Of a stretch of DNA of 64,000 bases, positions 1 through 64,000 are shown piece by piece. Positions within the stretch are counted from its first letter, which is position 1, and each line of letters starts with the position of its first letter. The position numbers were made by a program, and so were the translations under genes. Source of the stretch: Inediibacterium massiliense (lineage in GTDB: Bacteria; Bacillota; Clostridia; Peptostreptococcales; Thermotaleaceae); contig NZ_LN876586.1 of assembly GCF_001282725.1 (NCBI RefSeq), positions 459,009 through 523,008 of the forward strand, read 5' to 3'. Under the pieces are notes generated by a model. The model saw only the letters and a program-made list of their open reading frames with translations. It was not told the DNA's origin and searched no databases.

Positions 1-1890
1 GATCTTAAAAGATATGTAGATGAACATTATAAAGATTATAAAGAAGATTTATTTGCAGCTTTTATCAAAAGGGCTATGGATTTTGCCAAAAGAGATGGTT
101 ATATAGGTTGTATGACAAGTTTTGTATGGATGTTTATCAAACGATATGAAAAAATAAGAAAATATATTCTTTCAGAAAAATCTTTAAAAAGTCTTATACA
201 ATTAGAGTATTCAAGTTTTGAAGATGCTACTGTTCCTATTGGCACTTTTGTTATGAAAAACTGTAAACAAGATCAACAAATAGATTTTATAAGACTTTGT
301 AAATTTAAGGGAGCTAAAGTACAACCTCAAAAAGTAATAGAAGCTATAAAAAATGAAAGCATTTTTTATAGATATAAAAGAAAAGCTATAGATTTTCAAA
401 GTATTCCAGGAGTGCCCTTAGCTTTTTGGATAGATGATTCTATTATCAATGTATTTCAATTGGGTGTACCTTTAAAAAAAATTGCACAACCCAGAGTAGG
501 TCTTCAAACAAGCAATAATAAAGAATTTGTAAGGTACTGGTTTGAAGTAGATCCAAATAAAATAGGATTTGGTTATAAAAGTAGAGAAAGTGCAAAAATA
601 AGTGGATATAAGTGGTTTCCTTATCAAAAGGGAGGAGAGTTTAGAAAATGGTATGGAAATCATATATATGTAGTAGATTGGGAAAAAGATGGAGAAAGAA
701 TTCGAGAGTACAATAAAAAGTTAAATGCTTCAAGAACTTCTAATATAGGAATTGCAAATACTTCTTATTATTTTAAAAAAGGAATTTCATGGTCCTTTGT
801 AAATTCTTCAAGATTTTCAGCTCGATTTAGAGAGGAAGGTTTTTTATTTGACACTTCTGCGTCTTCGCTATTTTGCAAAAAAAATTTATATTTTATCATC
901 GCTTTTTTATGTTCTAAAGTGGCATCGTATCTTTTAAATGGTATAAATCCTACTCTTAATGTACAACCTGGAAATATGGGGTTGCTTCCAATTATTTTTC
1001 CTGATGAAGAGACAAAAGAAGAGATACAAAAGCTTTCAAAGGAATGTATTGACCTATCTAAAAAAGATTGGGATCAAGAGGAGATGTCTTGGAATTTTAA
1101 AATACATCCCTTTGTGATTTATAAAAGAGAAAATATAAAAAATACATATCTATATTGGGAAGAATTCTGTGAAAAAAATATAAAAATATTAAAAGAAAAA
1201 GAAGAACGATTAAATAAGATATTTATTAAGCTTTATGGATGTGAAAAAATATTAAATGATTATGTAGAGGATCAAGAAATTACGATAAGAAAGATTGATA
1301 AAAAGCAAGAGCTAAAAAAATTTATATCTTATGGAGTAGGTTGTATGATGGGAAGGTATAGTTTAAAAGAATATGAGAGGAAAGGGTTTTATCCATGTAA
1401 AGATGGAATTATTCCTATTACAAATGGATTTTCTCATTCTATAGTACCTTTTTTTATAAAGTTTATAGATATTTTATTTGGAAAAGAAGATAGGGAGAAA
1501 AATATTTATTTTCTTTTTAATGGATTAGAAAAAGAAATAAAAAAATATTTTGAGTATGAGTTTTATAAAGATCATATGAAATTTTTCCATAAAAGACCTA
1601 TCTATTGGATGCTTTCATCAGGGAAATATAAAAGTTTTGAGGCCTTTTTATATGTTCACAAATTCAATCCAAATACTATTTGTATTATACGAAATAATTA
1701 TATTCAAAAAATAATGAAACAAAAGGAAAAAATGTATCAACAAGAACCTAATCATCTAGAGATTTATCATGAGTTAGAGGAGTTAAGAAGATATGATGAA
1801 AAACTTGAAAAATTAGAAGGAATTTCTATAGACTTAGACGAAGGGATACAAAAAAATTATAAAAAATTTAAGAGCATATTAAATAAATAG
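1..1890 (+). CDS. pglX: BREX adenine-specific DNA methyltransferase PglX, C-terminal part (partial)
   Basis: The frame is open to the left edge, so only the last ~629 residues are visible; the first ATG in frame (76) is internal. In BREX phage defence PglX is the site-specific m6A methyltransferase that marks host DNA. What is visible fits the family: an N-terminal segment reading DLFAAFIKRAMDFAKRDGY, the central target-recognition region, and the characteristic C-terminal parts around ISYGVGCMMGRYSL and KRPIYWMLSSGKYKSFEAF. The catalytic NPPY motif would lie upstream of the window. No pglZ, brxL or other BREX gene follows, so any remaining system lies to the left and this gene is at its right-hand end. 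A type IIG restriction-modification enzyme is the alternative, but the C-terminus is most like PglX. Confidence 0.82.
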   Translation, partial: DLKRYVDEHYKDYKEDLFAAFIKRAMDFAKRDGYIGCMTSFVWMFIKRYEKIRKYILSEKSLKSLIQLEYSSFEDATVPIGTFVMKNCKQDQQIDFIRLCKFKGAKVQPQKVIEAIKNESIFYRYKRKAIDFQSIPGVPLAFWIDDSIINVFQLGVPLKKIAQPRVGLQTSNNKEFVRYWFEVDPNKIGFGYKSRESAKISGYKWFPYQKGGEFRKWYGNHIYVVDWEKDGERIREYNKKLNASRTSNIGIANTSYYFKKGISWSFVNSSRFSARFREEGFLFDTSASSLFCKKNLYFIIAFLCSKVASYLLNGINPTLNVQPGNMGLLPIIFPDEETKEEIQKLSKECIDLSKKDWDQEEMSWNFKIHPFVIYKRENIKNTYLYWEEFCEKNIKILKEKEERLNKIFIKLYGCEKILNDYVEDQEITIRKIDKKQELKKFISYGVGCMMGRYSLKEYERKGFYPCKDGIIPITNGFSHSIVPFFIKFIDILFGKEDREKNIYFLFNGLEKEIKKYFEYEFYKDHMKFFHKRPIYWMLSSGKYKSFEAFLYVHKFNPNTICIIRNNYIQKIMKQKEKMYQQEPNHLEIYHELEELRRYDEKLEKLEGISIDLDEGIQKNYKKFKSILNK

Positions 1891-1990
1891 AAATTATCAT
1901 CCTACTTTCTAAATTGTTTACATATAATTTTATAAAGTGAAATATAGATAAAATGAGTATGAATAGGATATGTTGTAAGGAGGGGGTAGG

Positions 1991-3082
1991 TTGATTGTAT
2001 TAGTAACCATAAAGAAAAAATATATTGCTTTTGTTTTAGGGATATTGATAGTAATAGGATATTTATGTGTGAATACATCGATCCAACATGTTTTTGTACA
2101 GGATGAAACGAGGCAAAAAATACAAGACATATTCCATAAAAGAAATCAAGGGATTTTAGATAAAGATGAAAATACCATTCAAAAGCTCTATGATACAAAA
2201 TTAAGATATGGGATATGGGCTTATGAACACGAGATAAAAAAAATGAAGTATCTTCATAAATGGGCATCGAAACAGGGAGTTGTATTTACAAAGATTGATT
2301 CTAATACAGTAGTAGGTAAAATCAATGATAAAGGAGAAAAAACCACAATAAATTTGATTGCATCTACTACTTATGAATATTTTTATGAGAATGATCCCAA
2401 TATAAAAAATAACTTTCGTATAGGCACTTATCATTCTTTAGATGTTCAAAAGAGAGGAAATGAATGGGTGATTATAAGAGAATGGTATACGGATCCTTTT
2501 GCGGATTCTATGGAACTTGATGATATGAAAACAGAAGAATTTAAAAAATATATTACAGATCAAAAGGAAAGAGATTTTTCCAATATGATAGAGAGAAGAA
2601 AAAAGGCATTAAAGTATGCAGATGAGTATTGTGGAGCAGCAGCAAAAGAAAATTATATCTACAATAAAAAATATATCAATTATAATCATTTAGGAGGAGA
2701 TTGTGCAAATTTTGCTTCTCAGATTTTATATGAAGGAGGAGAATTTAGGAAAAATTATACATGGAATTATACAAAAGAAGGAAGTAAATCATGGATCAAT
2801 GCTCATGCTTTTAAGAATTATATGATTTATAGTGGTAGAGCTTCTACAGTAGCTTATGGAACTTATGATCAAGTATACAAGGGTGCTTATAAGCTATTGC
2901 CAGGAGATTTTGTGGCCTATGAAAAAAAAGGGAAAATAACACATATATCTGTTGTAACAGGAGCAGATTCTAAAGGGTATGCTCTGGTAAATTCTCATAA
3001 CACAGATAGATACAGAGTGCCTTGGGATCTAGGATGGAGTGATAAAAAAATAAAATTCCATCTTGTACATGTTCATTTTTAA
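1991..3082 (+). CDS. membrane-anchored amidase-domain protein (Amidase_6-like)
   Basis: A 363-residue protein with a TTG start chosen because a strong ribosome binding site (AAGGAGGGGG) lies just before it. Residues about 10-29 form one hydrophobic segment, so the protein is probably anchored or exported. The C-terminal ~150 residues match the putative amidase domain of clostridial and bacillar secreted proteins: GGDCANFASQIL with a candidate nucleophile Cys near 238, and ITHISVVTG with a candidate His near 318, as in a papain-like fold. It probably acts on peptidoglycan or other amide bonds outside the membrane, but the substrate is unknown. It is a single-gene unit ending in a hairpin terminator. 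Confidence 0.75.
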   Translation: MIVLVTIKKKYIAFVLGILIVIGYLCVNTSIQHVFVQDETRQKIQDIFHKRNQGILDKDENTIQKLYDTKLRYGIWAYEHEIKKMKYLHKWASKQGVVFTKIDSNTVVGKINDKGEKTTINLIASTTYEYFYENDPNIKNNFRIGTYHSLDVQKRGNEWVIIREWYTDPFADSMELDDMKTEEFKKYITDQKERDFSNMIERRKKALKYADEYCGAAAKENYIYNKKYINYNHLGGDCANFASQILYEGGEFRKNYTWNYTKEGSKSWINAHAFKNYMIYSGRASTVAYGTYDQVYKGAYKLLPGDFVAYEKKGKITHISVVTGADSKGYALVNSHNTDRYRVPWDLGWSDKKIKFHLVHVHF

Positions 3083-3114
3083 AATTCCTATAAAAATTAG
3101 GAATTTTTATTTTG
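3081..3114 (+). terminator. intrinsic terminator of the amidase gene
   Basis: A perfect 10-bp stem (AAAATTCCTA / TAGGAATTTT) with a 7-nt loop followed by a T-rich run, starting next to the stop codon. Confidence 0.85.
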
Positions 3115-3163
3115 TAAAAGAAGAATACTAATAGGAAAATGTACAAGGAGGTTTTTTATTAGT

Positions 3164-3841
3164 ATGAAAGATTTATTAGAAAAGGGTGCAGTTTTACAAA
3201 GAGATAAGGATACTTATGCGATTGCACCTCATATACCAGGGGGAATTGTATCAAGTGATACATTAAGAAAGATTGCAGATGTAGCAGACAAGTACAACGC
3301 TCAAGCATTAAAGCTTACTTCTGCACAAAGAATTGCTATTGTAGGATTAAAAGAAGAGGATTTAGATCATGCATGGAATGATTTAAATATGAAGCCGGGA
3401 GCCGCTATTGGTCTTTGTGTACGAAGTGTAAAATTTTGTCCAGGGACTACCTTTTGCAAAAGAGGACAACAAGATTCAGTAGGTGTAGGAATGAAGCTAG
3501 ACGATCTTTATCATGGCATGAGTCTTCCAAACAAGTTAAAGATTGGAGTAAGTGGATGTCCTAACTCTTGTGCAGAAAATCATTTTAGAGATATTGGAAT
3601 TATGGGCATGCCTAAAGGCTTTACTATTGAAGTAGGAGGAAAAGGTGGAGTAAAACCTAGAATAGGTGATGTTTTGTATGAGAATGTAGATGAAGAAGAA
3701 ATATTTCCAATTATTGATACGATTGTAAAGGTATATTCAGAAAATGCAAATAAGCATGAAAGACTAGGAGCATATATTGATAGAGTAGGACTTGAGCAGT
3801 TTAAAGCACAAGTTGAAAATGAAAAAAATTGCATGGTCTAA
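3164..3841 (+). CDS. nitrite/sulfite reductase-like siroheme and 4Fe-4S domain protein
   Basis: A 225-residue single-domain relative of the siroheme-dependent nitrite/sulfite reductases. The N-terminal ferredoxin-like half (about 1-75) is followed by the cluster-binding half with CPGTTFCKRG and GCPNSCAE, giving the paired cysteines that bind 4Fe-4S and siroheme in this family. Such short stand-alone versions are common in anaerobes and their electron acceptor is generally not known; it lacks the second repeat of assimilatory sulfite reductases. ATG 3164 is preceded by ACAAGGAGG at good spacing. It is monocistronic and ends in a strong terminator. Confidence 0.8.
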   Translation: MKDLLEKGAVLQRDKDTYAIAPHIPGGIVSSDTLRKIADVADKYNAQALKLTSAQRIAIVGLKEEDLDHAWNDLNMKPGAAIGLCVRSVKFCPGTTFCKRGQQDSVGVGMKLDDLYHGMSLPNKLKIGVSGCPNSCAENHFRDIGIMGMPKGFTIEVGGKGGVKPRIGDVLYENVDEEEIFPIIDTIVKVYSENANKHERLGAYIDRVGLEQFKAQVENEKNCMV

Positions 3842-3862
3842 AAGGCCATGCAATTTTTTTCA
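3822..3862 (+). terminator. intrinsic terminator after the siroheme protein gene
   Basis: The inverted repeat AATTGCATGG / CCATGCAATT overlaps the stop codon and is followed by seven T. Confidence 0.9.
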
Positions 3863-3949
3863 TGGTGGAATAATGTTTATGTAAAAAAATGTAGGGTATG
3901 TTAATATGATAGATAGAAAATAAAGGTATATCATATAGGAGGAGATATT

Positions 3950-5407
3950 ATGTTTCGTAGTAAAAAAATTATCCATCAATTGAAAGAAATAGCTCAAAAT
4001 TTCAAGAAAAATAATTATGAAATAATGGATGAAGAAAAATATGATGATCCATTAGTGAAATTTTTTGTTCGATTGATAAACATTATCAATAAAAATGTTT
4101 CTAATATACATCAATTGATGAAGGGTGTGATCAAAGGTGCTACACAGGTAAGTACGTTTAATGTGGAATTATCTCATATATCTAATCAAATGAAAGAAAC
4201 ATCTATAAAAGTAAAGGACTCATCTGAAACCATGGGAGCTGCCATTCAGCAAACTAATGCAAGTATGATGCAAGTTAGTGAGACGATTACTGAATATGCA
4301 TCTTCTGCAGAACATGTTTCTATTCAAGCACAAACACTACTTTCTATTACAGAAAATAATGATCTATTGATGAAAAAAATTCAGCAAGTAAATGGTGAAG
4401 TATCTCAAAGGGCTATATCTATGAACGATGATACAAATCAGCTTTTAGATGTAATTGGAAATATGAAAAAAATTGTTGAAGGCATTAATGAAATTGCAGA
4501 TCATACAAATCTTTTAGCATTAAATGCAAGTATTGAAGCAGCGAGAGCAGGAGAAAATGGAAGAGGTTTTGCTGTAGTAGCAGAGGAAGTAAGAAAACTT
4601 GCAGAAAATACAAGAGAACAGTTAAGTAGTGTAGAAAATCTTATGAGTAGTATGGAAGAAGCTTCCGTAAAGAGTAGGGAGAGTGTTACTTATACTATTC
4701 ATTCTATTGATCATATGAATGCATTCATAGAAGAGATGTCAACCTCGTTTTTAGAAAGTACAAAAGCAATAGAATCTGTAAGTGAAGGAGTAAAGTCAAT
4801 GGCTGATAGTATAGAAGAAATTGGTGCTTCTAGCCAACAAGTAAGTGCAGCCATGAATTCTATTGGAGAAGATAGTGATCAGCTTCTTTATATTGCAGAT
4901 GATTTATATAGTAAATCAGAAAAAATCAATGATTTGGGAAAAGAAATAGAAGATATAGAAAAAAATATGACAGAACTTGCTCATATTAGTGGACAAATGG
5001 GAAATGAAGATTATTTTAAAATTACTAATGAAGACTTTATAGAAAATCTTGAGTATGCTATCAAAGGACATAAACAATGGATGAAGTCTTTAAAAAGTAT
5101 GGTAGAGAATATGGAAGTGTATCCTATACAGATAGATGGTACAAAATGTAAATTCGGACATTTTTATTATGCAGTTACTCCTATGCATCCTGAGATTATA
5201 GAAATATGGAAAGAAATTGATGAAAAGCATTTAGATTTGCACAACACTGGACATAAAGTCATGGACTTGATCATAGATAAGAATAAAGATCAAGCATATA
5301 TGGCTTATAAAGATGCAATAAAGCTATCAGAAAAAGTAATAGAAATGTTTGAGAAATTAAAGGATATGACAGAAAAGTTATCCACTAAAGGAATAGAAGT
5401 ATTTTAG
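3950..5407 (+). CDS. soluble methyl-accepting chemotaxis protein with C-terminal CZB domain
   Basis: A 485-residue chemoreceptor without any transmembrane segment. The middle holds the conserved MCP signalling hairpin ([19 protein letters not shown], about residues 183-201) that contacts CheA and CheW. The last ~110 residues match a chemoreceptor zinc-binding (CZB) domain, with a GHKQWM histidine, a CKFGHFYYA segment near residue 400 and later histidines in [10 protein letters not shown]. In other bacteria CZB domains bind zinc and sense oxidants such as hypochlorite, so a cytoplasmic redox or zinc sensor is a fair inference. It is followed by its own terminator and then a second, membrane-bound receptor. 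Confidence 0.88.
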
Positions 5408-5431
5408 AAGATGCCATGCATCTTCTTTTTA
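5406..5431 (+). terminator. intrinsic terminator between the two chemoreceptor genes
   Basis: A 9-bp stem (AGAAGATGC / GCATCTTCT), 3-nt loop, then a T run. It shows that the ATG at 5416 is not a real start of the next gene. Confidence 0.85.
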
Positions 5432-5481
5432 TTCCAATTTTTGTGTATACTGATAGTATAAAGGATGAAGGAGGAATAAGG

Positions 5482-6801
5482 GTGAGCGAAAAACTAAAAT
5501 GGTACCATAGTATCAAATTCAAATTACTCGGAGTTATTATTATTACTCAATTGTTTAGTTCAACAGTAGGGAATATGGTCAATATGGGGATTGTCAAATC
5601 AAAAGATATTCTTGAAGGAATGGGTATATATGCAGATTTTCTAGGAGGAAGGGTAGGAATATTTGTATCTACTTTATTAGGAATTATTATTATGTCATGG
5701 ATTACGATTATAGTTTATGATCGTTTGGTACTTAACAGATTGAATACTTTAATCAATGCAAGTAAAGAGTGGGCAGCAGGAAATTTATCTACAAAGGTTC
5801 AAGTACATGGAGAAGATGGAATTAGCATTTTAGGAGAAAATTTAAATCAAATGGCACAAAATCTATATCATACAGGGATAACTGTCAATGAAATGGTAGA
5901 AAAGCTTAGTGATGCTTCAGAGCAATTGGAGATTATTTCTAAGCAAACAACAGATACAATTCATCAAGTATCTAATTCTATGAATGAAATTGCTGAGGCT
6001 ACAGAAGGACAAGCCCAAGAATCAGAAAATGGAGCATGGCAAGCCAATGAATTATCACAAAAAATTAATGAAATTTCTAAGCTCATTTACAATTTAAACA
6101 AAGAATTTACAGAAACAACTACATTAAATGAAAAAGGAGTTTCTTCTATTCAAAGATTAGGACAAAGATCTGAAGAGACAGCCCAGTCAGAGAAAAAAGT
6201 CAATACAGTCATTATGGATATGGCACAAAGTATTAATTCTATTGGAATGGTTATAGAAACCATTGGATCTATTGCAGAACAAACGAATCTGTTGGCTTTA
6301 AATGCTTCTATAGAGAGTGCTAGAGCAGGAGAGGCAGGAAAAGGATTTGCTGTAGTTGCAGAAGAAATTAGAAAATTGGCTGAAGAATCTGCCCATGCGG
6401 CAGAAGAAATTAAAGATTTGATCAAAGCTATTGAATCTAAATCTGCCCATGCTGTAGAATCTATTAAGAATAATCATGAGATTTTTAAAGAACAAATAGA
6501 TTCAGTACAAGAAACAGAGAGTATTATTCATCAAGTAACACAAAAGGTACAATTGCTTTTCACAGATATGAAAAAGATCAAAACTTTTAATGAAGAGATG
6601 GTTGTACAAAAAGAAAAAATGGTTATGAGTATGGAAAAAATCTCCCAATCTTCTCAACAAATATCTGCTGGAACAGAAGAAGTATCTGCATCAGCAGAAG
6701 AAACATTAAGTACTATGGAGCAACTTTTAAATTATGCAGAAATCTCTAGGCAATCTGCAGAAAAATTAAGAAATCTTTCAGAAAAAATAGTACAAAAATA
6801 A
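5482..6801 (+). CDS. membrane methyl-accepting chemotaxis protein
   Basis: A 439-residue receptor. I use GTG 5482 rather than the upstream in-frame ATG at 5416, because 5416 lies inside the preceding terminator while 5482 has GAAGGAGG just ahead. Two hydrophobic segments (about 14-32 and 58-78) are separated by only a short loop, so there is no large extracellular ligand domain. A HAMP region (about 78-130) and the signalling core ([19 protein letters not shown]) follow. Receptors with this layout may sense through the membrane or a partner. The stop codon lies in a hairpin terminator, and a mobile palindromic repeat follows. Confidence 0.88.
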
Positions 6802-6828
6802 GACTGTGATTTTTCACAGTCTTATTTT
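6799..6828 (+). terminator. intrinsic terminator, left copy flanking repeat element A
   Basis: An 11-bp stem (TAAGACTGTGA / TCACAGTCTTA) with a TTTT loop and T run, overlapping the stop codon. An almost identical copy occurs again at 7029-7059. Confidence 0.85.
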
Positions 6829-6830
6829 GT

Positions 6831-7028
6831 AGACAAAGTCATAAAAAACGTCACTAAATTTTCAAATTTGGAAAATATATAGAAACGATCGAAAATAACA
6901 TTACAAACTCCCTATGCTCAAACAGTGTAATGCTAAGCATTTTCTCACTTATTCTATATTTTCACAAATTCTCAATAAATGTTCCTTGTTTTTATAACTT
7001 CGCTAAAATATAGTTTGTCTTTAGCTTG
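6831..7028 (+). repeat. palindromic repeat element A (terminator-flanked family)
   Basis: About 198 bp that fold into one long imperfect hairpin. The outer arms are CAAAGTCATAAAAA and TTTTTATAACTTCG; the middle arms are AAATTTGGAAAATATATAGAA and TTCTATATTTTCACAAATT; the tip here is AACATTACA / TGTAATGCT around the loop AACTCCCTATGCTCAAACA. The same element recurs at about 9.8, 12.5, 35.95 and, with other outer arms, 53.1 kb. No coding capacity. It lies between two near-identical copies (30 and 31 bp) of the receptor gene's terminator. Confidence 0.85.
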
Positions 7029-7059
7029 AGACTGTGATTTTTCACAGTCTTATTTTTGT
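7029..7059 (+). terminator. duplicated terminator, right copy flanking repeat element A
   Basis: It repeats the left terminator starting from AGACTGTGA and including the T run and final GT; the only difference is one extra T. Confidence 0.8.
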
Positions 7060-7190
7060 TATTTATAGAAAAAATTAGTATTGGTATTTTTTCAAACAAA
7101 CAATCTATTATAAAATTTTTCTATATCTATATAAGTCCTATAGAGTCATGTATTATAATCTAAGTAACTATATAAAAAGGGGGATAACAA

Positions 7191-8489
7191 ATGGCTGATT
7201 ATAGGGAATTATGGGGATCATTAGGGATGGATTTAGAAAAGCACGATCAACTTTGTGCAGTGCTGCCAGAATTTTATGGAGATATTTATTTATCTCAAGA
7301 AAATCGTGCTGAAGGAATGAATTATTATAATATGGTAGTTTCAGAAATTCATGGACTTCGTATTGCTGAGCTTGCGGAAGATAGAAAAAAAGGTAAAAAA
7401 GTATTAGGAAGTTTTTGTGTATTTGTACCTGATGAAGTAATTTTTGCAGCAGATGCCATTGGAGTAGGATTATGTGGAGGATCAGATTTTTGGGTACCAG
7501 ATGGAGAAAAGGTTTTACCAAGAAATATGTGCCCACTGATTAAAGCCTCTGTAGGGGCAAAAACAAGTGGAACCTGTCCTTATTTTCAATCAGTGGACAT
7601 GCTTGTAGGAGAGACTACTTGTGATGGAAAGAAAAAAGCTTGGGAAATATTAAAAGATTATGCTCCTATACATGTAATGGATCTTCCTCAAATGAAAAGG
7701 GAAAAAGATAAACTTCATTGGATAGATGAAATTAAAATATTTAAAGAAAAGGTAGAAAAATTAACAGGAAATGAAATAACCAGTGAAAAACTAAAAGAAT
7801 CAACAAAACTTATCAACAAAAAAAGAAGAGCTCTTCAAAGATTATACAATACAAGAAAAAATAAAAATATTCCTATTAGTGGAAAAGATGCTTTATTGAT
7901 TACTCAAATTGCTTTTTATGATGATCCTAATAGATTTATACAAAAAACAAATGAATTATGTGATGAGTTAGAATTACGTATTCAAAAAGGAGAAGGAGTA
8001 TTTAAAGAAGATGCACCAAGGATATTAGTAGCTGGAACTCCTATGGCAGTTCCAAACTGGAAACTCCATCATTTAATAGAAACCAGTGGAGCAGCTATTG
8101 TCTGTGAAGAAACCTGTACAGGTACAAGATATTTTGAAAATCTAGTAAATGAAGAAGGAGATTCCGTAGAGGATCAAATGAAGAATTTAGCAGATCGATA
8201 TTTAAATATCAATTGTGCATGTTTTACTCCAAACGAAGGAAGGATAGATGATATTATAAGACTTTACAAAGAGTATAAGGCAGATGGAGTAATTTATTAT
8301 AATTTGCCATTTTGTCATACTTATGCTATGGAATATAAGATGGTAAAGGATGCTTTAGATCAAGAAGGTATTCCTGTAATGATGATAGAAACAGATTATA
8401 GTCTTCAAGATGCAGGACAAATTACAACAAGACTAGAAGCTTTCTTTGAAATGCTAGAAAATAATAGAGAAGCTGCAGTGACTAAATAA
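7191..8489 (+). CDS. double-cubane-type reductase, 2-hydroxyacyl-CoA dehydratase family
   Basis: A 432-residue protein of the HgdB/BcrC family. Cysteines in CGGSDFW, RNMCPLI, SGTCPYF, CEETCTGTRYF and NCACFTPN are spaced as in the double-cubane-cluster proteins (YjiM type), which carry an [8Fe-9S] cluster and reduce small molecules at very low potential rather than dehydrating CoA esters. It is the first gene of a tight three-gene operon with a DUF3343 protein (9 nt gap) and an ATP-dependent activase (12 nt gap), as expected for a reductase that needs ATP-driven electron injection. ATG 7191 has AAAGGGGGAT upstream. The natural substrate is unknown. Confidence 0.85.
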   Translation: MADYRELWGSLGMDLEKHDQLCAVLPEFYGDIYLSQENRAEGMNYYNMVVSEIHGLRIAELAEDRKKGKKVLGSFCVFVPDEVIFAADAIGVGLCGGSDFWVPDGEKVLPRNMCPLIKASVGAKTSGTCPYFQSVDMLVGETTCDGKKKAWEILKDYAPIHVMDLPQMKREKDKLHWIDEIKIFKEKVEKLTGNEITSEKLKESTKLINKKRRALQRLYNTRKNKNIPISGKDALLITQIAFYDDPNRFIQKTNELCDELELRIQKGEGVFKEDAPRILVAGTPMAVPNWKLHHLIETSGAAIVCEETCTGTRYFENLVNEEGDSVEDQMKNLADRYLNINCACFTPNEGRIDDIIRLYKEYKADGVIYYNLPFCHTYAMEYKMVKDALDQEGIPVMMIETDYSLQDAGQITTRLEAFFEMLENNREAAVTK

Positions 8490-8498
8490 GGTGATAAA

Positions 8499-8747
8499 AT
8501 GTTAAATACATATGTATTATTTCCTTCTCATACAGATGGTTTGGCTTTAGAGAAAATATTAAAGGTAGAAAAAGTAAATTACACTATTGTCCCTACTCCT
8601 AGAGATTTAAGTAAGTGCTGCGGAATATCTATTATGTTAGACCCTAAAGATAAACATAGAGTACAAAACCTCTTAACAAAGTACTCAGATATTAAAACAG
8701 AAGGAATATATACCATAGAGAGAAAAAAGAGAAATTGGTTTAAGTAA
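8499..8747 (+). CDS. DUF3343 putative Se/S carrier-like protein
   Basis: An 82-residue protein matching the DUF3343 family, with the conserved pattern YVLFPSHTDGLALEKIL then VPTPRDLSKCCGISI. The paired cysteines (about 41-42) lie where family members carry a CC or CG pair. The family is annotated as a putative sulfur or selenium carrier and is often found near selenium genes and double-cubane reductases. Here it sits between the reductase and its activase, so it may help cluster assembly or deliver S/Se; that is inference. A UGA-containing gene 5 kb downstream shows the organism probably uses selenocysteine. Confidence 0.75.
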   Translation: MLNTYVLFPSHTDGLALEKILKVEKVNYTIVPTPRDLSKCCGISIMLDPKDKHRVQNLLTKYSDIKTEGIYTIERKKRNWFK

Positions 8748-8759
8748 GGGGGAATTCAT

Positions 8760-9527
8760 TTGTTTACAGTAGGAATCGATACAGGATCAGTGGCTACAAA
8801 AGGAGTATTATTTAATGGAAAAATAGTAAGAGCTATCACTATTCCTACAGGGTGGAGTCCTAAAAGATCATCTGAGGAAGCTTTTGCCATGCTTCTTAAA
8901 AAAGAAAATATAAACAAAGATGAAGTAAAAAAAGTCATAGGAACAGGATATGGAAGAATTTCTATGGATTTTACAGATAAAAATATAACAGAAATTACTT
9001 GTCATGCAAAAGGTGCACACTTTTTAAATCCTAATATTCGGACGATTTTAGATATAGGAGGACAAGATAGTAAAGCCATTCATTTAGATGAAAGGGGAAA
9101 TGTACTAGATTTTTTAATGAATGATAAATGTGCAGCAGGAACAGGTAGATTTCTTCAGGTCATGATCCATCTTTTAGGAGAAGAAATAGAAAACCTAGAT
9201 AGACTGGCAAAAAATGCAAAACCTCAGTCTATTACGAGTATGTGTACTGTTTTTGCAGAATCAGAAGTAATTAGTTTATTGGCAAATGGAGCAAGTAAAG
9301 AATCTATTGCAGGAGGAATTATTGAATCCATTGCAAACAGAGGAGTTTCTCTTTTAAGTAAAATAAATATAGAGAATGAAGTTTCTTTTACAGGAGGAGT
9401 TGCAAAAAGCCATTTAGTAAAACATTCTATAGAAGAAAAGATCAAAAGAAAGATTCATACAGCAGAAGATACGCAGATTGTAGGAGCATTAGGGGCTGCA
9501 GTATTAGGATGGAATATGATTGAATAA
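8760..9527 (+). CDS. acyl-CoA dehydratase activase-like ATPase (HgdC/YjiL family)
   Basis: A 255-residue ASKHA-fold ATPase. Visible motifs are GIDTGSVATKGVLF (phosphate 1), DIGGQDSKAI (phosphate 2), and NDKCAAGTGRFLQ plus CTVFAESEVISLL. The two cysteines in the last motifs hold the [4Fe-4S] cluster at the dimer interface. These proteins hydrolyse ATP to push one electron into a partner HgdB-type or double-cubane enzyme, here surely the gene two places upstream. The start is TTG 8760 after AAGGGGGAA; the glycine-rich ATPase motif begins at residue 5, so no earlier start is needed. Confidence 0.88.
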   Translation: MFTVGIDTGSVATKGVLFNGKIVRAITIPTGWSPKRSSEEAFAMLLKKENINKDEVKKVIGTGYGRISMDFTDKNITEITCHAKGAHFLNPNIRTILDIGGQDSKAIHLDERGNVLDFLMNDKCAAGTGRFLQVMIHLLGEEIENLDRLAKNAKPQSITSMCTVFAESEVISLLANGASKESIAGGIIESIANRGVSLLSKINIENEVSFTGGVAKSHLVKHSIEEKIKRKIHTAEDTQIVGALGAAVLGWNMIE

Positions 9528-9560
9528 AAAAGTATTATTATGAGTTTGTATTCAGTCTGA

Positions 9561-9590
9561 AACAAGCTATTGAAAAATAGCTTGTTTTTT
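9561..9590 (+). terminator. intrinsic terminator of the double-cubane reductase operon
   Basis: A 10-bp perfect stem (AACAAGCTAT / ATAGCTTGTT) followed by T residues. Confidence 0.9.
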
Positions 9591-9748
9591 ATACATATTG
9601 AGTGGATGTAATGATTATATTTCAAATTTTAAATACCAATTTTATACTATTTATGATAAAATATTATTGAATATTCTATAAACTTGATTTTAAGGATAAA
9701 TTTAACAGATCCTTAAAATAAATAATGAATAGGAATCATATAATAAAC
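9591..9748. other. AT-rich intergenic region before repeat B
   Basis: No gene is visible. It probably holds the original promoter of the GntR-type regulator downstream, now separated from it by element B; no clear -35/-10 pair could be assigned. Confidence 0.4.
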
Positions 9749-10062
9749 ACTACTATTCTAACGATAGTAGTGAGCTTGTACACAAAGTCATAAAATTCGT
9801 AAACTCATGGCGCCAACGAAATCTTTTCATTTCATTCAAGATTTCCGTTGCTTAAAAAACGTCACTAAATTTTCAAATTTGGAAAATATAAAGAAACGAT
9901 CGAAAATAGCATTACAAACTCGCTATGCTCAAACAGTGTAATGCTAAGCATTTTCTCACTTATTCTATATTTTCACAAATTCTCAATAATTGTTCCTTAT
10001 TTTTATAACCTTGCTAGAATATAGTTTGTCAACAGTCTGACTACTATTCTAATGATAGTAGT
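9749..10062 (+). repeat. palindromic repeat element B with nested hairpin and duplicated 23-bp palindrome
   Basis: The core (about 9772-10039) matches element A but is ~268 bp, because ~55 extra bases sit in the left arm near 9793-9852. The extra bases form their own hairpin (CAACGAAATCTT / AAGATTTCCGTTG). The element is flanked by the palindrome ACTACTAT-N7-ATAGTAGT at 9749-9771 and again at 10040-10062, identical but for one base. The flanking hairpins have no T tract, so this copy interrupts a leader or operator-like palindrome upstream of the GntR gene rather than a typical terminator. Confidence 0.8.
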
Positions 10063-10090
10063 ATATCAAAACATAATGAAGGTGGGACAT

Positions 10091-10780
10091 ATGAATATAA
10101 AAATTAAACCTAGGAATCCGGTAGAATCCACAAGAGTATATGTATATAATATTTTATATGATAATATTATTAATCTTCACTTAAAGCCAGGATATAGTAT
10201 TTCTGAAAAGGAGATAGCAGATGTATTAAATGTAAGTAGAACGCCTGTAAGAGAAGCTTTTATACAACTTTCTCAGGAAGATTTAATAGAAACCTATCCA
10301 CAAAAGGGAACATATATATCTTTAATTGATCTTGAATTAGTAGAGCAATCGAGATTTATGAGAGAGGTATTAGAAAATTCTGTAGTTCAATTAGCTGCAA
10401 AGGAATTTTCACGAGAATTATTATTTGATTTACAGTCTAATTTGAATATGCAAAATTTTTGTATTCAAGAAGAAAATTATCAAGAAATGATGAAATATGA
10501 TGATGAATTTCATAAAATGTTATTTATAGGTACAAAAAAAGAGAGAGTGTGGGAAAGTATACAAAGGATTAGTTCTCAATTTAAAAGATTAAGGACTTTA
10601 AGGTTCTCTGCTACGCCTATATCTATATGGAAAACGATTTATCAAGAGCACTGTATGATTTTTAAATCTATTCAAGAAAAAAATATAGATACGGTGCAAC
10701 AAGCTATGAAAGATCATTTGACTAAAATAGTACAATATAAAGTAGAGTTACAAAAAAAATATCCAGAATATTTCAAGTGA
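10091..10780 (+). CDS. GntR-family transcriptional regulator, FadR/FCD subfamily
   Basis: A 229-residue regulator. I choose ATG 10091, preceded by GAAGGTGGG, over 10052, which lies inside the duplicated palindrome. The N-terminal winged helix reads KPGYSISEKEIADVLNVSRTPVREAFIQL, the standard GntR signature. The C-terminal part has the all-helical FCD pattern (DDEFHKMLF, then EHCMIFKSI and DHL) that binds a carboxylic acid, often through a metal held by histidines and an aspartate. The neighbours do not reveal its target. Repeat B lies directly upstream and may have altered its expression. Confidence 0.88.
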   Translation: MNIKIKPRNPVESTRVYVYNILYDNIINLHLKPGYSISEKEIADVLNVSRTPVREAFIQLSQEDLIETYPQKGTYISLIDLELVEQSRFMREVLENSVVQLAAKEFSRELLFDLQSNLNMQNFCIQEENYQEMMKYDDEFHKMLFIGTKKERVWESIQRISSQFKRLRTLRFSATPISIWKTIYQEHCMIFKSIQEKNIDTVQQAMKDHLTKIVQYKVELQKKYPEYFK

Positions 10781-10817
10781 AAATAAGGATCTTCTCATTT
10801 AAAGGCATAGATGATTC

Positions 10818-10848
10818 TTGTTTTTTTTGTATCCAAATGTGGTATAAT
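10818..10848 (+). promoter_or_regulatory. sigma-A-type promoter of the FAD oxidoreductase gene
   Basis: TATAAT at 10843-10848 has TGTGG immediately before it, with a TTGTTT-like box at 10818 (19 bp away, loose). The start codon follows 36 bp downstream with AAAGGAAG as ribosome binding site. Confidence 0.5.
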
Positions 10849-10883
10849 ATCTTTTACCTAGCGTAAAAGAAAGGAAGAACGAG

Positions 10884-12479
10884 ATGATTCGTGTTAATCA
10901 GATAAAATTGGATATAAAGGAAGATTTTGGAGTGTTACAGAGTAAAATCTGTAAAAAATTAAGGATAAAAAAAGAAGATCTTATAGATTATAAAATTTTT
11001 AGAGAATCTATAGATGCGAGGAAAGGAACAATTACACTTGTATACACTATAGATGTTGAAGTTAAAAATGAAGAGAATATTTTAAAAAAGAATAAGGGCA
11101 TTCAAAAAAGTCCAGATCTATCCTATCATTCTGTACAATCAGGAAGTAACAATTTAATTCATAGACCTATTATTATAGGAACCGGACCTGCGGGCATATT
11201 TGCAGGCCTTATTTTAGCTCAAAGAGGCTATAAACCTATTTTACTTGAAAGAGGACAAGATGTAGATACAAGAACAAAAGATATAGAAAAGTTTTGGAAA
11301 GAGGGAACGCTAAATATATATTCAAATGTACAGTTTGGAGAAGGAGGAGCTGGAACTTTTTCAGATGGTAAGTTAACAACTAGAATAAAGGATATAAGAT
11401 GTAGAAAAGTACTAGATGAGTTAGTAGAAAGTGGAGCACCAAAAGAAATATTATATTCTTATAAACCTCATATTGGTACAGATGTATTGAAAATAGTAGT
11501 TAAAAATATTAGAAAAAGAATAGAAGATTTAGGAGGAGAAGTTAGATTTAATAGTTGTGTGACAGATTTTTATATAGAGGACGGGAAGGTAACAGGTTTA
11601 CAAATTAATAAAGAAGAACGCCTAAAAGGAGAAGAAGTCATATTAGCTATTGGACATAGTGCAAGAGATACTTATGAACAATTATATGAAAGAGAAGTTT
11701 TTATGACTCAGAAACCTTTTTCTATAGGAGTACGAATAGAACACCCTCAAGGACTTATTAATTATTCTCAATATAAACAGTTTGCAGAAAATGAAAGATT
11801 AGGAGCTGCTGATTATAGACTTACTTATCAAACAAAAGAAAAAAGAGCCGTATATACATTTTGTATGTGTCCAGGAGGATTTGTAGTAGGGGCAGCTTCA
11901 GAGGAGAAAATGGTAGTTACAAATGGAATGAGTGAATACAAAAGAGATCAAGAAAATGCCAATAGTGCTCTTTTGGTACAAGTAAATACAGAAGACTTTG
12001 AAGATGAACATCCACTAGCAGGAATTAATTTTCAAAGAAAGTGGGAGAAAAAAGCATTTGAATTGGGAGGAAAAAATTTTTATGCTCCTATTCAACTTGT
12101 AGGCGATTTTTTAAAGGATCAACCTTCCACAAAACTTGGAGAAGTAAAGCCTTCTTATCTTCCAGGAGTTACATTAACTAGTTTAGATGGGTGTCTTCCT
12201 AAATTTGTAATAGAAGCTATGAAAGAAGCAATTCCTCAAATGGATAAAAAATTAAATGGCTTTGCAAAAGAAGATGCTATATTAACAGGTGTAGAAACGA
12301 GAAGTTCAGCTCCAGTAAGGATACAAAGAAAAACTGATGAAATGGAAAGTGTAAATGTAGAGGGTTTGTATCCAGTAGGAGAAGGAGCCGGATACGCAGG
12401 AGGAATTATTTCTGCTGCAGTAGATGGAATAAAAGCAGCAGAAAGGATTATAAAAAAATATCATCCAATCAATAAATAG
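10884..12479 (+). CDS. NAD(P)/FAD-dependent oxidoreductase (COG2509-like)
   Basis: A 531-residue flavoprotein. An N-terminal ~90-residue domain typical of this family precedes a Rossmann dinucleotide motif (IIGTGPAGIFAGLILAQRG, about residues 97-115). Further flavoprotein motifs are NVQFGEGGAGTFSDGKL near 150 and a C-terminal GLYPVGEGAGYAGGIISAA that closes over FAD. Family members are ubiquitous in Firmicutes and of unproven function, usually annotated as FAD-dependent dehydrogenases. It is monocistronic; its stop codon is embedded in the small palindrome that flanks element C. Confidence 0.82.
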   Translation: MIRVNQIKLDIKEDFGVLQSKICKKLRIKKEDLIDYKIFRESIDARKGTITLVYTIDVEVKNEENILKKNKGIQKSPDLSYHSVQSGSNNLIHRPIIIGTGPAGIFAGLILAQRGYKPILLERGQDVDTRTKDIEKFWKEGTLNIYSNVQFGEGGAGTFSDGKLTTRIKDIRCRKVLDELVESGAPKEILYSYKPHIGTDVLKIVVKNIRKRIEDLGGEVRFNSCVTDFYIEDGKVTGLQINKEERLKGEEVILAIGHSARDTYEQLYEREVFMTQKPFSIGVRIEHPQGLINYSQYKQFAENERLGAADYRLTYQTKEKRAVYTFCMCPGGFVVGAASEEKMVVTNGMSEYKRDQENANSALLVQVNTEDFEDEHPLAGINFQRKWEKKAFELGGKNFYAPIQLVGDFLKDQPSTKLGEVKPSYLPGVTLTSLDGCLPKFVIEAMKEAIPQMDKKLNGFAKEDAILTGVETRSSAPVRIQRKTDEMESVNVEGLYPVGEGAGYAGGIISAAVDGIKAAERIIKKYHPINK

Positions 12480-12730
12480 TCAGCAAGTGCTGACTATTCT
12501 AGCTTGTAGAGAAAGGCATAAAAAACGTCACTAAATTTTTAAATTTGAAAAATATATAGAAACGATCGAAAATAGCATTACAAACTCGCTATGCTCAAAC
12601 AGTGTAATGCTAATCATTTTCTCACTTATTCTATATTTTCACAAATTCTCAATAATTGTTCCTAATTTTTATGACTTTGCTAAAATATAATTTCTTAATA
12701 GTCTGAAATAGTCAGCAAGTGCTGACTATT
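12476..12730 (+). repeat. palindromic repeat element C with exact 23-bp duplicated hairpin
   Basis: The element body spans about 12499-12707 (209 bp) and has the family core and loop AACTCGCTATGCTCAAACA. On both sides lies an identical 23-bp hairpin built on AGTCAGCA-AG-TGCTGACT (12476-12498 and 12708-12730). The left copy overlaps the stop codon of the oxidoreductase gene; the right copy is followed by TATTATG. The left T tract is replaced by element sequence. Confidence 0.85.
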
Positions 12731-12813
12731 TATTATGTAACAAATAAATATAGGAGTGCATATGATAATAATGGAATGATAAAAATATTCACCTATTGAG
12801 AGGAGGGGGTATT

Positions 12814-13305
12814 TTGGAAGAGGTAAAAACAGATATAGAGGTAAAGAAGGATCGTGTAAAGTCAATGGGATGGGAGGATTTTATTCCTATTGCACTCTTT
12901 GCCCTCCTTGCAAAAGAGGAAAAAGAAAATGGAAATATAAATTTAAGCAAAGAACTAAAGATAGGATTACAAAAGGCAGAAAATATAGTAAATCTTTTAT
13001 ATGATTTACATGATTATGTAGGAGAAGATGATACTTATTTGGCATTAGAAATGATAAAGAGTAGACCCTTTGAAGTCTTGCAAGTGATTAGACCTCATAT
13101 TCAAGGAAAAGGGAAACATAAAATTGATCAAGCATTAGCAGTACATGATCAAATGAATAGATTACAGAAAAATTCTTCTCAGAATCCAATTGAAAAATTT
13201 GAACAAGTTACAAATATTCTTGAAATTTTAGAAATAGAACAAGGACATGAATTAAAACAAATGATCCAAAAAACAAAACATATCATGAATATTTTAAGAC
13301 AATAA
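12814..13305 (+). CDS. hypothetical helical protein
   Basis: 163 residues, start TTG 12814 placed after GAGGAGGGGG; the TTG at 12796 is upstream of that site and unlikely. I do not recognise a family. The sequence is charged and predicted helical throughout, has no transmembrane segment (GWEDFIPIALFALLAKEE is amphipathic) and no cysteines. It is a single gene between repeat C and a good terminator. Confidence 0.6.
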   Translation: MEEVKTDIEVKKDRVKSMGWEDFIPIALFALLAKEEKENGNINLSKELKIGLQKAENIVNLLYDLHDYVGEDDTYLALEMIKSRPFEVLQVIRPHIQGKGKHKIDQALAVHDQMNRLQKNSSQNPIEKFEQVTNILEILEIEQGHELKQMIQKTKHIMNILRQ

Positions 13306-13337
13306 AAACTTCTGGTGAAAGCATCAGAAGTTTTTAT
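13305..13337 (+). terminator. intrinsic terminator of the hypothetical gene
   Basis: Stem AAAACTTCTG / CAGAAGTTTT followed by T residues, adjacent to the stop codon. Confidence 0.88.
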
Positions 13338-13393
13338 TGTCTTGAAATATTCATAGGTTTGAAAAGAATATTTTGAGGGAAAATATAAATAGG

Positions 13394-13453
13394 TTGACGA
13401 AAAAGAAAAATTATACTACAATAAAAATATACCACCCCACCTAGGGAGGGGTA
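13394..13453 (+). promoter_or_regulatory. promoter with overlapping CsoR/CstR-like operator
   Basis: TTGACG (13394-13399), a 17-bp spacer and TACAAT (13417-13422) form a good sigma-A promoter. Directly downstream is ATACCACCCC-ACCTAG-GGAGGGGT, a G/C-run inverted repeat in otherwise AT-rich DNA. It resembles operators of CsoR-family repressors (copper-, persulfide- or metal-sensing). A matching promoter/operator precedes the copy of the downstream gene at 34.9 kb, which supports a real regulatory site. No csoR gene is in the window. Confidence 0.6.
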
Positions 13454-13468
13454 AAAGGAGGTTGTAAA

Positions 13469-13774
13469 ATGTATATAGATATATCTGAAAAAGCACAGGA
13501 AATGATAAAAGGCCAATTAAAAGATCAAAATAAAGAAGAAGTTTTTTTAAGAATTTTAATCAAAAGTTTTGGATGAGGTGGACCAAATTTTGGAATGGCC
13601 CTGGAAGGGTCAATAAATGATGAAAAAGATTATTATGAAGAAGTAGGTGGAATGAAAGTAGTAGTTGAACAAGATTTATTAAAGAAATTTAAAAGTTTTC
13701 ATATAGATTATGTAGACAGATGGTTGTTTAAGGGATTTAAGATTACAGCATCATATGGGGGTTCATCTTGTTAG
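13469..13774 (+). CDS. HesB/IscA-like selenoprotein with in-frame UGA (Sec36)
   Basis: A 101-residue gene readable only if TGA at 13574-13576 encodes selenocysteine. The translation reads LRILIKSFG-U-GGPNFGMALEG, which places Sec exactly where A-type iron-sulfur carriers and HesB-like proteins have Cys in GxGCGGP. The frame stays open for 65 codons after the TGA and ends GGSSC. A small stem-loop (13596-13612) follows the TGA at a distance usual for a bacterial SECIS. AAAGGAGGTTGT precedes ATG 13469. HesB-like selenoproteins are a known clostridial family. The next gene (membrane 4Fe-4S protein) starts 12 nt downstream, so a role in sulfur, selenium or cluster chemistry is likely. Confidence 0.85.
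13596..13612 (+). promoter_or_regulatory. candidate bacterial SECIS hairpin
   Basis: TGGCCCT-GGA-AGGGTCA forms a 7-bp stem (one G-U pair) with a GGA loop, beginning 20 nt after the UGA. Position and size fit SelB-dependent recoding signals. The fold was judged by eye. Confidence 0.55.
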
Positions 13775-13786
13775 AAGGAGGGAAAA

Positions 13787-14218
13787 ATGAAGCATAAAAA
13801 TCATCAACAATGGAGTTGGATTATAATTATTGCTTTCTTTGTATTGTCAATAGTAAATATGTGGTTTGGATTATTTGGATTTGTATGTATGGGTATGCCT
13901 ATTTATCATGCTTTAAGAGGAAGAGGAAAAATTCATTGTTCAAAATATTGTCCTAGAGGATCTTTTTTGGGGAAATTTCTTCCTAATATATCTTTAAATA
14001 AAACATTGCCATCATTTATGAGAACAAAATATTTCAAGAATTTTTTACTCATACTTATGATGACTATGTTTGGAATTTCTCTATATCATTCTCAGTTTAT
14101 TCCTATAAAAGTAGCAAAAGCTATATTTAGATTGATGTTTGCATCTTTTATAGTTGGAACGATTATGGGAATAATTTTTAAGCCTCGTAGCTGGTGTCAA
14201 GTATTATCTATAGTTTGA
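13787..14218 (+). pseudogene. membrane 4Fe-4S protein gene, 5' part, disrupted by the Tn554-like element
   Basis: This is the first ~139 codons of a gene whose 3' end is at 35539-35607. The protein has several hydrophobic stretches and the motif CSKYCPRGSFLG, like Fer4_5 polyferredoxin-type membrane proteins. After CQV the frame runs into element sequence and stops four codons later (LSIV). In the intact relative carried by the element the text continues CPMGHATFLI, and the remnant on the far side begins CPMGHATGLI, so the second cysteine motif was cut off. The N-terminal piece has a good ribosome binding site and may still be translated. Confidence 0.9.
14205..14216 (+). other. left-end recombinase site of the transposon
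   Basis: TATCTATAGTTT, immediately inside the left break. Its reverse complement lies immediately inside the right break. Confidence 0.65.
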
Positions 14219-14614
14219 TGATGATTTTTTCAATACATTGATTAAATAGAGTGAAATCATATGATTAATGAGATTTATTAGTGAGATACTATAAGTTTCA
14301 TTAATTATTTTTATATAAGGATATGCATAACTGAGACATGGGTATTTTAGGAATGTTTATTAAAAATAACATAGTATCTATAGATATACGACTCATAAAT
14401 AACAATACATGCTAAAGCTAGATATATTAATATACCTGCTAATTAAATGTATGATAATTCAGCGCATGAATTAATTTTATGGGAATCAATTATAATACAA
14501 ATATTAAAAAAATGTCTTGTAAAAATATATTAAGATTGTGTAAAATAATATAGAAGAACTTTAATTATCAGGGACAAATTTTTCTAAATGTAATAGCACA
14601 GGAAATATAAATAG
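14219..14614. other. left-end non-coding region of the transposon
   Basis: No gene is visible. It holds the arm site above and AT-rich DNA with many stops in all frames, and probably the recombinase binding and regulatory region. Confidence 0.5.
14374..14389. other. possible subterminal recombinase arm site
   Basis: GTATCTATAGATATAC is a near-palindrome containing the same TATCTATAG core as the element ends, ~165 bp inside the left end. Confidence 0.45.
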
Positions 14615-14687
14615 AGCAATCTGTAAAAAAAAAAACTTGTGATGCTACCTATGCAATGAGTTTTTAATTTTACAGATTGCTTTTTTG
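14615..14687 (+). terminator. long insulating terminator upstream of tnpA
   Basis: AGCAATCTGTAAAA (14615-14628) pairs with TTTTACAGATTGCT (14668-14681), with a second stem nested inside and a T run after. Lying between the element edge and tnpA, it would stop host transcription from entering the recombinase genes. Confidence 0.75.
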
Positions 14688-14743
14688 CTTTTTTAAGAGC
14701 TTATATCTTTAAAATAATTTAAAGAAAGGAAATTAAGTTAATC

Positions 14744-16123
14744 ATGGAGAGTAAATATGCACAACTAAAAATTGATGGAATGCATTATGTAAGAGAAGTA
14801 AAGGATAAAGGTGGTGATAGAGGAGGTTATTTATTGATAGATAACAATAATAAACCAGTCAAAGAGGTTTATAAGTATATAAAATATAGAAAAAAATATA
14901 ATGGCGATAGTATTAATGGTTTAAAGAGAAAAGTGCATGACTTATGCCATTTTTATAATTTTATGTTATTTGAAAATATTGATTATAAATTAATAAATTA
15001 TGAATGCATGTATAAATTTATATCTGAATATTTAATACAAATAGATCCATACATTCGAAAGAACGATTGTATTGAGAATAGTATGATTACTTCAATATCA
15101 ATATTGGAAGAGTATAAAAATGATAAAGTGAAAGTTATGAGTAAAACAAAAACAAGAGGTTTGGCAAGTGAATCTATTCGTAGGATAGCTGACAACGTTA
15201 AGCTATATTTAATATACTTAGCAGATATATTGAAAGCAGATATAAACTTAGATGATATATATATTGCATATGCAACCACTAAAAAAGGAAATGAAGAAAG
15301 TATGTTAAATCATATAGCAAATAAAATTGAAAAGGTGTACTCGGCAAAGGGAATAATAAAAGCAGCTGAAATACCATATAAAGCTAATAATTATATAACC
15401 CCTGTAGAAGAAGAATGTATATTTGAAAAAGAAGAAGAAAAAGCATTTTTTAATGAATTGAGTAGATCTAATCCTATGTACCAATTATTTTTTTATTTAC
15501 TCTCTATTACAGGGTTAAGAGTGTCAGAAGCACTAGCGTTAAAAATATATAAGGTAGATAGAATTAGAGGAAGTTTCGATTTTAATAGCCTTGTATCAGA
15601 TGTTGAACTAGTTAACGAGACGAAATGTATTTGGAAGATACATATAAAGGTTGATCTTAATAATCCAAAAGATTTACAAATTAAAAATAATAAATCTAGG
15701 ACAATAGAAATAGTAGATAAGACAAAAAAATTTGAAAGTATGCTTAAACAAGCACTTATATATAGAGATTTGCAAGAAAAAAGAAAGAAAAAAGTTAAAG
15801 AAAATCCATTTCTTTTTATAAATAGGAATGGAGATAGAATGAAATATCCGAGAACAAATCAAAAATTCAATGAAATTTTAAGTAAGTCAGGGTTAGGAAA
15901 TAGAAAGGGTAGAGGACAATTAGTTATACATTCGTTCCGCCATACTTTTGCGAGCTATTGGATACGAATACATAGAATAAAAGGGATGGATGTGGAGTTA
16001 GACTTACTTAGTAGGAGTTTAGGACATGCAAGTATATCGGTTACTATGAAAATATATGTACATTTTTTTAAAGAAGATAGAGAAGAACTATTAGAAAAAA
16101 TGAATAGTTTAGATAGGAATTGA
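14744..16123 (+). CDS. tnpA: tyrosine recombinase, TnpA-like
   Basis: 459 residues with the full catalytic set of phage-integrase-family recombinases: Arg in TGLRVSEAL (about 258), HSFRH (about 396-400), GHASISVTM and a C-terminal Tyr near 438. The N-terminal half resembles a core-binding SAM-like domain. It is the first of four co-directional, tightly packed genes, so it is the likely primary integrase of the element. Tn554 TnpA is somewhat shorter (about 360 residues). The preceding gap contains only regulatory DNA and a strong terminator. Confidence 0.88.
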   Translation: MESKYAQLKIDGMHYVREVKDKGGDRGGYLLIDNNNKPVKEVYKYIKYRKKYNGDSINGLKRKVHDLCHFYNFMLFENIDYKLINYECMYKFISEYLIQIDPYIRKNDCIENSMITSISILEEYKNDKVKVMSKTKTRGLASESIRRIADNVKLYLIYLADILKADINLDDIYIAYATTKKGNEESMLNHIANKIEKVYSAKGIIKAAEIPYKANNYITPVEEECIFEKEEEKAFFNELSRSNPMYQLFFYLLSITGLRVSEALALKIYKVDRIRGSFDFNSLVSDVELVNETKCIWKIHIKVDLNNPKDLQIKNNKSRTIEIVDKTKKFESMLKQALIYRDLQEKRKKKVKENPFLFINRNGDRMKYPRTNQKFNEILSKSGLGNRKGRGQLVIHSFRHTFASYWIRIHRIKGMDVELDLLSRSLGHASISVTMKIYVHFFKEDREELLEKMNSLDRN

Positions 16124-16126
16124 GAG

Positions 16127-18127
16127 ATGAAGATGATATTTCTAAATGTAGATGAGTATTTAGAATTCTGTTTGTTTTGTTGTCCACAGGCTAGAGATAA
16201 GGGACAACTAAAAAGAAGAAGAAGAAAAGAATATGATAATCTTACTAATAAATATAATACAATAGAAGAATTGTTAAATAGTAGGAAAGGTACAAAAGAA
16301 CCAGGAGTAGACAATCTTATAATATATATTTTGCTAGCTGAAAAAATACAAGTTAAGGAGGACATACATAGTATATTAACCGTATATGGAAAGCGAATAA
16401 TAGAATATTTTAAAATTTTAGATGGAATAGAATTGGATTTTTGGGAACAATTCGAATCATTAGACAGGGACAGGAAAGCAAAAAAATTTTTTATTAATGC
16501 TTTTCTTAGAGTCTTTATATTTTTAAATAAATATCATTTAAATGAGATTGAATATAGTGATCTAAAAATATTAAAATCAGAGAAATTTAACTATGATACT
16601 ACATATAAATCAGGATTTTGTCATAATTTAATCCATATAATAATGAATCTAAAAACTACTGATAATAAATTAAAAATTCAACTTAAACAAGATGAAGATA
16701 TAAATAAGTATGGAACTTATCATGTTGATCTTATTAATAAAATGAAAAACTATTTAGAACAAGAATATATTGATAGAAGGCAAAAAACTAAAACGTCTAG
16801 TTATGCAATTAGAGCTTTCTACAAATGGTTAAAAAATAATCATGAAGAAATATCTAAAGTAAAACATATTGATGAAGAACATTGGTACAGTTTTAAAAAT
16901 TATATTTATAACTCAGAGAAAATTAAGCCAAGAACCAGACAAATTAGAACAAATCATACGAAACTGTTTTTACAATGGTTACAGAAGAATGGATATATAA
17001 AAAAAGAGATAGTTAATGCATCAGAGAAGTATAGAGGGTATGTAGAATGTGAACCTATGATGTTTGTTAATAGAGAGCATAAGAAAAAGATTATAGCAAA
17101 AGTAATTGGATATGTTCCAAAAAACGAGAAAGAAGAATTAATGAAACATTTTATATTGGTTATAGCAGATTCTGGATTAAGATTTAGCGAGTGTTTATGG
17201 ATAGGACCAGAATGTTTGGTAGAAAATGAGGATGGCATTGGAGAAATTTTTCTTCAAATTAGAGAAAAGCTAGGAAGAAAAAATAAGACAACCTCTATAT
17301 TGCCTTTAGGGCTCAAATCTATTGTATTTTTAGAAGAGCGATTTAGAAAAATAGAAAAGAAAAAGTTTTATCATGAACAAAGCGAAGAATACTTTTATTC
17401 CCTATTTACATACGAATCTAAACTTTTAACAGACCGTGCAGTCTATGCCTTTTATAATAAAATTATAAAAGACATAGAATTTAAAGATGATGATGGTAAA
17501 GTTATAGATTATAGTTATATAAAGTTTCATGCATTCAGACACCAAAAATTTAATGACATATATGAAGTCACAAACGGAAGCTTATATGCAGTAAAAGTAG
17601 ATTCAGGTCATACACAAGTAGAAATGACTAGAAAATACACAAGACAGCAAGAGGAAAAGCGCAAGAGAAAAGCTATGGAATTAATAGAAGAAGGCAAAAT
17701 AGTAGGAAAAGGGGCAGAAATACTAAAAGAACTATTAAAATCGCAGTATGAGCCTTCTAGATATCTTAAAATAGTAGAAAAAATGAATTTAGTAGAGATA
17801 AAAGAAAATGGAACAAAGAAATATGCCATGAAATATTTAGGATTTGGATATTGTTGCAATGAAAGCTGTGAAGTTACTCGTACATGTGAAGAGTGTGATT
17901 TTTTTTATACCTGTGATGAATTTAAGATAGATTTAAAGGATAGATATGCTAGAAACTTTTTATTGTTGAAAGCTAATATGGCTAAAAATATAAATTTAGA
18001 GGAAATAACACAGAATCAGTTCACATTGATCAAGAGTTTAAAGAGTCAAGAGAAAATACTAAGAGAATTAGGTATCAATCAAGAGGAACTTTTAAAATTA
18101 AGAACAATGGGTTGTGAGAGTGAATAA
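16127..18127 (+). CDS. tnpB: tyrosine recombinase, TnpB-like, with C-terminal cysteine cluster
   Basis: 666 residues, starting 3 nt after the tnpA stop codon. The catalytic domain has Arg in DSGLRFSECL (about 350), HAFRH (about 468-472), SGHTQVEMTRKYTRQ with Tyr near 503, and then a tail with CCNESCEVTRTCEECDFFYTC (about 574-594), a likely zinc-binding segment. This long form with a Cys-rich tail is the TnpB type of Tn554-like elements (Tn554 TnpB is 630 residues). The stop codon overlaps the start of the third recombinase by one base, so translation is probably coupled. Confidence 0.87.
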   Translation: MKMIFLNVDEYLEFCLFCCPQARDKGQLKRRRRKEYDNLTNKYNTIEELLNSRKGTKEPGVDNLIIYILLAEKIQVKEDIHSILTVYGKRIIEYFKILDGIELDFWEQFESLDRDRKAKKFFINAFLRVFIFLNKYHLNEIEYSDLKILKSEKFNYDTTYKSGFCHNLIHIIMNLKTTDNKLKIQLKQDEDINKYGTYHVDLINKMKNYLEQEYIDRRQKTKTSSYAIRAFYKWLKNNHEEISKVKHIDEEHWYSFKNYIYNSEKIKPRTRQIRTNHTKLFLQWLQKNGYIKKEIVNASEKYRGYVECEPMMFVNREHKKKIIAKVIGYVPKNEKEELMKHFILVIADSGLRFSECLWIGPECLVENEDGIGEIFLQIREKLGRKNKTTSILPLGLKSIVFLEERFRKIEKKKFYHEQSEEYFYSLFTYESKLLTDRAVYAFYNKIIKDIEFKDDDGKVIDYSYIKFHAFRHQKFNDIYEVTNGSLYAVKVDSGHTQVEMTRKYTRQQEEKRKRKAMELIEEGKIVGKGAEILKELLKSQYEPSRYLKIVEKMNLVEIKENGTKKYAMKYLGFGYCCNESCEVTRTCEECDFFYTCDEFKIDLKDRYARNFLLLKANMAKNINLEEITQNQFTLIKSLKSQEKILRELGINQEELLKLRTMGCESE

Positions 18128-20313
18128 TGAGTAGAGATATTATAGAAAACCATATAATTAAAGAGAATAATACAAAGTTTACGATAATGCAGGTTGTAAA
18201 AGTGTTAAAAATATCAGATGATAAAAAACATATATCAGAAAATGAGTATATACAATGTATAAAACTTCTAAATAGAGAATCGGATATTTTAGAAGCACTA
18301 GTTAGTAAACATAGAAATTTGTATAAAGAAATTATTAGGCGATTTCCTTCTATTAATGAATTACAAAAGTCTAATAATAAATTCTTTAAATACAAAAAAA
18401 TGACAAATACCATATATTACTTTATTCTTGTTTACGCAGATAGGATGAAGGTTGATTTTCAAGATCTTTATAAGGTTAAATATATTCCATCTCTTTTAAA
18501 AGAAAATGAAAAAGAATTAATAAGACAAATAGCGATTGGATTAGAATATAAACCTAGTGGCATACAAAAAGAAATACTTAAAATAGAAAGAATGTTATAT
18601 TACTATAATAAAAATTTGTATGAATTAGCAGAAAAAGAGATATGGGATTATAAAAATAAGATATTAGAAATATATCCATATAAAAGGGAAATAAGGATAA
18701 CAAAATACACTTTCAACATAATGAAAGGTTTAGGCATATTATCACCCAAAGTAGTATATAAAACATCTCCACTAAGAGACTATAAAGGAATTTCATTAGA
18801 TGTAGACAAAGAGTTTTTAAGATTGACATTAAATGATTATGAAGAATATATAGAAAAGAATATGTATTTTAAAACAGCTGAAAAAGCACGTAGAATAATA
18901 ATAAAATTCATGAATTGGATTAGTAATGAATATCCAGAAATTAAAACTTTACAAGATATAGAGTTTGAGCACATTAGAGGTTTTAGTAAATACATTAAAA
19001 ATTTACATATCCCAAAGACTGAGAAGCTATATTCTAGGGAAACTATAAATGGTTGGCTATCAAGATTGAAGGGATTTCTCATATATTTATCAAATAAAAA
19101 TTTATTAAATAATGAATTGAATTATAAAATATATGATAGATATGATGGATATAATTATTTATATTTTACAAAAGGTAAGTCATTGCCAAGACCAATACCT
19201 CTTAGAGATAGAGAGCAAATAAGGAATATCATATATAATATTCAGGAAAAAAAAGCAGATGATTATCTTATTAAACGTATGCTAAAAATACTATATTTAC
19301 TAGGATTAAGACCGTTTGAGTTAGAATGTCTTAAATTGGATTGCAAAAGAGGAACAAAAGAAATTCCTAAATTACATGTACATAGAGCAAAATTTTTCAA
19401 AGAACGTTTTATACCTCTCACGGAAGAAGCGAAAAAAATTATAGATGAATTAGTTGAATTTAATAAGAACAGTTTTGAAATATATTCCAGATACGATGAA
19501 TTAACAATACAAAGGTTGTGCCATTGGCAGGGGAAAATATATGAATTTAGAACATTGAGTTACTTTTTTAAAAAAAGTCTAATTGATGCAGGGCTTACAG
19601 ATAATGAAAACAATTCAAAATATACACTATATGACCTTAGAAGGATAAGGATTACAACATGGTTAGAAGCAGGTATAGCAGAGGAAGTTGTAGCAGATAT
19701 GGTTGGACACAATGATGTAGATTCTCATAATGCATATTTAATTGGAAAAGAAATTAGAACTGAAAATGCCAAAAAGGTTCATAAAGAATTATATGAAGAT
19801 TTTTTGAAAGAAGTTGAAAGTACTGGCATGTATACTGAAAAACAGATAGAAGATATAGAAACACGTGATTACATAGAGACGATACAAGAATCCTTGTTAC
19901 AAATTGAAAATAAGAATATAAACATAGCTATGCTAGAATCTGCATTTAGAGAATTCCCAGAGCTGTCTATTCCTGTACCTTGTGGTAACTGTTTAGGAAA
20001 GATTCTATATGAAGAAGATTTTGATTGTTCACAGATGGAATTACCTTGCTTAGAATGTAATGAATTATTAGTGAAAGAATCAAATATAAAGCAACTGGAT
20101 GATTTTATAGGGAGAATATATATAAACTTACAAATTCAAGAAAAGAAAGGCTTAGAGGGATTAATGGATAGGTCAGTTTCGATGTTAAAGCGATTAAAAA
20201 ATTTTTATGTTTTAAAATTTAAATTTAAAGAAGATGAAGCTGAACAAAGATTTAATGAAATAAAAAATAAAGTTGCTCCCATCAAGAAAAGAGGCAGAAA
20301 AAAGAAATCTTAA
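18127..20313 (+). CDS. third tyrosine recombinase, TnpB-like, with altered catalytic box
   Basis: 728 residues, overlapping the previous stop codon (TAATG). Arg in LGLRPFELECL (about 395) and the GHNDVDSHNAYL box with Tyr near 537 are present, but the HxxR box reads YDLRR, with Tyr in place of His. The C-terminus again has paired cysteines (CGNC, then CLEC, about 617-655). Tn554 itself has only two recombinases, so this is an extra member. It may be a structural partner for binding one end, or remain active with a relaxed active site. Confidence 0.83.
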   Translation: MSRDIIENHIIKENNTKFTIMQVVKVLKISDDKKHISENEYIQCIKLLNRESDILEALVSKHRNLYKEIIRRFPSINELQKSNNKFFKYKKMTNTIYYFILVYADRMKVDFQDLYKVKYIPSLLKENEKELIRQIAIGLEYKPSGIQKEILKIERMLYYYNKNLYELAEKEIWDYKNKILEIYPYKREIRITKYTFNIMKGLGILSPKVVYKTSPLRDYKGISLDVDKEFLRLTLNDYEEYIEKNMYFKTAEKARRIIIKFMNWISNEYPEIKTLQDIEFEHIRGFSKYIKNLHIPKTEKLYSRETINGWLSRLKGFLIYLSNKNLLNNELNYKIYDRYDGYNYLYFTKGKSLPRPIPLRDREQIRNIIYNIQEKKADDYLIKRMLKILYLLGLRPFELECLKLDCKRGTKEIPKLHVHRAKFFKERFIPLTEEAKKIIDELVEFNKNSFEIYSRYDELTIQRLCHWQGKIYEFRTLSYFFKKSLIDAGLTDNENNSKYTLYDLRRIRITTWLEAGIAEEVVADMVGHNDVDSHNAYLIGKEIRTENAKKVHKELYEDFLKEVESTGMYTEKQIEDIETRDYIETIQESLLQIENKNINIAMLESAFREFPELSIPVPCGNCLGKILYEEDFDCSQMELPCLECNELLVKESNIKQLDDFIGRIYINLQIQEKKGLEGLMDRSVSMLKRLKNFYVLKFKFKEDEAEQRFNEIKNKVAPIKKRGRKKKS

Positions 20314-20335
20314 AAAACTAAAAGGATGTGATATT

Positions 20336-20704
20336 ATGGCTGATATGAGGGGAGAAGTTGGTGGTAAAGTATTAAAAAGATTAGCCAAAAGTAAAGTAAG
20401 AAACAATAAGATAAGTTTACAAAAGGCATTGAAAAAATTTAGAGATAATAAGATACCTTTAATAAAAACAGAGTTATCAAAGCTTGCAGGGATATCAGTA
20501 GCAACGCTTAATAGAAGCCCGTATAAGGAGATGATTAAAGAATATTTAGACGAAGAGAAAGTATTGCTTTCTCCGTGCGGGAAACAAGAAGTAGCTAGAT
20601 TAATCCAAGAAAATAATAAATTAAAAGAAGAAATCAAAGAGTGGAAAGGAAAGTATAATAGATTAAAAAAAGAGATACATTATTCAAAGGAATTATTTGG
20701 ATAG
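20336..20704 (+). CDS. tnpC: TnpC-like small accessory protein (DUF6262-like)
   Basis: 122 residues; ATG 20336 follows AAAAGGATGTG, whereas the TTG at 20273 lies inside the recombinase gene. Composition and place match TnpC of Tn554 (125 residues), which influences transposition efficiency and orientation. Residues about 45-70 (TELSKLAGISVATLNRSPY) look like a helix-turn-helix and residues about 88-118 form a charged coiled coil. It closes the transposition operon. Confidence 0.75.
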   Translation: MADMRGEVGGKVLKRLAKSKVRNNKISLQKALKKFRDNKIPLIKTELSKLAGISVATLNRSPYKEMIKEYLDEEKVLLSPCGKQEVARLIQENNKLKEEIKEWKGKYNRLKKEIHYSKELFG

Positions 20705-20706
20705 TA

Positions 20707-20925
20707 TTATTCAAATAGCTTATTAATATCTATAGACAAAGCTTCGGCGATAGCTTTTAATTCATAATCTAATATATGACGTGTTTGATTTTCTATCTTA
20801 GAAATCATAGTACGATCAATCTCAATCCCAAGGACATGTAATCTAGCAGTTAATTGTTCTTGGGTGATTTTTTTGTTTTTTCTTATATTTTTCACTTGTT
20901 TTCCAATAATATTCCTTTTATCCAT
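20707..20925 (-). CDS. XRE-family helix-turn-helix regulator
   Basis: 72 residues on the minus strand. The start is ATG 20925, with AAAGGA nine bases upstream; the longer frame to 21006 begins in AT-rich leader. A full HTH_3 domain is visible (GKQVKNIRKNKKITQEQL, then IDRTMISKIENQ). It converges on tnpC and diverges from the ATPase gene at 21051, so it likely represses itself and the cargo promoter in the 125 bp between them, as a regulator of element or defence genes. Confidence 0.82.
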   Translation of the reverse strand: MDKRNIIGKQVKNIRKNKKITQEQLTARLHVLGIEIDRTMISKIENQTRHILDYELKAIAEALSIDINKLFE

Positions 20926-21050
20926 AGAAATCATTCCTTTAATTTCAAATATTATGTATTTGATTGTAATAGAAAGAAAATAATAAAATGTGAGATAATC
21001 GCACAAAAAGAAAAGTTTTACAAAAAATTATAAGAGGTTAGGTGAATGCT

Positions 21051-22688
21051 ATGAAAATATATAGACCAAAGGTAAAAGATACATCAGTATTTAGAGAGAT
21101 AGCACAAAATATTGTAAATCCATTGGAAATATTGAGAGAAGCAATTAGTAATTCACATGACGCAGAAGCCAAGAATATCTCGATCATAGTCTTTAGAAAT
21201 GATATGGGTAAGTTTGTATTGGAAATACAGGATGATGGAAATGGTATGGATTTAGAAGAGATACATAGATTTTTTAATCTAGGGGATTCGAATAAAAATA
21301 AGATAGGAATAGGAGAAAAAGGATTAGGGACAAAGATATACTTTAAAAGTGATAGAATTACTATATTTAGTCAAAACAAAAATAAAAAGGCATGTAAAGT
21401 TGTAATGGAGAAACCATGGAAGTATTTGTGCAATGATACTATACCTGAATATACTGTAGAAATATTAGACTCTAAAGCTGGAAGGGGAGGAACTACAGTA
21501 TCAATAGAAGGATATATGATAGACAATCCAGAGCGGTACTTTAATTTCGAGACTATAAAAGACTATATACTATGGTTTACAGCAGCAGGAAGTTTTAAAA
21601 CATATTTTGCACATTATACAGAACTGAATAAATACGTTCAGAATATGCAAGTAGCACCTAGGATTTTCATAGAAGACAAAATAGCACGGAGAAAGGGAGA
21701 AATAGGGGGAGTACATCGCTTTTCTCAACCAAATGAGAATCCTAAGGTGGATGTTAATGAGGTAACATATAAAAAATCTGTTAACTATTGTAGACATTTT
21801 GGACCTTTTCATAGAGCTACTAATATTAATGGTGAATATATATCATTTCAGATGTATGGAACTATATCAGGGCTTAACTGTAGACGGAGAATATGTAAAT
21901 TAAAGCAAGGAGAAACATTGAAATCTAGATTTGGTATATATTTAGCTAAAGATTTTATACCTCTTATGAAGAAGAACAATTTAATGACTGATCCTAACTA
22001 TCATCACTACCATATACTTATAAATTCGCAAATATTTGAACTTACAGCAGATCGAAATAATATTTCTAATCAAGAAGATCCCAAGGTTAAATGGGTATTT
22101 TCACAAGCTAGAAAAATCATTAGAGAAGAGATAATACCATTAGCAGAACAGGGATATTTTAAATTAAGAAAAAATGAAGAAGCAGAATATAATAGAACAG
22201 AAAAAATTAAAAAGATAAATATGAGGTTAGATTGTTTTGATAATATAGATAATCTGTACATAAGGGAATTACCTATATTAAAACCTCCATATAACGAAGC
22301 GCAAGTAGCTTTATTATTTGCAGTGATTATGTCTAATCCTAAGATTAGTGATACTATGAGGTATATTAGCAAAATTGGTGATTACTCACATCAATCTACT
22401 ACTGATATGATATGCTTAGATCATGATAACAACAAGGTACTAGTAGAGGTTGAATATAAATTAAGTAATTTATTTAAACATGATCATCCTTATGAAACGT
22501 TTGATTATGTAGTATGTTGGGAAGTGGATCTAGATATTAATGAGAAGAAAAGATTAAGAGATGGGAATATATTGTGCTTAATGCAGGAAAATGGACAATG
22601 GATTTTAAAATATGGGACTCAAAAGATTATACCGGTAATTGAATTGAAAAAAATAATTAATAATTTAAAGAATAGAATGACAGGATAA
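21051..22688 (+). CDS. GHKL ATPase with C-terminal nuclease-like region, putative defence protein
   Basis: 545 residues from ATG 21051 (GTG 21042 is an alternative). The N-terminal Bergerat ATPase fold is clear: LREAISNSHDAEAKNI (N-box), IQDDGNGMD (G1) and GIGEKGLGTKIYF (G2), as in Hsp90, MutL and MORC-type proteins. The C-terminal part (about 445-500) reads ICLDHDNNKVLVEVEYKL, which could be a PD-(D/E)xK-like core (D, then E-x-E-x-K). Fusion of a GHKL ATPase to a nuclease-like domain on an element rich in defence genes suggests antiviral action; the nuclease call is tentative. A terminator follows, so it is a unit separate from CBASS. Confidence 0.7.
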   Translation: MKIYRPKVKDTSVFREIAQNIVNPLEILREAISNSHDAEAKNISIIVFRNDMGKFVLEIQDDGNGMDLEEIHRFFNLGDSNKNKIGIGEKGLGTKIYFKSDRITIFSQNKNKKACKVVMEKPWKYLCNDTIPEYTVEILDSKAGRGGTTVSIEGYMIDNPERYFNFETIKDYILWFTAAGSFKTYFAHYTELNKYVQNMQVAPRIFIEDKIARRKGEIGGVHRFSQPNENPKVDVNEVTYKKSVNYCRHFGPFHRATNINGEYISFQMYGTISGLNCRRRICKLKQGETLKSRFGIYLAKDFIPLMKKNNLMTDPNYHHYHILINSQIFELTADRNNISNQEDPKVKWVFSQARKIIREEIIPLAEQGYFKLRKNEEAEYNRTEKIKKINMRLDCFDNIDNLYIRELPILKPPYNEAQVALLFAVIMSNPKISDTMRYISKIGDYSHQSTTDMICLDHDNNKVLVEVEYKLSNLFKHDHPYETFDYVVCWEVDLDINEKKRLRDGNILCLMQENGQWILKYGTQKIIPVIELKKIINNLKNRMTG

Positions 22689-22742
22689 AAGGATTATTGA
22701 ATGAACTTTATATTGCTATTGTGAAAGTAGGAAAATATATTC

Positions 22743-22786
22743 AAAAAAATCAGCTTAGATTAAAAAATCTGGGTTGATTTTTTTTA
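22743..22786 (+). terminator. intrinsic terminator after the GHKL ATPase gene
   Basis: AAATCAGCTTAGAT pairs (with G-U pairs) with ATCTGGGTTGATTT around AAAAA, followed by a T run. Confidence 0.75.
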
Positions 22787-22943
22787 TGAAGACGAAACTA
22801 TAATGAATAATATTGAATACTGCTGATATATTTAATAGAAATTTGGAAGATTCTGATGCATAATGCGTTTGGAAATTTATTCCCAAAAAATATGTTGTAA
22901 AATTGATAATATTACTGATTCAAGTAAAAGTGAAAGGAATGAT

Positions 22944-23087
22944 GTGTTTGTTATGCAGTGGATTTTAAACAAATTAAGCAGGGGAAGTAAAGCGTTTTGT
23001 TCTAACAATAGGGTCAAATGTATGCTATCTAACAATGCATATGATAAGAAAAAAGAAATGAAGGCTTCGGTTTCCAAGAAGAAATAG
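22944..23087 (+). CDS. possible small basic protein
   Basis: A 47-codon frame starting GTG 22944 after GAAAGGA; an in-frame ATG at 22863 lacks a ribosome binding site. The product ends with a lysine-rich tail and matches nothing I know. It sits alone before the CBASS promoter. It may be a chance frame. Confidence 0.3.
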   Translation: MFVMQWILNKLSRGSKAFCSNNRVKCMLSNNAYDKKKEMKASVSKKK

Positions 23088-23141
23088 CTATATTTGTTAG
23101 TAGAATCCATTAGCATATTACTCAAAAAAAGGAAATATTTA

Positions 23142-23150
23142 TGATATAAT
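23142..23150 (+). promoter_or_regulatory. extended -10 promoter of the CBASS operon
   Basis: TGATATAAT, an extended -10 box, 41 bp before the CD-NTase start codon. No convincing -35 box. Confidence 0.5.
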
Positions 23151-23191
23151 GGATTAGAAAAATATTCCAAAGTACTAAAGGGGAGATATTT

Positions 23192-24226
23192 ATGGGATTA
23201 CAAAAATACTTTGATGAGTTTAATAAGAAAATAAAAATGGATTATGATGAAAACTCACTTTTAGCAGAAAAAAGAGATATTCTTTTAGAAAAACTAGAAA
23301 AAGCAGAAGATTTGCCAAGTTTCAAGAAACTTGACCAAGGCAGTTATTCTATGTTTACAGGGGTAGAGCCATTAGACAAAGATTATGATATTGACGTTGG
23401 ATTGAGATTTGAAATTAATAAAGATGATATAGAACCTGTGGAATTGAAAGAAAAAGTATATGATGTAGTAAAAAACCACACTCATAATGTTGAGATAAGA
23501 AAACCATGTATTACTGTTTATTATAAGGAAGACGGAGAAATTGCATATCATGTAGATTTAGTGGTGTATGCATATGAAGATAAAGAGGATACGGATAGTC
23601 AGTTATATTTAGCAAGGGGAACAAAATATTCAAAAGACGAAAATAAATATTGGGAAGAAGCAGACCCAAAAGGGTTAAAGGATAAAATAATGAATAAATT
23701 TGAGGAAGCTGAAGAAAGAGCACAATATAGAAGAATAATTCGATACTTAAAAAGGTGGAAAAATATCAAATTCTCTTCAGATGGAAACGCAGAACCACCA
23801 GGAATAGGAATAACGTTGTTAGCTTATGAATTTTTTGATCCTAAGGAATATGATATTTTACAATGCAAATATGTATTTAATGATTTGAAGGCATTGAAAA
23901 ACTTGGTAGAAAAGATAATTGATAGATTTATACCAGTAGAATATTCACAAGTAAGAGAAGAATATTTATATGAAATAGAATTAAATTTACCAGTACAACC
24001 ATATACAAATGTTTTTAGCAAGATGTCTAATAATTATATGACTGACTTTAAAAATAAATTAGAAAAACTACTTAAATGTCTTAAAGAAGTAGACGAAGAG
24101 TGTGATGTTATTGAACAGTGTAAATTATTAGCTAAAGAGTTTGGTGAAGATTTCCCAATTCCAACAGCTGAAGAAGTTTCTAAAAGGCAAGAAAAGTCTA
24201 TTTTATCAAATAGTCATTCAGCATAA
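23192..24226 (+). CDS. CBASS CD-NTase (cyclic oligonucleotide synthase)
   Basis: 344 residues with the nucleotidyltransferase signature of cGAS/DncV-like enzymes: QGSYSMFTGVEPLDKDYDIDVGL, with the GS at about 50-51 and catalytic Asp at about 66 and 68, and the third Asp in YHVDLVVYAY near 121. On phage infection such enzymes make a cyclic di- or trinucleotide that activates an effector. The short tail ends in NSHSA, which fits a C-terminus to be conjugated by Cap2. It starts a four-gene operon with Cap2, Cap3 and a SAVED effector, a type II (long) CBASS. ATG 23192 has AAAGGGGAGA upstream. Confidence 0.92.
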   Translation: MGLQKYFDEFNKKIKMDYDENSLLAEKRDILLEKLEKAEDLPSFKKLDQGSYSMFTGVEPLDKDYDIDVGLRFEINKDDIEPVELKEKVYDVVKNHTHNVEIRKPCITVYYKEDGEIAYHVDLVVYAYEDKEDTDSQLYLARGTKYSKDENKYWEEADPKGLKDKIMNKFEEAEERAQYRRIIRYLKRWKNIKFSSDGNAEPPGIGITLLAYEFFDPKEYDILQCKYVFNDLKALKNLVEKIIDRFIPVEYSQVREEYLYEIELNLPVQPYTNVFSKMSNNYMTDFKNKLEKLLKCLKEVDEECDVIEQCKLLAKEFGEDFPIPTAEEVSKRQEKSILSNSHSA

Positions 24227-24242
24227 AAGGGAATAATGGATT

Positions 24243-25958
24243 ATGAAAAGAATTGTAAAAGAATCATTTAGAATATTTCCAGAGATAAGTGAAATTGCGT
24301 TTTGGGATGATAAAAGATTATATAATAACAAGTTATATGAGATTTTGTTAAGTTTTAATCTATGTATATGTAATAAAAAAATAAAAATTATTATGGGAAT
24401 ACCCAAACTTTGGAATGTAGAATTGATTAATTTTTATATAGCTGACATAAATTTAATAGAATACATTCCTCATGTTGATGATAGTGGATATATATGTACA
24501 TTTGATAAAGAAGGTATATTAATAGATAGGTATGATTTAAAAGGTGTTATAAAAGATAGTATATATAAATTAATTGATGTATTAGAAAAAGGACTTTTAG
24601 GAGTCAATAAAGTTGATTTCATAAATGAATTTACATCCTACTGGCTTTTATTAAAAAATAGAACATTTGCAAAGTCCATGGTTAGATTGGAAAACGGAGT
24701 AAAGAAAGTTAAATATATAGAAGAAAAAAGTAATAATTATATTATTGCTGATAAAGAAACGGATTTACAGATATATATAAAAGATAGAACGGTTAAAAAT
24801 GGTATTTTTATTACAGTAAAAGCTAATGAATATATTTATCCACCAGATTGGAGAAAAGAACTTACTATAGATTTTTTTCATTATTTCATCAATGATAATG
24901 AAGTTAATATAGAAAAAATAAGAAATATATTAAATAAAGGATTTAATGGAGAGCGACTTTTTTTATTTAATATTATACAACCTAATGGAGTTCAATGTTT
25001 AATAGGATGCATATTTGAGATATTAGAAAAAGTAAAAGAACATCCTTTGATAGATAAAAACTTAACATCGATGATTGAGAACGGTCTAAAATTTAAATTA
25101 AAACCGCTATTCGTTGAAAGAGTGGATAAGACTTATTTATTAGATAGGTGTAGCTGCTATTCAGAGTTAATAGATAAGAAAGTATTATTAATTGGATGCG
25201 GGTCAGTAGGAGGATATATAGCTGTAGAAATTGTTAAAGCCGGAATTAGTAATCTAACATTGGTAGATGATGATAAATTGAACGAAGAAAATATTTTTAG
25301 GCATTTTCTTGGTATGCAATATATAAAATACTACAAAACAACTGCTTTAATAGATTATATAAATAAAAATATTCCTTATGTAAAGATGTCCAATTGTGAA
25401 GAAAAAATACAGGATGCACTTTTAGATAAAAGTATTGAATTAGAAGATTATGATTTAATTATTTCAGCTACTGGAAATATAAATGTTAGTTTATGGCTTA
25501 ATAAATATATCTATGATAATGATATAAAAGTTCCTGTAATTTATGTTTGGAATGAACCATATGGTATTGGGAGTCATTCATTAATTGTAAGCAAAAACAA
25601 TCAAGGATGTTTAGAGTGTTTATTTGATAAAGATGATACGGGGATATATGATAGAAGTTCATTTTGTGCAAAAGGACAGAATTTTGTAAAGGCTATTTCA
25701 GGCTGTGGATCAAGTTATACTCCTTTTGGTTCATTAGATTCTATAAGAACAGCGTTGCTATGCTTACGGGTTACTGTTGATTTTTTACAGAATCATGTGA
25801 GCGAAAACATGATAGTGTCTATTAAAGGAAATAATGCTGCTTTTGCATTTAATGGATATATTACCTCTGAAAGATATGATAAATCACAACAAAATGAAAT
25901 ATTGATAAGAGGACAAGCATTTAAAAATAAAAAGTGTATGTGTTGTGGAGGAATGTAA
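24243..25958 (+). CDS. cap2: CBASS Cap2, E2-E1 ubiquitin-transfer-like protein
   Basis: 571 residues. The N-terminal ~160 residues resemble a prokaryotic E2 domain, with VDDSGYICTFDKEG placing a candidate catalytic Cys near 86. The C-terminal half is an E1/ThiF domain with the adenylate-binding GCGSVGGYIAVEIVKAG (about 319-335), LVDDDKLNEENIFRH, and a candidate Cys near 475 (SSFCAKGQ); a CMCCGG cluster ends the protein. In CBASS, Cap2 joins the CD-NTase C-terminus to a target and so primes synthesis of the signal. The gap to the CD-NTase gene is 16 nt, and its 3' end overlaps cap3. Confidence 0.9.
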   Translation: MKRIVKESFRIFPEISEIAFWDDKRLYNNKLYEILLSFNLCICNKKIKIIMGIPKLWNVELINFYIADINLIEYIPHVDDSGYICTFDKEGILIDRYDLKGVIKDSIYKLIDVLEKGLLGVNKVDFINEFTSYWLLLKNRTFAKSMVRLENGVKKVKYIEEKSNNYIIADKETDLQIYIKDRTVKNGIFITVKANEYIYPPDWRKELTIDFFHYFINDNEVNIEKIRNILNKGFNGERLFLFNIIQPNGVQCLIGCIFEILEKVKEHPLIDKNLTSMIENGLKFKLKPLFVERVDKTYLLDRCSCYSELIDKKVLLIGCGSVGGYIAVEIVKAGISNLTLVDDDKLNEENIFRHFLGMQYIKYYKTTALIDYINKNIPYVKMSNCEEKIQDALLDKSIELEDYDLIISATGNINVSLWLNKYIYDNDIKVPVIYVWNEPYGIGSHSLIVSKNNQGCLECLFDKDDTGIYDRSSFCAKGQNFVKAISGCGSSYTPFGSLDSIRTALLCLRVTVDFLQNHVSENMIVSIKGNNAAFAFNGYITSERYDKSQQNEILIRGQAFKNKKCMCCGGM

Positions 25959-26424
25959 ATTGGAGGTATTATTTCAAATTAAAGATATTAAAATCAAATT
26001 CACTGAAAAAGTGATAAATACAATAAATACTTATAAGCAACAGTCCAATGAAAGTCTTGAAGCAGGTGGAATCTTAATAGGAAGAGAAAATGTAGAAAAT
26101 GGGAATACCATTATTGAATATATAACAGTGCCACTAAAAAAAGATTTAAGAAGGAGATATGAATTTATCAGAAGAGATAAAGGGCATCAAAAATATTTAG
26201 ACAAGATATGGGGACAAGGAAATGTCCATATATATTTTGGTGAATGGCATACCCACCCAGAAGACTATCCGATGTACTCAACAATAGATTTAAAAAATTG
26301 GATTAAACTTAGTAATACCATTGAGACAAAAAGTAAATATTATTATTTCCTTATTGCTGGAAGACGCGAGATAAGAATATGGGCTTTAAATATATTAGAT
26401 AAAAAATTAAAAAGGGTATATTGA
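25945..26424 (+). CDS. cap3: CBASS Cap3, JAMM/MPN deconjugating peptidase
   Basis: 159 residues. The JAMM metalloprotease motif is complete: Glu in SLEAGGILIG (about 41), then GEWHTHPEDYPMYSTIDL with HTH at about 101-103 and S-x-x-D about ten residues on. Cap3 removes CD-NTase from its Cap2-made conjugates and so restrains the system. GTG 25945 overlaps cap2 by 14 nt; TTG 25960 is an alternative start. Its presence with Cap2 defines type II CBASS. Confidence 0.92.
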   Translation: MEECKLEVLFQIKDIKIKFTEKVINTINTYKQQSNESLEAGGILIGRENVENGNTIIEYITVPLKKDLRRRYEFIRRDKGHQKYLDKIWGQGNVHIYFGEWHTHPEDYPMYSTIDLKNWIKLSNTIETKSKYYYFLIAGRREIRIWALNILDKKLKRVY

Positions 26425-26440
26425 AAATAATGGAGGTACT

Positions 26441-27511
26441 ATGAAAGGGAAGAAAGTATTTGAAAAAATTTCTAAAATACCAAACAAAGTATTATCAGTA
26501 ATGATATACATTGCAGTAGTTTTAGCTACATATTTAATAGCCAAACCAGTTTTGAATGCTATTGAAATTGATGACATTAAATGTATTTTAGTAACAATGG
26601 AAAATTTGTCAAAACTAGCTATTGAAAAAAATATGTCAATACGTAAAATAGCATGGGCTGTATTAATTATAGATATAATAGGTATTGTTATAGTATCAAT
26701 ATCCAAACGAATGGTTAATAAGCAAAGTAAAAAAAAGACCTTAAAATTAATAGAGCATAAATCATTAAACAATATGATTATATCAGTATATAGCAAAATA
26801 TTAAGTCAATACAACATTGAAAGCTTAAGTATTGATTTAGAACAAGAGATGAATAAAGAACAGTTATCGAGAATGGATATACAGTATGCAGTGAAAAAAC
26901 AAGATGAGTTAATTAAAAATTATTTAGGAAATATGAGCAACAAATACCAATATGGATATACTGGTATAGCACATACTCCTTTGATTTTCAGATTAGGATA
27001 TCAAATAGGTGATGAAACAAGATTTCTTTTATTTCATAAAAATAGAAATGAAGAATATTTCAAACAACTGGAAGAAGAAGTAGGAGTTTGGAACATTAAC
27101 GTAGAGAAAGAAAAGCTTGATGATGGATCAAAAGAGTTATTAGTATCAATTGCTACTACCTTTGAAATATCTGATGAACAACTAGAGGTTTTTAATATTG
27201 ATGAAATAAATCTGATTAAATTTAAGACAAGTAATTTAGGATTTGATGTGATTCAAAATAGAAAGCAGATCGATAAGTATGTTAATAATATAATGACAAA
27301 AATACGTTCAATAGTAAATCAACAAAAAATAGAAAAAATACATTTAGTAATATCTTCATCGGTAGCATTTACATTTGCGTTAGGACAGGCTATTAGTAAT
27401 CACTATGATCCAGAAATAATTATTTATCATTATGATAGAAATAATGAGAGACGATATCCTTGGGGAATAAATATTTATAAAAAGGTTGAAGAATGTTTAG
27501 TTGTAAATTAG
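26441..27511 (+). CDS. CBASS effector, two transmembrane segments plus SAVED domain
   Basis: 356 residues. Two hydrophobic helices (about 17-40 and 68-89) precede a cytosolic SAVED domain, the sensor of cyclic oligonucleotides; its typical C-terminal strands are visible as KIHLVISSSVAFTFALGQAI then PEIIIYHYDRN. A 2TM-SAVED protein is expected to oligomerise on binding the signal and disrupt the membrane, causing abortive infection. ATG 26441 lies after TGGAGGTACT and 16 nt from cap3, so it belongs to the same operon. Confidence 0.87.
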   Translation: MKGKKVFEKISKIPNKVLSVMIYIAVVLATYLIAKPVLNAIEIDDIKCILVTMENLSKLAIEKNMSIRKIAWAVLIIDIIGIVIVSISKRMVNKQSKKKTLKLIEHKSLNNMIISVYSKILSQYNIESLSIDLEQEMNKEQLSRMDIQYAVKKQDELIKNYLGNMSNKYQYGYTGIAHTPLIFRLGYQIGDETRFLLFHKNRNEEYFKQLEEEVGVWNINVEKEKLDDGSKELLVSIATTFEISDEQLEVFNIDEINLIKFKTSNLGFDVIQNRKQIDKYVNNIMTKIRSIVNQQKIEKIHLVISSSVAFTFALGQAISNHYDPEIIIYHYDRNNERRYPWGINIYKKVEECLVVN

Positions 27512-27554
27512 ATATAAAATTTTAGAAACGGATATTTAATTTAGGAGAAATAAT

Positions 27555-29156
27555 ATGTCTATAGATAAAGTACAGAAAATTTATGAATACAAAGATATAA
27601 ATAGAGAATTAATAAATTCTCAAGAATTATCAAATGAAGAAAGAATTGTTATAAAATGCAAATTTTATACATATAAAAGAACTGAAGAATATACTTATAT
27701 TCAATATTATATTTTAAGGAGTGAAAAAGAAGTTGATGATTTCCTACAAAAATACGGTTCAGCAGAGCTAAATAAAGATGACATTGGTGCTATAATAGCA
27801 TGTGATTATATAATACACTCGAATGTTGTTTCGTATTTCTTAGTTAAAAATCTAATATTTCTTGAAAGTTTAGAAGTAGAATCTAGTTTTTTAAATGATG
27901 AAGTTTATTTTTATAATTGTATATTTGATGCTATATTCTTTAAAAACAACATTATTGAAGAATATTGTGGTTTTGATTATTGTGTTTTTAAAGATTTGGT
28001 GAGGTTCGAAAAATGCAAATTTGAAGGTACTGTTGAATTTGCAAACTGTTCTTTTGAAGAAAATAATTCGTATATAGAAAATGCTGTTAAATTTTATGAA
28101 TGCGAATTTATAGATAGTATTAAGTTTATAGAATGTTATTTTAAAGTAAATACTTTTTTTACTAATAGTATTTGCAACAAAAATTTTAAAATATCAAATT
28201 CCTTATTCTATAAAAAACTTAGTTTTTGTGATTCAAATTTTTACAAAGAATGTCATTATGAAAAAATTACTTTTGAAGATATTTGCGATTTTTCAAGAAA
28301 TAAATTTAAAAGTTTTTCATATTTTAAAGATATTAGATTAAATGAAAATGCTATCCTAAATTTTATAGAATCAAATTTTTATGATTGGGTGGATCTAAAG
28401 TTTGATTGTAATGAAAAAGTTAAAGGTAAAATAATATTTTATAGAACAAATTTTCATTCAAAGTGTTATTTAGATTATGAGATGTTAGAAAAAGATAAAT
28501 TTAATGTCTTTATATTTGATCAATCTCAGGAAAAATATTTATTTTATATCAATAAGTATATTGGCACAATAAATAAGGTGAATAAATGGAGTTTATTTTA
28601 TGCAAGTCAAATATATAAAAACAATGGGAAATTGGAACCACATTTAACAACATATTATTTGTATAAGAAATTTGAACGGCTTGAAAAAAAAGAACAATTA
28701 AAAAATACCCCTTTTTCTACGAAGAAGATTCTGAAAAAAATTGATTTAATCATGAGTTCTATTATTGAAAAAACAACAAATTATTTTACAAGTTGGAAGA
28801 AAACTCTGGTATCAATATTTTTAATTATATTTTGTTCTTTCTTTATTTATGCGTTATTTCCAAATTATTTAAAGAATAATGGTGTCCCTATCACAAATAA
28901 AAATACAATATCATTAATATGCTCTTATGTTAAAAATAACCAAATAAATCTATTACTTAGCAAGTTTTTAGATATAAATACATGGTATAAAATCTCAAAT
29001 GTTTTTTATTTTTCAATTATAACCTTTACAACGATAGGATACGGTGATATATCTCCGACTTATATGATTAAACTTTTTGCTGGTATTGAAGGATTGTTGG
29101 GAGTGTTTTTTTCAGCAGCATTTTTAGTGAGTTTGTCTAAAAATTTTCTAGATTAG
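27555..29156 (+). CDS. pentapeptide-repeat protein fused to a two-helix ion channel
   Basis: 533 residues, starting 43 nt after the SAVED effector with TAGGAGAAA before ATG, so probably co-transcribed with CBASS. Residues about 110-260 are full of degenerate A(N/D)CxF-type pentapeptide repeats (FEKCKFEGTVEFANCSFEEN and similar), expected to form a right-handed beta-helix. The C-terminus has a helix near 415-435, a pore loop TFTTIGYGDIS near 490, which is a potassium-channel selectivity filter (GYGD), and a final helix. Such channels occur alone in bacteria. Here it may be an extra CBASS effector or ion-leak partner; that link rests only on position. Confidence 0.8.
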   Translation: MSIDKVQKIYEYKDINRELINSQELSNEERIVIKCKFYTYKRTEEYTYIQYYILRSEKEVDDFLQKYGSAELNKDDIGAIIACDYIIHSNVVSYFLVKNLIFLESLEVESSFLNDEVYFYNCIFDAIFFKNNIIEEYCGFDYCVFKDLVRFEKCKFEGTVEFANCSFEENNSYIENAVKFYECEFIDSIKFIECYFKVNTFFTNSICNKNFKISNSLFYKKLSFCDSNFYKECHYEKITFEDICDFSRNKFKSFSYFKDIRLNENAILNFIESNFYDWVDLKFDCNEKVKGKIIFYRTNFHSKCYLDYEMLEKDKFNVFIFDQSQEKYLFYINKYIGTINKVNKWSLFYASQIYKNNGKLEPHLTTYYLYKKFERLEKKEQLKNTPFSTKKILKKIDLIMSSIIEKTTNYFTSWKKTLVSIFLIIFCSFFIYALFPNYLKNNGVPITNKNTISLICSYVKNNQINLLLSKFLDINTWYKISNVFYFSIITFTTIGYGDISPTYMIKLFAGIEGLLGVFFSAAFLVSLSKNFLD

Positions 29157-29501
29157 AAATATGAAAGAGTTATTAATTAACTAACCTATTCATTAGCATT
29201 CTTCTTCATAAGAAGAACTTGTTAAACTATGATATTGATCACCTATAGAGTAGGGAGAATGCTTTTAAAATAAGGAATAACATTTAATATACTATAAAAT
29301 GTATTTATAAACTGAAAAATTTCCTGAATATTCATTTTGAATTTCCCTAGGGGATTTTTTTATTATCTGTTAAAAAAATTTGGGAAAATAAGGTTTTTAT
29401 TTTGCTAGAAACCCATTGATACAAAGGTAAATATTTCAAAATTCTTCTGTGAAATATGATGTTTCTTAAGAAGACACTTTTAATCAACTGGAGGGAGATA
29501 A
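29157..29501. other. intergenic region with a large terminator-like hairpin
   Basis: AGCATTCT (near 29196) pairs with AGAATGCT (near 29255) across a structured loop, followed by TTTT. This closes the CBASS/channel unit. The remainder is AT-rich and no gene is visible. Confidence 0.5.
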
Positions 29502-30908
29502 ATGGGTAAATCAAAAAAAATAAATAAAAGGGAAACAACGTCACCTACTAAAAGAATAGTAAAAAAATTTTTAAACTATGCTAATATATTTTATCTAATT
29601 GTTGGGGCGCTTGTTGGGCATTACGCAGATATAATAACAATAAATAATAATAATATGGTACGTGCTAGGGAAAATTTTATCATTGGTAATAGGTATTTAT
29701 GTGAAAGAAAAAATTATGATGATATGAAAGAAAAGAAATTTGCACTAAATAGTGCAATAAATAGTTTTGAATATACATACAAGAATGATAAATTTATAGA
29801 CGGGTTGCTGTATAAATATGCACTTTCTTTAGAGCTAAGGGGTACAAAATCAGATAAATTACTAGCTAGAAAAATTTTATTTGAGAATTATGACTATGCA
29901 GATGTGTCTGGTAAAGCGTTACTAGGAATTATTGAGTATAATAACAAAAACTTTAAATCAGCATATAAAATTTTTGAGGAATTAAAAGATCCACTGATGA
30001 TAGAGAAGGAAATTATTCATATTTATTTTCAGTGTTATATTGATACAGTGTTTATGGAATTAGATTATGATAGTGCTTTAGATAAAGTTGAGCAAGCTCT
30101 TATAATTCTTGAGAGAAGTACATACGAAAAAGATAGTTCAATCAATGAAAAGAAGATAACAATGCTGTCTGAAACAAGCAAAATCAATACAGATATATTG
30201 TTTTCAGATAAAAAGCTGATAGCAAGTAAAATTAATATTGGAAATATTATTTTTAATTATGCTTTTTTAAATAATGATGAGAAGAGAATGATAAAAGCTT
30301 TGTTGATAAGTAGTGATGGGCTTGGGACAATAGAATCTTCTCCAATTCACAAACAAAAATTTATCTATAATTTAAACTATATTATAACATGTAAAGAAAT
30401 AGACTATATTGCATATGAAAGAGAACTGAAAGAGATTTTACAAAACGTCATGTTACTTAGTGATTCAGGTAGTATAGAGAGCACAGGGGATAGTATAGAA
30501 AAAATAAAATTCATCTATAATTGTCTAAGTGATACATATAATTTAAATTGGGAGAAGTACGATGTCCATTTTAGCAATGATGTTTTTTTAGATATGAATG
30601 GAGTAAATATTAAAGATTATATAGGACTATCAAAAATATACTTGATGAATGCAGATTATAATGATGGAAAATCTTTAAAAACTTTTAGACATGAGGAACA
30701 TGTGAAAGAGTTTAATGATACTCTGACTATGAAAATTAATAAAGGTATTTATCCTAGAGAATATGATTTTAGAATAGGAGTGGTAGCTTGTAATACTGTA
30801 AACCTTAGCTCTGATCCATGTTATTATGTACCTAACTTAACTGATATAGATTTAGAAAGATATCTTCTTAAACATAAATATACTATGACAAAATTTAAAG
30901 TACAGTAG
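29502..30908 (+). CDS. membrane-anchored TPR-like hypothetical protein
   Basis: 468 residues; ATG 29502 follows TGGAGGGAGAT. A basic N-terminus (about 1-25) precedes one hydrophobic segment (about 27-45), so the rest is probably on one side of the membrane. Residues about 75-200 look like helical repeats of the TPR kind (SAINSFEYTYKNDKF, ALLGIIEYNNKNFKSAYKIF). I do not recognise the family. It is flanked by terminators and lies in the defence cargo of the element, so a role as sensor or scaffold is possible but unproven. Confidence 0.55.
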   Translation: MGKSKKINKRETTSPTKRIVKKFLNYANIFYLIVGALVGHYADIITINNNNMVRARENFIIGNRYLCERKNYDDMKEKKFALNSAINSFEYTYKNDKFIDGLLYKYALSLELRGTKSDKLLARKILFENYDYADVSGKALLGIIEYNNKNFKSAYKIFEELKDPLMIEKEIIHIYFQCYIDTVFMELDYDSALDKVEQALIILERSTYEKDSSINEKKITMLSETSKINTDILFSDKKLIASKINIGNIIFNYAFLNNDEKRMIKALLISSDGLGTIESSPIHKQKFIYNLNYIITCKEIDYIAYERELKEILQNVMLLSDSGSIESTGDSIEKIKFIYNCLSDTYNLNWEKYDVHFSNDVFLDMNGVNIKDYIGLSKIYLMNADYNDGKSLKTFRHEEHVKEFNDTLTMKINKGIYPREYDFRIGVVACNTVNLSSDPCYYVPNLTDIDLERYLLKHKYTMTKFKVQ

Positions 30909-31282
30909 TTAGTATTTTAAATAGATATAATTGAAATGTACTCTTATATAGTGCTATAGGATGTTTAATGTTATCGGGTATACAGAGTCAAAAGATCAGA
31001 TAGTTGGCTCTTTTGTTCTTATAAAAACTGTTATATGGATAGCATGATTGTCTTGAAGGAACTTCTTACAGTTCTCTAATGTACAAGGTTTAATAGTTTT
31101 TATACATTTAATAAAAAAGAGTTGAATTTTGAAGAAAATATTAATGAAAGGTATGATGGAGATAGTCGAAATGCAAATTGATGCTAAAAAATACGTATAT
31201 AGATAATTGAGTATACGATAGAAAAAGTAAGAAAGTAGAATTTATAATATAATAATTTTATAAAAATTAATGGAGGAATAAT
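30909..31282. other. intergenic region, terminator near 30989-31019
   Basis: AGAGTCAA pairs with TTGGCTCT and is followed by TTTTGTTCTT. The rest is AT-rich with no visible gene and presumably holds the promoter of the zincin gene. Confidence 0.5.
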
Positions 31283-32302
31283 ATGTTGACAGAATCAAAT
31301 AGAGAAAAGTGCATTGGAATAATTAGATCAGCAATAAAATACTGTAATGATAATTTATATAGATATAAAGGTAAGAAGATTGATATTGTTTTTGAAATTG
31401 ATGAATCGCCAATTATAGGGAATATGCCTTTTAAAGCATGCTGCAAACCTGTAGATGATGGTTATAAGATTATAATTGATGCTAAGCTTTTTGAAAGAAC
31501 ATTTGAAGTTTTAAATGCACTATTAGCTAAAGAGAATAATTCGTTTTATATGATGTTATCTGGTGAGTATGATTATAATAATGAAAAAGCAAATTTATAT
31601 CTAGATATTTTATATGAGATAGCTGTAAAATTAGTCATATTTCATGAATTAGGACACATATATAATGGGCATTTAGATTATAAAAATAGTAGAAATTATA
31701 GTGCAGAAACATCAATGTTTATGAGTTCTGAATGTAATAAGCTACCACCTATTGAGAGTCAAGTTCTAGAAATGGATGCGGATGCTTTTGCGGCAACATT
31801 AGGAATTGGTCAAATAACATTTGACAATAACATAAAAAACTTTAATAATATAATTAAAGGAATTATAAAAGATAAGAAGCATGCTCTTGTACTTTTTATA
31901 ATTGGTTCAAATATTATATTTAGTCTTCAAGGATTAGGTAGAAAGAAGAAAATTAAAGATATTAAGGGATTGAAATACTTGCCATTAAGGGCTAGACAAG
32001 ATTGTTATGTAAAATCTTCTTTAAATGCATTTACTTATTTGAATCCAAAAGAAACATTAATTTTTGGACAACAAATATTAAATATAGCTTTTTTTAGAGA
32101 GGTATTACCAAACATAGAGCAATATACCAACTTATTTTTCCGAGAAGCTTATGGTTTTTCATATGATCATTACGATATGAGTAACAATAAGAATGAACTT
32201 GGTCGAGATATTCTTAATCATTGCGATTATTTAAATGAATTTTGGTTAAAGGATATGAGAGATAAGCTGAAACCATATGCATATTTTGAACTTGCAAAAT
32301 AA
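31283..32302 (+). CDS. zincin-type metallopeptidase-like protein
   Basis: 339 residues. VIFHELGHIYNGH (about 118-130) contains the HExxH zinc motif, and LEMDADAFAATLG (about 162-174) supplies a third-ligand ExxxD/A-type motif usual in gluzincins and ImmA-like peptidases. No signal peptide, so it acts in the cytoplasm. In defence or toxin systems such peptidases often cleave a regulator or activate a partner. It is preceded by TGGAGGAATA and separated by ~360 bp from the GTPase gene downstream; whether the two work together is unknown. Confidence 0.68.
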   Translation: MLTESNREKCIGIIRSAIKYCNDNLYRYKGKKIDIVFEIDESPIIGNMPFKACCKPVDDGYKIIIDAKLFERTFEVLNALLAKENNSFYMMLSGEYDYNNEKANLYLDILYEIAVKLVIFHELGHIYNGHLDYKNSRNYSAETSMFMSSECNKLPPIESQVLEMDADAFAATLGIGQITFDNNIKNFNNIIKGIIKDKKHALVLFIIGSNIIFSLQGLGRKKKIKDIKGLKYLPLRARQDCYVKSSLNAFTYLNPKETLIFGQQILNIAFFREVLPNIEQYTNLFFREAYGFSYDHYDMSNNKNELGRDILNHCDYLNEFWLKDMRDKLKPYAYFELAK

Positions 32303-32666
32303 AACCTATTAATTAAAATTTTTTTACGTTTATAAAAAATAAAAACATATATGACAATATTCGAAAACTTAAGGGAATTGCTGGAGTTTTTTGTATATAA
32401 AAAATCATTTGATATGTGGGGGATTCTAAACAACTGTTGGTTCTGAATAAAAAATAACCTTGTTGGATGTTTGTTAACTGAGATCATGTAGTAGAGAAAA
32501 TCTACGGATCAATAATTAAATTAATAAACACTGCATTTTCATAAATAACATATGGGAAAATTTGTGAAATGTTGATGATTTATTTTTATTTGAGTGCTAT
32601 ACTAAAAGAGTATCTAAATCTTAGGTATGATATAAAATAAAATTTTTATTTTAGGAGGTACTCAAT
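32303..32666. other. intergenic region between zincin and GTPase genes
   Basis: AT-rich, no gene seen. It ends with a strong ribosome binding site (TAGGAGGTACTC) for the GTPase gene. Confidence 0.4.
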
Positions 32667-34505
32667 ATGAGTATAAAAATTTTTAGTAATACTATTGATG
32701 TAGCAGTTATTGGTTTGACTAATTCTGGAAAATCCACATTTATAACATCATTAGTTGATGTTAGTAAGTTTAATCCAGTATTAATTAAAGAGTTGTGTGA
32801 TAATAATGGTGGTTTAACTAAGGTAACAACATTTTATGAACTTACAGATTGTGTGGAGCCTGAAGTAACAGAAGTAGAATTTAATATGGCATCTATTAAA
32901 AGAGGTATTCCTGCTAAAGGTGTTGAGTGCATGAATAAAAAATTGAATAGTTCGGATTATAAGAACTTTAAAATTGCACGAGTTATTAGTGATGAGAATG
33001 GTGAGTTTGAAGAATCTTTAAAAGACAACCTTAACGAATTTGCTGATAAGATCAAAAAGGATATAAAATTTGCTATTTCTATTATTAATAATAAGAATGC
33101 AGATAAATTGCTTAGACATATTAAAATACGACTTCCTGTAACAGGTGGAATTCTTGAGATAATGAGGGAAAATTCATTTGATACAGTAGTTCTTAGAGAT
33201 ACTAGAGGATTTTTGGATACAAGTGTGAATGAACTTGAGAAGAAAACACCAACTTTAGCTGATTCTGGTCTTGATGGTATTCAAGCTTGTATATTAATGA
33301 ATGGTCAGAATTCTGTTATGCCTAATTTAGGAAGAGAAATTTATGGTGAATTTGTAAAAGCAATTTTTGAAGCAGTTCCAACATTTATTATTGAACGTAG
33401 TGCAAAATTGGCAGGTAAGTTAGAAGATATGGTAGACGATAAAATAAAAATTGACAGTGATATATATGATAATCTTGTTAAAAATCCAAGAATAGTAAAA
33501 TTAAATTTTAAAGAAATGCATAAATTTCTTGCTGGATTAGGAGTTATAGATGATGAGGGAAATGCGGCTAACCAATTGATTGCTACACATAAAAGGGAAT
33601 TGTTGTTGCCAGAAGTAACATGTTTTCCATCAAATGAAGAAATAGAGTATGATAGTGATGAATATAAGATATATAAATTTTGTACAACTGAGGTATTTAA
33701 AAGATTGTTAAGTAGTCTTAATGAGTTTAGAACTCTTTTAAATAAAATTATAACATTCTTTGACGATAAGGATAGAATTGCTACTGTACAGACTAGTTTT
33801 AGAGAATTATTCCATGATAATTTATTTTCACGTGTAATAAGTGAATATGCAGATTATCAATGTCATCAGTATCAACTAGTCAGACCTGTTACAAGTGGAT
33901 ATTCAAAGAATAGACTTTTGAATAATTTAGCAAAAGGAAGATTACTGGGAGAACGTGGAGGTATTACAACACGTTCTGGTTCTGAATATATGTATGGAGC
34001 AACTGGAGTATATGCAGCTACGAAATGGAATGCTATAAATATATTAATAACTACACTCCATAATAACGAGAACTTTGTGGAAGTAATTAAAGAACTTATC
34101 GATGAAACAGAAAATGAAAGTATTATTAATACATATATTAGTGAAATTCAACAATGCTTGAGATATGTGCTACAAAACTCATTTACAGATATATGGGCAC
34201 ATTTTAGTGGTTATCCAATTATTAAGAGATGGACAGTTAAGTCTGACATTGAAAATATGAGAAAATTATGGAATAAAGAATTAGGTGACAAATATGGAGA
34301 AGACGCAATCGATTCAGTATATTATGTTAATATTATGAAATACATGAAAAGTAGATTAGCAGATTATAACTTTAATACAGTTGATTATATTAGATTTTCA
34401 CAGTTATGGCAGGTATGTTGTAATACAATTGATAGTTTTTTTGGATGTGTTTCACAGAATCATAGTTATGTTAAATATAATCAAGAACTAGATAAGCAAA
34501 GTTAG
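32667..34505 (+). CDS. large GTPase of unknown, possibly dynamin-like, type
   Basis: 612 residues. The P-loop GLTNSGKSTF (about 17-26) and a Walker B/G3 motif LRDTRGFLD (about 176-184) identify a GTPase domain; the insert between them is long and the rest is helical, as in dynamin-like or SrfC-like proteins. I cannot assign a family. It is the last large cargo gene before the resident copy of the target gene. Large GTPases of this kind are repeatedly found in bacterial defence islands. Confidence 0.6.
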   Translation: MSIKIFSNTIDVAVIGLTNSGKSTFITSLVDVSKFNPVLIKELCDNNGGLTKVTTFYELTDCVEPEVTEVEFNMASIKRGIPAKGVECMNKKLNSSDYKNFKIARVISDENGEFEESLKDNLNEFADKIKKDIKFAISIINNKNADKLLRHIKIRLPVTGGILEIMRENSFDTVVLRDTRGFLDTSVNELEKKTPTLADSGLDGIQACILMNGQNSVMPNLGREIYGEFVKAIFEAVPTFIIERSAKLAGKLEDMVDDKIKIDSDIYDNLVKNPRIVKLNFKEMHKFLAGLGVIDDEGNAANQLIATHKRELLLPEVTCFPSNEEIEYDSDEYKIYKFCTTEVFKRLLSSLNEFRTLLNKIITFFDDKDRIATVQTSFRELFHDNLFSRVISEYADYQCHQYQLVRPVTSGYSKNRLLNNLAKGRLLGERGGITTRSGSEYMYGATGVYAATKWNAINILITTLHNNENFVEVIKELIDETENESIINTYISEIQQCLRYVLQNSFTDIWAHFSGYPIIKRWTVKSDIENMRKLWNKELGDKYGEDAIDSVYYVNIMKYMKSRLADYNFNTVDYIRFSQLWQVCCNTIDSFFGCVSQNHSYVKYNQELDKQS

Positions 34506-34554
34506 GGAACAAATTAGTAACATTAAATTCGAATTTTATTAAAAAATGGGACTC

Positions 34555-34592
34555 TTTAAAGGCTATGTTAATAATATAACATAGCCTTTAAA
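34555..34592 (+). terminator. hairpin after the GTPase gene
   Basis: TTTAAAGGCTATGTTA / TAACATAGCCTTTAAA, a 16-bp near-perfect stem without a long T run, so possibly bidirectional. Confidence 0.7.
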
Positions 34593-34912
34593 TGATATAA
34601 AATCGCTTGTGCAGGATTTGAGGTATCGCTTGTGTTAGGATAGTTGACGTAACTAAACTAGGGCAGCGTAAACCAAAATGATATCAAATATGTGCGTAAT
34701 ATGGGTGTTTGATAACTTAGACGTGCTGTCATCTAGATTCTTTAAATGTTGGAAGAATTGTTACTAAGAATAATAAAAAAGAAAGAATAATAGCATTATG
34801 ATATGTAATATACTAGCAATAGAAATTGTAAAATGTATAGGTAATGCAGGACAATATAGTCCTGTATTTTATTTTGATTAAAATCTATTGAAAATTATTT
34901 TCTAAATACTAC
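34593..34912. other. right-end non-coding cargo region
   Basis: No gene seen. Contains a tandem ATCGCTTGTG motif (near 34601 and 34626) and a small CAGGACAATATAGTCCTG hairpin near 34848 followed by T-rich sequence. Confidence 0.4.
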
Positions 34913-34970
34913 TTGAATTATTTACAAAAAGATGCTAATATATAAATACACCCCATGTGGGGAGGGGTAT
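34913..34970 (+). promoter_or_regulatory. promoter with CsoR/CstR-like operator inside the transposon
   Basis: TTGAAT (34913-34918), 17-bp spacer, TAATAT (34936-34941), then ATACACCCC-ATGT-GGGGAGGGGTAT. The arrangement equals that upstream of the disrupted host operon at 13.4 kb, so the carried gene brings the same type of control with it. Confidence 0.6.
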
Positions 34971-34998
34971 TGAAAAGTATTTCGGAAGGAGGAAAATT

Positions 34999-35472
34999 AT
35001 GAAACATAAAAGCCATTTAAATTGGAGTTGGATTATAATTGTAGCTTTCTTTGTATTGTCTGTAGTTAATATTTGGTTTGGATTATTTGGATTTGTATGC
35101 ATGGGCATGCCAATATACCATGCTTTAAGAGGAAGAGGTAAAGTACATTGTTCTAAATATTGCCCTAGAGGTTCTTTTTTAGGAAAATTTCTTCCTTATA
35201 TATCTTTAAACAAGACATTGCCTAAATTCATGAGAACAAAACAATTTAAAAATTTTTTACTAATACTAATGATAACTATGTTTTCAATATCACTATATCA
35301 TTCTCAATTAGTTCCAATAAAAGTTGCAAAAGCTGTATTTAGATTGATGTTTTCATCATTTATGGTGGGAACAATCATGGGGGTGATTTTTAGATCTCGC
35401 AGTTGGTGCCAAGTTTGCCCGATGGGTCACGCTACGTTTTTAATAAAAAATGTTAAAGATAAAAATAAATAG
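34999..35472 (+). CDS. membrane 4Fe-4S protein, intact copy carried by the transposon
   Basis: 157 residues from ATG 34999, which follows GGAAGGAGG; the upstream in-frame GTG lies in the operator. It aligns end to end with the interrupted host protein, with about 20 differences in the first 139 residues (roughly 85% identical by eye), and keeps both cysteine motifs, CSKYCPRGSFLG and CQVCPMGHATFL. The protein has several hydrophobic helices and likely binds 4Fe-4S clusters at the membrane. It lies ~65 bp inside the right end of the element, so it supplies the function destroyed by insertion. Confidence 0.88.
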   Translation: MKHKSHLNWSWIIIVAFFVLSVVNIWFGLFGFVCMGMPIYHALRGRGKVHCSKYCPRGSFLGKFLPYISLNKTLPKFMRTKQFKNFLLILMITMFSISLYHSQLVPIKVAKAVFRLMFSSFMVGTIMGVIFRSRSWCQVCPMGHATFLIKNVKDKNK

Positions 35473-35519
35473 AGTACAAAGGTTGAAAAATCAAAGAAAT
35501 TTATTTATGATTATAGTAA

Positions 35520-35531
35520 AAACTATAGATA
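35520..35531 (-). other. right-end recombinase site of the transposon
   Basis: AAACTATAGATA, the reverse complement of TATCTATAGTTT at the left end, directly inside the right break. Confidence 0.65.
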
Positions 35532-35538
35532 CTGGGCT

Positions 35539-35607
35539 TGTCCTATGGGCCATGCAACGGGCTTGATTAAAGAAAAACAAGATGGAAAAAATAAGAAGTC
35601 GCTATAA
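35539..35607 (+). pseudogene. 3' remnant of the disrupted membrane 4Fe-4S protein gene
   Basis: The frame reads CPMGHATGLIKEKQDGKNKKS-L-stop, the natural continuation of the 5' part that stops after CQV near 14202. The glutaredoxin gene of the host operon follows 70 bp later. Confidence 0.85.
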
Positions 35608-35677
35608 ATTTGTGTTAAAATTATATTTAAGGGTAAATAATAATTAGAGTGAAAAAGATAAAAAGGAGGAATTTTTA

Positions 35678-35908
35678 ATGGATAAAAATGTAGTAGTTTT
35701 TTCAAGCAATACTTGCGTGTATTGTCATGAGGCAAAAAAATATTTAGATTCTATAGGAGTACAATATACAGAAAAAAATGTATCTACAGATATGGCAGCT
35801 AGAAAAGAATTGATGAAAAAAGGATTTATGGGTGTACCAGTTATTATGGTGGAAGATGAAGCCATCCAAGGATTTGATAAAGACAGAATAGATGAATTAT
35901 TAAAATAA
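35678..35908 (+). CDS. glutaredoxin-family protein
   Basis: 76 residues with the redox motif NTCVYCHEAK (Cys about 12 and 15), the cis-proline GVPVIMV and a C-terminal helix GFDKDRIDELL, as in NrdH/glutaredoxin-like proteins of anaerobes. Before the transposon arrived it would have followed the membrane 4Fe-4S gene in the operon with the HesB-like selenoprotein, so a shared role in sulfur, persulfide or cluster redox chemistry is likely. It has its own AAAAGGAGG. Its terminator is duplicated around element E. Confidence 0.88.
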   Translation: MDKNVVVFSSNTCVYCHEAKKYLDSIGVQYTEKNVSTDMAARKELMKKGFMGVPVIMVEDEAIQGFDKDRIDELLK

Positions 35909-35914
35909 ATAAAA

Positions 35915-36172
35915 AGTTCCTAGATGAAAATCTAGGAACTTTTTGTTTAGACAAAGTCATAGAAAACGTCACTAATTTTTAAATTTAGAAAATATGTAGA
36001 AACGATCGAAAATAGCATTACAAACTCGCAACGCTCAAACAGTGTAATGCTAATGATTTTCTCACTTATTCTATATTTTCATAAATTCTCAATAAATGTT
36101 CCTTATTTTTATGACTTTGCTAAAATATAATCTGGAGTTCCTAGATGAAGATCTAGGAACTTTTTGTTTAGA
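35915..36172 (+). repeat. palindromic repeat element E with 37-bp duplicated terminator
   Basis: The body, about 35952-36135 (184 bp), has the family core. It is bracketed by two 37-bp direct repeats (35915-35951 and 36136-36172) that differ at one base. Each contains the whole glutaredoxin terminator (AGTTCCTAGAT / ATCTAGGAACT plus TTTTTG and six more bases). This is the clearest case of target duplication in the window. Confidence 0.88.
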
Positions 36173-36230
36173 ATAATAAAAAAATGTTAACAATGATAAA
36201 AGGACTTTGCATAGAAAGGATAGGAGAGTT

Positions 36231-37226
36231 ATGAAAATTGGAATACCTAGAGGACTTTTATATGATTATTATCAGTATCTTTGGAAAGTTTTCTTTGAAA
36301 ATTTAGGAGCTGAAGTAGTAGTATCTCAAAAAACAAATAAAAAAATAGTAGATGATGGGGTAGCCGTTACAGTAGATGAAGCATGCCTTCCTGTTAAGGT
36401 ATATCATGGTCATGTGATGGATTTAAGGGATAAAGTAGATTTTATTTTTGTGCCTAAAATAATGAGTATTCATGAAAAAGAATATATCTGTCCCAAATTT
36501 TGTGGACTTCCAGAAATGATCCATACTTCTATTTCAAATTTGCCTATGATGATTGCTCCTACTATTGATTGGACAAAAACTAAAAAGCATATTCTTAAAA
36601 CTGTATATGAAATAGGAGAATATGTAACACCTGACAAAAGAAAAATTAGATTTGCATTTAAAGAAGCTTTAAAATCTCATGAAATTTATAAAAACAAAAT
36701 TAAACAAGGATTTTTTCCTATGGATTTAGATAAAAAATATGATGAAGAAAATCATGAAGATCAACAAAAAATTCTTCTTATTGGACATCCATATAATATT
36801 TATGATGAATATTTAAGTATGAATATTGTTGAGAAATTAAGAAAGAATCATATACATGTCATCACTCAAGATCATTTTTCAAAAGATCAAATCAATCCAA
36901 AAATGGATGAGTTACAAAAGAAAATGTTTTGGAGCTTTGGAAGAAAAATTTTAGGAGCAGCATTATATGGAATGGAGCAAGAGGATATTCAAGGGATTAT
37001 ATATCTTTCAAGCTTTGGATGTGGAATTGATTCAGTGATTGCAGATATTTCAGAAAGAAGAACAAGAAGAAATTCACAAAAGCCTTTTATACTTCTCACT
37101 ATGGATGAGCATACAGGAGAGGCTGGAATAGATACAAGAATAGAAGCTTTTGTAGATATGATCAAATGGAGGGGAGAAAATGAAAATTACATTTCCGCAC
37201 ATGGGCAATACTTATCTGCCCGTTAA
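36231..37226 (+). CDS. acyl-CoA dehydratase activase-related protein (DUF2229-like), part 1
   Basis: 331 residues from ATG 36231 (GGATAGGAG upstream; the TTG at 36207 is not favoured). MKIGIPRGLLYDYYQYLW and conserved cysteines (EACLPVKVYHGH, YICPKFCGLP, SSFGCGIDS) match the DUF2229/CoA-activase-related domain. In many clostridia this is fused with two further domains in one ~1400-residue protein. Here three overlapping genes take that place. The function is not established; a low-potential electron-transfer or reductase role is assumed. The gene overlaps the next by 47 nt. Confidence 0.75.
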   Translation: MKIGIPRGLLYDYYQYLWKVFFENLGAEVVVSQKTNKKIVDDGVAVTVDEACLPVKVYHGHVMDLRDKVDFIFVPKIMSIHEKEYICPKFCGLPEMIHTSISNLPMMIAPTIDWTKTKKHILKTVYEIGEYVTPDKRKIRFAFKEALKSHEIYKNKIKQGFFPMDLDKKYDEENHEDQQKILLIGHPYNIYDEYLSMNIVEKLRKNHIHVITQDHFSKDQINPKMDELQKKMFWSFGRKILGAALYGMEQEDIQGIIYLSSFGCGIDSVIADISERRTRRNSQKPFILLTMDEHTGEAGIDTRIEAFVDMIKWRGENENYISAHGQYLSAR

Positions 37227-38289
37227 AGCTATGTTTGAGGATTTGGGAGTAGATGTGATTCCTCCTCCCATAAATAGTAAAAAGACATTAGAGATTGGAA
37301 CAAAATATGCACCTGAACAAATATGCTTGCCTATGAAAATCAACTTAGGAAATTATATACAGAGCATAGAAAAAGGAGCAGATACTATTGTGGTTACAGG
37401 TAGTTGCGGCCCTTGTAGATATGGATATTTTATGGAAGTTGAAAGAGAGATCTTAAAAGATTTAGGTTATGAAGTAGAAATTATAAGCCTTGAGGCACCA
37501 GATGGTGATATAAAAGAATTTTATAACAGAGTGAGTAAAATGTTAGGAACAAAAAATATATTTAAGATGGCAAAAACTTTTAAAAATGCTTTTGCTGTTT
37601 TGAAAAAAATAGATGAAATAGAAGGAAAAATATTAAGATATAGACCTTATGAAAAGAATAAAGGAGAAATAGATAAAATTTATAATCATTTGATTTATCA
37701 ATTAAGAAAAAGTACAGGATCCAAAGAAATGCTTCAATATATTAAAGAAGCAGAAAAAAGTTTTATGCATGTATCTTTGGAAAAAAAAGAAGATGTACTC
37801 AAGGTTGGGATTATTGGAGAAATTTATACGATTATTGAAGATTTTGCAAATATAGATATAGGTAAAAAGTTAAATGATTTAGGCGTAGAAGTATATAAGT
37901 CTCACAATACTTCTAGTTGGGTATTGGAACATTTATTTTATGAAAGTATAGGAAGTAGTAGAGAAAAAGATATACGAACAGCGGCAGCACCATATATAAA
38001 GACTATGGTAGGAGGCCATGGAAGAGAAACTATTGGAAATGCAATTTTATATGCAAAAGAAGGATATGATGGATTAATACAAATTATGCCTTTTACTTGT
38101 ATGCCTGAAATTGTTGCTATGAGTATACTCCCTAAGATTCAACAGGATTATCATATTCCCATCTTAACACTTATTATTGATGAAATGACAGGAGAGGCAG
38201 GATATATTACAAGGCTTGAAGCCTACATTGATTTATTAAGAAATAGGAGGGACAAATTTAAAAATGAAAAAATGTTATCTTGGAGTTGA
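37180..38289 (+). CDS. acyl-CoA dehydratase activase-related protein, part 2
   Basis: 369 residues. MKITFPHMGNTYLPVKAMFEDLG and cysteines in EQICLPMKINLG, TGSCGPCRYGYF and MPFTCMPEIV match the second half of the long activase-related proteins and the HgdB-like fold. The start lies within the preceding gene and the stop lies within the following one, so the three are translated in a coupled way and probably form one complex. Confidence 0.75.
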   Translation: MKITFPHMGNTYLPVKAMFEDLGVDVIPPPINSKKTLEIGTKYAPEQICLPMKINLGNYIQSIEKGADTIVVTGSCGPCRYGYFMEVEREILKDLGYEVEIISLEAPDGDIKEFYNRVSKMLGTKNIFKMAKTFKNAFAVLKKIDEIEGKILRYRPYEKNKGEIDKIYNHLIYQLRKSTGSKEMLQYIKEAEKSFMHVSLEKKEDVLKVGIIGEIYTIIEDFANIDIGKKLNDLGVEVYKSHNTSSWVLEHLFYESIGSSREKDIRTAAAPYIKTMVGGHGRETIGNAILYAKEGYDGLIQIMPFTCMPEIVAMSILPKIQQDYHIPILTLIIDEMTGEAGYITRLEAYIDLLRNRRDKFKNEKMLSWS

Positions 38290-39244
38290 TATAGGTTCTG
38301 TCAGTACAAATGTAATTGTGATGGATGAAGATGAAAATATAGTGGATACCTTATATATTAGAACTCAAGGAAGACCTATTGATACCATTCAAAAGGGACT
38401 TTATACAATAAAAGAAAGAATAGGCAATGATATAAAAATTGAAGGAATAGGGACTACAGGAAGTGGAAGACAGCTAGGAGGAATTATGGTAGGAGCAGAT
38501 GTGATTAAAAACGAAATCACAGCTCATGGTGTAGCTGCTCTTCATTTTGTACCTGATGTACAAACTATTTTAGAAATTGGAGGACAGGATTCTAAGATTA
38601 TTCTTTTAAGAAATGGAATTTTGTATGATTTTGCTATGAATACAGTTTGTGCAGCGGGAACAGGTTCCTTTTTAGATCGACAAGCAGAGAGAATGGGGAT
38701 TCCTATTGAAGAATTTGGAGATCTTGCATTAAAGTCAGAGGCAACAGTCAGAATTGCAGGAAGATGTGCTGTTTTTGCAGAATCAGATATGATTCATAAA
38801 CAACAGATGGGTCACAATCAAGAAGATATTATTAATGGACTTTGTGAAGCTTTGGTAAGGAATTATTTAAATAACTTAGGAAAAGGAAAAGAAATTCAAG
38901 CTCCTATTATTTTTCAAGGGGGAGTAGCTGCCAATGTAGGGATTAAGAAAGCATTTGAAAAAATACTAGGACAAGAAGTGATTGTACCCCCATATGCAAG
39001 TGTAATGGGCGCTATTGGAGTAGCACTTTTAGCAAAGGAAGAAGTTAGAAAAAGTGGAAGAACAAAATTTAAAGGCTTTGAAGTGGCAAATAGTACTTAT
39101 CAAGTAAAAAGCTTTGAATGTGATCATTGCCCAAATATGTGTGAGGTAGTAGAATTTTTTAGAGATGGAAATATGGTTGCTAGATGGGGAGATAAGTGTG
39201 GAAGATGGAGCAATATTGAGGTGAAGAATACAAAGTTGGCATAA
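38264..39244 (+). CDS. activase ATPase (BadF/HgdC family) with C-terminal Cys tail
   Basis: 326 residues. ASKHA motifs GVDIGSVSTNVIVMDE, EIGGQDSKII, NTVCAAGTGSFLDRQ and RCAVFAESDMIHK include the two cysteines of the bridging [4Fe-4S] cluster. A ~50-residue tail carries CDHCPNMCEVVEFF and DKCGRW, which the single-domain activase at 8.76 kb lacks and which resembles the linker region of the long fused proteins. It likely drives electrons into the two upstream proteins at the cost of ATP. Confidence 0.83.
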   Translation: MKKCYLGVDIGSVSTNVIVMDEDENIVDTLYIRTQGRPIDTIQKGLYTIKERIGNDIKIEGIGTTGSGRQLGGIMVGADVIKNEITAHGVAALHFVPDVQTILEIGGQDSKIILLRNGILYDFAMNTVCAAGTGSFLDRQAERMGIPIEEFGDLALKSEATVRIAGRCAVFAESDMIHKQQMGHNQEDIINGLCEALVRNYLNNLGKGKEIQAPIIFQGGVAANVGIKKAFEKILGQEVIVPPYASVMGAIGVALLAKEEVRKSGRTKFKGFEVANSTYQVKSFECDHCPNMCEVVEFFRDGNMVARWGDKCGRWSNIEVKNTKLA

Positions 39245-39250
39245 AATGTT

Positions 39251-39537
39251 TATATATTAATTTATGAAAAGACCGTGCACTCCATTTAAATATTTGTAAA
39301 AATCAAGCATCGATATTTTTCAAAATCCTAACGCGTCTAATCTGACGTCCTGTCAGTAGACGCTTATTTGGCATCGTGCCAAATATATGGATTTTGTCAA
39401 TATTTCTGCTGATTTTTAATTAAATATTTAAAAGTCATTTACTGATCTTTTCCATAAATAAATATATATTTTACATCGTACACTTGTTTTTTATATGTGA
39501 TTCGTAAAATATTTGTAAAAATCAAGCATCAATATTT
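39251..39537. repeat. large nested palindrome with flanking direct repeats (element G)
   Basis: AATTTATGAAAAGACC pairs with GATCTTTTCCATAAAT, then AAAAATCAAGCA pairs with TGCTGATTTTT, and CAAAATCC with GGATTTTG. At the tip sit two small perfect hairpins, GCGTCTA / TAGACGC and ATTTGGC / GCCAAAT. The 5' arm segment AAATATTTGTAAAAATCAAG is repeated directly near 39508 next to pyrI. It lies between convergent genes and may end transcription from both sides. It shares no loop with elements A-F. Confidence 0.7.
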
Positions 39538-39970
39538 ATAGAGTATACTTTGTAACAGTTTCACAGTACTCGCATTGATAGGAAAGGGATTCTTTACATA
39601 CCAATTCAAAGGTAGGATTTGCCATGGGCTCTGAGTGAGTGATGCACCTTGGATTGTGGCAAGTAAGAATTCCTTTTATTTTTTTGGGAATAGTAACTCT
39701 CTTTTTATGGATCACTTCTCCGTTTTCAATGGTATTGATGGTGATGTGCTCATCTATTAAACCTAAAAATTCTAAGTTTATATTTTCTATATTTTCTATT
39801 TTGATAATGTCTTTTTTTGACATATACTCACTAGATACATTCATAAGAAGTACTACAGGATTGTCAGTTTGTGTAGGCATCAATTTATTAAATATTTTAA
39901 GGCCATTTCCTGGGCTGATATGATCGAGTACAATTCCATTTTGGATTTGTGTTACTTCAAGCATGTACAT
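39536..39970 (-). CDS. pyrI: aspartate carbamoyltransferase regulatory subunit
   Basis: 144 residues. The N-terminal nucleotide-binding domain ([19 protein letters not shown]) and the C-terminal zinc site ([12 protein letters not shown], then CEYCE) are complete. PyrI binds CTP/ATP and gives allosteric control to PyrB in pyrimidine synthesis. Translation is coupled to pyrB with a 19-nt overlap. Confidence 0.95.
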
Positions 39971-40887
39971 TCCACCCCCAATAATTTTAATATGAGTGCC
40001 ATTCGAATATATACACCAAAGCTTGCTTGTTCAAAATAAACAGCTCTAGGATCTTCATCGACTTCGTAGGCAATTTCATTTACTCTAGGAAGTGGATGCA
40101 TAATAATCATATCTTCTTTTGCTAGCCTTAGCTTTGAAAGATCTAGTATATAGGAGTTTTTAAGTCGTTCATAATCTGCTTCATTAAAGAAACGTTCCTT
40201 TTGAATTCTAGTCATATATAAAATATCAATTTCTTCTATTACTTCTTCTATGGTAGAAACTTCTCGTAATGCTACATTATATTCTTCTATCAATTTGTTT
40301 TTTAGTTCATAAGGAAGCTTCAATTCATTAGGAGAAATGAGGATAAATTCTTTTATATTGTATCTACATAAGGTTCGAATGAGAGAATGAACGGTTCTAC
40401 CAAATTTTAAATCACCGCAAAAGGCAATCTTTTGATTTTTTATACTTCCTTTTTTCATGTGAATAGTAAATAGATCCGTTAGGGTTTGGGTAGGGTGTTC
40501 ATGGCCTCCATCTCCTGCATTAATAATAGGAATTGTTGAATATTTTGAGGCAAGCTTTGGAGCACCTTCTTTTGGATGTCTGATGGCTGCTAAATTTGCA
40601 TAACTAGATATGATGCGAATGGTATCTACAATGCTTTCTCCTTTAGATACAGAACTTGTATTGGCATCACTAAAGCCTATTACATTTCCTCCCAAACGAA
40701 GCATAGCGGATTCAAAGCTAAGTCTTGTACGGGTACTAGGTTCGTAAAAAAGAGTAGCAAGTATTTTGTTTTTACAAATATCTTGATAATGTTGAGGGTT
40801 TTTGAATATATTGTGGGCAACATCAATTAATTCATTTAATTCTTGTATTGTAAAATCTTCTGGATGAATCAAATGTTTTATTTGCAT
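39952..40887 (-). CDS. pyrB: aspartate carbamoyltransferase catalytic subunit
   Basis: 311 residues, full length. [11 protein letters not shown] binds carbamoyl phosphate and [13 protein letters not shown] and [10 protein letters not shown] are family signatures. It catalyses the committed step of pyrimidine synthesis (carbamoyl phosphate plus aspartate). It has an AAGGAGG site and is preceded by a PyrR-type attenuator and a perfect -35 promoter. Confidence 0.97.
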
Positions 40888-40934
40888 AGACTTTCCTCCT
40901 TGTTGGTCTCTCAGTACCAGTTTAAAGGTAAAAC

Positions 40935-41010
40935 AAAAAACCTTTTGACCTAAAAAGGTTAAAAGGCATAAGAAACTTAAAGTTGTGCCTTTTTAACCTC
41001 ACAGGGTTAA
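40935..41010 (-). promoter_or_regulatory. PyrR-dependent transcription attenuator of pyrBI
   Basis: Three mutually exclusive structures are visible on the minus strand. The PyrR-binding hairpin TTAACC-CTGTGA-GGTTAA (40993-41010) contains AACCCTGTGAGGTT, one base from the PyrR consensus. The antiterminator is AGGTTAAAAAGGC with GCCTTTTAACCT, and the terminator is AACCTTTTTAGGTCAAAAGG followed by TTTTTT (about 40935-40960). High UMP would favour PyrR binding and termination. Confidence 0.88.
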
Positions 41011-41035
41011 TTTAAAGGAATTATTATTTTAATTT

Positions 41036-41065
41036 AGATTAACATATGTAATGATTTCTGTCAAT
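41036..41065 (-). promoter_or_regulatory. pyrBI promoter
   Basis: On the minus strand TTGACA (41065-41060), 17 bp, TAATCT (41041-41036), upstream of the attenuator. Confidence 0.8.
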
Positions 41066-41080
41066 AAATCTAAAAATGCA

Positions 41081-41623
41081 TTAACAAAGATAAGTAGAAG
41101 TCCTAAGAGCATCTACAATGACTTCTGCCATTTTCATTATTAAGTTTAGACGAATATTATGAATAGAAAAACAATCTTCATGATTGAATTGATCAACAAT
41201 TCCTACAATAGATAAATCACCTATACGGGGAAGATTTTTTCCTACTCCTTTTCCAGGTGAAATAGGACCTTTTTTTATATGTATATGACCAATTAAATCT
41301 TCATTTCCCAAACAAGCATCTATTGCAATAAAAAATCCGCTAGGGTGTTTTGCTTTAATTTGACTAATAGATTCTTCAAGATTTACTGCATGAATGGGTT
41401 CTTCTAAAGTACCATAGACAGGAAACCGAAAGTTTTTATTTTTAAGTAGAGTACCTACTAAAGGGCCTAGTGCATCTCCAATGCATCGATCTGTTCCAAC
41501 ACAAATGATGACAGATTGTTCATTGATTTTTTCCTTTAGTGCATGGGACAATATAAGTGAAGCATTTTCTTTTGCATAATGAATACGTGTACGATATGGG
41601 TATGGATAAAATTGAGATTTCAA
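41081..41623 (-). CDS. yyaC: sporulation protein YyaC family (DUF1256)
   Basis: 180 residues. VIICVGTDRCIGDALGPLVG, FIAIDACLG and GVGKNLPRIGDLSIVG match YyaC, a protease-fold protein found in endospore formers and related to the GPR spore protease. Its presence supports a spore-forming host. Its promoter region is short (57 nt) and shared with the ttcA-like gene end. Confidence 0.88.
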   Translation of the reverse strand: MKSQFYPYPYRTRIHYAKENASLILSHALKEKINEQSVIICVGTDRCIGDALGPLVGTLLKNKNFRFPVYGTLEEPIHAVNLEESISQIKAKHPSGFFIAIDACLGNEDLIGHIHIKKGPISPGKGVGKNLPRIGDLSIVGIVDQFNHEDCFSIHNIRLNLIMKMAEVIVDALRTSTYLC

Positions 41624-41679
41624 AGAAAAAACACCCCCTCATATGACTATATAAATAAGGAAGTGAAATTATGCTAAAA

Positions 41680-42396
41680 TTATTGCTCCCATATATGAAG
41701 CTGTTTTTTGTTTTTTAATGCTTCAATGACATGATCCCTACCATTAGGTATTTCTTCATAAATTTGAGATAATAAATTTTTCATATATTGTCTTTTTGTT
41801 TTTCCATCAGCAGGACAAGGACTTTTTGCAATAGGAAGATTGTTTCTTGATACTGCATCTATGATCTCTTTTTCTTTGGCATAAATAAGAGGGCGAATCA
41901 TAGTAAGGTCTATTCGATCTAAATAGGTTACAGGTAAAAAAGTACTAATGCGACTTTCATAAAAAATACTTAAAAAAAGAGTTTCTACTGCATCATCTCC
42001 ATGATGTCCTAGTGCAAGCTTTGTCACACCATTTTCTTTACAAAGAGAGTGAAGTTTTCCACGCCTCATACGAGCGCAAAGGCTACATGGATTTTTTTCT
42101 TTTCGATCTTCAAATACAATTTTTCCTATATCTGTATGTTGTACGATATAAGGGATTTCTAATTCTTTGCAAAAATTTTTTATAGGAGAAATATCAAAAT
42201 TATCAAATCCTAAAGTAAGGGTAAAAGCTTTAAGCTCATATTTTACAGGGGTAAATCTTTGAAAAAGCTTTAAGGCATATAAAAGAGCCATGCTATCTTT
42301 TCCACCTGAAACACCTACTCCTACTATATCTCCATCTTTAATCATATTAAAATCTAAAACAGCTTTTTTAACATATCCTAATATTTTTCTCATCAT
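41680..42396 (-). CDS. tRNA 2-thiocytidine synthetase TtcA-like (ATP-dependent thiolase)
   Basis: 238 residues. The PP-loop SGGKDSMALLYAL (about 30-42) adenylates the target base, and the pair CSLCARMRRG (about 106-115) with Cys in KSPCPADGKT is the three-cysteine iron-sulfur site of the TtcA/TtuA group. It probably thiolates a tRNA base. ATG 42396 is followed by a second ATG; either may be used. Confidence 0.8.
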   Translation of the reverse strand: MMRKILGYVKKAVLDFNMIKDGDIVGVGVSGGKDSMALLYALKLFQRFTPVKYELKAFTLTLGFDNFDISPIKNFCKELEIPYIVQHTDIGKIVFEDRKEKNPCSLCARMRRGKLHSLCKENGVTKLALGHHGDDAVETLFLSIFYESRISTFLPVTYLDRIDLTMIRPLIYAKEKEIIDAVSRNNLPIAKSPCPADGKTKRQYMKNLLSQIYEEIPNGRDHVIEALKNKKQLHIWEQ

Positions 42397-42571
42397 AAAA
42401 TCCTTTCTCTTTTACCATAGTAATTACTATATGAAAAATTATAGCCAAATAAACAATAAATACATATTAAATTCTTGTTACAAACAAATATATCTTCATA
42501 AAAAATAAAAAATCATATATAATGATAATAGAAAATAGAAACTTGTTGAAAGTAGAAAATGAGGACAAAAA

Positions 42572-43039
42572 ATGAATACAATATTAGAAATTTTATCGAA
42601 TGAAGTCATGGTATTATTAGTATCAGCTATGCCAGTAATGGAACTTAGGGGTGCAATTCCTATAGGAGTTTCTCTAGGAATGACTCCTATGCATGCAATG
42701 ATTATAGCACTTATAGGGAGTATGATTCCAGTGCCTTTCTTACTTCTTTTATTAAAACCGATTTTTAAAAAATTAAAAGAGAATCCATCATGGAGAAAAC
42801 TTGTGGATTGGATTACAAAAAGAACCCTTAAAAAGACAACAACTATTTATAAATATAAAAGCTTGGGACTTCTTTTATTTGTTGCAGTCCCCATACCAAC
42901 AACAGGGGTATGGACAGGTTCTGTAGCAGCATCTTTATTAAATATTCCTTTTAAGCATGCATTTCTTTCCATATTTATTGGGAATTGTATTGCAGGATTG
43001 ATCATTACTACACTTAGTCATGTTGCAGTAAATATGTAG
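42572..43039 (+). CDS. small multidrug-export family membrane protein (COG2426)
   Basis: 155 residues with about four hydrophobic segments and the family signatures MELRGAIPIGV near the N-terminus and VAVPIPTTGVWTGSVAA near 107-123. The protein family is named after a putative export role that is weakly supported. It is a single gene upstream of the metK riboswitch. Confidence 0.78.
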   Translation: MNTILEILSNEVMVLLVSAMPVMELRGAIPIGVSLGMTPMHAMIIALIGSMIPVPFLLLLLKPIFKKLKENPSWRKLVDWITKRTLKKTTTIYKYKSLGLLLFVAVPIPTTGVWTGSVAASLLNIPFKHAFLSIFIGNCIAGLIITTLSHVAVNM

Positions 43040-43045
43040 ATAGAG

Positions 43046-43074
43046 TTGACTTTTGCAAATGTATGTGATAGAAT
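43046..43074 (+). promoter_or_regulatory. sigma-A promoter of the metK transcript
   Basis: TTGACT (43046-43051), 17-bp spacer, TAGAAT (43069-43074), just upstream of the SAM riboswitch. Confidence 0.8.
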
Positions 43075-43106
43075 TTTTTCGACAAAATAAAATATCAATC
43101 TTGATG

Positions 43107-43252
43107 CCTTATCAAGAGTGGTGGAGGGACTAGGCCCGAAGAAACCCGGCAACCGGTATGCAACGCGGTGCTAAATCCTACAGAAATGATTTTCTGGAAG
43201 ATGAGGACAAATGAAATCTAACCTCTTCTTAAGTGTGAAGAGGTTTTTGTTT
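43107..43252 (+). promoter_or_regulatory. SAM-I (S-box) riboswitch and terminator
   Basis: P1 (CCTTATC 43107-43113 with GATGAGG 43200-43206) encloses the conserved GGAGGGACTAGGCCCGAAGA and AAACCCGGCAACC of the S-box. A terminator hairpin follows (AACCTCTTC / GAAGAGGTT, 43220-43246) with TTTTTG. With bound SAM, transcription should stop before metK. Confidence 0.95.
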
Positions 43253-43301
43253 ATATTTTTAGGGTAAAATAATAAACATAATGAATCAAGGAGGGATACA
43301 A

Positions 43302-44492
43302 ATGGCAAAAAGATTATTTACTTCAGAGTCTGTTACGGAAGGACATCCAGATAAAATCTGTGACCAAGTTTCAGATGCGATTTTAGATGCTATTTTTGAA
43401 AGAGATCCAAATGCACGTGTTGCAGCCGAAACTTCAGTAACAACAGGCCTTGTATTAGTATCAGGAGAAATTACTACAAATTGTTATGTTGATATTCCAA
43501 AGGTAGTAAGAAAGACAATAGAAGAAATAGGATATACTCGTGCAAAATATGGATTTGACTGTGACACATGTGCAGTACTTACAGCTATTGATGAACAATC
43601 TAATGATATAGCAATGGGTGTAAATGAAGCATTAGAACGTAAAACAGGAACAATGAGTGATGAATTAGAAGCGATAGGAGCAGGAGATCAAGGAATCATG
43701 TTTGGTTTTGCTTGTAATGAGACACCAGAACTTATGCCTATGCCTATTGCACTTGCTCATAAATTAGCAAGAAGATTAACAGAAATCAGAAAAAATGGTA
43801 CACTAGATTACTTACGTCCAGATGGTAAAACACAAGTTACAGTAGAGTATGTAGATAATAAGCCTGTAAGAGTCGATACAGTAGTTATATCTACACAACA
43901 TAGTCCAGAAATAAGCCAAGAGCAAATTAGAAAAGATTTGATAGAACATGTGGTTCGCAAAATTATACCTCATGAGTTATTAGATGAAAAAACAAAATAT
44001 TATATCAATCCAACAGGAAGATTTGTAATTGGTGGACCACAAGGGGATGCAGGGTTAACAGGAAGAAAGATCATTGTAGATACTTATGGTGGATATGCAA
44101 GACATGGCGGAGGAGCTTTCTCAGGAAAAGATCCAACAAAAGTAGACCGTTCTGCAGCTTATGCAGCAAGATATGTAGCGAAAAATATTGTAGCAGCAGG
44201 TCTTGCAGATAAATGTGAAATTGGACTTGCTTATGCTATAGGAGTTGCTCAACCTGTATCTATTTTGGTTGAAACTTTTGGAACAGCTAAAGTATCCGAA
44301 GATAAAGTGGCAGAATTAGTAAATAAACATTTTGACTTAAGACCAGCTGCCATTATTAGAGATTTAAATTTAAGAAGACCAATTTACAGACAAACAGCAG
44401 CTTATGGACATTTTGGAAGAACAGATATAGATCTTCCATGGGAAAATACAGATAAAGCAGAAATTTTAAGAAAAGAAGGATTGGGACAATAA
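43302..44492 (+). CDS. metK: S-adenosylmethionine synthetase
   Basis: 396 residues from ATG 43302, preceded by [40 protein letters not shown] and [19 protein letters not shown] are the hallmark motifs for ATP and methionine binding. It makes SAM from methionine and ATP and is controlled by the SAM riboswitch directly upstream, as in other Firmicutes. Confidence 0.98.
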
Positions 44493-44493
44493 A

Positions 44494-44519
44494 AATGAGG
44501 GATATCCCTCATTTTTTTG
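44494..44519 (+). terminator. intrinsic terminator of metK
   Basis: AAATGAGGGATATCCCTCATTT palindrome followed by T residues, next to the stop codon. Confidence 0.9.
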
Positions 44520-44546
44520 TAATAGAATCAAGGAGGAGATACATTT

Positions 44547-45161
44547 TTGGGTAAAAAAATATTTTATACATTTTTAGCTGGAATAGGCATAGGGCTCATT
44601 CTTTCTTCCTCTATTCATATGGTTTATAAAAAACAGGATCAACCCAAAATGATAGCAGAACAAAAGAAAGAAGATGAGTTTTCTAAAGAAGAAATCCTTG
44701 AAAATGAAAAGAAAGAGCAACAAAAAATAAAAGAAGCAAAAGACAAGGAAGAGTTACAAAAAAAAGAACAAGAAGAAGCTTATGTTACTATTCATATCGA
44801 ACAAAATAATACATCAGAAGAAATTGCAAATATTTTATATGAAAAAGGCTTAATTCAGCATAAAGAAGATTTTAAGTTGTTGTTAGATTTAAAAAGACTA
44901 GATCCTTTTGAAGTTGGACAAGTACTTACGAAAAAAGGAGTCATCAGCGAAGGATGGAAAATCAATCAGCTTCTAGGAATTCTGAGTAAAAAATCCAGTG
45001 ATGTTTCTTCTATTCTTTACCGAAACAAAGTTATGGAGAATCAAGAAAGTGTTTTATTTTTAATCCATACTTTAAATGAAAAAAGAATGATTGTGCCAGG
45101 GGATAAAACCATTCAAAAAGGTGCAAGTATTATTGAAATTATAGATATTTTAACAAAATAA
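44547..45161 (+). CDS. membrane-anchored protein with MltG N-terminal-like (YceG/LysM-like) repeats
   Basis: 204 residues, TTG start after AAGGAGGAGA. One N-terminal helix (about 5-22), then a lysine/glutamate-rich linker, then TIHIEQNNTSEEIANILYEKG, which is the first module of endolytic transglycosylase MltG, with a second, weaker repeat (VSSILYRNKVMENQE). The catalytic transglycosylase domain is absent, so this is not a full MltG. Short clostridial paralogs of this kind occur in spore formers. It may bind peptidoglycan. Confidence 0.62.
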   Translation: MGKKIFYTFLAGIGIGLILSSSIHMVYKKQDQPKMIAEQKKEDEFSKEEILENEKKEQQKIKEAKDKEELQKKEQEEAYVTIHIEQNNTSEEIANILYEKGLIQHKEDFKLLLDLKRLDPFEVGQVLTKKGVISEGWKINQLLGILSKKSSDVSSILYRNKVMENQESVLFLIHTLNEKRMIVPGDKTIQKGASIIEIIDILTK

Positions 45162-45167
45162 ATATAT

Positions 45168-45361
45168 AAAAATCTAATACATCCACGGTCTTTACGTTTC
45201 ATTTTGAGATTTCTATAATCTCATGAATTTCTAAAATCTAGAATTTTAAAAACTCGCTTTGCTTAAACAGTTTAAAATTCTTACGATTTTATCATTCATG
45301 GAGATTAGAAATCTTACAAAATTTACTAGATAAGACCTGATGGATAGTATTAGATTTTTAT
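45168..45361. repeat. palindromic repeat element D1
   Basis: About 194 bp forming a near-continuous hairpin: outer arms AAAAATCTAATAC / GTATTAGATTTTT, middle arms near GAGATTTCTATAATCTCATG and the tip GAATTTTAAA / TTTAAAATTC around the loop AACTCGCTTTGCTTAAACA. The loop is a variant of that in elements A-F, but the arms are unrelated. The outer arms plus the final T run would act as the terminator for the preceding gene. Confidence 0.78.
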
Positions 45362-45375
45362 TGTTAAGAGTCCTT

Positions 45376-45436
45376 ACTATATTGTAGCAAAGTTATAAAA
45401 AATAGTGACGTTTTTATGACTTTGCTACAATATAGT
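45376..45436. repeat. short hairpin D2 matching the outer arms of the element family
   Basis: ACTATATTGTAGCAAAGTTA and TGACTTTGCTACAATATAGT pair almost perfectly around a short GTGACG-containing centre. It equals the ends of elements A-C and E joined together with the core missing, and the downstream TTTGTCAACAGTTTGA also matches their right flank. Confidence 0.75.
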
Positions 45437-45484
45437 TTGTCAACAGTTTGATAGCTTCGTTTTTAGTTTTTAGGTATGTTTATG

Positions 45485-45535
45485 GACGGTTAAGCAATTT
45501 TAATTATTTAAAAACTTGCTAACCGTCTCTATTTA
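45485..45535 (+). terminator. hairpin upstream of recD2
   Basis: GACGGTTAAGCAA pairs with TTGCTAACCGTC (one bulged A) followed by TCTATTTATTTT. Confidence 0.7.
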
Positions 45536-45582
45536 TTTTCTATGTTATAATGAAAGTAATCATTATATATCGGGAGGAAATT

Positions 45583-47805
45583 ATGTTTGTACAGATACAA
45601 GGAGTTTTGACAGATATTATCTTTCAAAATGAATCCAATGGATACACAGTAGGAATAGTTGAATCAGAAAAGGATCAAGTGACAGTAGTAGGTTATATGC
45701 CTATTTTAAACACTGGAGAGACTTTTTTGTTTTCAGGAAAATGGATTGTCCATCCTACTTATGGAGAACAACTAGAAGTGGATTCCTATAGGAGAGTGAC
45801 GCCTAATACAATAGAAGGAATAGAAAAATATTTATCTTCAGGAATTATTAAAGGAATTGGTCCTAAAATTGCTCAAAAGATTGTAGAAAAGTTCGGAAAA
45901 GATACATTAGACATTATGCAATATACACCACATATGCTTACAAAGGTAAGTGGAATAGGAGACGCAAAAGCCCAAAAAATTGCAGAGGCTTTTAAAGAAC
46001 AAAGAGAATTGAGTGAAGTCATGCTTTTTTTACAAGAGTATGGAATTACTCCTAAGTATGCAGTAAAAATTTATAAAAAATACAAAGAAAATACGATATC
46101 TTATATACAAGAAAATCCTTATCGGCTAGCAGATGATATTTTTGGAATAGGATTTAAAATTGCAGATGCCATTGCCAAAAGAATGGGAATCAGTCCTACT
46201 TCTCCTTATAGAATTATGTGTGGAATTAAATATATATTGACTCAATACAATCTAGAAGGACATACTTATACGAAAAAAGCAATACTTATAGAAGAGTCTG
46301 CAAAAACATTAGAAGTGCCAGCAGAATTAGTAGAGGAGTCACTTTTACAATTGGCTTTTTCCAATTCTGTTCATCTTGAAAATCTACAAGAGGAGATAGT
46401 GGTATTTTCTATGCCATATTTTTATGCAGAAACTTATGTTTGCAAAAAATTAATTGAATTGGCTCAAGTGAAGATAGATTCTATTTCAGAAGATTTAGAT
46501 GAAGAAATTCAAAAGATTGAAGAAGAAGAAAAGATTACTTTGGCAGAAAAACAAAGAAAAGCCGTTGAAGAATCAGCAGAAAATGGCGTTTTAGTTATTA
46601 CGGGTGGACCAGGAACAGGAAAGACTACAACGATTAATACTATTATGAAATTATTTGAAAAGCATAATTTATCTATGGCACTAGCAGCTCCTACAGGAAG
46701 AGCTGCCAAGAGAATGAGTGAAGCTACAGGAAAAGAAGCAAAGACTATTCATAGATTATTAGAATATAGTTATATGGATGAAGATATAGGTATGAGTTTT
46801 GGAAAAAATGAAGAAGAACCCCTTCCTGTAGATGTAGTGATTATAGATGAGATGTCTATGGTAGACATTGTTTTGATGAAGGGATTACTTCGAGCACTTC
46901 TTCCAGGAACTAGACTTATATTAGTAGGAGATGTAGATCAGCTTCCATCTGTAGGGCCTGGTAATGTACTTAAAGACATTATAGATAGTAAAATTATTCA
47001 AGTAGTACAATTAGACGAAATATTTAGACAAGCTCAAGAAAGTATGATTATTGTAAATGCGCATAGAATCAATAAAGGAGAATATCCATATATTAACAAA
47101 AAAGAAAAAGATTTTTTCTTTATGAATAGGAAAACACCAGAGCAGGTAGTTCATACTATTAAAGAGCTTTGCAAGGAACGACTTCCAAATTTTAATCATT
47201 GTGACCCAGTAAAAAGTATCCAAGTCCTAACCCCTATGAAAAAAGGACCTACAGGAATGTTTCAATTAAATAATATATTACAAGAGGTTTTAAATCCTCC
47301 AAGTAGATATAAAGATGAAAAGAAAATGAAGGACAAAACTTTTCGAGTAGGGGATAAAGTCATGCAGATGAAGAATAACTACAATCTCAAATGGAAAGGA
47401 ATCGACGATGCAGAAGGAGAAGGAGTATTCAATGGAGATTTTGGATATATTCATAGTATAGATGAAGAAGAAAAAGAGCTTTGTGTACTCTTTGATGAAG
47501 AGAAAATAGTGACTTATGATTTTTCACAATTAGATGAATTAGAGCTGGCTTATTCTATTACCATACACAAAAGTCAAGGATCAGAATTTCCTATTGTAGT
47601 TATGCCTATATTTTGGGGGCCTCCAATGCTTCTTACAAGAAATCTTTTGTATACAGCAGTAACAAGAGCAAAAGAGCTAGTAGTGATGGTAGGAATAGAA
47701 GGAAGTCTTAAAAATATGGTAGACAATTATAGAGTCATTAAAAGAAATTCAGGTCTTGGAATTCGTCTAAAAAGATTTATGAATGAAAATTTGATAGAAT
47801 TTTAA
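45583..47805 (+). CDS. recD2: RecD2-type ATP-dependent DNA helicase
   Basis: 740 residues from ATG 45583 (GGGAGGAAA upstream; the earlier ATG at 45550 has no site). An N-terminal OB-like domain and helix-hairpin-helix repeats (GPKIAQKIVEKFG, KVSGIGDAKAQKI) precede the helicase core: Walker A ITGGPGTGKTTT (about 346), Walker B VVIIDEMSMVD, and SITIHKSQGSEFPIV near the C-terminus. RecD2 is a 5'-3' helicase of Firmicutes that acts alone, without RecBC, in repair and replication-fork maintenance. Confidence 0.93.
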   Translation: MFVQIQGVLTDIIFQNESNGYTVGIVESEKDQVTVVGYMPILNTGETFLFSGKWIVHPTYGEQLEVDSYRRVTPNTIEGIEKYLSSGIIKGIGPKIAQKIVEKFGKDTLDIMQYTPHMLTKVSGIGDAKAQKIAEAFKEQRELSEVMLFLQEYGITPKYAVKIYKKYKENTISYIQENPYRLADDIFGIGFKIADAIAKRMGISPTSPYRIMCGIKYILTQYNLEGHTYTKKAILIEESAKTLEVPAELVEESLLQLAFSNSVHLENLQEEIVVFSMPYFYAETYVCKKLIELAQVKIDSISEDLDEEIQKIEEEEKITLAEKQRKAVEESAENGVLVITGGPGTGKTTTINTIMKLFEKHNLSMALAAPTGRAAKRMSEATGKEAKTIHRLLEYSYMDEDIGMSFGKNEEEPLPVDVVIIDEMSMVDIVLMKGLLRALLPGTRLILVGDVDQLPSVGPGNVLKDIIDSKIIQVVQLDEIFRQAQESMIIVNAHRINKGEYPYINKKEKDFFFMNRKTPEQVVHTIKELCKERLPNFNHCDPVKSIQVLTPMKKGPTGMFQLNNILQEVLNPPSRYKDEKKMKDKTFRVGDKVMQMKNNYNLKWKGIDDAEGEGVFNGDFGYIHSIDEEEKELCVLFDEEKIVTYDFSQLDELELAYSITIHKSQGSEFPIVVMPIFWGPPMLLTRNLLYTAVTRAKELVVMVGIEGSLKNMVDNYRVIKRNSGLGIRLKRFMNENLIEF

Positions 47806-47863
47806 AAACCTTCGACAATATACAAAAATCATGATAAAATTTTTAAAAAGGGAGTAGAACCTC

Positions 47864-48625
47864 TTGGAAAACAAAGGTTTAAGTAGGGTATATAAACATA
47901 TATGTGAGTATTTGGATATATTGCTAAATTTTATTTACCCTAGAAATATTTATTGTATCTTATGTAATGAACCTATCACAAAAGATCAAGAATATTCTTT
48001 GTGTGCATATTGTAGAGAAAAAATACATTTTATTGACAGGTGTTGTGAAAAATGTGGTAAACCTTTAGAGTTACTTTATCTTCCAAATAAATGTCCAGAC
48101 TGTATGAAAATAAATCATTATTTTACAGAAGGATTTTCTTGTGTAGAATATAATGAAGAGATGAAAAAAATTATACATAGACTCAAGTATCAAAACCAGA
48201 GATATTTATCTTATCATATGGCACAAATCATGAAAGATCAGCTTCAAAAGCAAAATATAAAAGATATAGATTACATCTTCCCAGTTCCGTTGTATAAAGA
48301 TAAGGAAAGAAAAAGAGGATTCAATCAATCTTACCTTTTATCAAAATATCTGGGAAAATGGATGAACATAAAAGTAAATCAAAAATGTTTATTGAAAATA
48401 AAAGATACTCTATCTCAAAATCAATTATCTAAAGAGGATCGAAAAAATAATTTAAAAGATGCCTTTTTCGTATGTCAAGAAAAGTTGGTTAGGAACAAAA
48501 CTATATTGTTAATTGATGATGTATATACTACAGGAAATACTGTAGATGCTTGTTGTAAGGAAATTTTAAAATTTAATCCTAAAGAAATTTATGTATTGAC
48601 CTTTGCTACAGGTAAAAATGTTTAG
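47864..48625 (+). CDS. comF: ComF-family phosphoribosyltransferase-like protein
   Basis: 253 residues, TTG start. An N-terminal zinc-finger region with five CxxC-type pairs (CILCNE, CAYCRE, CEKCGK, CPDC) precedes a PRTase domain ending in ILLIDDVYTTGNTVDACC, the PRPP-binding motif. ComF is needed for DNA uptake in competent bacteria. Here, as in other clostridia and bacilli, it sits just before flagellar genes (yvyF, flgM). Confidence 0.9.
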   Translation: MENKGLSRVYKHICEYLDILLNFIYPRNIYCILCNEPITKDQEYSLCAYCREKIHFIDRCCEKCGKPLELLYLPNKCPDCMKINHYFTEGFSCVEYNEEMKKIIHRLKYQNQRYLSYHMAQIMKDQLQKQNIKDIDYIFPVPLYKDKERKRGFNQSYLLSKYLGKWMNIKVNQKCLLKIKDTLSQNQLSKEDRKNNLKDAFFVCQEKLVRNKTILLIDDVYTTGNTVDACCKEILKFNPKEIYVLTFATGKNV

Positions 48626-48647
48626 ATAAAAATGAGGGGGAAAGATT

Positions 48648-49061
48648 ATGGCAGAAATCAGAAATTGCAAAGAATGTGGAAGAATTTTTCAATATAATGG
48701 AGTTAGTAAGATTTGTTCAAGATGTCAAAGAAAAGATGATGATGATTTTAAGATTGTAAAAGAATATATTTATGAAAATAAAGGTGCTACTCTTACAGAA
48801 GTATCAGAAGAAACAGGAGTAGATGAAGATAAGATTCTTCGTTATTTAAGACAAGGAAGACTAGAAATTGTAGGAGATGATGCAGCACTATTTTTAGAGT
48901 GTGAAAGATGTGGAAAGGGGATTCGTACAGGAAGATTTTGTGATAGTTGTGCAAATGAATTAGAGAAAGAGTTAAAAAGCGGATTCTCCAAACCGAAACC
49001 AACACCTGCTAAAAGTTCAGGAGAAAAAATGTATACAGCAGAAAGAAAAAAGAGAATATAA
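48648..49061 (+). CDS. yvyF: flagellar operon protein YvyF
   Basis: 137 residues. Cysteine pairs at the N-terminus (CKECGRIF, CSRCQRK) and in the middle (CERCGKGI, CDSCANEL) flank a helix-turn-helix-like segment GATLTEVSEETGVDEDKILRYL. This matches the YvyF/TIGR03826 flagellar family, found next to comF and flgM. Its molecular role is poorly known. Confidence 0.85.
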   Translation: MAEIRNCKECGRIFQYNGVSKICSRCQRKDDDDFKIVKEYIYENKGATLTEVSEETGVDEDKILRYLRQGRLEIVGDDAALFLECERCGKGIRTGRFCDSCANELEKELKSGFSKPKPTPAKSSGEKMYTAERKKRI

Positions 49062-49080
49062 TAAATTTCATAAAAATAGG

Positions 49081-49108
49081 TAAACATATACCCTCCTTTT
49101 GCCGATAC
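49081..49108 (+). promoter_or_regulatory. sigma-D (sigma-28) promoter of the flgM operon
   Basis: TAAA (49081-49084), 16 bp, GCCGATAC (49101-49108), close to the flagellar sigma consensus. A near copy stands before yjfB. Confidence 0.8.
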
Positions 49109-49144
49109 TAAAGTAGAATTATCGGTAGAGTGGAGGGGTTTTTT

Positions 49145-49420
49145 ATGAAAATTAATCATAATCCAAATATACAAAAAATATTAAGTAATTACAATAAAAA
49201 TATAAATCACGTAAACAAAACGGAAAAAGTCAAATCAATAAAAGACCAAGTGGAGATTTCTCAAGGGGCAAAAGATTATCAATTGGCAGTAGATGCTTAT
49301 AAAAAGCTACCTGATGTTAGAAAAGATAAGGTGGAGAAAATAAAAAATGAAATTCAATCAGGAAATTATCATCCATCATTGAAAGAAGTAGTAGATTCTA
49401 TGTTTGATCAAAAGATTTAA
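49145..49420 (+). CDS. flgM: anti-sigma-28 factor FlgM
   Basis: 91 residues from ATG 49145 after GTGGAGGGG. The C-terminal part (KDQVEISQGAKDYQLAVDAY, VRKDKVEKIKNEIQSGNYHP) is the FlgM domain that holds sigma-28 until the hook is complete. It opens the operon flgM-flgN-flgK-flgL and is itself under a sigma-28-type promoter, giving the usual feedback loop. Confidence 0.93.
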   Translation: MKINHNPNIQKILSNYNKNINHVNKTEKVKSIKDQVEISQGAKDYQLAVDAYKKLPDVRKDKVEKIKNEIQSGNYHPSLKEVVDSMFDQKI

Positions 49421-49432
49421 GGAGGAGACAAA

Positions 49433-49924
49433 ATGTCCCAATCCGTTGAACAACTGATTTTAGCTTTAACAAAAGAATATGAAATCTATAAAGATTATTA
49501 TACTTTAGGGGAGCAGAAAAAAGAAGTTTTAATATTAGGAGATATCAAAGAATTAGAAAAAATTATTAGCCAAGAACAAGATATTATTAGAAATACGCAA
49601 AAAATTGATCAAATCAGAACGGCTATTATTGGAAATATATTATTTGAACAAAAGATCAATTGGATTGAAAATATCACACAGCTATGTGAGTATATCGAAG
49701 ATCCTTATAAAGAAAAAATATTAGAAATAAGAGAAAAGCTAAGTAAATTATTAGAAGAAATACAAAGCTTAAATGATACCAATCAACAGCTTACAAAACA
49801 GCAATTAGAATATATAGATTTTAATATAAATATTTTAAACAATGCACAAGTGACAACTACTTATGGAAACAAAACAGAGCAACAAATCATAAAACCATCA
49901 AGTTTAATTGATGCCAAAGGATAG
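49433..49924 (+). CDS. flgN: flagellar export chaperone FlgN
   Basis: 163 helical residues, 12 nt after flgM and 12 nt before flgK. FlgN binds and delivers the hook-filament junction proteins FlgK and FlgL to the export gate. Features are a heptad-rich coiled coil (about 1-130) and a C-terminal YGNKTEQQ-type tail. Assigned from position and fold. Confidence 0.88.
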   Translation: MSQSVEQLILALTKEYEIYKDYYTLGEQKKEVLILGDIKELEKIISQEQDIIRNTQKIDQIRTAIIGNILFEQKINWIENITQLCEYIEDPYKEKILEIREKLSKLLEEIQSLNDTNQQLTKQQLEYIDFNINILNNAQVTTTYGNKTEQQIIKPSSLIDAKG

Positions 49925-49936
49925 GGTGATACAAAT

Positions 49937-51553
49937 ATGGGTTTTTTTGGACTCAACATTGCAAGATCAGGGCTCTTTGCAAGTCAAAGAGCTCTTGAAA
50001 TAACAGGACATAATATATCTAATGTAAATACACCAGGATACAGTAGACAAAGACTTGAAATGAATGAATCTTTTCCTATGCCACTGCCTGGTGGTCAAGG
50101 AATGCAAGGAACAGGAGTAGATACAGCACATATCCAGCAAATCAGAGATGAATTTTTAGATTTTAAAATCAGACAAGAATTTATGACAGCTGGAGAATGG
50201 GATGCAAGATATGAGAGCTTGACTCAAATAGAAGCTATCTTTAATGAACCATCAGAAGACGGAATTAGAAAATCTATGGATGAATTTTTCAATTCTATAC
50301 AGCAACTTAGCCAAGGGGAAAAAGCAGATAACCTAACTGTAAGAGCACTTGTAAGAGAAAGAGGAATACATCTTACCAAAACTTTAAATCATATGTATAC
50401 TCAATTAGAAAATATGCAAAAGAATATAGACTTTGCAGTACAAACTACAGTAGATCAAGTCAATGGATATGCAGAACAAATTGCAAAGCTTAATGAACAA
50501 ATATTTGGCTATGAGTTGGATGGAAGCAATGCAAATGACTTAAGAGATCAAAGAAATTTATTGATTGATGAATTGTCTCAGCTTGTAGATATACAAATCG
50601 ATGAAATGCCTATACAAAATGCAGGAACAAATGCTAAAAAAATGAGGATTTTAGTAGGCGGTAATATGCTAGTTTCTCATGAGACTGCAAATAAACTCAT
50701 TACAGTACCTAGAGAGCCTGGAATGGAGAAAAATAAAGGAATCGATCAACCAAAGCTTTTAGATGTGACATGGGAAAATGGTGGTTCTTTTAAATGTAGA
50801 GAAGGAAAATTAAAAGGACTTATAGATATGAGGGATAATATAGATGGAAGTGAAAAAGGAATTCCTTATTATATGGATCAACTCAATCAATTTAGCACTA
50901 CATTTGCAGCGAGATTTAATATGCAACATGGACAGGGGTATGGATTAGCAGGAGCAGGAAATGAGCATGCCTTTTTTAATGTCCCTCCATTAGATTATAC
51001 ATCAGGAACTATGGGATATAAGGAAATAACAGTTGATACAACAAAGACGGATGCAGATATTAAAGCAGACTATAAAAAAGATCCTGCTAATGAAGGAAAA
51101 ATTATTTTTAAAGCAAATGGAAAATGGTATGAAACAGAAATCATAAGAGCAAAAGATTTATCTATATCAGCAGATATAGCAAAAGATCCTAATAATATTG
51201 CAGCAGCAAAAATTGATAATGCTGTTGGTGATGGATCAAATGCATTAGAGCTTTTAAATTTAAGACAGGATGGAAATATGTTTGCTTGGGGAAAACCAGA
51301 TGATTTTTTCAAATCTTTAATCTCAAACCTAGGAGTAGATGGACAAGCAGCAAAAACTATTGTAAAAAGTAAAGATGTACTTATAAAACAATTGGACAAC
51401 AAACGTCAATCGATATCAGGTGTATCATTAGATGAAGAAATGGGAAATATGATTAAATATCAGCATGCTTATAATGCATCGGCACGTATGATTACTACAA
51501 TAGATGAAATGTTAGATAAAATTATCAACGGCATGGGTGTTGTTGGAAGATAG
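49937..51553 (+). CDS. flgK: flagellar hook-associated protein 1 FlgK
   Basis: 538 residues. The N-terminal rod/hook motif (LNIARSGLFASQRALEITGH, then NISNVNTPGYSRQR) and the C-terminal helix (VSLDEEMGNMIKYQHAYNAS) are intact. FlgK forms the hook-filament junction. A central insert (about 330-450) is of variable, surface-exposed type. Confidence 0.96.
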   Translation: MGFFGLNIARSGLFASQRALEITGHNISNVNTPGYSRQRLEMNESFPMPLPGGQGMQGTGVDTAHIQQIRDEFLDFKIRQEFMTAGEWDARYESLTQIEAIFNEPSEDGIRKSMDEFFNSIQQLSQGEKADNLTVRALVRERGIHLTKTLNHMYTQLENMQKNIDFAVQTTVDQVNGYAEQIAKLNEQIFGYELDGSNANDLRDQRNLLIDELSQLVDIQIDEMPIQNAGTNAKKMRILVGGNMLVSHETANKLITVPREPGMEKNKGIDQPKLLDVTWENGGSFKCREGKLKGLIDMRDNIDGSEKGIPYYMDQLNQFSTTFAARFNMQHGQGYGLAGAGNEHAFFNVPPLDYTSGTMGYKEITVDTTKTDADIKADYKKDPANEGKIIFKANGKWYETEIIRAKDLSISADIAKDPNNIAAAKIDNAVGDGSNALELLNLRQDGNMFAWGKPDDFFKSLISNLGVDGQAAKTIVKSKDVLIKQLDNKRQSISGVSLDEEMGNMIKYQHAYNASARMITTIDEMLDKIINGMGVVGR

Positions 51554-51565
51554 GGGGAATAAAAA

Positions 51566-52501
51566 ATGAGAATTACAAATTCTATGATGGTGAATACTAC
51601 TCTTATGAATTTAAATTCTAACTTGTCTAGATTAGATTTTTACAATAAACAATTTAGTACCACTAAGAAATTTACTTTGCCATCAGAAGATCCAGTAGGA
51701 ACATCTAAAAGCTTGACACTACATACGGCAGTAGCAGAATTAAAGCAAAATAAAGAAACGGCTAATGATGTAATTTCATTTCTTGAAATTACAGAATCAG
51801 CTATAGAGGATATAGGAAATGTACTACAAAGAGCCAGAGAATTAGCTGTTAGTGCAGACGGAACAGAAACAAAAGAAGACAAGCAAAAAATACAAGCAGA
51901 GATGGATCAATTAAAAGAACAATTGATCAAACTAGGGAATACTACGTATGCAGGAAAATATGTTTTCTCAGGCTATAAAACAGATAAAGAGCTATTTGAT
52001 AAAGATGGAAAGTACAATATTGCTTTAGCAGATGATGAAAAAATGAATTACAAAATAGGTATTGCAGATGAAGTAACAGTAAATACTCTAGGACACAAAT
52101 TATTTGGAGTAGGACCGGGCGATCAAGATAAAGTGAATACAACTACTGAGCCTAAAGTAAACGACTCAGCTCAACTTATAGAACTATTTCAAGATTTGAG
52201 TACAGCATTAAAAGAAGATAAGCAAGATGATATTAATAAAATATTAGGAAGAATTGACCAACATCATGAAAATATACTTGCTGTTCGTGGAGAACTTGGA
52301 GCGAAATATAATCGAATGGAAATGACTATGAAGCGTATTGATAGAGATATTATAAATTTTACAGGACTTTTATCTAAAAATGAAGATGCAGATATGGCAC
52401 AAGTTAGCATTGATTTAAAAACTGCAGAAAGTGTCTATAGAGCATCATTAGCAGCAGGTTCAAAGGTTATTCAGCCAAGCCTTGTAGATTTTATTAGATA
52501 G
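51566..52501 (+). CDS. flgL: flagellar hook-associated protein 3 FlgL
   Basis: 311 residues. The flagellin-like N-terminus (MRITNSMMVNTTLMNLNSNL, KKFTLPSEDPVGTSKSL) and the C-terminal D0 helix (SVYRASLAAGSKVIQPSLVD) are present. It caps the junction next to FlgK. It starts 12 nt after flgK. Confidence 0.95.
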   Translation: MRITNSMMVNTTLMNLNSNLSRLDFYNKQFSTTKKFTLPSEDPVGTSKSLTLHTAVAELKQNKETANDVISFLEITESAIEDIGNVLQRARELAVSADGTETKEDKQKIQAEMDQLKEQLIKLGNTTYAGKYVFSGYKTDKELFDKDGKYNIALADDEKMNYKIGIADEVTVNTLGHKLFGVGPGDQDKVNTTTEPKVNDSAQLIELFQDLSTALKEDKQDDINKILGRIDQHHENILAVRGELGAKYNRMEMTMKRIDRDIINFTGLLSKNEDADMAQVSIDLKTAESVYRASLAAGSKVIQPSLVDFIR

Positions 52502-52513
52502 GGAGAGGATATT

Positions 52514-53080
52514 ATGCCTTTTCGTATAGAAACACAACCAGCACTGATTGGAATACAAACTACAAATGCAAAATTAGAAATTCAGCAGCCAAAAGCAGAC
52601 GTGAACATGCATACAGAAAAGCCCAAATTAGAAATTCATACAGAGCCTATACAAGTACAAATTGATCAATATCCATGCCGTGCAGAAGCAGGACTAAAAA
52701 ATTATAAGGATCTGACAAAAGATAATGTAGAATTTGCAAGGCAAAAGATGGGTGAAACCATAGACAAAATTGTAAGGCAAGGAAATGAGCTTATGGATAT
52801 TCATGAAAATGAAGACACTATAGCCAATCAAGCAGAAGAAAATGCATATCTAATATTTAAAAAGGAATGGAATATAGGTTTTATCCCTACCAGTAGACCG
52901 ATTATAGATTTTAAAGGTGGAAATGTGGATATACAAGTCAAAGAAGGAAAAGTAAATATGGATGTAAAAGTAAATAAGCCTATAGTAGATTATACTGCTG
53001 GAAAAGTAGACATTTATCTAAGACAAAAAAATAGCATACATATAGAGTATATGAGAGAAAAGTTCAACCAGCTTGGTTGA
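52514..53080 (+). CDS. DUF6470 family flagellar-locus protein (YviE-like)
   Basis: 188 residues with repeated valine/glutamine-rich strands (PKLEIHTEPIQVQIDQYP, GGNVDIQVKEGKVNMDVKVN). It matches the DUF6470/YviE protein lying between flgL and fliW in bacilli. The function is unknown. Its stop codon is embedded in the terminator hairpin, after which repeat F begins. Confidence 0.82.
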   Translation: MPFRIETQPALIGIQTTNAKLEIQQPKADVNMHTEKPKLEIHTEPIQVQIDQYPCRAEAGLKNYKDLTKDNVEFARQKMGETIDKIVRQGNELMDIHENEDTIANQAEENAYLIFKKEWNIGFIPTSRPIIDFKGGNVDIQVKEGKVNMDVKVNKPIVDYTAGKVDIYLRQKNSIHIEYMREKFNQLG

Positions 53081-53086
53081 ACTTTC
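53059..53086 (+). terminator. intrinsic terminator overlapping the end of the DUF6470 gene
   Basis: AAGTTCAACCA and TGGTTGAACTT flank a short GCT loop and are followed by T residues; the stem includes the stop codon. Confidence 0.8.
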
Positions 53087-53090
53087 TAAG

Positions 53091-53277
53091 TACAAAGAGA
53101 CGAAATTATGCACAACGTCACTGATTTTCAAATTTGGAAAATATATAGAAATGGTCGAAAATAGCATTACAAACTCGCTATGCTCAAACAGTGTAATGCT
53201 AATGATTTTCTCACTTATTCTATATTTTCACAAATTCTCAATAATTGTTCCTTGTGTGTATAATTGCGTCACGTAGA
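53091..53277 (+). repeat. palindromic repeat element F, variant outer arms, no duplicated terminator
   Basis: The core and loop AACTCGCTATGCTCAAACA match elements A-C and E. The outer arms instead are GAGACGAAATTATGCACAA and TTGTGTGTATAATTGCGTC. It follows the terminator of the DUF6470 gene directly, but no second copy of that hairpin is found on its right side. Confidence 0.8.
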
Positions 53278-53319
53278 TAAAAATGTATTTATGTATATAC
53301 AAGCATAGGAGGAAAATAT

Positions 53320-53760
53320 ATGATACTAAACACCAAGCATTTTGGAGAAATAGAGATAGATGATCAAAAAATTATTGAATTTAAAGAAGGAATACCAGGG
53401 TTTGAAAATATAAAAAAATATACGATTATCACAAATCCAGAAAAGGAAGTGCCTTTTCATTGGCTACAAGCTATAGATGAGCCGGAGCTTACATTTGTCA
53501 TTACAAACCCTTTTTTATTTAAAAATGATTATGAATTTCATATTCCAGATAAAGTAATAGAAGAATTAAATATTGAAAAAGAAGAAGATTTAATGATTTT
53601 TACTATTGTAGTAATACCTGATGATATGAGTAAAATAACTATGAATACAAGAGCGCCTTTAGTAATTAATATGAAAAAGAAAAGTGGAAAACAACTATTA
53701 CTTGATGATGAAAAATATCCTCTCAAATATTATTTACTAGAGGAGGAAGGAGCATGTTAA
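53320..53760 (+). CDS. fliW: flagellar assembly factor FliW
   Basis: 146 residues with the family core (KHFGEIEIDDQKIIEFKEGI, PGFENIKKYTII). FliW binds either flagellin or the CsrA C-terminal extension and so couples flagellin synthesis to secretion. Its stop codon overlaps csrA, a conserved gene pair. Confidence 0.95.
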   Translation: MILNTKHFGEIEIDDQKIIEFKEGIPGFENIKKYTIITNPEKEVPFHWLQAIDEPELTFVITNPFLFKNDYEFHIPDKVIEELNIEKEEDLMIFTIVVIPDDMSKITMNTRAPLVINMKKKSGKQLLLDDEKYPLKYYLLEEEGAC

Positions 53761-53981
53761 TTTTAAGTAGAAAAAAAGATGAAAGTATTATCATAGATCA
53801 TAAAATGGAAATAAAAGTAATAAGTATAGAAGATGGAAAAGTAAGACTTGGGATCAATGCTCCTAAAGAAATAGATATATATAGAAAAGAAGTATATATA
53901 GAAATAGAAGAAGAAAATAAGAAAGCTGCTATTGGAAAGCTTGATTTTGAAGGAATCAAAAATTTATTTAATAAAAAATGA
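53754..53981 (+). CDS. csrA: carbon storage regulator CsrA, long form
   Basis: 75 residues: the CsrA beta-core (MLILSRKKDESIIIDHKMEI, KVRLGINAPKEI, with the RNA-binding Arg44 in YRKEVY), followed by a ~25-residue C-terminal extension that in bacilli is the FliW contact. It represses flagellin translation by binding GGA hairpins in the leader. ATG overlaps the fliW stop codon by 7 nt. Confidence 0.95.
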   Translation: MLILSRKKDESIIIDHKMEIKVISIEDGKVRLGINAPKEIDIYRKEVYIEIEEENKKAAIGKLDFEGIKNLFNKK

Positions 53982-54010
53982 AAAAATTAATATTTTTTTA
54001 AAAAAAATGC

Positions 54011-54038
54011 TAAAGTATGAAAAAGATGTACCGATAAT
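54011..54038 (+). promoter_or_regulatory. sigma-D (sigma-28) promoter of the first flagellin gene
   Basis: TAAA (54011-54014), 16 bp, CCGATAAT (54031-54038). Confidence 0.7.
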
Positions 54039-54107
54039 AATAGTGTAAGTAAAAAAACATTCTTACATATAGGCCTATAGTAAGATTAACAACAAAATAA
54101 AATGATA

Positions 54108-54145
54108 GGACAGGATGTCCAACAAAAAACATTCAGGGAGGAATG
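54108..54145 (+). promoter_or_regulatory. two CsrA-binding hairpins in the first flagellin leader
   Basis: GGACAGGATGTCC (54108-54120) is a 4-bp hairpin showing AGGAT and contains ACAGGATGT, the preferred CsrA sequence. CATTC-AGGGAG-GAATG (54130-54145) puts the ribosome binding site in a second GGA loop. This is the two-site arrangement known for hag of Bacillus subtilis. Confidence 0.8.
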
Positions 54146-54149
54146 CATT

Positions 54150-55847
54150 ATGATAATCAATCACAATATGATGGCAATGAATACTCATAGACAAATGGGA
54201 ATCAATCAAGGAAATGGTTCTAAATCAATTGAAAAATTATCTTCAGGATTAAGAATCAACAGAGCTGGAGATGATGCAGCAGGTCTATCTATATCTGAAA
54301 AAATGAGAGCTCAAATTAGAGGATTAGATCAAGCATCAAGAAATGCTCAAGATGGTATTTCAATGATCCAAACTGCTGAAGGAGCACTTCAAGAAACACA
54401 TGCGATACTTCAAAGAATGAGAGAATTAGCAGTACAATCATCTTCTGATACAAACGTAGATGTAGACAGAGATGCAATACAAGGAGAGATTACTCAGCTT
54501 AAGAGTGAGATCGATCGTATTGGAGATACAACAGAATTCAATACAAAGAAACTTTTAAATGGAAATCTTTCATCCGCAGGTGCTGCAGGGGGAGTAAATG
54601 CAGTATCAGGTGCTCAAGTATTTAAACAAACAAGTGGTTCTTTAACTGGTGTAGCTGCAGCAGCTGTAAATGCAAGTGGAGCAAACCTTGATATGACAGC
54701 TAAAGATGCATTAGTAATTGATGGAGAAAAAATTACAATTGATTGGAATAAACATTTAACAGCAGAAGATAAAGCAGTTTTAAATGCGGATTACAGTACA
54801 ACTAACTTAGATGCAACTACTAGTGGAAAAGTTAGAGATATTATGGAACGTGTGATCAATGCTTCTATTGATGAATCAGGTACAGGAGCAAGTCACATCA
54901 AAATAACAGATTCAACAGCAGGAACATTCAAAATTGAAAGCACTGCTGAAGGAAATGATTCAAAAGTTGAACTTTATCATGGTACTGACGGAGCTGCAAC
55001 AGCTAAATTAGCAGATGGTACTACTACAGCAGTAGGAGCTAAATCAGTTCTAAGCTTATATGTAGGTGCAAATGCTGAAATGGCAGGAGGAGCTGTTACT
55101 CAAACTTCTGGAACAAATCAAGTATTAGACGCTATGGCAGGTACAGATAAATTCCAATTATCTATTGATGGACATACAATGGAAATTACTTCACCAGTAG
55201 CAGCAGCGGGTTCTGATGCGAACACATATGCTACTGCATTACAAACAGCTATCAATACTGCAATTGGAAACTACAACACGGCAGCAGGATTTACATCTGA
55301 AGAGCAAAAAATTAAAGATGTTGCTGTAAGTGTTGAAAATGGAAGATTAACAATTTCTAGTCCAAGTGGTCCTGTAGACCTTCAAGATGTTACAAATGGA
55401 GATGCATTATCAAAATTAGGTCTTGATCAAGCTTCTAGACAAAGTGGAGCTACAGGTGCAGTTACATTCCAAATCGGTGCAAATAAAGGACAAACTATGG
55501 GATTATCCATTAATGATATGAGAACTGGTGCTCTTGGAATCAATGGAATTGATTTAAGTACACAAACAGGTGCTTCTGAATCTATTACAAAACTTGAAAC
55601 TGCAATTAAAAATGTATCTTCTGAACGTTCTAAATTAGGAGCTGTTCAAAATAGATTAGAGCATACAATTAAGAACTTAGATACATCTTCTGAAAACCTA
55701 CAAGCATCTGAATCTAGAATCAGAGACGTAGATATGGCAAAAGAAATGATGTCATTCCAAAAGAATAACATCTTACAACAAGCAGCTCAAGCAATGCTTG
55801 CGCAAGCTAATCAGGCTCCTCAAGGAGTACTTCAATTATTAAGATAG
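54150..55847 (+). CDS. hag: flagellin, first copy
   Basis: 565 residues from ATG 54150. The conserved ends ([40 protein letters not shown], and a C-terminal [16 protein letters not shown]-type helix) form D0/D1 and are nearly identical to the second flagellin. The middle (about 165-455) is a long, alanine- and threonine-rich variable domain unlike that of the other copy. Expression is expected from sigma-28 with CsrA/FliW translational control. Confidence 0.96.
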   Translation: MIINHNMMAMNTHRQMGINQGNGSKSIEKLSSGLRINRAGDDAAGLSISEKMRAQIRGLDQASRNAQDGISMIQTAEGALQETHAILQRMRELAVQSSSDTNVDVDRDAIQGEITQLKSEIDRIGDTTEFNTKKLLNGNLSSAGAAGGVNAVSGAQVFKQTSGSLTGVAAAAVNASGANLDMTAKDALVIDGEKITIDWNKHLTAEDKAVLNADYSTTNLDATTSGKVRDIMERVINASIDESGTGASHIKITDSTAGTFKIESTAEGNDSKVELYHGTDGAATAKLADGTTTAVGAKSVLSLYVGANAEMAGGAVTQTSGTNQVLDAMAGTDKFQLSIDGHTMEITSPVAAAGSDANTYATALQTAINTAIGNYNTAAGFTSEEQKIKDVAVSVENGRLTISSPSGPVDLQDVTNGDALSKLGLDQASRQSGATGAVTFQIGANKGQTMGLSINDMRTGALGINGIDLSTQTGASESITKLETAIKNVSSERSKLGAVQNRLEHTIKNLDTSSENLQASESRIRDVDMAKEMMSFQKNNILQQAAQAMLAQANQAPQGVLQLLR

Positions 55848-55880
55848 ATAATTTAAATATTTAGATTTCCTTTTGAAGAT

Positions 55881-56014
55881 CATTCATGGACGAATGAGAT
55901 GATTCAGGGACGAATAAAAAAAATAATAAGGGCATAACTCAGGGACGAGTTGATATCATCTATACAATTTGCAGGACGCAAAGAAGTATAGGTGTATTGA
56001 CTCGTCTTTTGTTT
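55881..56014 (+). ncRNA. GGA-hairpin RNA 1: candidate CsrA sponge / attenuator in the flagellin 3' region
   Basis: Four small hairpins present GGA: CATTC-ATGGAC-GAATG (55881-55896), ATTC-AGGGAC-GAAT (55902-55915), AACTC-AGGGAC-GAGTT (55936-55951) and TTTGC-AGGAC-GCAAA (55968-55982). GACGAGT (55944-55950), part of the third hairpin, can also pair with ACTCGTC (56000-56006) before TTTTG, closing a terminator that also contains CTATAC / GTATAG. The third hairpin and the terminator base therefore exclude each other. No gene overlaps. Confidence 0.65.
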
Positions 56015-56222
56015 ATTAAAATTCTTTATTCGGATAGGAATGAATTGGTTAAATGGGTCAATTCATTCCTAAGGAAAAAAAATATATTTACCAGCAAATA
56101 TGACATGTTTCGACAAAAATATTTAGTATTATATATATGGTTCTAAAGCATGAGTAAAATTAAGACCATAGAACTATACATATAACACTAAAAATATAGA
56201 AATCATTCAAGGAGGAAGAAAT

Positions 56223-56396
56223 ATGTTAGTTATAGGCAGGAAGCCAGGAGAATATGTAGTAATCAATGAAAATATCAAAGTAAAGGTAGTCAAAAGCAAT
56301 GATGGTGATTTAAGACTAGCCATTGATGCACCGAGGGAAGTAAGAATTGTTCGTGGAGAATTATACGAACAAGAACAAATGGAGTTAGCAAAATAA
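56223..56396 (+). CDS. second CsrA, short form without C-terminal extension
   Basis: 57 residues. MLVIGRKPGEYVVINENIKV, LRLAIDAPREV and RIVRGELYEQEQ keep the CsrA fold and Arg44. The protein ends at residue 57, so it lacks the extension present in the other CsrA. ATG 56223 has a perfect CAAGGAGG. It lies alone between the two flagellin genes with a structured GGA RNA on each side. A FliW-independent CsrA paralog is the likely reading. Confidence 0.9.
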   Translation: MLVIGRKPGEYVVINENIKVKVVKSNDGDLRLAIDAPREVRIVRGELYEQEQMELAK

Positions 56397-56406
56397 AAAA
56401 AGATCA

Positions 56407-56488
56407 AACTCAGGGACGAGTTGAATTTTATGGATTTATTAGCAGGATGCTATATAAATTCATAAGTTTCAGTTCGTCTTTTTGTTTA
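56407..56488 (+). ncRNA. GGA-hairpin RNA 2: candidate CsrA-controlled attenuator after the second csrA
   Basis: AACTC-AGGGAC-GAGTT (56407-56422) competes with a terminator whose base is GACGAGTTGAA (56415-56425) paired with TTCAGTTCGTC (56468-56478) before TTTTT. The terminator arm continues as TATGGATTTA / TAAATTCATA and ends in the apical hairpin TAGC-AGGAT-GCTA. The architecture equals RNA 1, while the inner arm sequences differ with pairing kept. Confidence 0.68.
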
Positions 56489-56496
56489 GATATTTT

Positions 56497-56525
56497 AAGC
56501 TTCATCATCCTAGGCGATGAAGCTT
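56497..56525. promoter_or_regulatory. inverted repeat upstream of the second flagellin gene
   Basis: AAGCTTCATC / GATGAAGCTT, a perfect 10-bp stem without T tract, 65 bp before the start codon. Function unknown; an operator or leader hairpin. Confidence 0.5.
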
Positions 56526-56545
56526 ATCATATAAATAAATTTATA

Positions 56546-56563
56546 GTGAGAAAGGAAGCTCAC
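56546..56563 (+). promoter_or_regulatory. possible CsrA site in the second flagellin leader
   Basis: GTGAG-AAAGGAAG-CTCAC shows GGA in the loop of a 5-bp hairpin. The ribosome binding site TTCAAGGAGGGAA is only weakly structured. Confidence 0.5.
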
Positions 56564-56589
56564 ATTTAAAATTCAAGGAGGGAAATATT

Positions 56590-58218
56590 ATGATTATCAA
56601 TCACAATATGATGGCTATGAACACTCATAGACAAATGGGTATCAACACAAACACTGGAGCAAAATCAATCGAAAAATTATCTTCAGGATTAAGAATCAAT
56701 AGAGCAGGAGATGACGCAGCAGGACTTTCTATCTCTGAAAAGATGAGAGCACAAATTAGAGGATTAAACCAAGCATCAAGAAATGGTCAAGATGGTATTT
56801 CAATGATTCAAACTGCAGAAGGAGCACTTCAAGAAACTCAAGCAATCCTTCAAAGAATGAGAGAACTTGCAGTTCAATCTTCAAATGATACAAACGTTGA
56901 AATTGATCGTGGTGCTATTCAAGGAGAAATTAAACAATTAAAAAATGAAATTGATAGAATTGGTAATACAACTGAGTTTAATACACAAAGTCTTTTAAAG
57001 GGTGATGGAAGTTCAAGCTTAGATAAAACGGGTCTTGTAACTAAATCAAACTTAACTGGTGGAGATGTGACTCATACTGATGCAACACAAGCACTTAAGG
57101 TAGGATCTGCATTTGTTAAAGGAGATACTGTTAAGCTTAACTTAAATGGAGAAGAAGTTACGATTACTTTTGCAGATACAGCTGATAATGGAAAAGGAGC
57201 AGCAAAAGTATTTGATGTAACTGGTAAATCTGCTACAGTAAACTTAGCTGCATCAGCAGATGCAACAACTTCTGCAACTGCAATCAAAGATGCGTTAACA
57301 AAGGTAATTGCAGCAAATGATAAATTAGCTGGAAATTATACTGTTGCTGCAAGTGGAGATACAGCTACTATAACAGCTGGAGGAGATTTTGAAGGTTCTA
57401 AAGGGTTTATAGGAGCATCTACTATAGGAGGATCAGGAACAGTTACTGGAGGAACAGATTCAATAGGAACTACAGTATATGATAAGGCAAGTGGAACAAT
57501 AGATTTTAGTTCTGTTTCTACAGATGCTAAATTAGAAGATTTAATTAAAAAAGGAATTACTATTAATGGACAAAAGGTAGAATTTTATAATGCGAATGAT
57601 GGAGCTTATAAAGGAGATGCTGTAGGAGTTAACATTTCTGATGCTTTAGCGGCAACTGCTAGTAAAGAAGTAGCTCTTTCTAAAGCTATTGCTGATCAAT
57701 TAGGAGACAAATTAGATGGAGTTTCAGTTACAGACAATACAGATGGTACATTAACAATTACTGCTAAAGAAGGTGGAAAAGCAGGAAATGATATTACTGT
57801 ATCTGATGGTGGAGTTCAAGAAGATTTTAAAGCAAGTTTCCAAATTGGTTCAAATGAAGGTCAAACTATGGAAATTAGTATAGGGGATATGAGAGCAGAT
57901 GCGTTAGGTATTAAGGATGTTGATTTATCAACAAGAGAAGATGCACAAAAAGCTATTACTACACTTGAAAGTGCAATAGCTTCAGTATCTGCTCAACGTT
58001 CTGAACTTGGAGCATTCCAAAATAGATTAGAGCACACAATCAAAAACTTAGATACATCAGCTGAAAACCTACAAGCATCTGAATCAAGAATCAGAGACGT
58101 AGATATGGCAAAAGAAATGATGTCATTCCAAAAGAATAACATCTTACAACAAGCAGCTCAAGCAATGCTAGCTCAAGCTAATCAGGCTCCTCAGGGAGTA
58201 CTTCAATTATTAAGATAA
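56590..58218 (+). CDS. flagellin, second copy
   Basis: 542 residues. The first ~145 and last ~100 residues are nearly identical to the first flagellin, while the central domain (about 150-440) is unrelated in sequence though similar in composition. Both copies retain the secretion and polymerisation helices, so filaments may be mixed or the copies differently regulated. A simple strong terminator (GAGGGTCAGAGGA / TCCTCTGGCTC, 58238-58275) follows. Confidence 0.95.
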
Positions 58219-58375
58219 TTATAATTGAATCTATATATAACAATAGAGGGTCAGAGGATTTTTCCTCTGGCTCTTTTGTAATATGTGGAATAAATCGTAA
58301 GAACAGGTACCTTGATTAAGTATAAATGAATATTTTTAAGTGTCTTAAAAAGATTAAAAAGAAAGCAGGAGACTT

Positions 58376-58738
58376 ATGGCAAAGCAAGAAGTGATTCAAA
58401 AAACATTAGATCTTTTAGAAACAATGGAAGAAGGAATAGTCTATGTTAAGGAAAAACTAGAACAACTTAACATAGAAGCAACTATAACAGTGATGACAGA
58501 TCTTATAACTGCCTTTATAGAGATTGAGAAAAGTATCACGCCAATCCTAGAGAAACAAGATAATAAAATAAAAGAAGCAACTTACAAATTAAGGAATGCA
58601 TTGGATACTATGGTAAAAGAATACGAAACTACAAAAGGACAAAAGTCAGTAGAAATCATGCAATTGAACATAGAACCAGCTTTTAAAAACTGGAAGAAAG
58701 AATTAGAAAAAACTTTAAGACCTTATATAGTATCTTAA
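58376..58738 (+). CDS. small helical protein of the flagellar locus
   Basis: 120 residues, start ATG 58376 (GCAGGAG upstream at a slightly short distance). Coiled-coil-like sequence with many Glu, Lys and Thr, no transmembrane segment and no cysteine. Family not recognised. Its place between flagellin and yjfB/flaG genes hints at a filament or chaperone role. Confidence 0.55.
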   Translation: MAKQEVIQKTLDLLETMEEGIVYVKEKLEQLNIEATITVMTDLITAFIEIEKSITPILEKQDNKIKEATYKLRNALDTMVKEYETTKGQKSVEIMQLNIEPAFKNWKKELEKTLRPYIVS

Positions 58739-58777
58739 GATATACATGGAGATGAAGTAAAGAGGAATCAAAGAGAC

Positions 58778-58848
58778 AGGTATATTGATTATAAAAAATC
58801 TCATGGAAAGACTAAACAATTAGTTGATCTATGAGATTTTTTGATAAA
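58778..58848 (+). terminator. terminator, left copy of ~70-bp direct repeat
   Basis: AAAAATCTCAT pairs with ATGAGATTTTTT around an inner GACTAA / TTAGTT stem. A copy with few differences lies at 60365-60435, on the other side of the ATPase gene. Confidence 0.78.
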
Positions 58849-58956
58849 ACAAATAAAACATAATTATAATTAAGTTAATTTTAAATAACTTATTCTTGTT
58901 TAAGTTAGCTTATTTAGGGTATAATAAAAGTATTATAAAATGAAAAAGGTGAAGAA

Positions 58957-60357
58957 ATGAAATTTATAGGTAGAGAATATGAGAGAAAGATTCTTGAAAA
59001 ATTATATAGTGAAAATAATTTTCAATTTGTAGTTATGTACGGAAGAAGAAGAGTTGGAAAAACAAGACTATTAAGTGAGTTTTGTAAAAATAAAAATTCT
59101 ATATTTTTTGTAGCAGAAGAATATAATGACAAAGTAGCTTTAGAAAAATTTTCTAAAAAAATATTGGAACATTTTCATATGGATGAATGGATGCAAGGTT
59201 TTGATTCATGGGAGAAAGCTTTTTTATTTCTTAACCAAAAAGCTAAGAAAGAGCCTATTGTATTAATCATAGATGAATTTCCATATATAGTTGCAGCCAA
59301 TCATTCTATACCTTCACTGATGCAAAACTTAATAGATCATCAATTGAAGGACAGTAAATTATTTATCGTGGTGTGTGGATCTTCTATGAGTTTTATGGAA
59401 AAAAAGATTCTTTCGTATAAAAGTCCTCTTTATGGAAGAAGAACATCTCAAATGAAAATAGAACCCTTTGATTTTTTTGATAGTATAAAGTTTTTTCCGA
59501 ATTATAGTGTAGAACATAAGATAATAGCCTATGGAATTGTTGGAGGAATACCACAGTATTTGTTAAAGTTTAAGGATTCCTTTTCTATTGAAGAAAATAT
59601 AAAAAATCATATATTAGACAAATCAAGCTATTTATATGAAGAGCCAGCAACTCTTTTAAAGCAAGAGCTTAGGCAACCAGCTTTATATAATTCAATTATT
59701 GAAGTAATCGCTACTGGAAGCTCGAAGCTAAATGAGATATCTACAAAGGTAGGTGAAGATAGTTCAAAATGCTCTAATTATATAAAATCACTTATAGAGC
59801 TTCAAATTGTAGAGAAAGAAGTTCCAGTAGGAGAGAAAGAAACTAGTAAAAAAACCATTTATTCTATAAAAGATCATTTGTTTCGGTTTTGGTATAGATT
59901 TATTTTTAATAACATAGGACTAATAGAACAAGAAATGATTGACTATGTATATGAACATAAGATTTTACCTGATTTAAATGATTTTCTAGGAAGTACATTT
60001 GAAAAGATTTGTGTGGATTTTCTCAAAGCTAAAAATAAAAGCATGAAACTACCTTTTGTTTTTGAAAAAATAGGGAGATGGTGGGGGAATAATCCTATTA
60101 TGAAGAGAGAAGAAGAAATAGATATATTAGCCACCTCTAAAGATCATGCATTAATTGGTGAATGTAAATGGAGAAATCAGCTTTTAGACATGAATGTTGT
60201 CCATTCATTGATAGAAAAATCTCAAGCTTTGAAATATGAAAATAAATATTATATATATTTTTCAAAGTCAGGTTTTACAAAAGATGTTATAAATTTTTCA
60301 AGTCATAATGAAAAAATTATATTAGTAGATTTTTCTACAGAGATTCTTGGAGAATAA
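58957..60357 (+). CDS. archaeal-type AAA ATPase (DUF234 family)
   Basis: 466 residues. Walker A YGRRRVGKTRLLSEF (about 29-43), Walker B VLIIDEFPYI, and a C-terminal half with a winged helix and DUF234-type, nuclease-like segment (EEEIDILATSKDHALIGECKW, D and E-x-K). These ATPases are widespread and of unknown role, often mobile or in toxin/defence settings. The gene interrupts the flagellar cluster and is bracketed by a duplicated terminator, so it is probably inserted. Confidence 0.82.
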   Translation: MKFIGREYERKILEKLYSENNFQFVVMYGRRRVGKTRLLSEFCKNKNSIFFVAEEYNDKVALEKFSKKILEHFHMDEWMQGFDSWEKAFLFLNQKAKKEPIVLIIDEFPYIVAANHSIPSLMQNLIDHQLKDSKLFIVVCGSSMSFMEKKILSYKSPLYGRRTSQMKIEPFDFFDSIKFFPNYSVEHKIIAYGIVGGIPQYLLKFKDSFSIEENIKNHILDKSSYLYEEPATLLKQELRQPALYNSIIEVIATGSSKLNEISTKVGEDSSKCSNYIKSLIELQIVEKEVPVGEKETSKKTIYSIKDHLFRFWYRFIFNNIGLIEQEMIDYVYEHKILPDLNDFLGSTFEKICVDFLKAKNKSMKLPFVFEKIGRWWGNNPIMKREEEIDILATSKDHALIGECKWRNQLLDMNVVHSLIEKSQALKYENKYYIYFSKSGFTKDVINFSSHNEKIILVDFSTEILGE

Positions 60358-60364
60358 AAAGGAT

Positions 60365-60435
60365 AGGTATCTTGATTATGAAAGATCTCATGGAAAGACT
60401 AAAAAATTAGTTGATCTATGGGATTTTTAATAAAG
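60365..60435 (+). terminator. terminator, right copy of ~70-bp direct repeat
   Basis: It repeats the left copy from AGGTAT onward with about eight changes. It ends ATGGGATTTTTAATAAAG and would terminate the ATPase transcript. Confidence 0.75.
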
Positions 60436-60438
60436 ATA

Positions 60439-60466
60439 TAAAGAATTTTAAAAAAATTGCCGATAC
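60439..60466 (+). promoter_or_regulatory. sigma-D (sigma-28) promoter of yjfB
   Basis: TAAA (60439-60442), 16 bp, GCCGATAC (60459-60466), with the same boxes and spacing as the flgM promoter. Confidence 0.78.
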
Positions 60467-60489
60467 TTTATACAGAAGGAGTTGATTTT

Positions 60490-60666
60490 ATGGATATAGC
60501 AGCTTTATCAATGGGACTTAGTCAAATGAAAGTAGCGCAACAGTCTAGTGTGTCAGTTATGAAAATGGCAATGGATACGTCTAAAGAGCAAATGTCAGAT
60601 TTGACAAAGATGATGGAACAGTCTGTAAATCCTCATATTGGAGGAAGTATTGATTTAAAACTTTAA
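60490..60666 (+). CDS. yjfB: YjfB-family putative motility protein
   Basis: 58 residues from ATG 60490 (AGAAGGAG upstream). MDIAALSMGLSQMKVAQQSS and KMMEQSVNPHIGGSIDLKL match the YjfB motility family of Firmicutes. The sigma-28-type promoter directly before it supports a role in late flagellar or motility function. Confidence 0.85.
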   Translation: MDIAALSMGLSQMKVAQQSSVSVMKMAMDTSKEQMSDLTKMMEQSVNPHIGGSIDLKL

Positions 60667-60718
60667 AGGTTTTAAGAAAGAATTTGTTTGTCACATTTTA
60701 TATAAAAATACCGAAAAA

Positions 60719-60764
60719 ATAAAAAGAATCTACTCTATATATAAAGAGTAGATTCTTTTTATCC
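60719..60764 (+). terminator. intrinsic terminator after yjfB
   Basis: AAAGAATCTACTCT pairs with AGAGTAGATTCTTT, followed by T residues. Confidence 0.88.
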
Positions 60765-60797
60765 GATATAATAATAGAATATAAAATAGGGTGGTGT

Positions 60798-61166
60798 ATG
60801 ATGATGAGAATCGATGGAAGTATAGCTTTTCAAAATCAAAATCAATATCAAAATACAAGTCAGACAGCAGAATGTGGGACAAAAATAGAGGATAACAATG
60901 TAGATGTAGAGAATATTTCCAATAAACCCAATAATTTTCCAGGAGAGCATCAACTGATAGAAGCCATTGAAAAATCAAATAAAGATTTAAAATTAGATGG
61001 TACAAGTCTTCAATTTTCTATTCATGAAAAAACGAAACAAATAATGGTAAAAATAGTAAATGATCAAACAAAAGAAGTGATCAAAGAGATTCCATCAGAA
61101 AAAGTTTTAGATATGGTGGCATCTATGATGGAAAGAACGGGACTATTTTTAGATAAAAAAGCATAA
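60798..61166 (+). CDS. flaG: flagellar protein FlaG
   Basis: 122 residues. The C-terminal ~75 residues (LQFSIHEKTKQIMVKIVNDQ, VIKEIPSEKVLDMVASMMER) are the FlaG domain, which affects filament length. ATG 60798 or 60801. It precedes fliD with a 29-nt gap, the usual order flaG-fliD-fliS. Confidence 0.9.
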   Translation: MMMRIDGSIAFQNQNQYQNTSQTAECGTKIEDNNVDVENISNKPNNFPGEHQLIEAIEKSNKDLKLDGTSLQFSIHEKTKQIMVKIVNDQTKEVIKEIPSEKVLDMVASMMERTGLFLDKKA

Positions 61167-61195
61167 AAATCGGACAGTAGAAGGGAGGGAATAAA

Positions 61196-62956
61196 ATGAA
61201 TGTAAATCGTTTTAGCGGAATAGCATCTGGTATGGATACAGAAAGTATGGTCAAAGAAATGATGAGAGTTCAGAGAGTTCGAGCAGACAAATATTATCAA
61301 AGTAGAGAGACAAATAATTGGAGACAAGAACAATATAATGATGTAAACAAAGATTTTGCAAACTTCATATTAGATGTAACAAAAGAGTTTGGAGTGGAAA
61401 GAAAAAGCTTTGGATCTTTAATAGGAGATACATCAAATCTTACTTGGGTAAAAAAAGCCGCTTCATCTAACGAAGACATATTTACTGCAAAAGGTACATC
61501 TAAAGCTCCAACGGGAACACATAAAATAAGAGTAGAGAGGTTGGCAGAAGGAGTTAGTGTAGCGAGTTCAGGCAAAATAGAAACTACATCAGGTACATTT
61601 ATTACAGGACAAACAAAAATTTCAGAATTACAAGGTTTCGGTGGTAGTGGAAGTTTTGAAATTAATGGAAAAGAAATTACAGTAGATGAGAGTACTACTA
61701 TTAATAGTTTGATACAACAAATCAATACAGGAACAATAGACCATGATAATAATCCTAATACTCCAGAAATTTCAATAGGAATACAAGCTAGTTTTGACTA
61801 TATGCAAGGAAGATTGTTTTTATCTACAAAGGGAACAGGTAAAAATGCACAGATAAAGGTTCAAGAACTAGATGCAGGTGGGAACCCTAAAGATCCTACT
61901 TGGATGAAAGATATTTTTAAGTTAAGTGATGAGATTTTTTCTGAGAATGGAAAAACTGGTCAAGATGCTATCATAGATTTTGATGGTGCAGAAGGTTTAG
62001 AATACTCTTCCAATCAATTTACCATCAATGGAATCGAAGTAAATTTAAAAGCTGCAGATCCATCTAAAGAATACACTATAGGCGTAGATACAGATGTAGA
62101 TGAAGTTTATAATAAAATTAAGTTTTTTGTAGATAAATACAATGAATTAATAGATAAAATGAATAAAAAAACTTCTGAAAAAAGATATAGAACCTTTCAA
62201 CCATTAACAAAAGAGCAAAGAGATGCCATGAAGGAGAATGATATAAAACTTTGGGAACAAAAAGCCAAAAGTGGGTTACTTCGAGGAGATGAACATATCA
62301 ATCGTACCCTTCAAAATATGAGAAGTGGGCTATATGAAAGTGTATATGAACAATATGATCCTGACAAGGGAATAGAGGAAAATAAAGAGAACTTATTATC
62401 TGGATTTAATCAATTAACGAAAATAGGCATTAAAACAGGTGAGTGGAAAGACAAAGGAAAACTTGTCATTGATGATATTAAATTAAAAGAAGCCATTCGA
62501 GAAGATGTAGATGGAGTACTGAATCTGTTGTTTAAACCATCTTCTGTTACAAGTGAGACAGAAGGTATGGATGATTCGTGGTCAGATGCGCAAAAATCAG
62601 AATATAAAACAAAAAAAAGACAACAGATGCGAAAAGAATCAGGTCTTATGAATCGTTTGTTTGATGATGTAATCACAGGAATGAAAGATATTGTCAATAA
62701 AGCTGGAACAGGAGAAAATGCTTCTATTTATAGAGATGTAAAAGCCAATTTATTAATTGATTTTGTAACCAAAATGGGTTCTATTAGTCATATAGATAAA
62801 GATACATTAGATCTAGAAAAGAAAATGACTAATGAAGAAAAAAGGCTTGTTCAAGTTGAACAAAGATATTGGGATAAATTTACTGCAATGGAGAAGGCAT
62901 TAAGCAAAATGCAATCTCAAAGTTCTTGGGTTGCTCAGCAATTAGGTGGCATGTAA
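61196..62956 (+). CDS. fliD: flagellar filament cap protein FliD
   Basis: 586 residues. FSGIASGMDTESMVKEMMRV at the N-terminus and the C-terminal coiled coil (RLVQVEQRYWDKFTAMEKAL, SSWVAQQLGGM) are diagnostic. FliD caps the growing filament and is exported with FliS/FliT help. Preceded by GGAGGG. Confidence 0.95.
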   Translation: MNVNRFSGIASGMDTESMVKEMMRVQRVRADKYYQSRETNNWRQEQYNDVNKDFANFILDVTKEFGVERKSFGSLIGDTSNLTWVKKAASSNEDIFTAKGTSKAPTGTHKIRVERLAEGVSVASSGKIETTSGTFITGQTKISELQGFGGSGSFEINGKEITVDESTTINSLIQQINTGTIDHDNNPNTPEISIGIQASFDYMQGRLFLSTKGTGKNAQIKVQELDAGGNPKDPTWMKDIFKLSDEIFSENGKTGQDAIIDFDGAEGLEYSSNQFTINGIEVNLKAADPSKEYTIGVDTDVDEVYNKIKFFVDKYNELIDKMNKKTSEKRYRTFQPLTKEQRDAMKENDIKLWEQKAKSGLLRGDEHINRTLQNMRSGLYESVYEQYDPDKGIEENKENLLSGFNQLTKIGIKTGEWKDKGKLVIDDIKLKEAIREDVDGVLNLLFKPSSVTSETEGMDDSWSDAQKSEYKTKKRQQMRKESGLMNRLFDDVITGMKDIVNKAGTGENASIYRDVKANLLIDFVTKMGSISHIDKDTLDLEKKMTNEEKRLVQVEQRYWDKFTAMEKALSKMQSQSSWVAQQLGGM

Positions 62957-62977
62957 TACAAAAAGGAGAGGATTTAG

Positions 62978-63367
62978 ATGGCAATGAGAAATCCATATCA
63001 AAATGGATTTAATCAATATAAACAAAATACAGTAAATACAGCACCACCAGAGGAATTAACATTGATGCTTTATAATGGTGCTGTAAAATTTATGAATCAA
63101 GCTATTTTATATATAGATCAAAAAAATATTCAAAAATCCCATGAAGTGATTATAAGAGCAAGTGATATTTTGATAGAACTCAATGCTACATTAGACATGA
63201 AATATGATATATCAAAAGGCCTTCGCCCTATTTATGATTTTTTAATAGATCAATTAGCACAAGCAAATCTGAAAAAAGATAAAAAGGTGATAGAAGATAT
63301 TTTACCTATTGTAAATGATTTGAGAGATACTTGGAAACAAGCTATAGAGCTTGCTAAAAAGAAGTAA
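62978..63367 (+). CDS. fliS: flagellar chaperone FliS
   Basis: 129 residues. YKQNTVNTAPPEELTLMLYN is the family N-terminus, followed by an all-helical body. It binds the flagellin C-terminus and prevents early polymerisation. The stop codon overlaps the next start by one base. Confidence 0.95.
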   Translation: MAMRNPYQNGFNQYKQNTVNTAPPEELTLMLYNGAVKFMNQAILYIDQKNIQKSHEVIIRASDILIELNATLDMKYDISKGLRPIYDFLIDQLAQANLKKDKKVIEDILPIVNDLRDTWKQAIELAKKK

Positions 63368-63864
63368 TGAGGGATCATATGCATATAGAAGGCTTGATGG
63401 ATATATTGATAGAAACTTCAGTCAAAAAAGAAAGTGCTTTACGAGAATTACTAGATTTAACTATTGCTCAAGAGACATTGATCAAACAAGGGTCAATAGA
63501 AGAAGTCTTAGAAAAGATAGAACAAAAGCAAAATAAAATCCATCAAATCCAGAAAATAGATATCACTTTTTTGAGTAGCTACCATCAAATGAAAGAGATA
63601 TTACAGGTAGAGTCTCTAGAGGAAATAGATGTCAGTAAGTATCCTACTTTAAAAAATTTAAAAAGAATTATAAAGGATATTACTGATCTTCTTAAAAAGA
63701 TAGACGAATTAGATAAAAGAAATGTAGATCAGATGCAAAATGATTTTAAGCAATTAAAAGAAGAAATGAAAAAGTTAAAAGCAAAGCAACAAGGTTCAAA
63801 AATTGCTTCTACTTATGGAAATACATATGGACAAGTACAAGGTGTTTTTATTGATCATAAATAA
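63367..63864 (+). CDS. FlgN/FliT-like flagellar chaperone
   Basis: 165 helical residues. The heptad-rich body and the C-terminal STYGNTYGQVQGVFIDHK tail resemble the FlgN at 49.4 kb and clostridial FlgN-like proteins. Its position after fliS is that of FliT. It likely acts as an export chaperone, perhaps for FliD. ATG 63367 overlaps the fliS stop codon; ATG 63379 is an alternative. Confidence 0.75.
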   Translation: MRDHMHIEGLMDILIETSVKKESALRELLDLTIAQETLIKQGSIEEVLEKIEQKQNKIHQIQKIDITFLSSYHQMKEILQVESLEEIDVSKYPTLKNLKRIIKDITDLLKKIDELDKRNVDQMQNDFKQLKEEMKKLKAKQQGSKIASTYGNTYGQVQGVFIDHK

Positions 63865-64000
63865 GATAATAACAAATGCCACAGATATAGTGAGAATTAA
63901 CAAAAGCATATGAGACTTTTAGACTACCAATAGATCGTTTAGGAAACGTCATTTTTAATACTTGAAATTTGAAAATATGGATGGTAGAATGTAAACATAA

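Follow-up and report, generated by a model that had tools for sequence, protein, structure and literature searches.

An RNA element combining CsrA-type GGA hairpins with an intrinsic terminator beside csrA and flagellin genes of Clostridia: a candidate CsrA-responsive attenuator

Here we report that two predicted RNAs, RNA 1 and RNA 2, encoded beside the csrA and flagellin genes of Inediibacterium massiliense, are copies of one element, which computational searches recover from two orders of Clostridia, next to csrA or flagellin genes and together with extra csrA genes. In the element a GGA hairpin (a:b) and an intrinsic terminator (b:c) overlap: arm b forms the 3' side of the hairpin and also the 5' side of the terminator, so that the two structures are mutually exclusive. 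We consider it likely that the element is a transcription attenuator that responds to CsrA and is tied to a second CsrA protein, CsrA2.

In gammaproteobacteria, CsrB-type RNAs titrate CsrA, and Firmicutes use the protein FliW. The RNAs CsrB, CsrC, RsmY and RsmZ carry GGA hairpins and have an intrinsic terminator at their end. The classic high-affinity CsrA site is an A(N)GGA motif in a loop closed by a C-G pair.

Two copies of one element at the csrA locus

A genome search found two csrA genes in this organism, both at one locus of the window (the whole 64-kb stretch of DNA that was analysed), where the + strand order is fliW, csrA1, hag1, RNA 1, csrA2, RNA 2, hag2 (Table 1). The translated csrA1 product has I51 and N55. 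The start of hag1 was taken at MIINHN (54150), the listed open reading frame beginning at 54102, and its promoter was called against what we take to be the sigma-D consensus. The fliW-csrA1-hag1 order and the BS1/BS2-like sites in the hag leader are as in the Hag-FliW-CsrA partner switch of Bacillus subtilis; unlike in that system, the locus here also has genes for a second, short CsrA2 and for attenuator-like RNAs. The two hairpins of the hag1 leader resemble the layout predicted for C. difficile fliC (PMC8523840).

Table 1. Positions of genes, promoters and RNA structures at the csrA locus, in coordinates of the window
Feature	Position	Strand	Basis
fliW	53320..53760	+	NCBIfam FliW NF009798, E 5.7e-66
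csrA1, 75 aa, with C-terminal extension	53754..53981	+	NCBIfam csrA equivalog, above cut-off
sigma-D-like promoter of hag1, TAAA-N17-CGATAA	54011..54037	+	read from sequence
CsrA-type hairpin in hag1 leader, BS1-like	54108..54120	+	hairpin scan
CsrA-type hairpin covering hag1 Shine-Dalgarno, BS2-like	54130..54145	+	hairpin scan
hag1 flagellin	54150..55847	+	ORF; tblastn matches in relatives
RNA 1 GGA hairpin 1, TCATTC-ATGGAC-GAATGA	55880..55897	+	hairpin scan
RNA 1 GGA hairpin 2, ATTC-AGGGAC-GAAT	55902..55915	+	hairpin scan
RNA 1 GGA hairpin 3, putative antiterminator a:b, AACTC-AGGGAC-GAGTT	55936..55951	+	scan, conservation, folding
RNA 1 apical GGA hairpin of terminator, TTTGC-AGGAC-GCAAA	55968..55982	+	folding, scan
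RNA 1 intrinsic terminator	55941..56014	+	folding; c arm 56000-56006, U-rich tail 56007-56014
Inverted repeat, perfect 11 bp, between RNA 1 and csrA2	56037..56069	+	sequence
Putative own promoter of csrA2, TTCGACA...TATATA	56109..56137	+	block conserved in L041, L045
Short GGA hairpin covering csrA2 Shine-Dalgarno, TTC-AAGGAG-GAA	56206..56217	+	sequence
csrA2, 57 aa, without C-terminal extension	56223..56396	+	ORF, family match
RNA 2 a:b hairpin, putative antiterminator, AACTC-AGGGAC-GAGTT	56407..56422	+	scan, conservation, folding
RNA 2 apical GGA hairpin, TAGC-AGGAT-GCTA	56440..56452	+	folding, scan
RNA 2 intrinsic terminator	56412..56487	+	folding; c arm 56471-56478, then U-rich tail
hag2 leader hairpin, GTGAG-AAAGGAAG-CTCAC	56546..56563	+	read by eye, unscored
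hag2 flagellin	56590..58218	+	ORF

In both RNAs arm a is AACTC, arm b is GAGTT and arm c is ACTCGTC or AGTTCGTC, followed by U; the a:b loop is AGGGAC, and a second GGA hairpin stands at the tip of the b:c terminator. An earlier note on this DNA had read four GGA loops in RNA 1 and two in RNA 2, and these are present at 55886-55891, 55906-55911, 55941-55946 and 55973-55977 and at 56412-56417 and 56444-56448, respectively. It had also described an AACTC-AGGGAC-GAGTT hairpin having bases in common with the terminator foot, which proved to be the shared 3' arm, and a GGA hairpin capping the terminator, which we find in RNA 1 and RNA 2 alike.

Hairpins of this kind are far more frequent here than expected by chance. 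With a strict definition (C-A(N)GGA(N)-G on a stem of four or more Watson-Crick pairs) and dinucleotide shuffles as the null, the + strand of the window holds eight, compared with a mean of 1.4 and a maximum of 4 in 30 shuffles, and all eight belong to the hag1 leader (two), RNA 1 (four) and RNA 2 (two); the two on the - strand lie elsewhere than the csrA locus. In the interval 55848-56490 there are six, against a mean of 0.014 and a maximum of 1 in 2000 shuffles, and the folding z scores of RNA 1 and RNA 2 relative to shuffles are -5.4 and -7.5. No family of Rfam 15 matches the element. At gathering score the Csr/Rsm families had no match in the window or in 11 homologous loci, and in a search of 53700-56700 at E values up to 5 the only returns were two microRNA models matching RNA 2 and a single SAM-SAH model, all far below gathering scores. 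The window also contains a SAM riboswitch and a PyrR binding site, at 43106-43207 and 40933-41022 (- strand), respectively.

Folding illustrates the exclusion of the two structures. When the transcript is cut about 28 nt before the element end, as a pre-terminator fold, the first GGA of the element (GGA1) is, in both window RNAs, unpaired with a probability of at least 0.99, and in the full fold with a probability of at most 0.002. Among the 57 elements collected below, GGA1 exposure before the c arm exceeds one half in 49 and unpaired probability in the full fold is below 0.1 in 51; a:b is the favoured pre-terminator fold in 43 and not so in 14. The a:b hairpin is short (median of 4 nested pairs) and the terminator fold strong (median -33.4 kcal/mol). 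Since the antiterminator state is weaker than the terminator fold by a median of 13.4 kcal/mol across the 57, antitermination could only work co-transcriptionally.

Some further features of the locus deserve mention. The inverted repeat between RNA 1 and csrA2 is without a U tract, and L041 and L045 (homologous loci, see below) have one in a similar place with a different sequence. The TTCGACA motif at 56109-56115, presumably the reverse complement of a Spo0A box, also precedes csrA2 in L041 and L045, a possible link to sporulation. A GGA hairpin at the csrA2 Shine-Dalgarno recurs in L149, L153, L155 and L157. The hag2 leader hairpin has counterparts with changed stems in other hag2 leaders (by eye, unscored); several hag2 leaders (56497-56563 in the window) have in common one hairpin, an A/T-rich TATAAATAA-like stretch and a further hairpin, with loop AAAGGA(A/T)G on a stem that differs by genome, which may be another CsrA site.

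Distribution, gene context and conservation

Homologous loci were gathered in two ways. The fliW loci from 40 of 48 other FliW-bearing genomes (78 genomes searched) were read without an RNA model; L041 and L045 have the same order, hag1-RNA 1-csrA2-RNA 2-hag2, and L062, from a genome with one csrA, has a single copy after csrA1. A same-genus genome (G001) showed no element at its fliW locus (L035) and no match elsewhere in the genome to the covariance model R1. This model was built from 7 sequences and, like its successor R2, scores the RNA alone. It scored RNA 1 at 89.5 bits (55936-56015) and RNA 2 at 78.5 bits (56407-56487), and these were the only matches in the organism's own genome, the next being RNA 2 on its reverse strand at E 3.8.

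Among 393 genomes of the order, R1 found matches in 12 (E <= 0.01), in 11 of which csrA adjoins. Eight of the nine new loci have adjoining csrA2-like genes, frequently arranged as csrA2-element-csrA2'-element-hag; L107 (G119), with no csrA nearby, was judged a false match. The R2 model was built on 27 rows, two of them from the reverse strand and some of them duplicates. It matched 3 of 391 genomes of the class, the organism's own among them, and the own genome alone in a phylum sample (1 of 299). In a second order it matched 18 of 194 genomes (E <= 0.001), 17 with adjoining csrA2; the match at L164 (G768), with no csrA nearby, was likewise judged false. The covariance-model search in related genomes that the earlier note had proposed thus places the element in two orders of Clostridia, in both of which the majority of genomes are without it. 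From 75 alignment rows we kept 57 elements in 28 genomes, the 18 dropped rows being duplicates, reverse-strand matches, L164 and one weak L152 row lacking GGA.

Eight second-order genomes with several csrA genes and no match were re-examined with laxer filters. In G880 and G909 the element lies just 5' of a short csrA gene; in G909 (L179) an in-frame stop breaks this gene and the adjoining element persists. In G798, matches at E 2.4e-4 and 0.028 flank csrA by coordinates. No element was detected in the loci searched in G781, G793, G875 and G934, nor in G892, which has a short csrA before flagellin. Another genome, G277, holds nine csrA matches (L120, L125, L127, L128, L130, L132-L135), the copies read (L125, L128, L132, L133, L134 reverse strand) being near-identical and short; at L125 and L134 csrA directly precedes flagellin, and no element was detected in the nine loci.

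The gene following the element is csrA in 31 of the 57 cases and flagellin in 23 (54 together). For 19 elements in 18 genomes the csrA2 start lies 20-43 nt past the element end; since this distance fits a ribosome site and hardly a promoter, csrA2 transcripts in those 18 genomes very likely pass the terminator. The element has two exclusive hairpins sharing an arm, one of them an intrinsic terminator, and that terminator lies between promoter and regulated gene, given the 19 elements preceding csrA2 and the sigma-D-like motif upstream of some; this order is less clear in the window, where csrA2 may have its own promoter. Sigma-D-like motifs occur within 250 nt upstream of 16 of the 57 elements, the same-strand background being 152 in 409,625 nt of loci, or about 0.09 per 250 nt. 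On the flagellin side, the best sigma-D-like and sigma-A-like matches in the RNA 2-hag2 interval of the window are no better than in shuffles, and the other intervals scored (three longer than 700 nt were left out) are mostly near shuffles, the exceptions including L101 and L156, whose sigma-D-like match has one mismatch against about two in shuffles. At L099 of G235, a c-di-GMP-II riboswitch (RF01786, 9337-9420, - strand) stands directly upstream of the first csrA2 of that genome, which suggests c-di-GMP control of csrA2 there.

Loss of the GGA motif in homologues, named by the earlier note as a ground for refutation, was not seen: A(N)GGA is present in the first loop of all 57 kept elements (57 of 58 if the dropped weak GGA-less match is counted), an invariance that is partly circular as the seeds were chosen by their GGA hairpins, which does not apply to the gene context of new matches. 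A C-G pair closes the first loop of every one of the 57, and this loop has six bases in 38 and five in 19; the 38 six-base loops match the CANGGANG hexaloop, which has been called high-affinity (PMC4894983). An apical GGA occurs in 51 elements and is absent in six; its spacing from GGA1 is most often 30, in 25 cases, followed by 31, in 11.

The five b:c pairs are formed in 285 of 285 cells with both sides changing, in alignments that were fitted to the b:c structure; 25 of these cells are G-U. The a:b pairing was no part of the covariance models, and its pairs, from the loop outward, are formed in 57, 55, 53, 45 and 28 of the 57 elements. At L099, for example, TAATC/GATTA/TTAATC replaces AACTC/GAGTT/ACTC. 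For the outer three a:b pairs of 39 distinct hairpins, 85 of 117 cells are paired against a mean of 68.4 on permutation of arm a (p 5e-5). In the first 23 elements (21 distinct rows, 500 shuffles), covariation was 0.246 versus 0.145 in shuffles (reached by 0/500) and paired cells 85.7% versus 80.4% (6/500), and two of the five measures, change on both sides (126/500) and further pair types (134/500), showed no excess over shuffles; slid controls were paired in 21-54% in the first element set. The inner-arm covariation that the earlier note had seen between RNA 1 and RNA 2 thus holds, and is larger across homologues.

The second CsrA and its co-occurrence with the element

The CsrA2 protein of the window scores 70.9 bits against PF02599 (cut-off 27) and 55 bits with NCBIfam, below the equivalog cut-offs of 70-73 bits, and has R6 and R44, which we take to be the RNA-contact residues of CsrA; it thus belongs to the CsrA family and keeps these residues. 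We read 89 distinct CsrA proteins from the loci, on the strand searched, and typed each by its better score against CsrA1 or CsrA2 of the window. The CsrA1 type comprises 47 proteins of 70-82 aa and the CsrA2 type 42 proteins of 47-68 aa, and in a tree of only 52 columns a single branch separates the two types (support 92/78; recovered in 94% of bootstrap trees). R44 is found in 47 of 47 CsrA1 and 39 of 42 CsrA2 proteins; the three exceptions come from G277 and are shorter by one residue ahead of this position.

The hallmark of a FliW-regulated CsrA, a C-terminal extension with V/I51 and N55 (residue roles as given in PMC7829508), is not that of the CsrA2 type: none of the 42 reaches 70 aa, and N stands at position 55 in 4 of 42, as against 44 of 47 CsrA1 proteins. 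In C. jejuni, removal of the last 20 CsrA residues is reported to almost abolish FliW binding, and the N55A protein to form no complex with FliW (PMC7829508). CsrA2 is therefore predicted from its sequence to be FliW-blind.

Element matches were obtained in 26 of 36 genomes with several csrA genes versus 4 of 287 with one, taking both orders together and still counting the judged-false G119 and G768 matches; genomes without csrA had no match in either order. The corresponding figures are 10 of 12 versus 2 of 148 in the first order and 16 of 24 versus 2 of 139 in the second (Fisher p 1.9e-12 and 1.8e-14, uncorrected for kinship). As for the four single-csrA matches, G119 and G768 look false, the only csrA detected in G882 is of the CsrA2 type, which leaves G067 as a genuine exception.

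Proposed control by CsrA and alternative explanations

In the mechanism that we propose, a and b would pair in the nascent RNA into a small hairpin whose C-G-closed loop displays A(N)GGA, and a second CsrA-type site would form about 30 nt downstream. Free CsrA (CsrA2, perhaps CsrA1) would bind, perhaps as a dimer bridging both sites, and hold arm b away from c, so that the terminator fails and transcription reads through into csrA2 or flagellin; with no free CsrA, b:c would zip up, burying the first GGA, and the transcript would end. As CsrA2 is without the FliW-binding extension, the RNA circuit may serve as the own control of a FliW-blind CsrA2. Terminated RNAs, chiefly the four-site RNA 1 at the hag1 mRNA end, may also titrate CsrA, and the GGA hairpin on the csrA2 Shine-Dalgarno could add translational autorepression. 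More tentatively, we put forward as a possibility that a FliW-blind CsrA2 would gate its own gene and the extra flagellins in a positive, possibly bistable, feedback, with the terminated RNAs titrating CsrA and FliW and RNA control working side by side.

The earlier note had suggested readthrough into csrA2 or the second flagellin gated by CsrA, or else released RNAs that sequester CsrA. We favour the gate because the terminator in 18 genomes immediately precedes csrA2 and leaves no apparent space for a promoter. The readthrough suggestion has to be narrowed for the window, where RNA 1 readthrough need not be the only source of csrA2 transcripts: conservation of the TTCGACA...TATATA block in L041 and L045 makes an additional promoter of csrA2 itself, downstream of RNA 1, probable, and readthrough from hag1 as its only source was dropped for this reason.

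In protein-dependent antiterminators such as the LicT/SacY RAT, an intrinsic terminator is blocked by an overlapping hairpin to which a protein is bound. The a:b hairpin likewise overlaps an intrinsic terminator and is proposed to be protein-bound; it differs from the RAT in its A(N)GGA motif, which would imply a protein of the CsrA type. In Legionella pneumophila, CsrA stabilises an antiterminator of the gap operon against Rho, as shown in vitro, and for the TPP riboswitch leader, whose Rho-independent terminator is predicted, an action of CsrA was proposed as a model (PMC5338858). As that report describes both cases, A(N)GGA alternates, as in our element, between burial with the terminator hairpin and exposure in a loop; gap termination, however, is Rho-dependent and inside the coding sequence, whereas the element has an intrinsic terminator, and its copies recur next to csrA and flagellin genes in two orders. 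E. coli CsrA is reported to promote Rho termination of pgaA (PMC7652899). A search of open-licence literature, mostly titles and abstract openings, found no report of this element. CsrA antitermination is thus known elsewhere, and what appears to be new is an intrinsic-terminator element at csrA and flagellin genes.

A different explanation is that the elements are mainly CsrB-like decoys, sigma-D-driven short RNAs or 3' UTR pieces that titrate CsrA, the terminator merely ending them. RNA 1 bears four to five GGA hairpins in the window and in L041 and L045, the leaders of L112, L113 and L163 have several after a sigma-D-like promoter, and the 16 elements with a sigma-D-like motif upstream would fit as well. 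There is also a precedent in the C. jejuni flaA mRNA, which titrates CsrA and whose leader, both target and sponge, resembles our case in being of a flagellin mRNA, in its GGA hexaloops and in the presence of FliW; the flaA sites, however, lie in the 5' leader, and the available text of the report describes no terminator switch (PMC4894983). Like CsrB, CsrC, RsmY and RsmZ, the element combines GGA hairpins with an intrinsic terminator at the end; unlike them, it occurs in Clostridia, is linked to csrA2 and hag, and typically has two sites, the first overlapping the terminator. GGA hairpins number four in RNA 1 and several in some leaders, so a sponge role is possible, but the typical element has two, one of them buried by the terminator, and a decoy has no need for an arm a that copies arm c, nor for a place 20-43 nt before csrA2. 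We consider it unlikely that titration is the main function.

Negative feedback on csrA is known in other systems, and CsrA might accordingly promote termination here, by binding the apical hairpin and helping the terminator nucleate or by blocking a competing upstream fold. The apical GGA, kept in 51 of 57 elements, is compatible with the terminator. GGA1, however, exists as a site only while b:c is open, and CsrA bound there must therefore oppose termination; moreover, the terminators are already strong. This makes a pro-termination role distinctly improbable in our view.

It is very improbable that these are ordinary terminators with chance GGA loops, conserved by common descent only. Terminators are expected downstream of hag and csrA, and the element is indeed built on one, but the excess of hairpins over shuffles rejects chance loops, the arms vary in sequence yet remain paired across two orders, and the terminator stands right before the csrA2 start. 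That the long inverted repeats beside flagellin genes act as DNA, as an invertible switch or a protein site, we find scarcely credible, given that the 25 G-U cells of b:c, G-T in DNA, pair as RNA and would break a DNA repeat, and that the U-rich tail and the GGA loops are on one strand.

A 2020 review (PMC7652899) described it as not yet determined, in whichever bacterial species, whether FliW and RNA control CsrA in one cell. If the attenuator proposed here is real, it would define a family of RNAs through which CsrA itself governs intrinsic termination, both at its own gene and at those of flagellins, in bacteria whose known CsrA antagonist is FliW, and the joint action of FliW and a Csr RNA would become directly testable. 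It would also help to account for the short second CsrA that these Clostridia have, and supply a covariance model for annotation.
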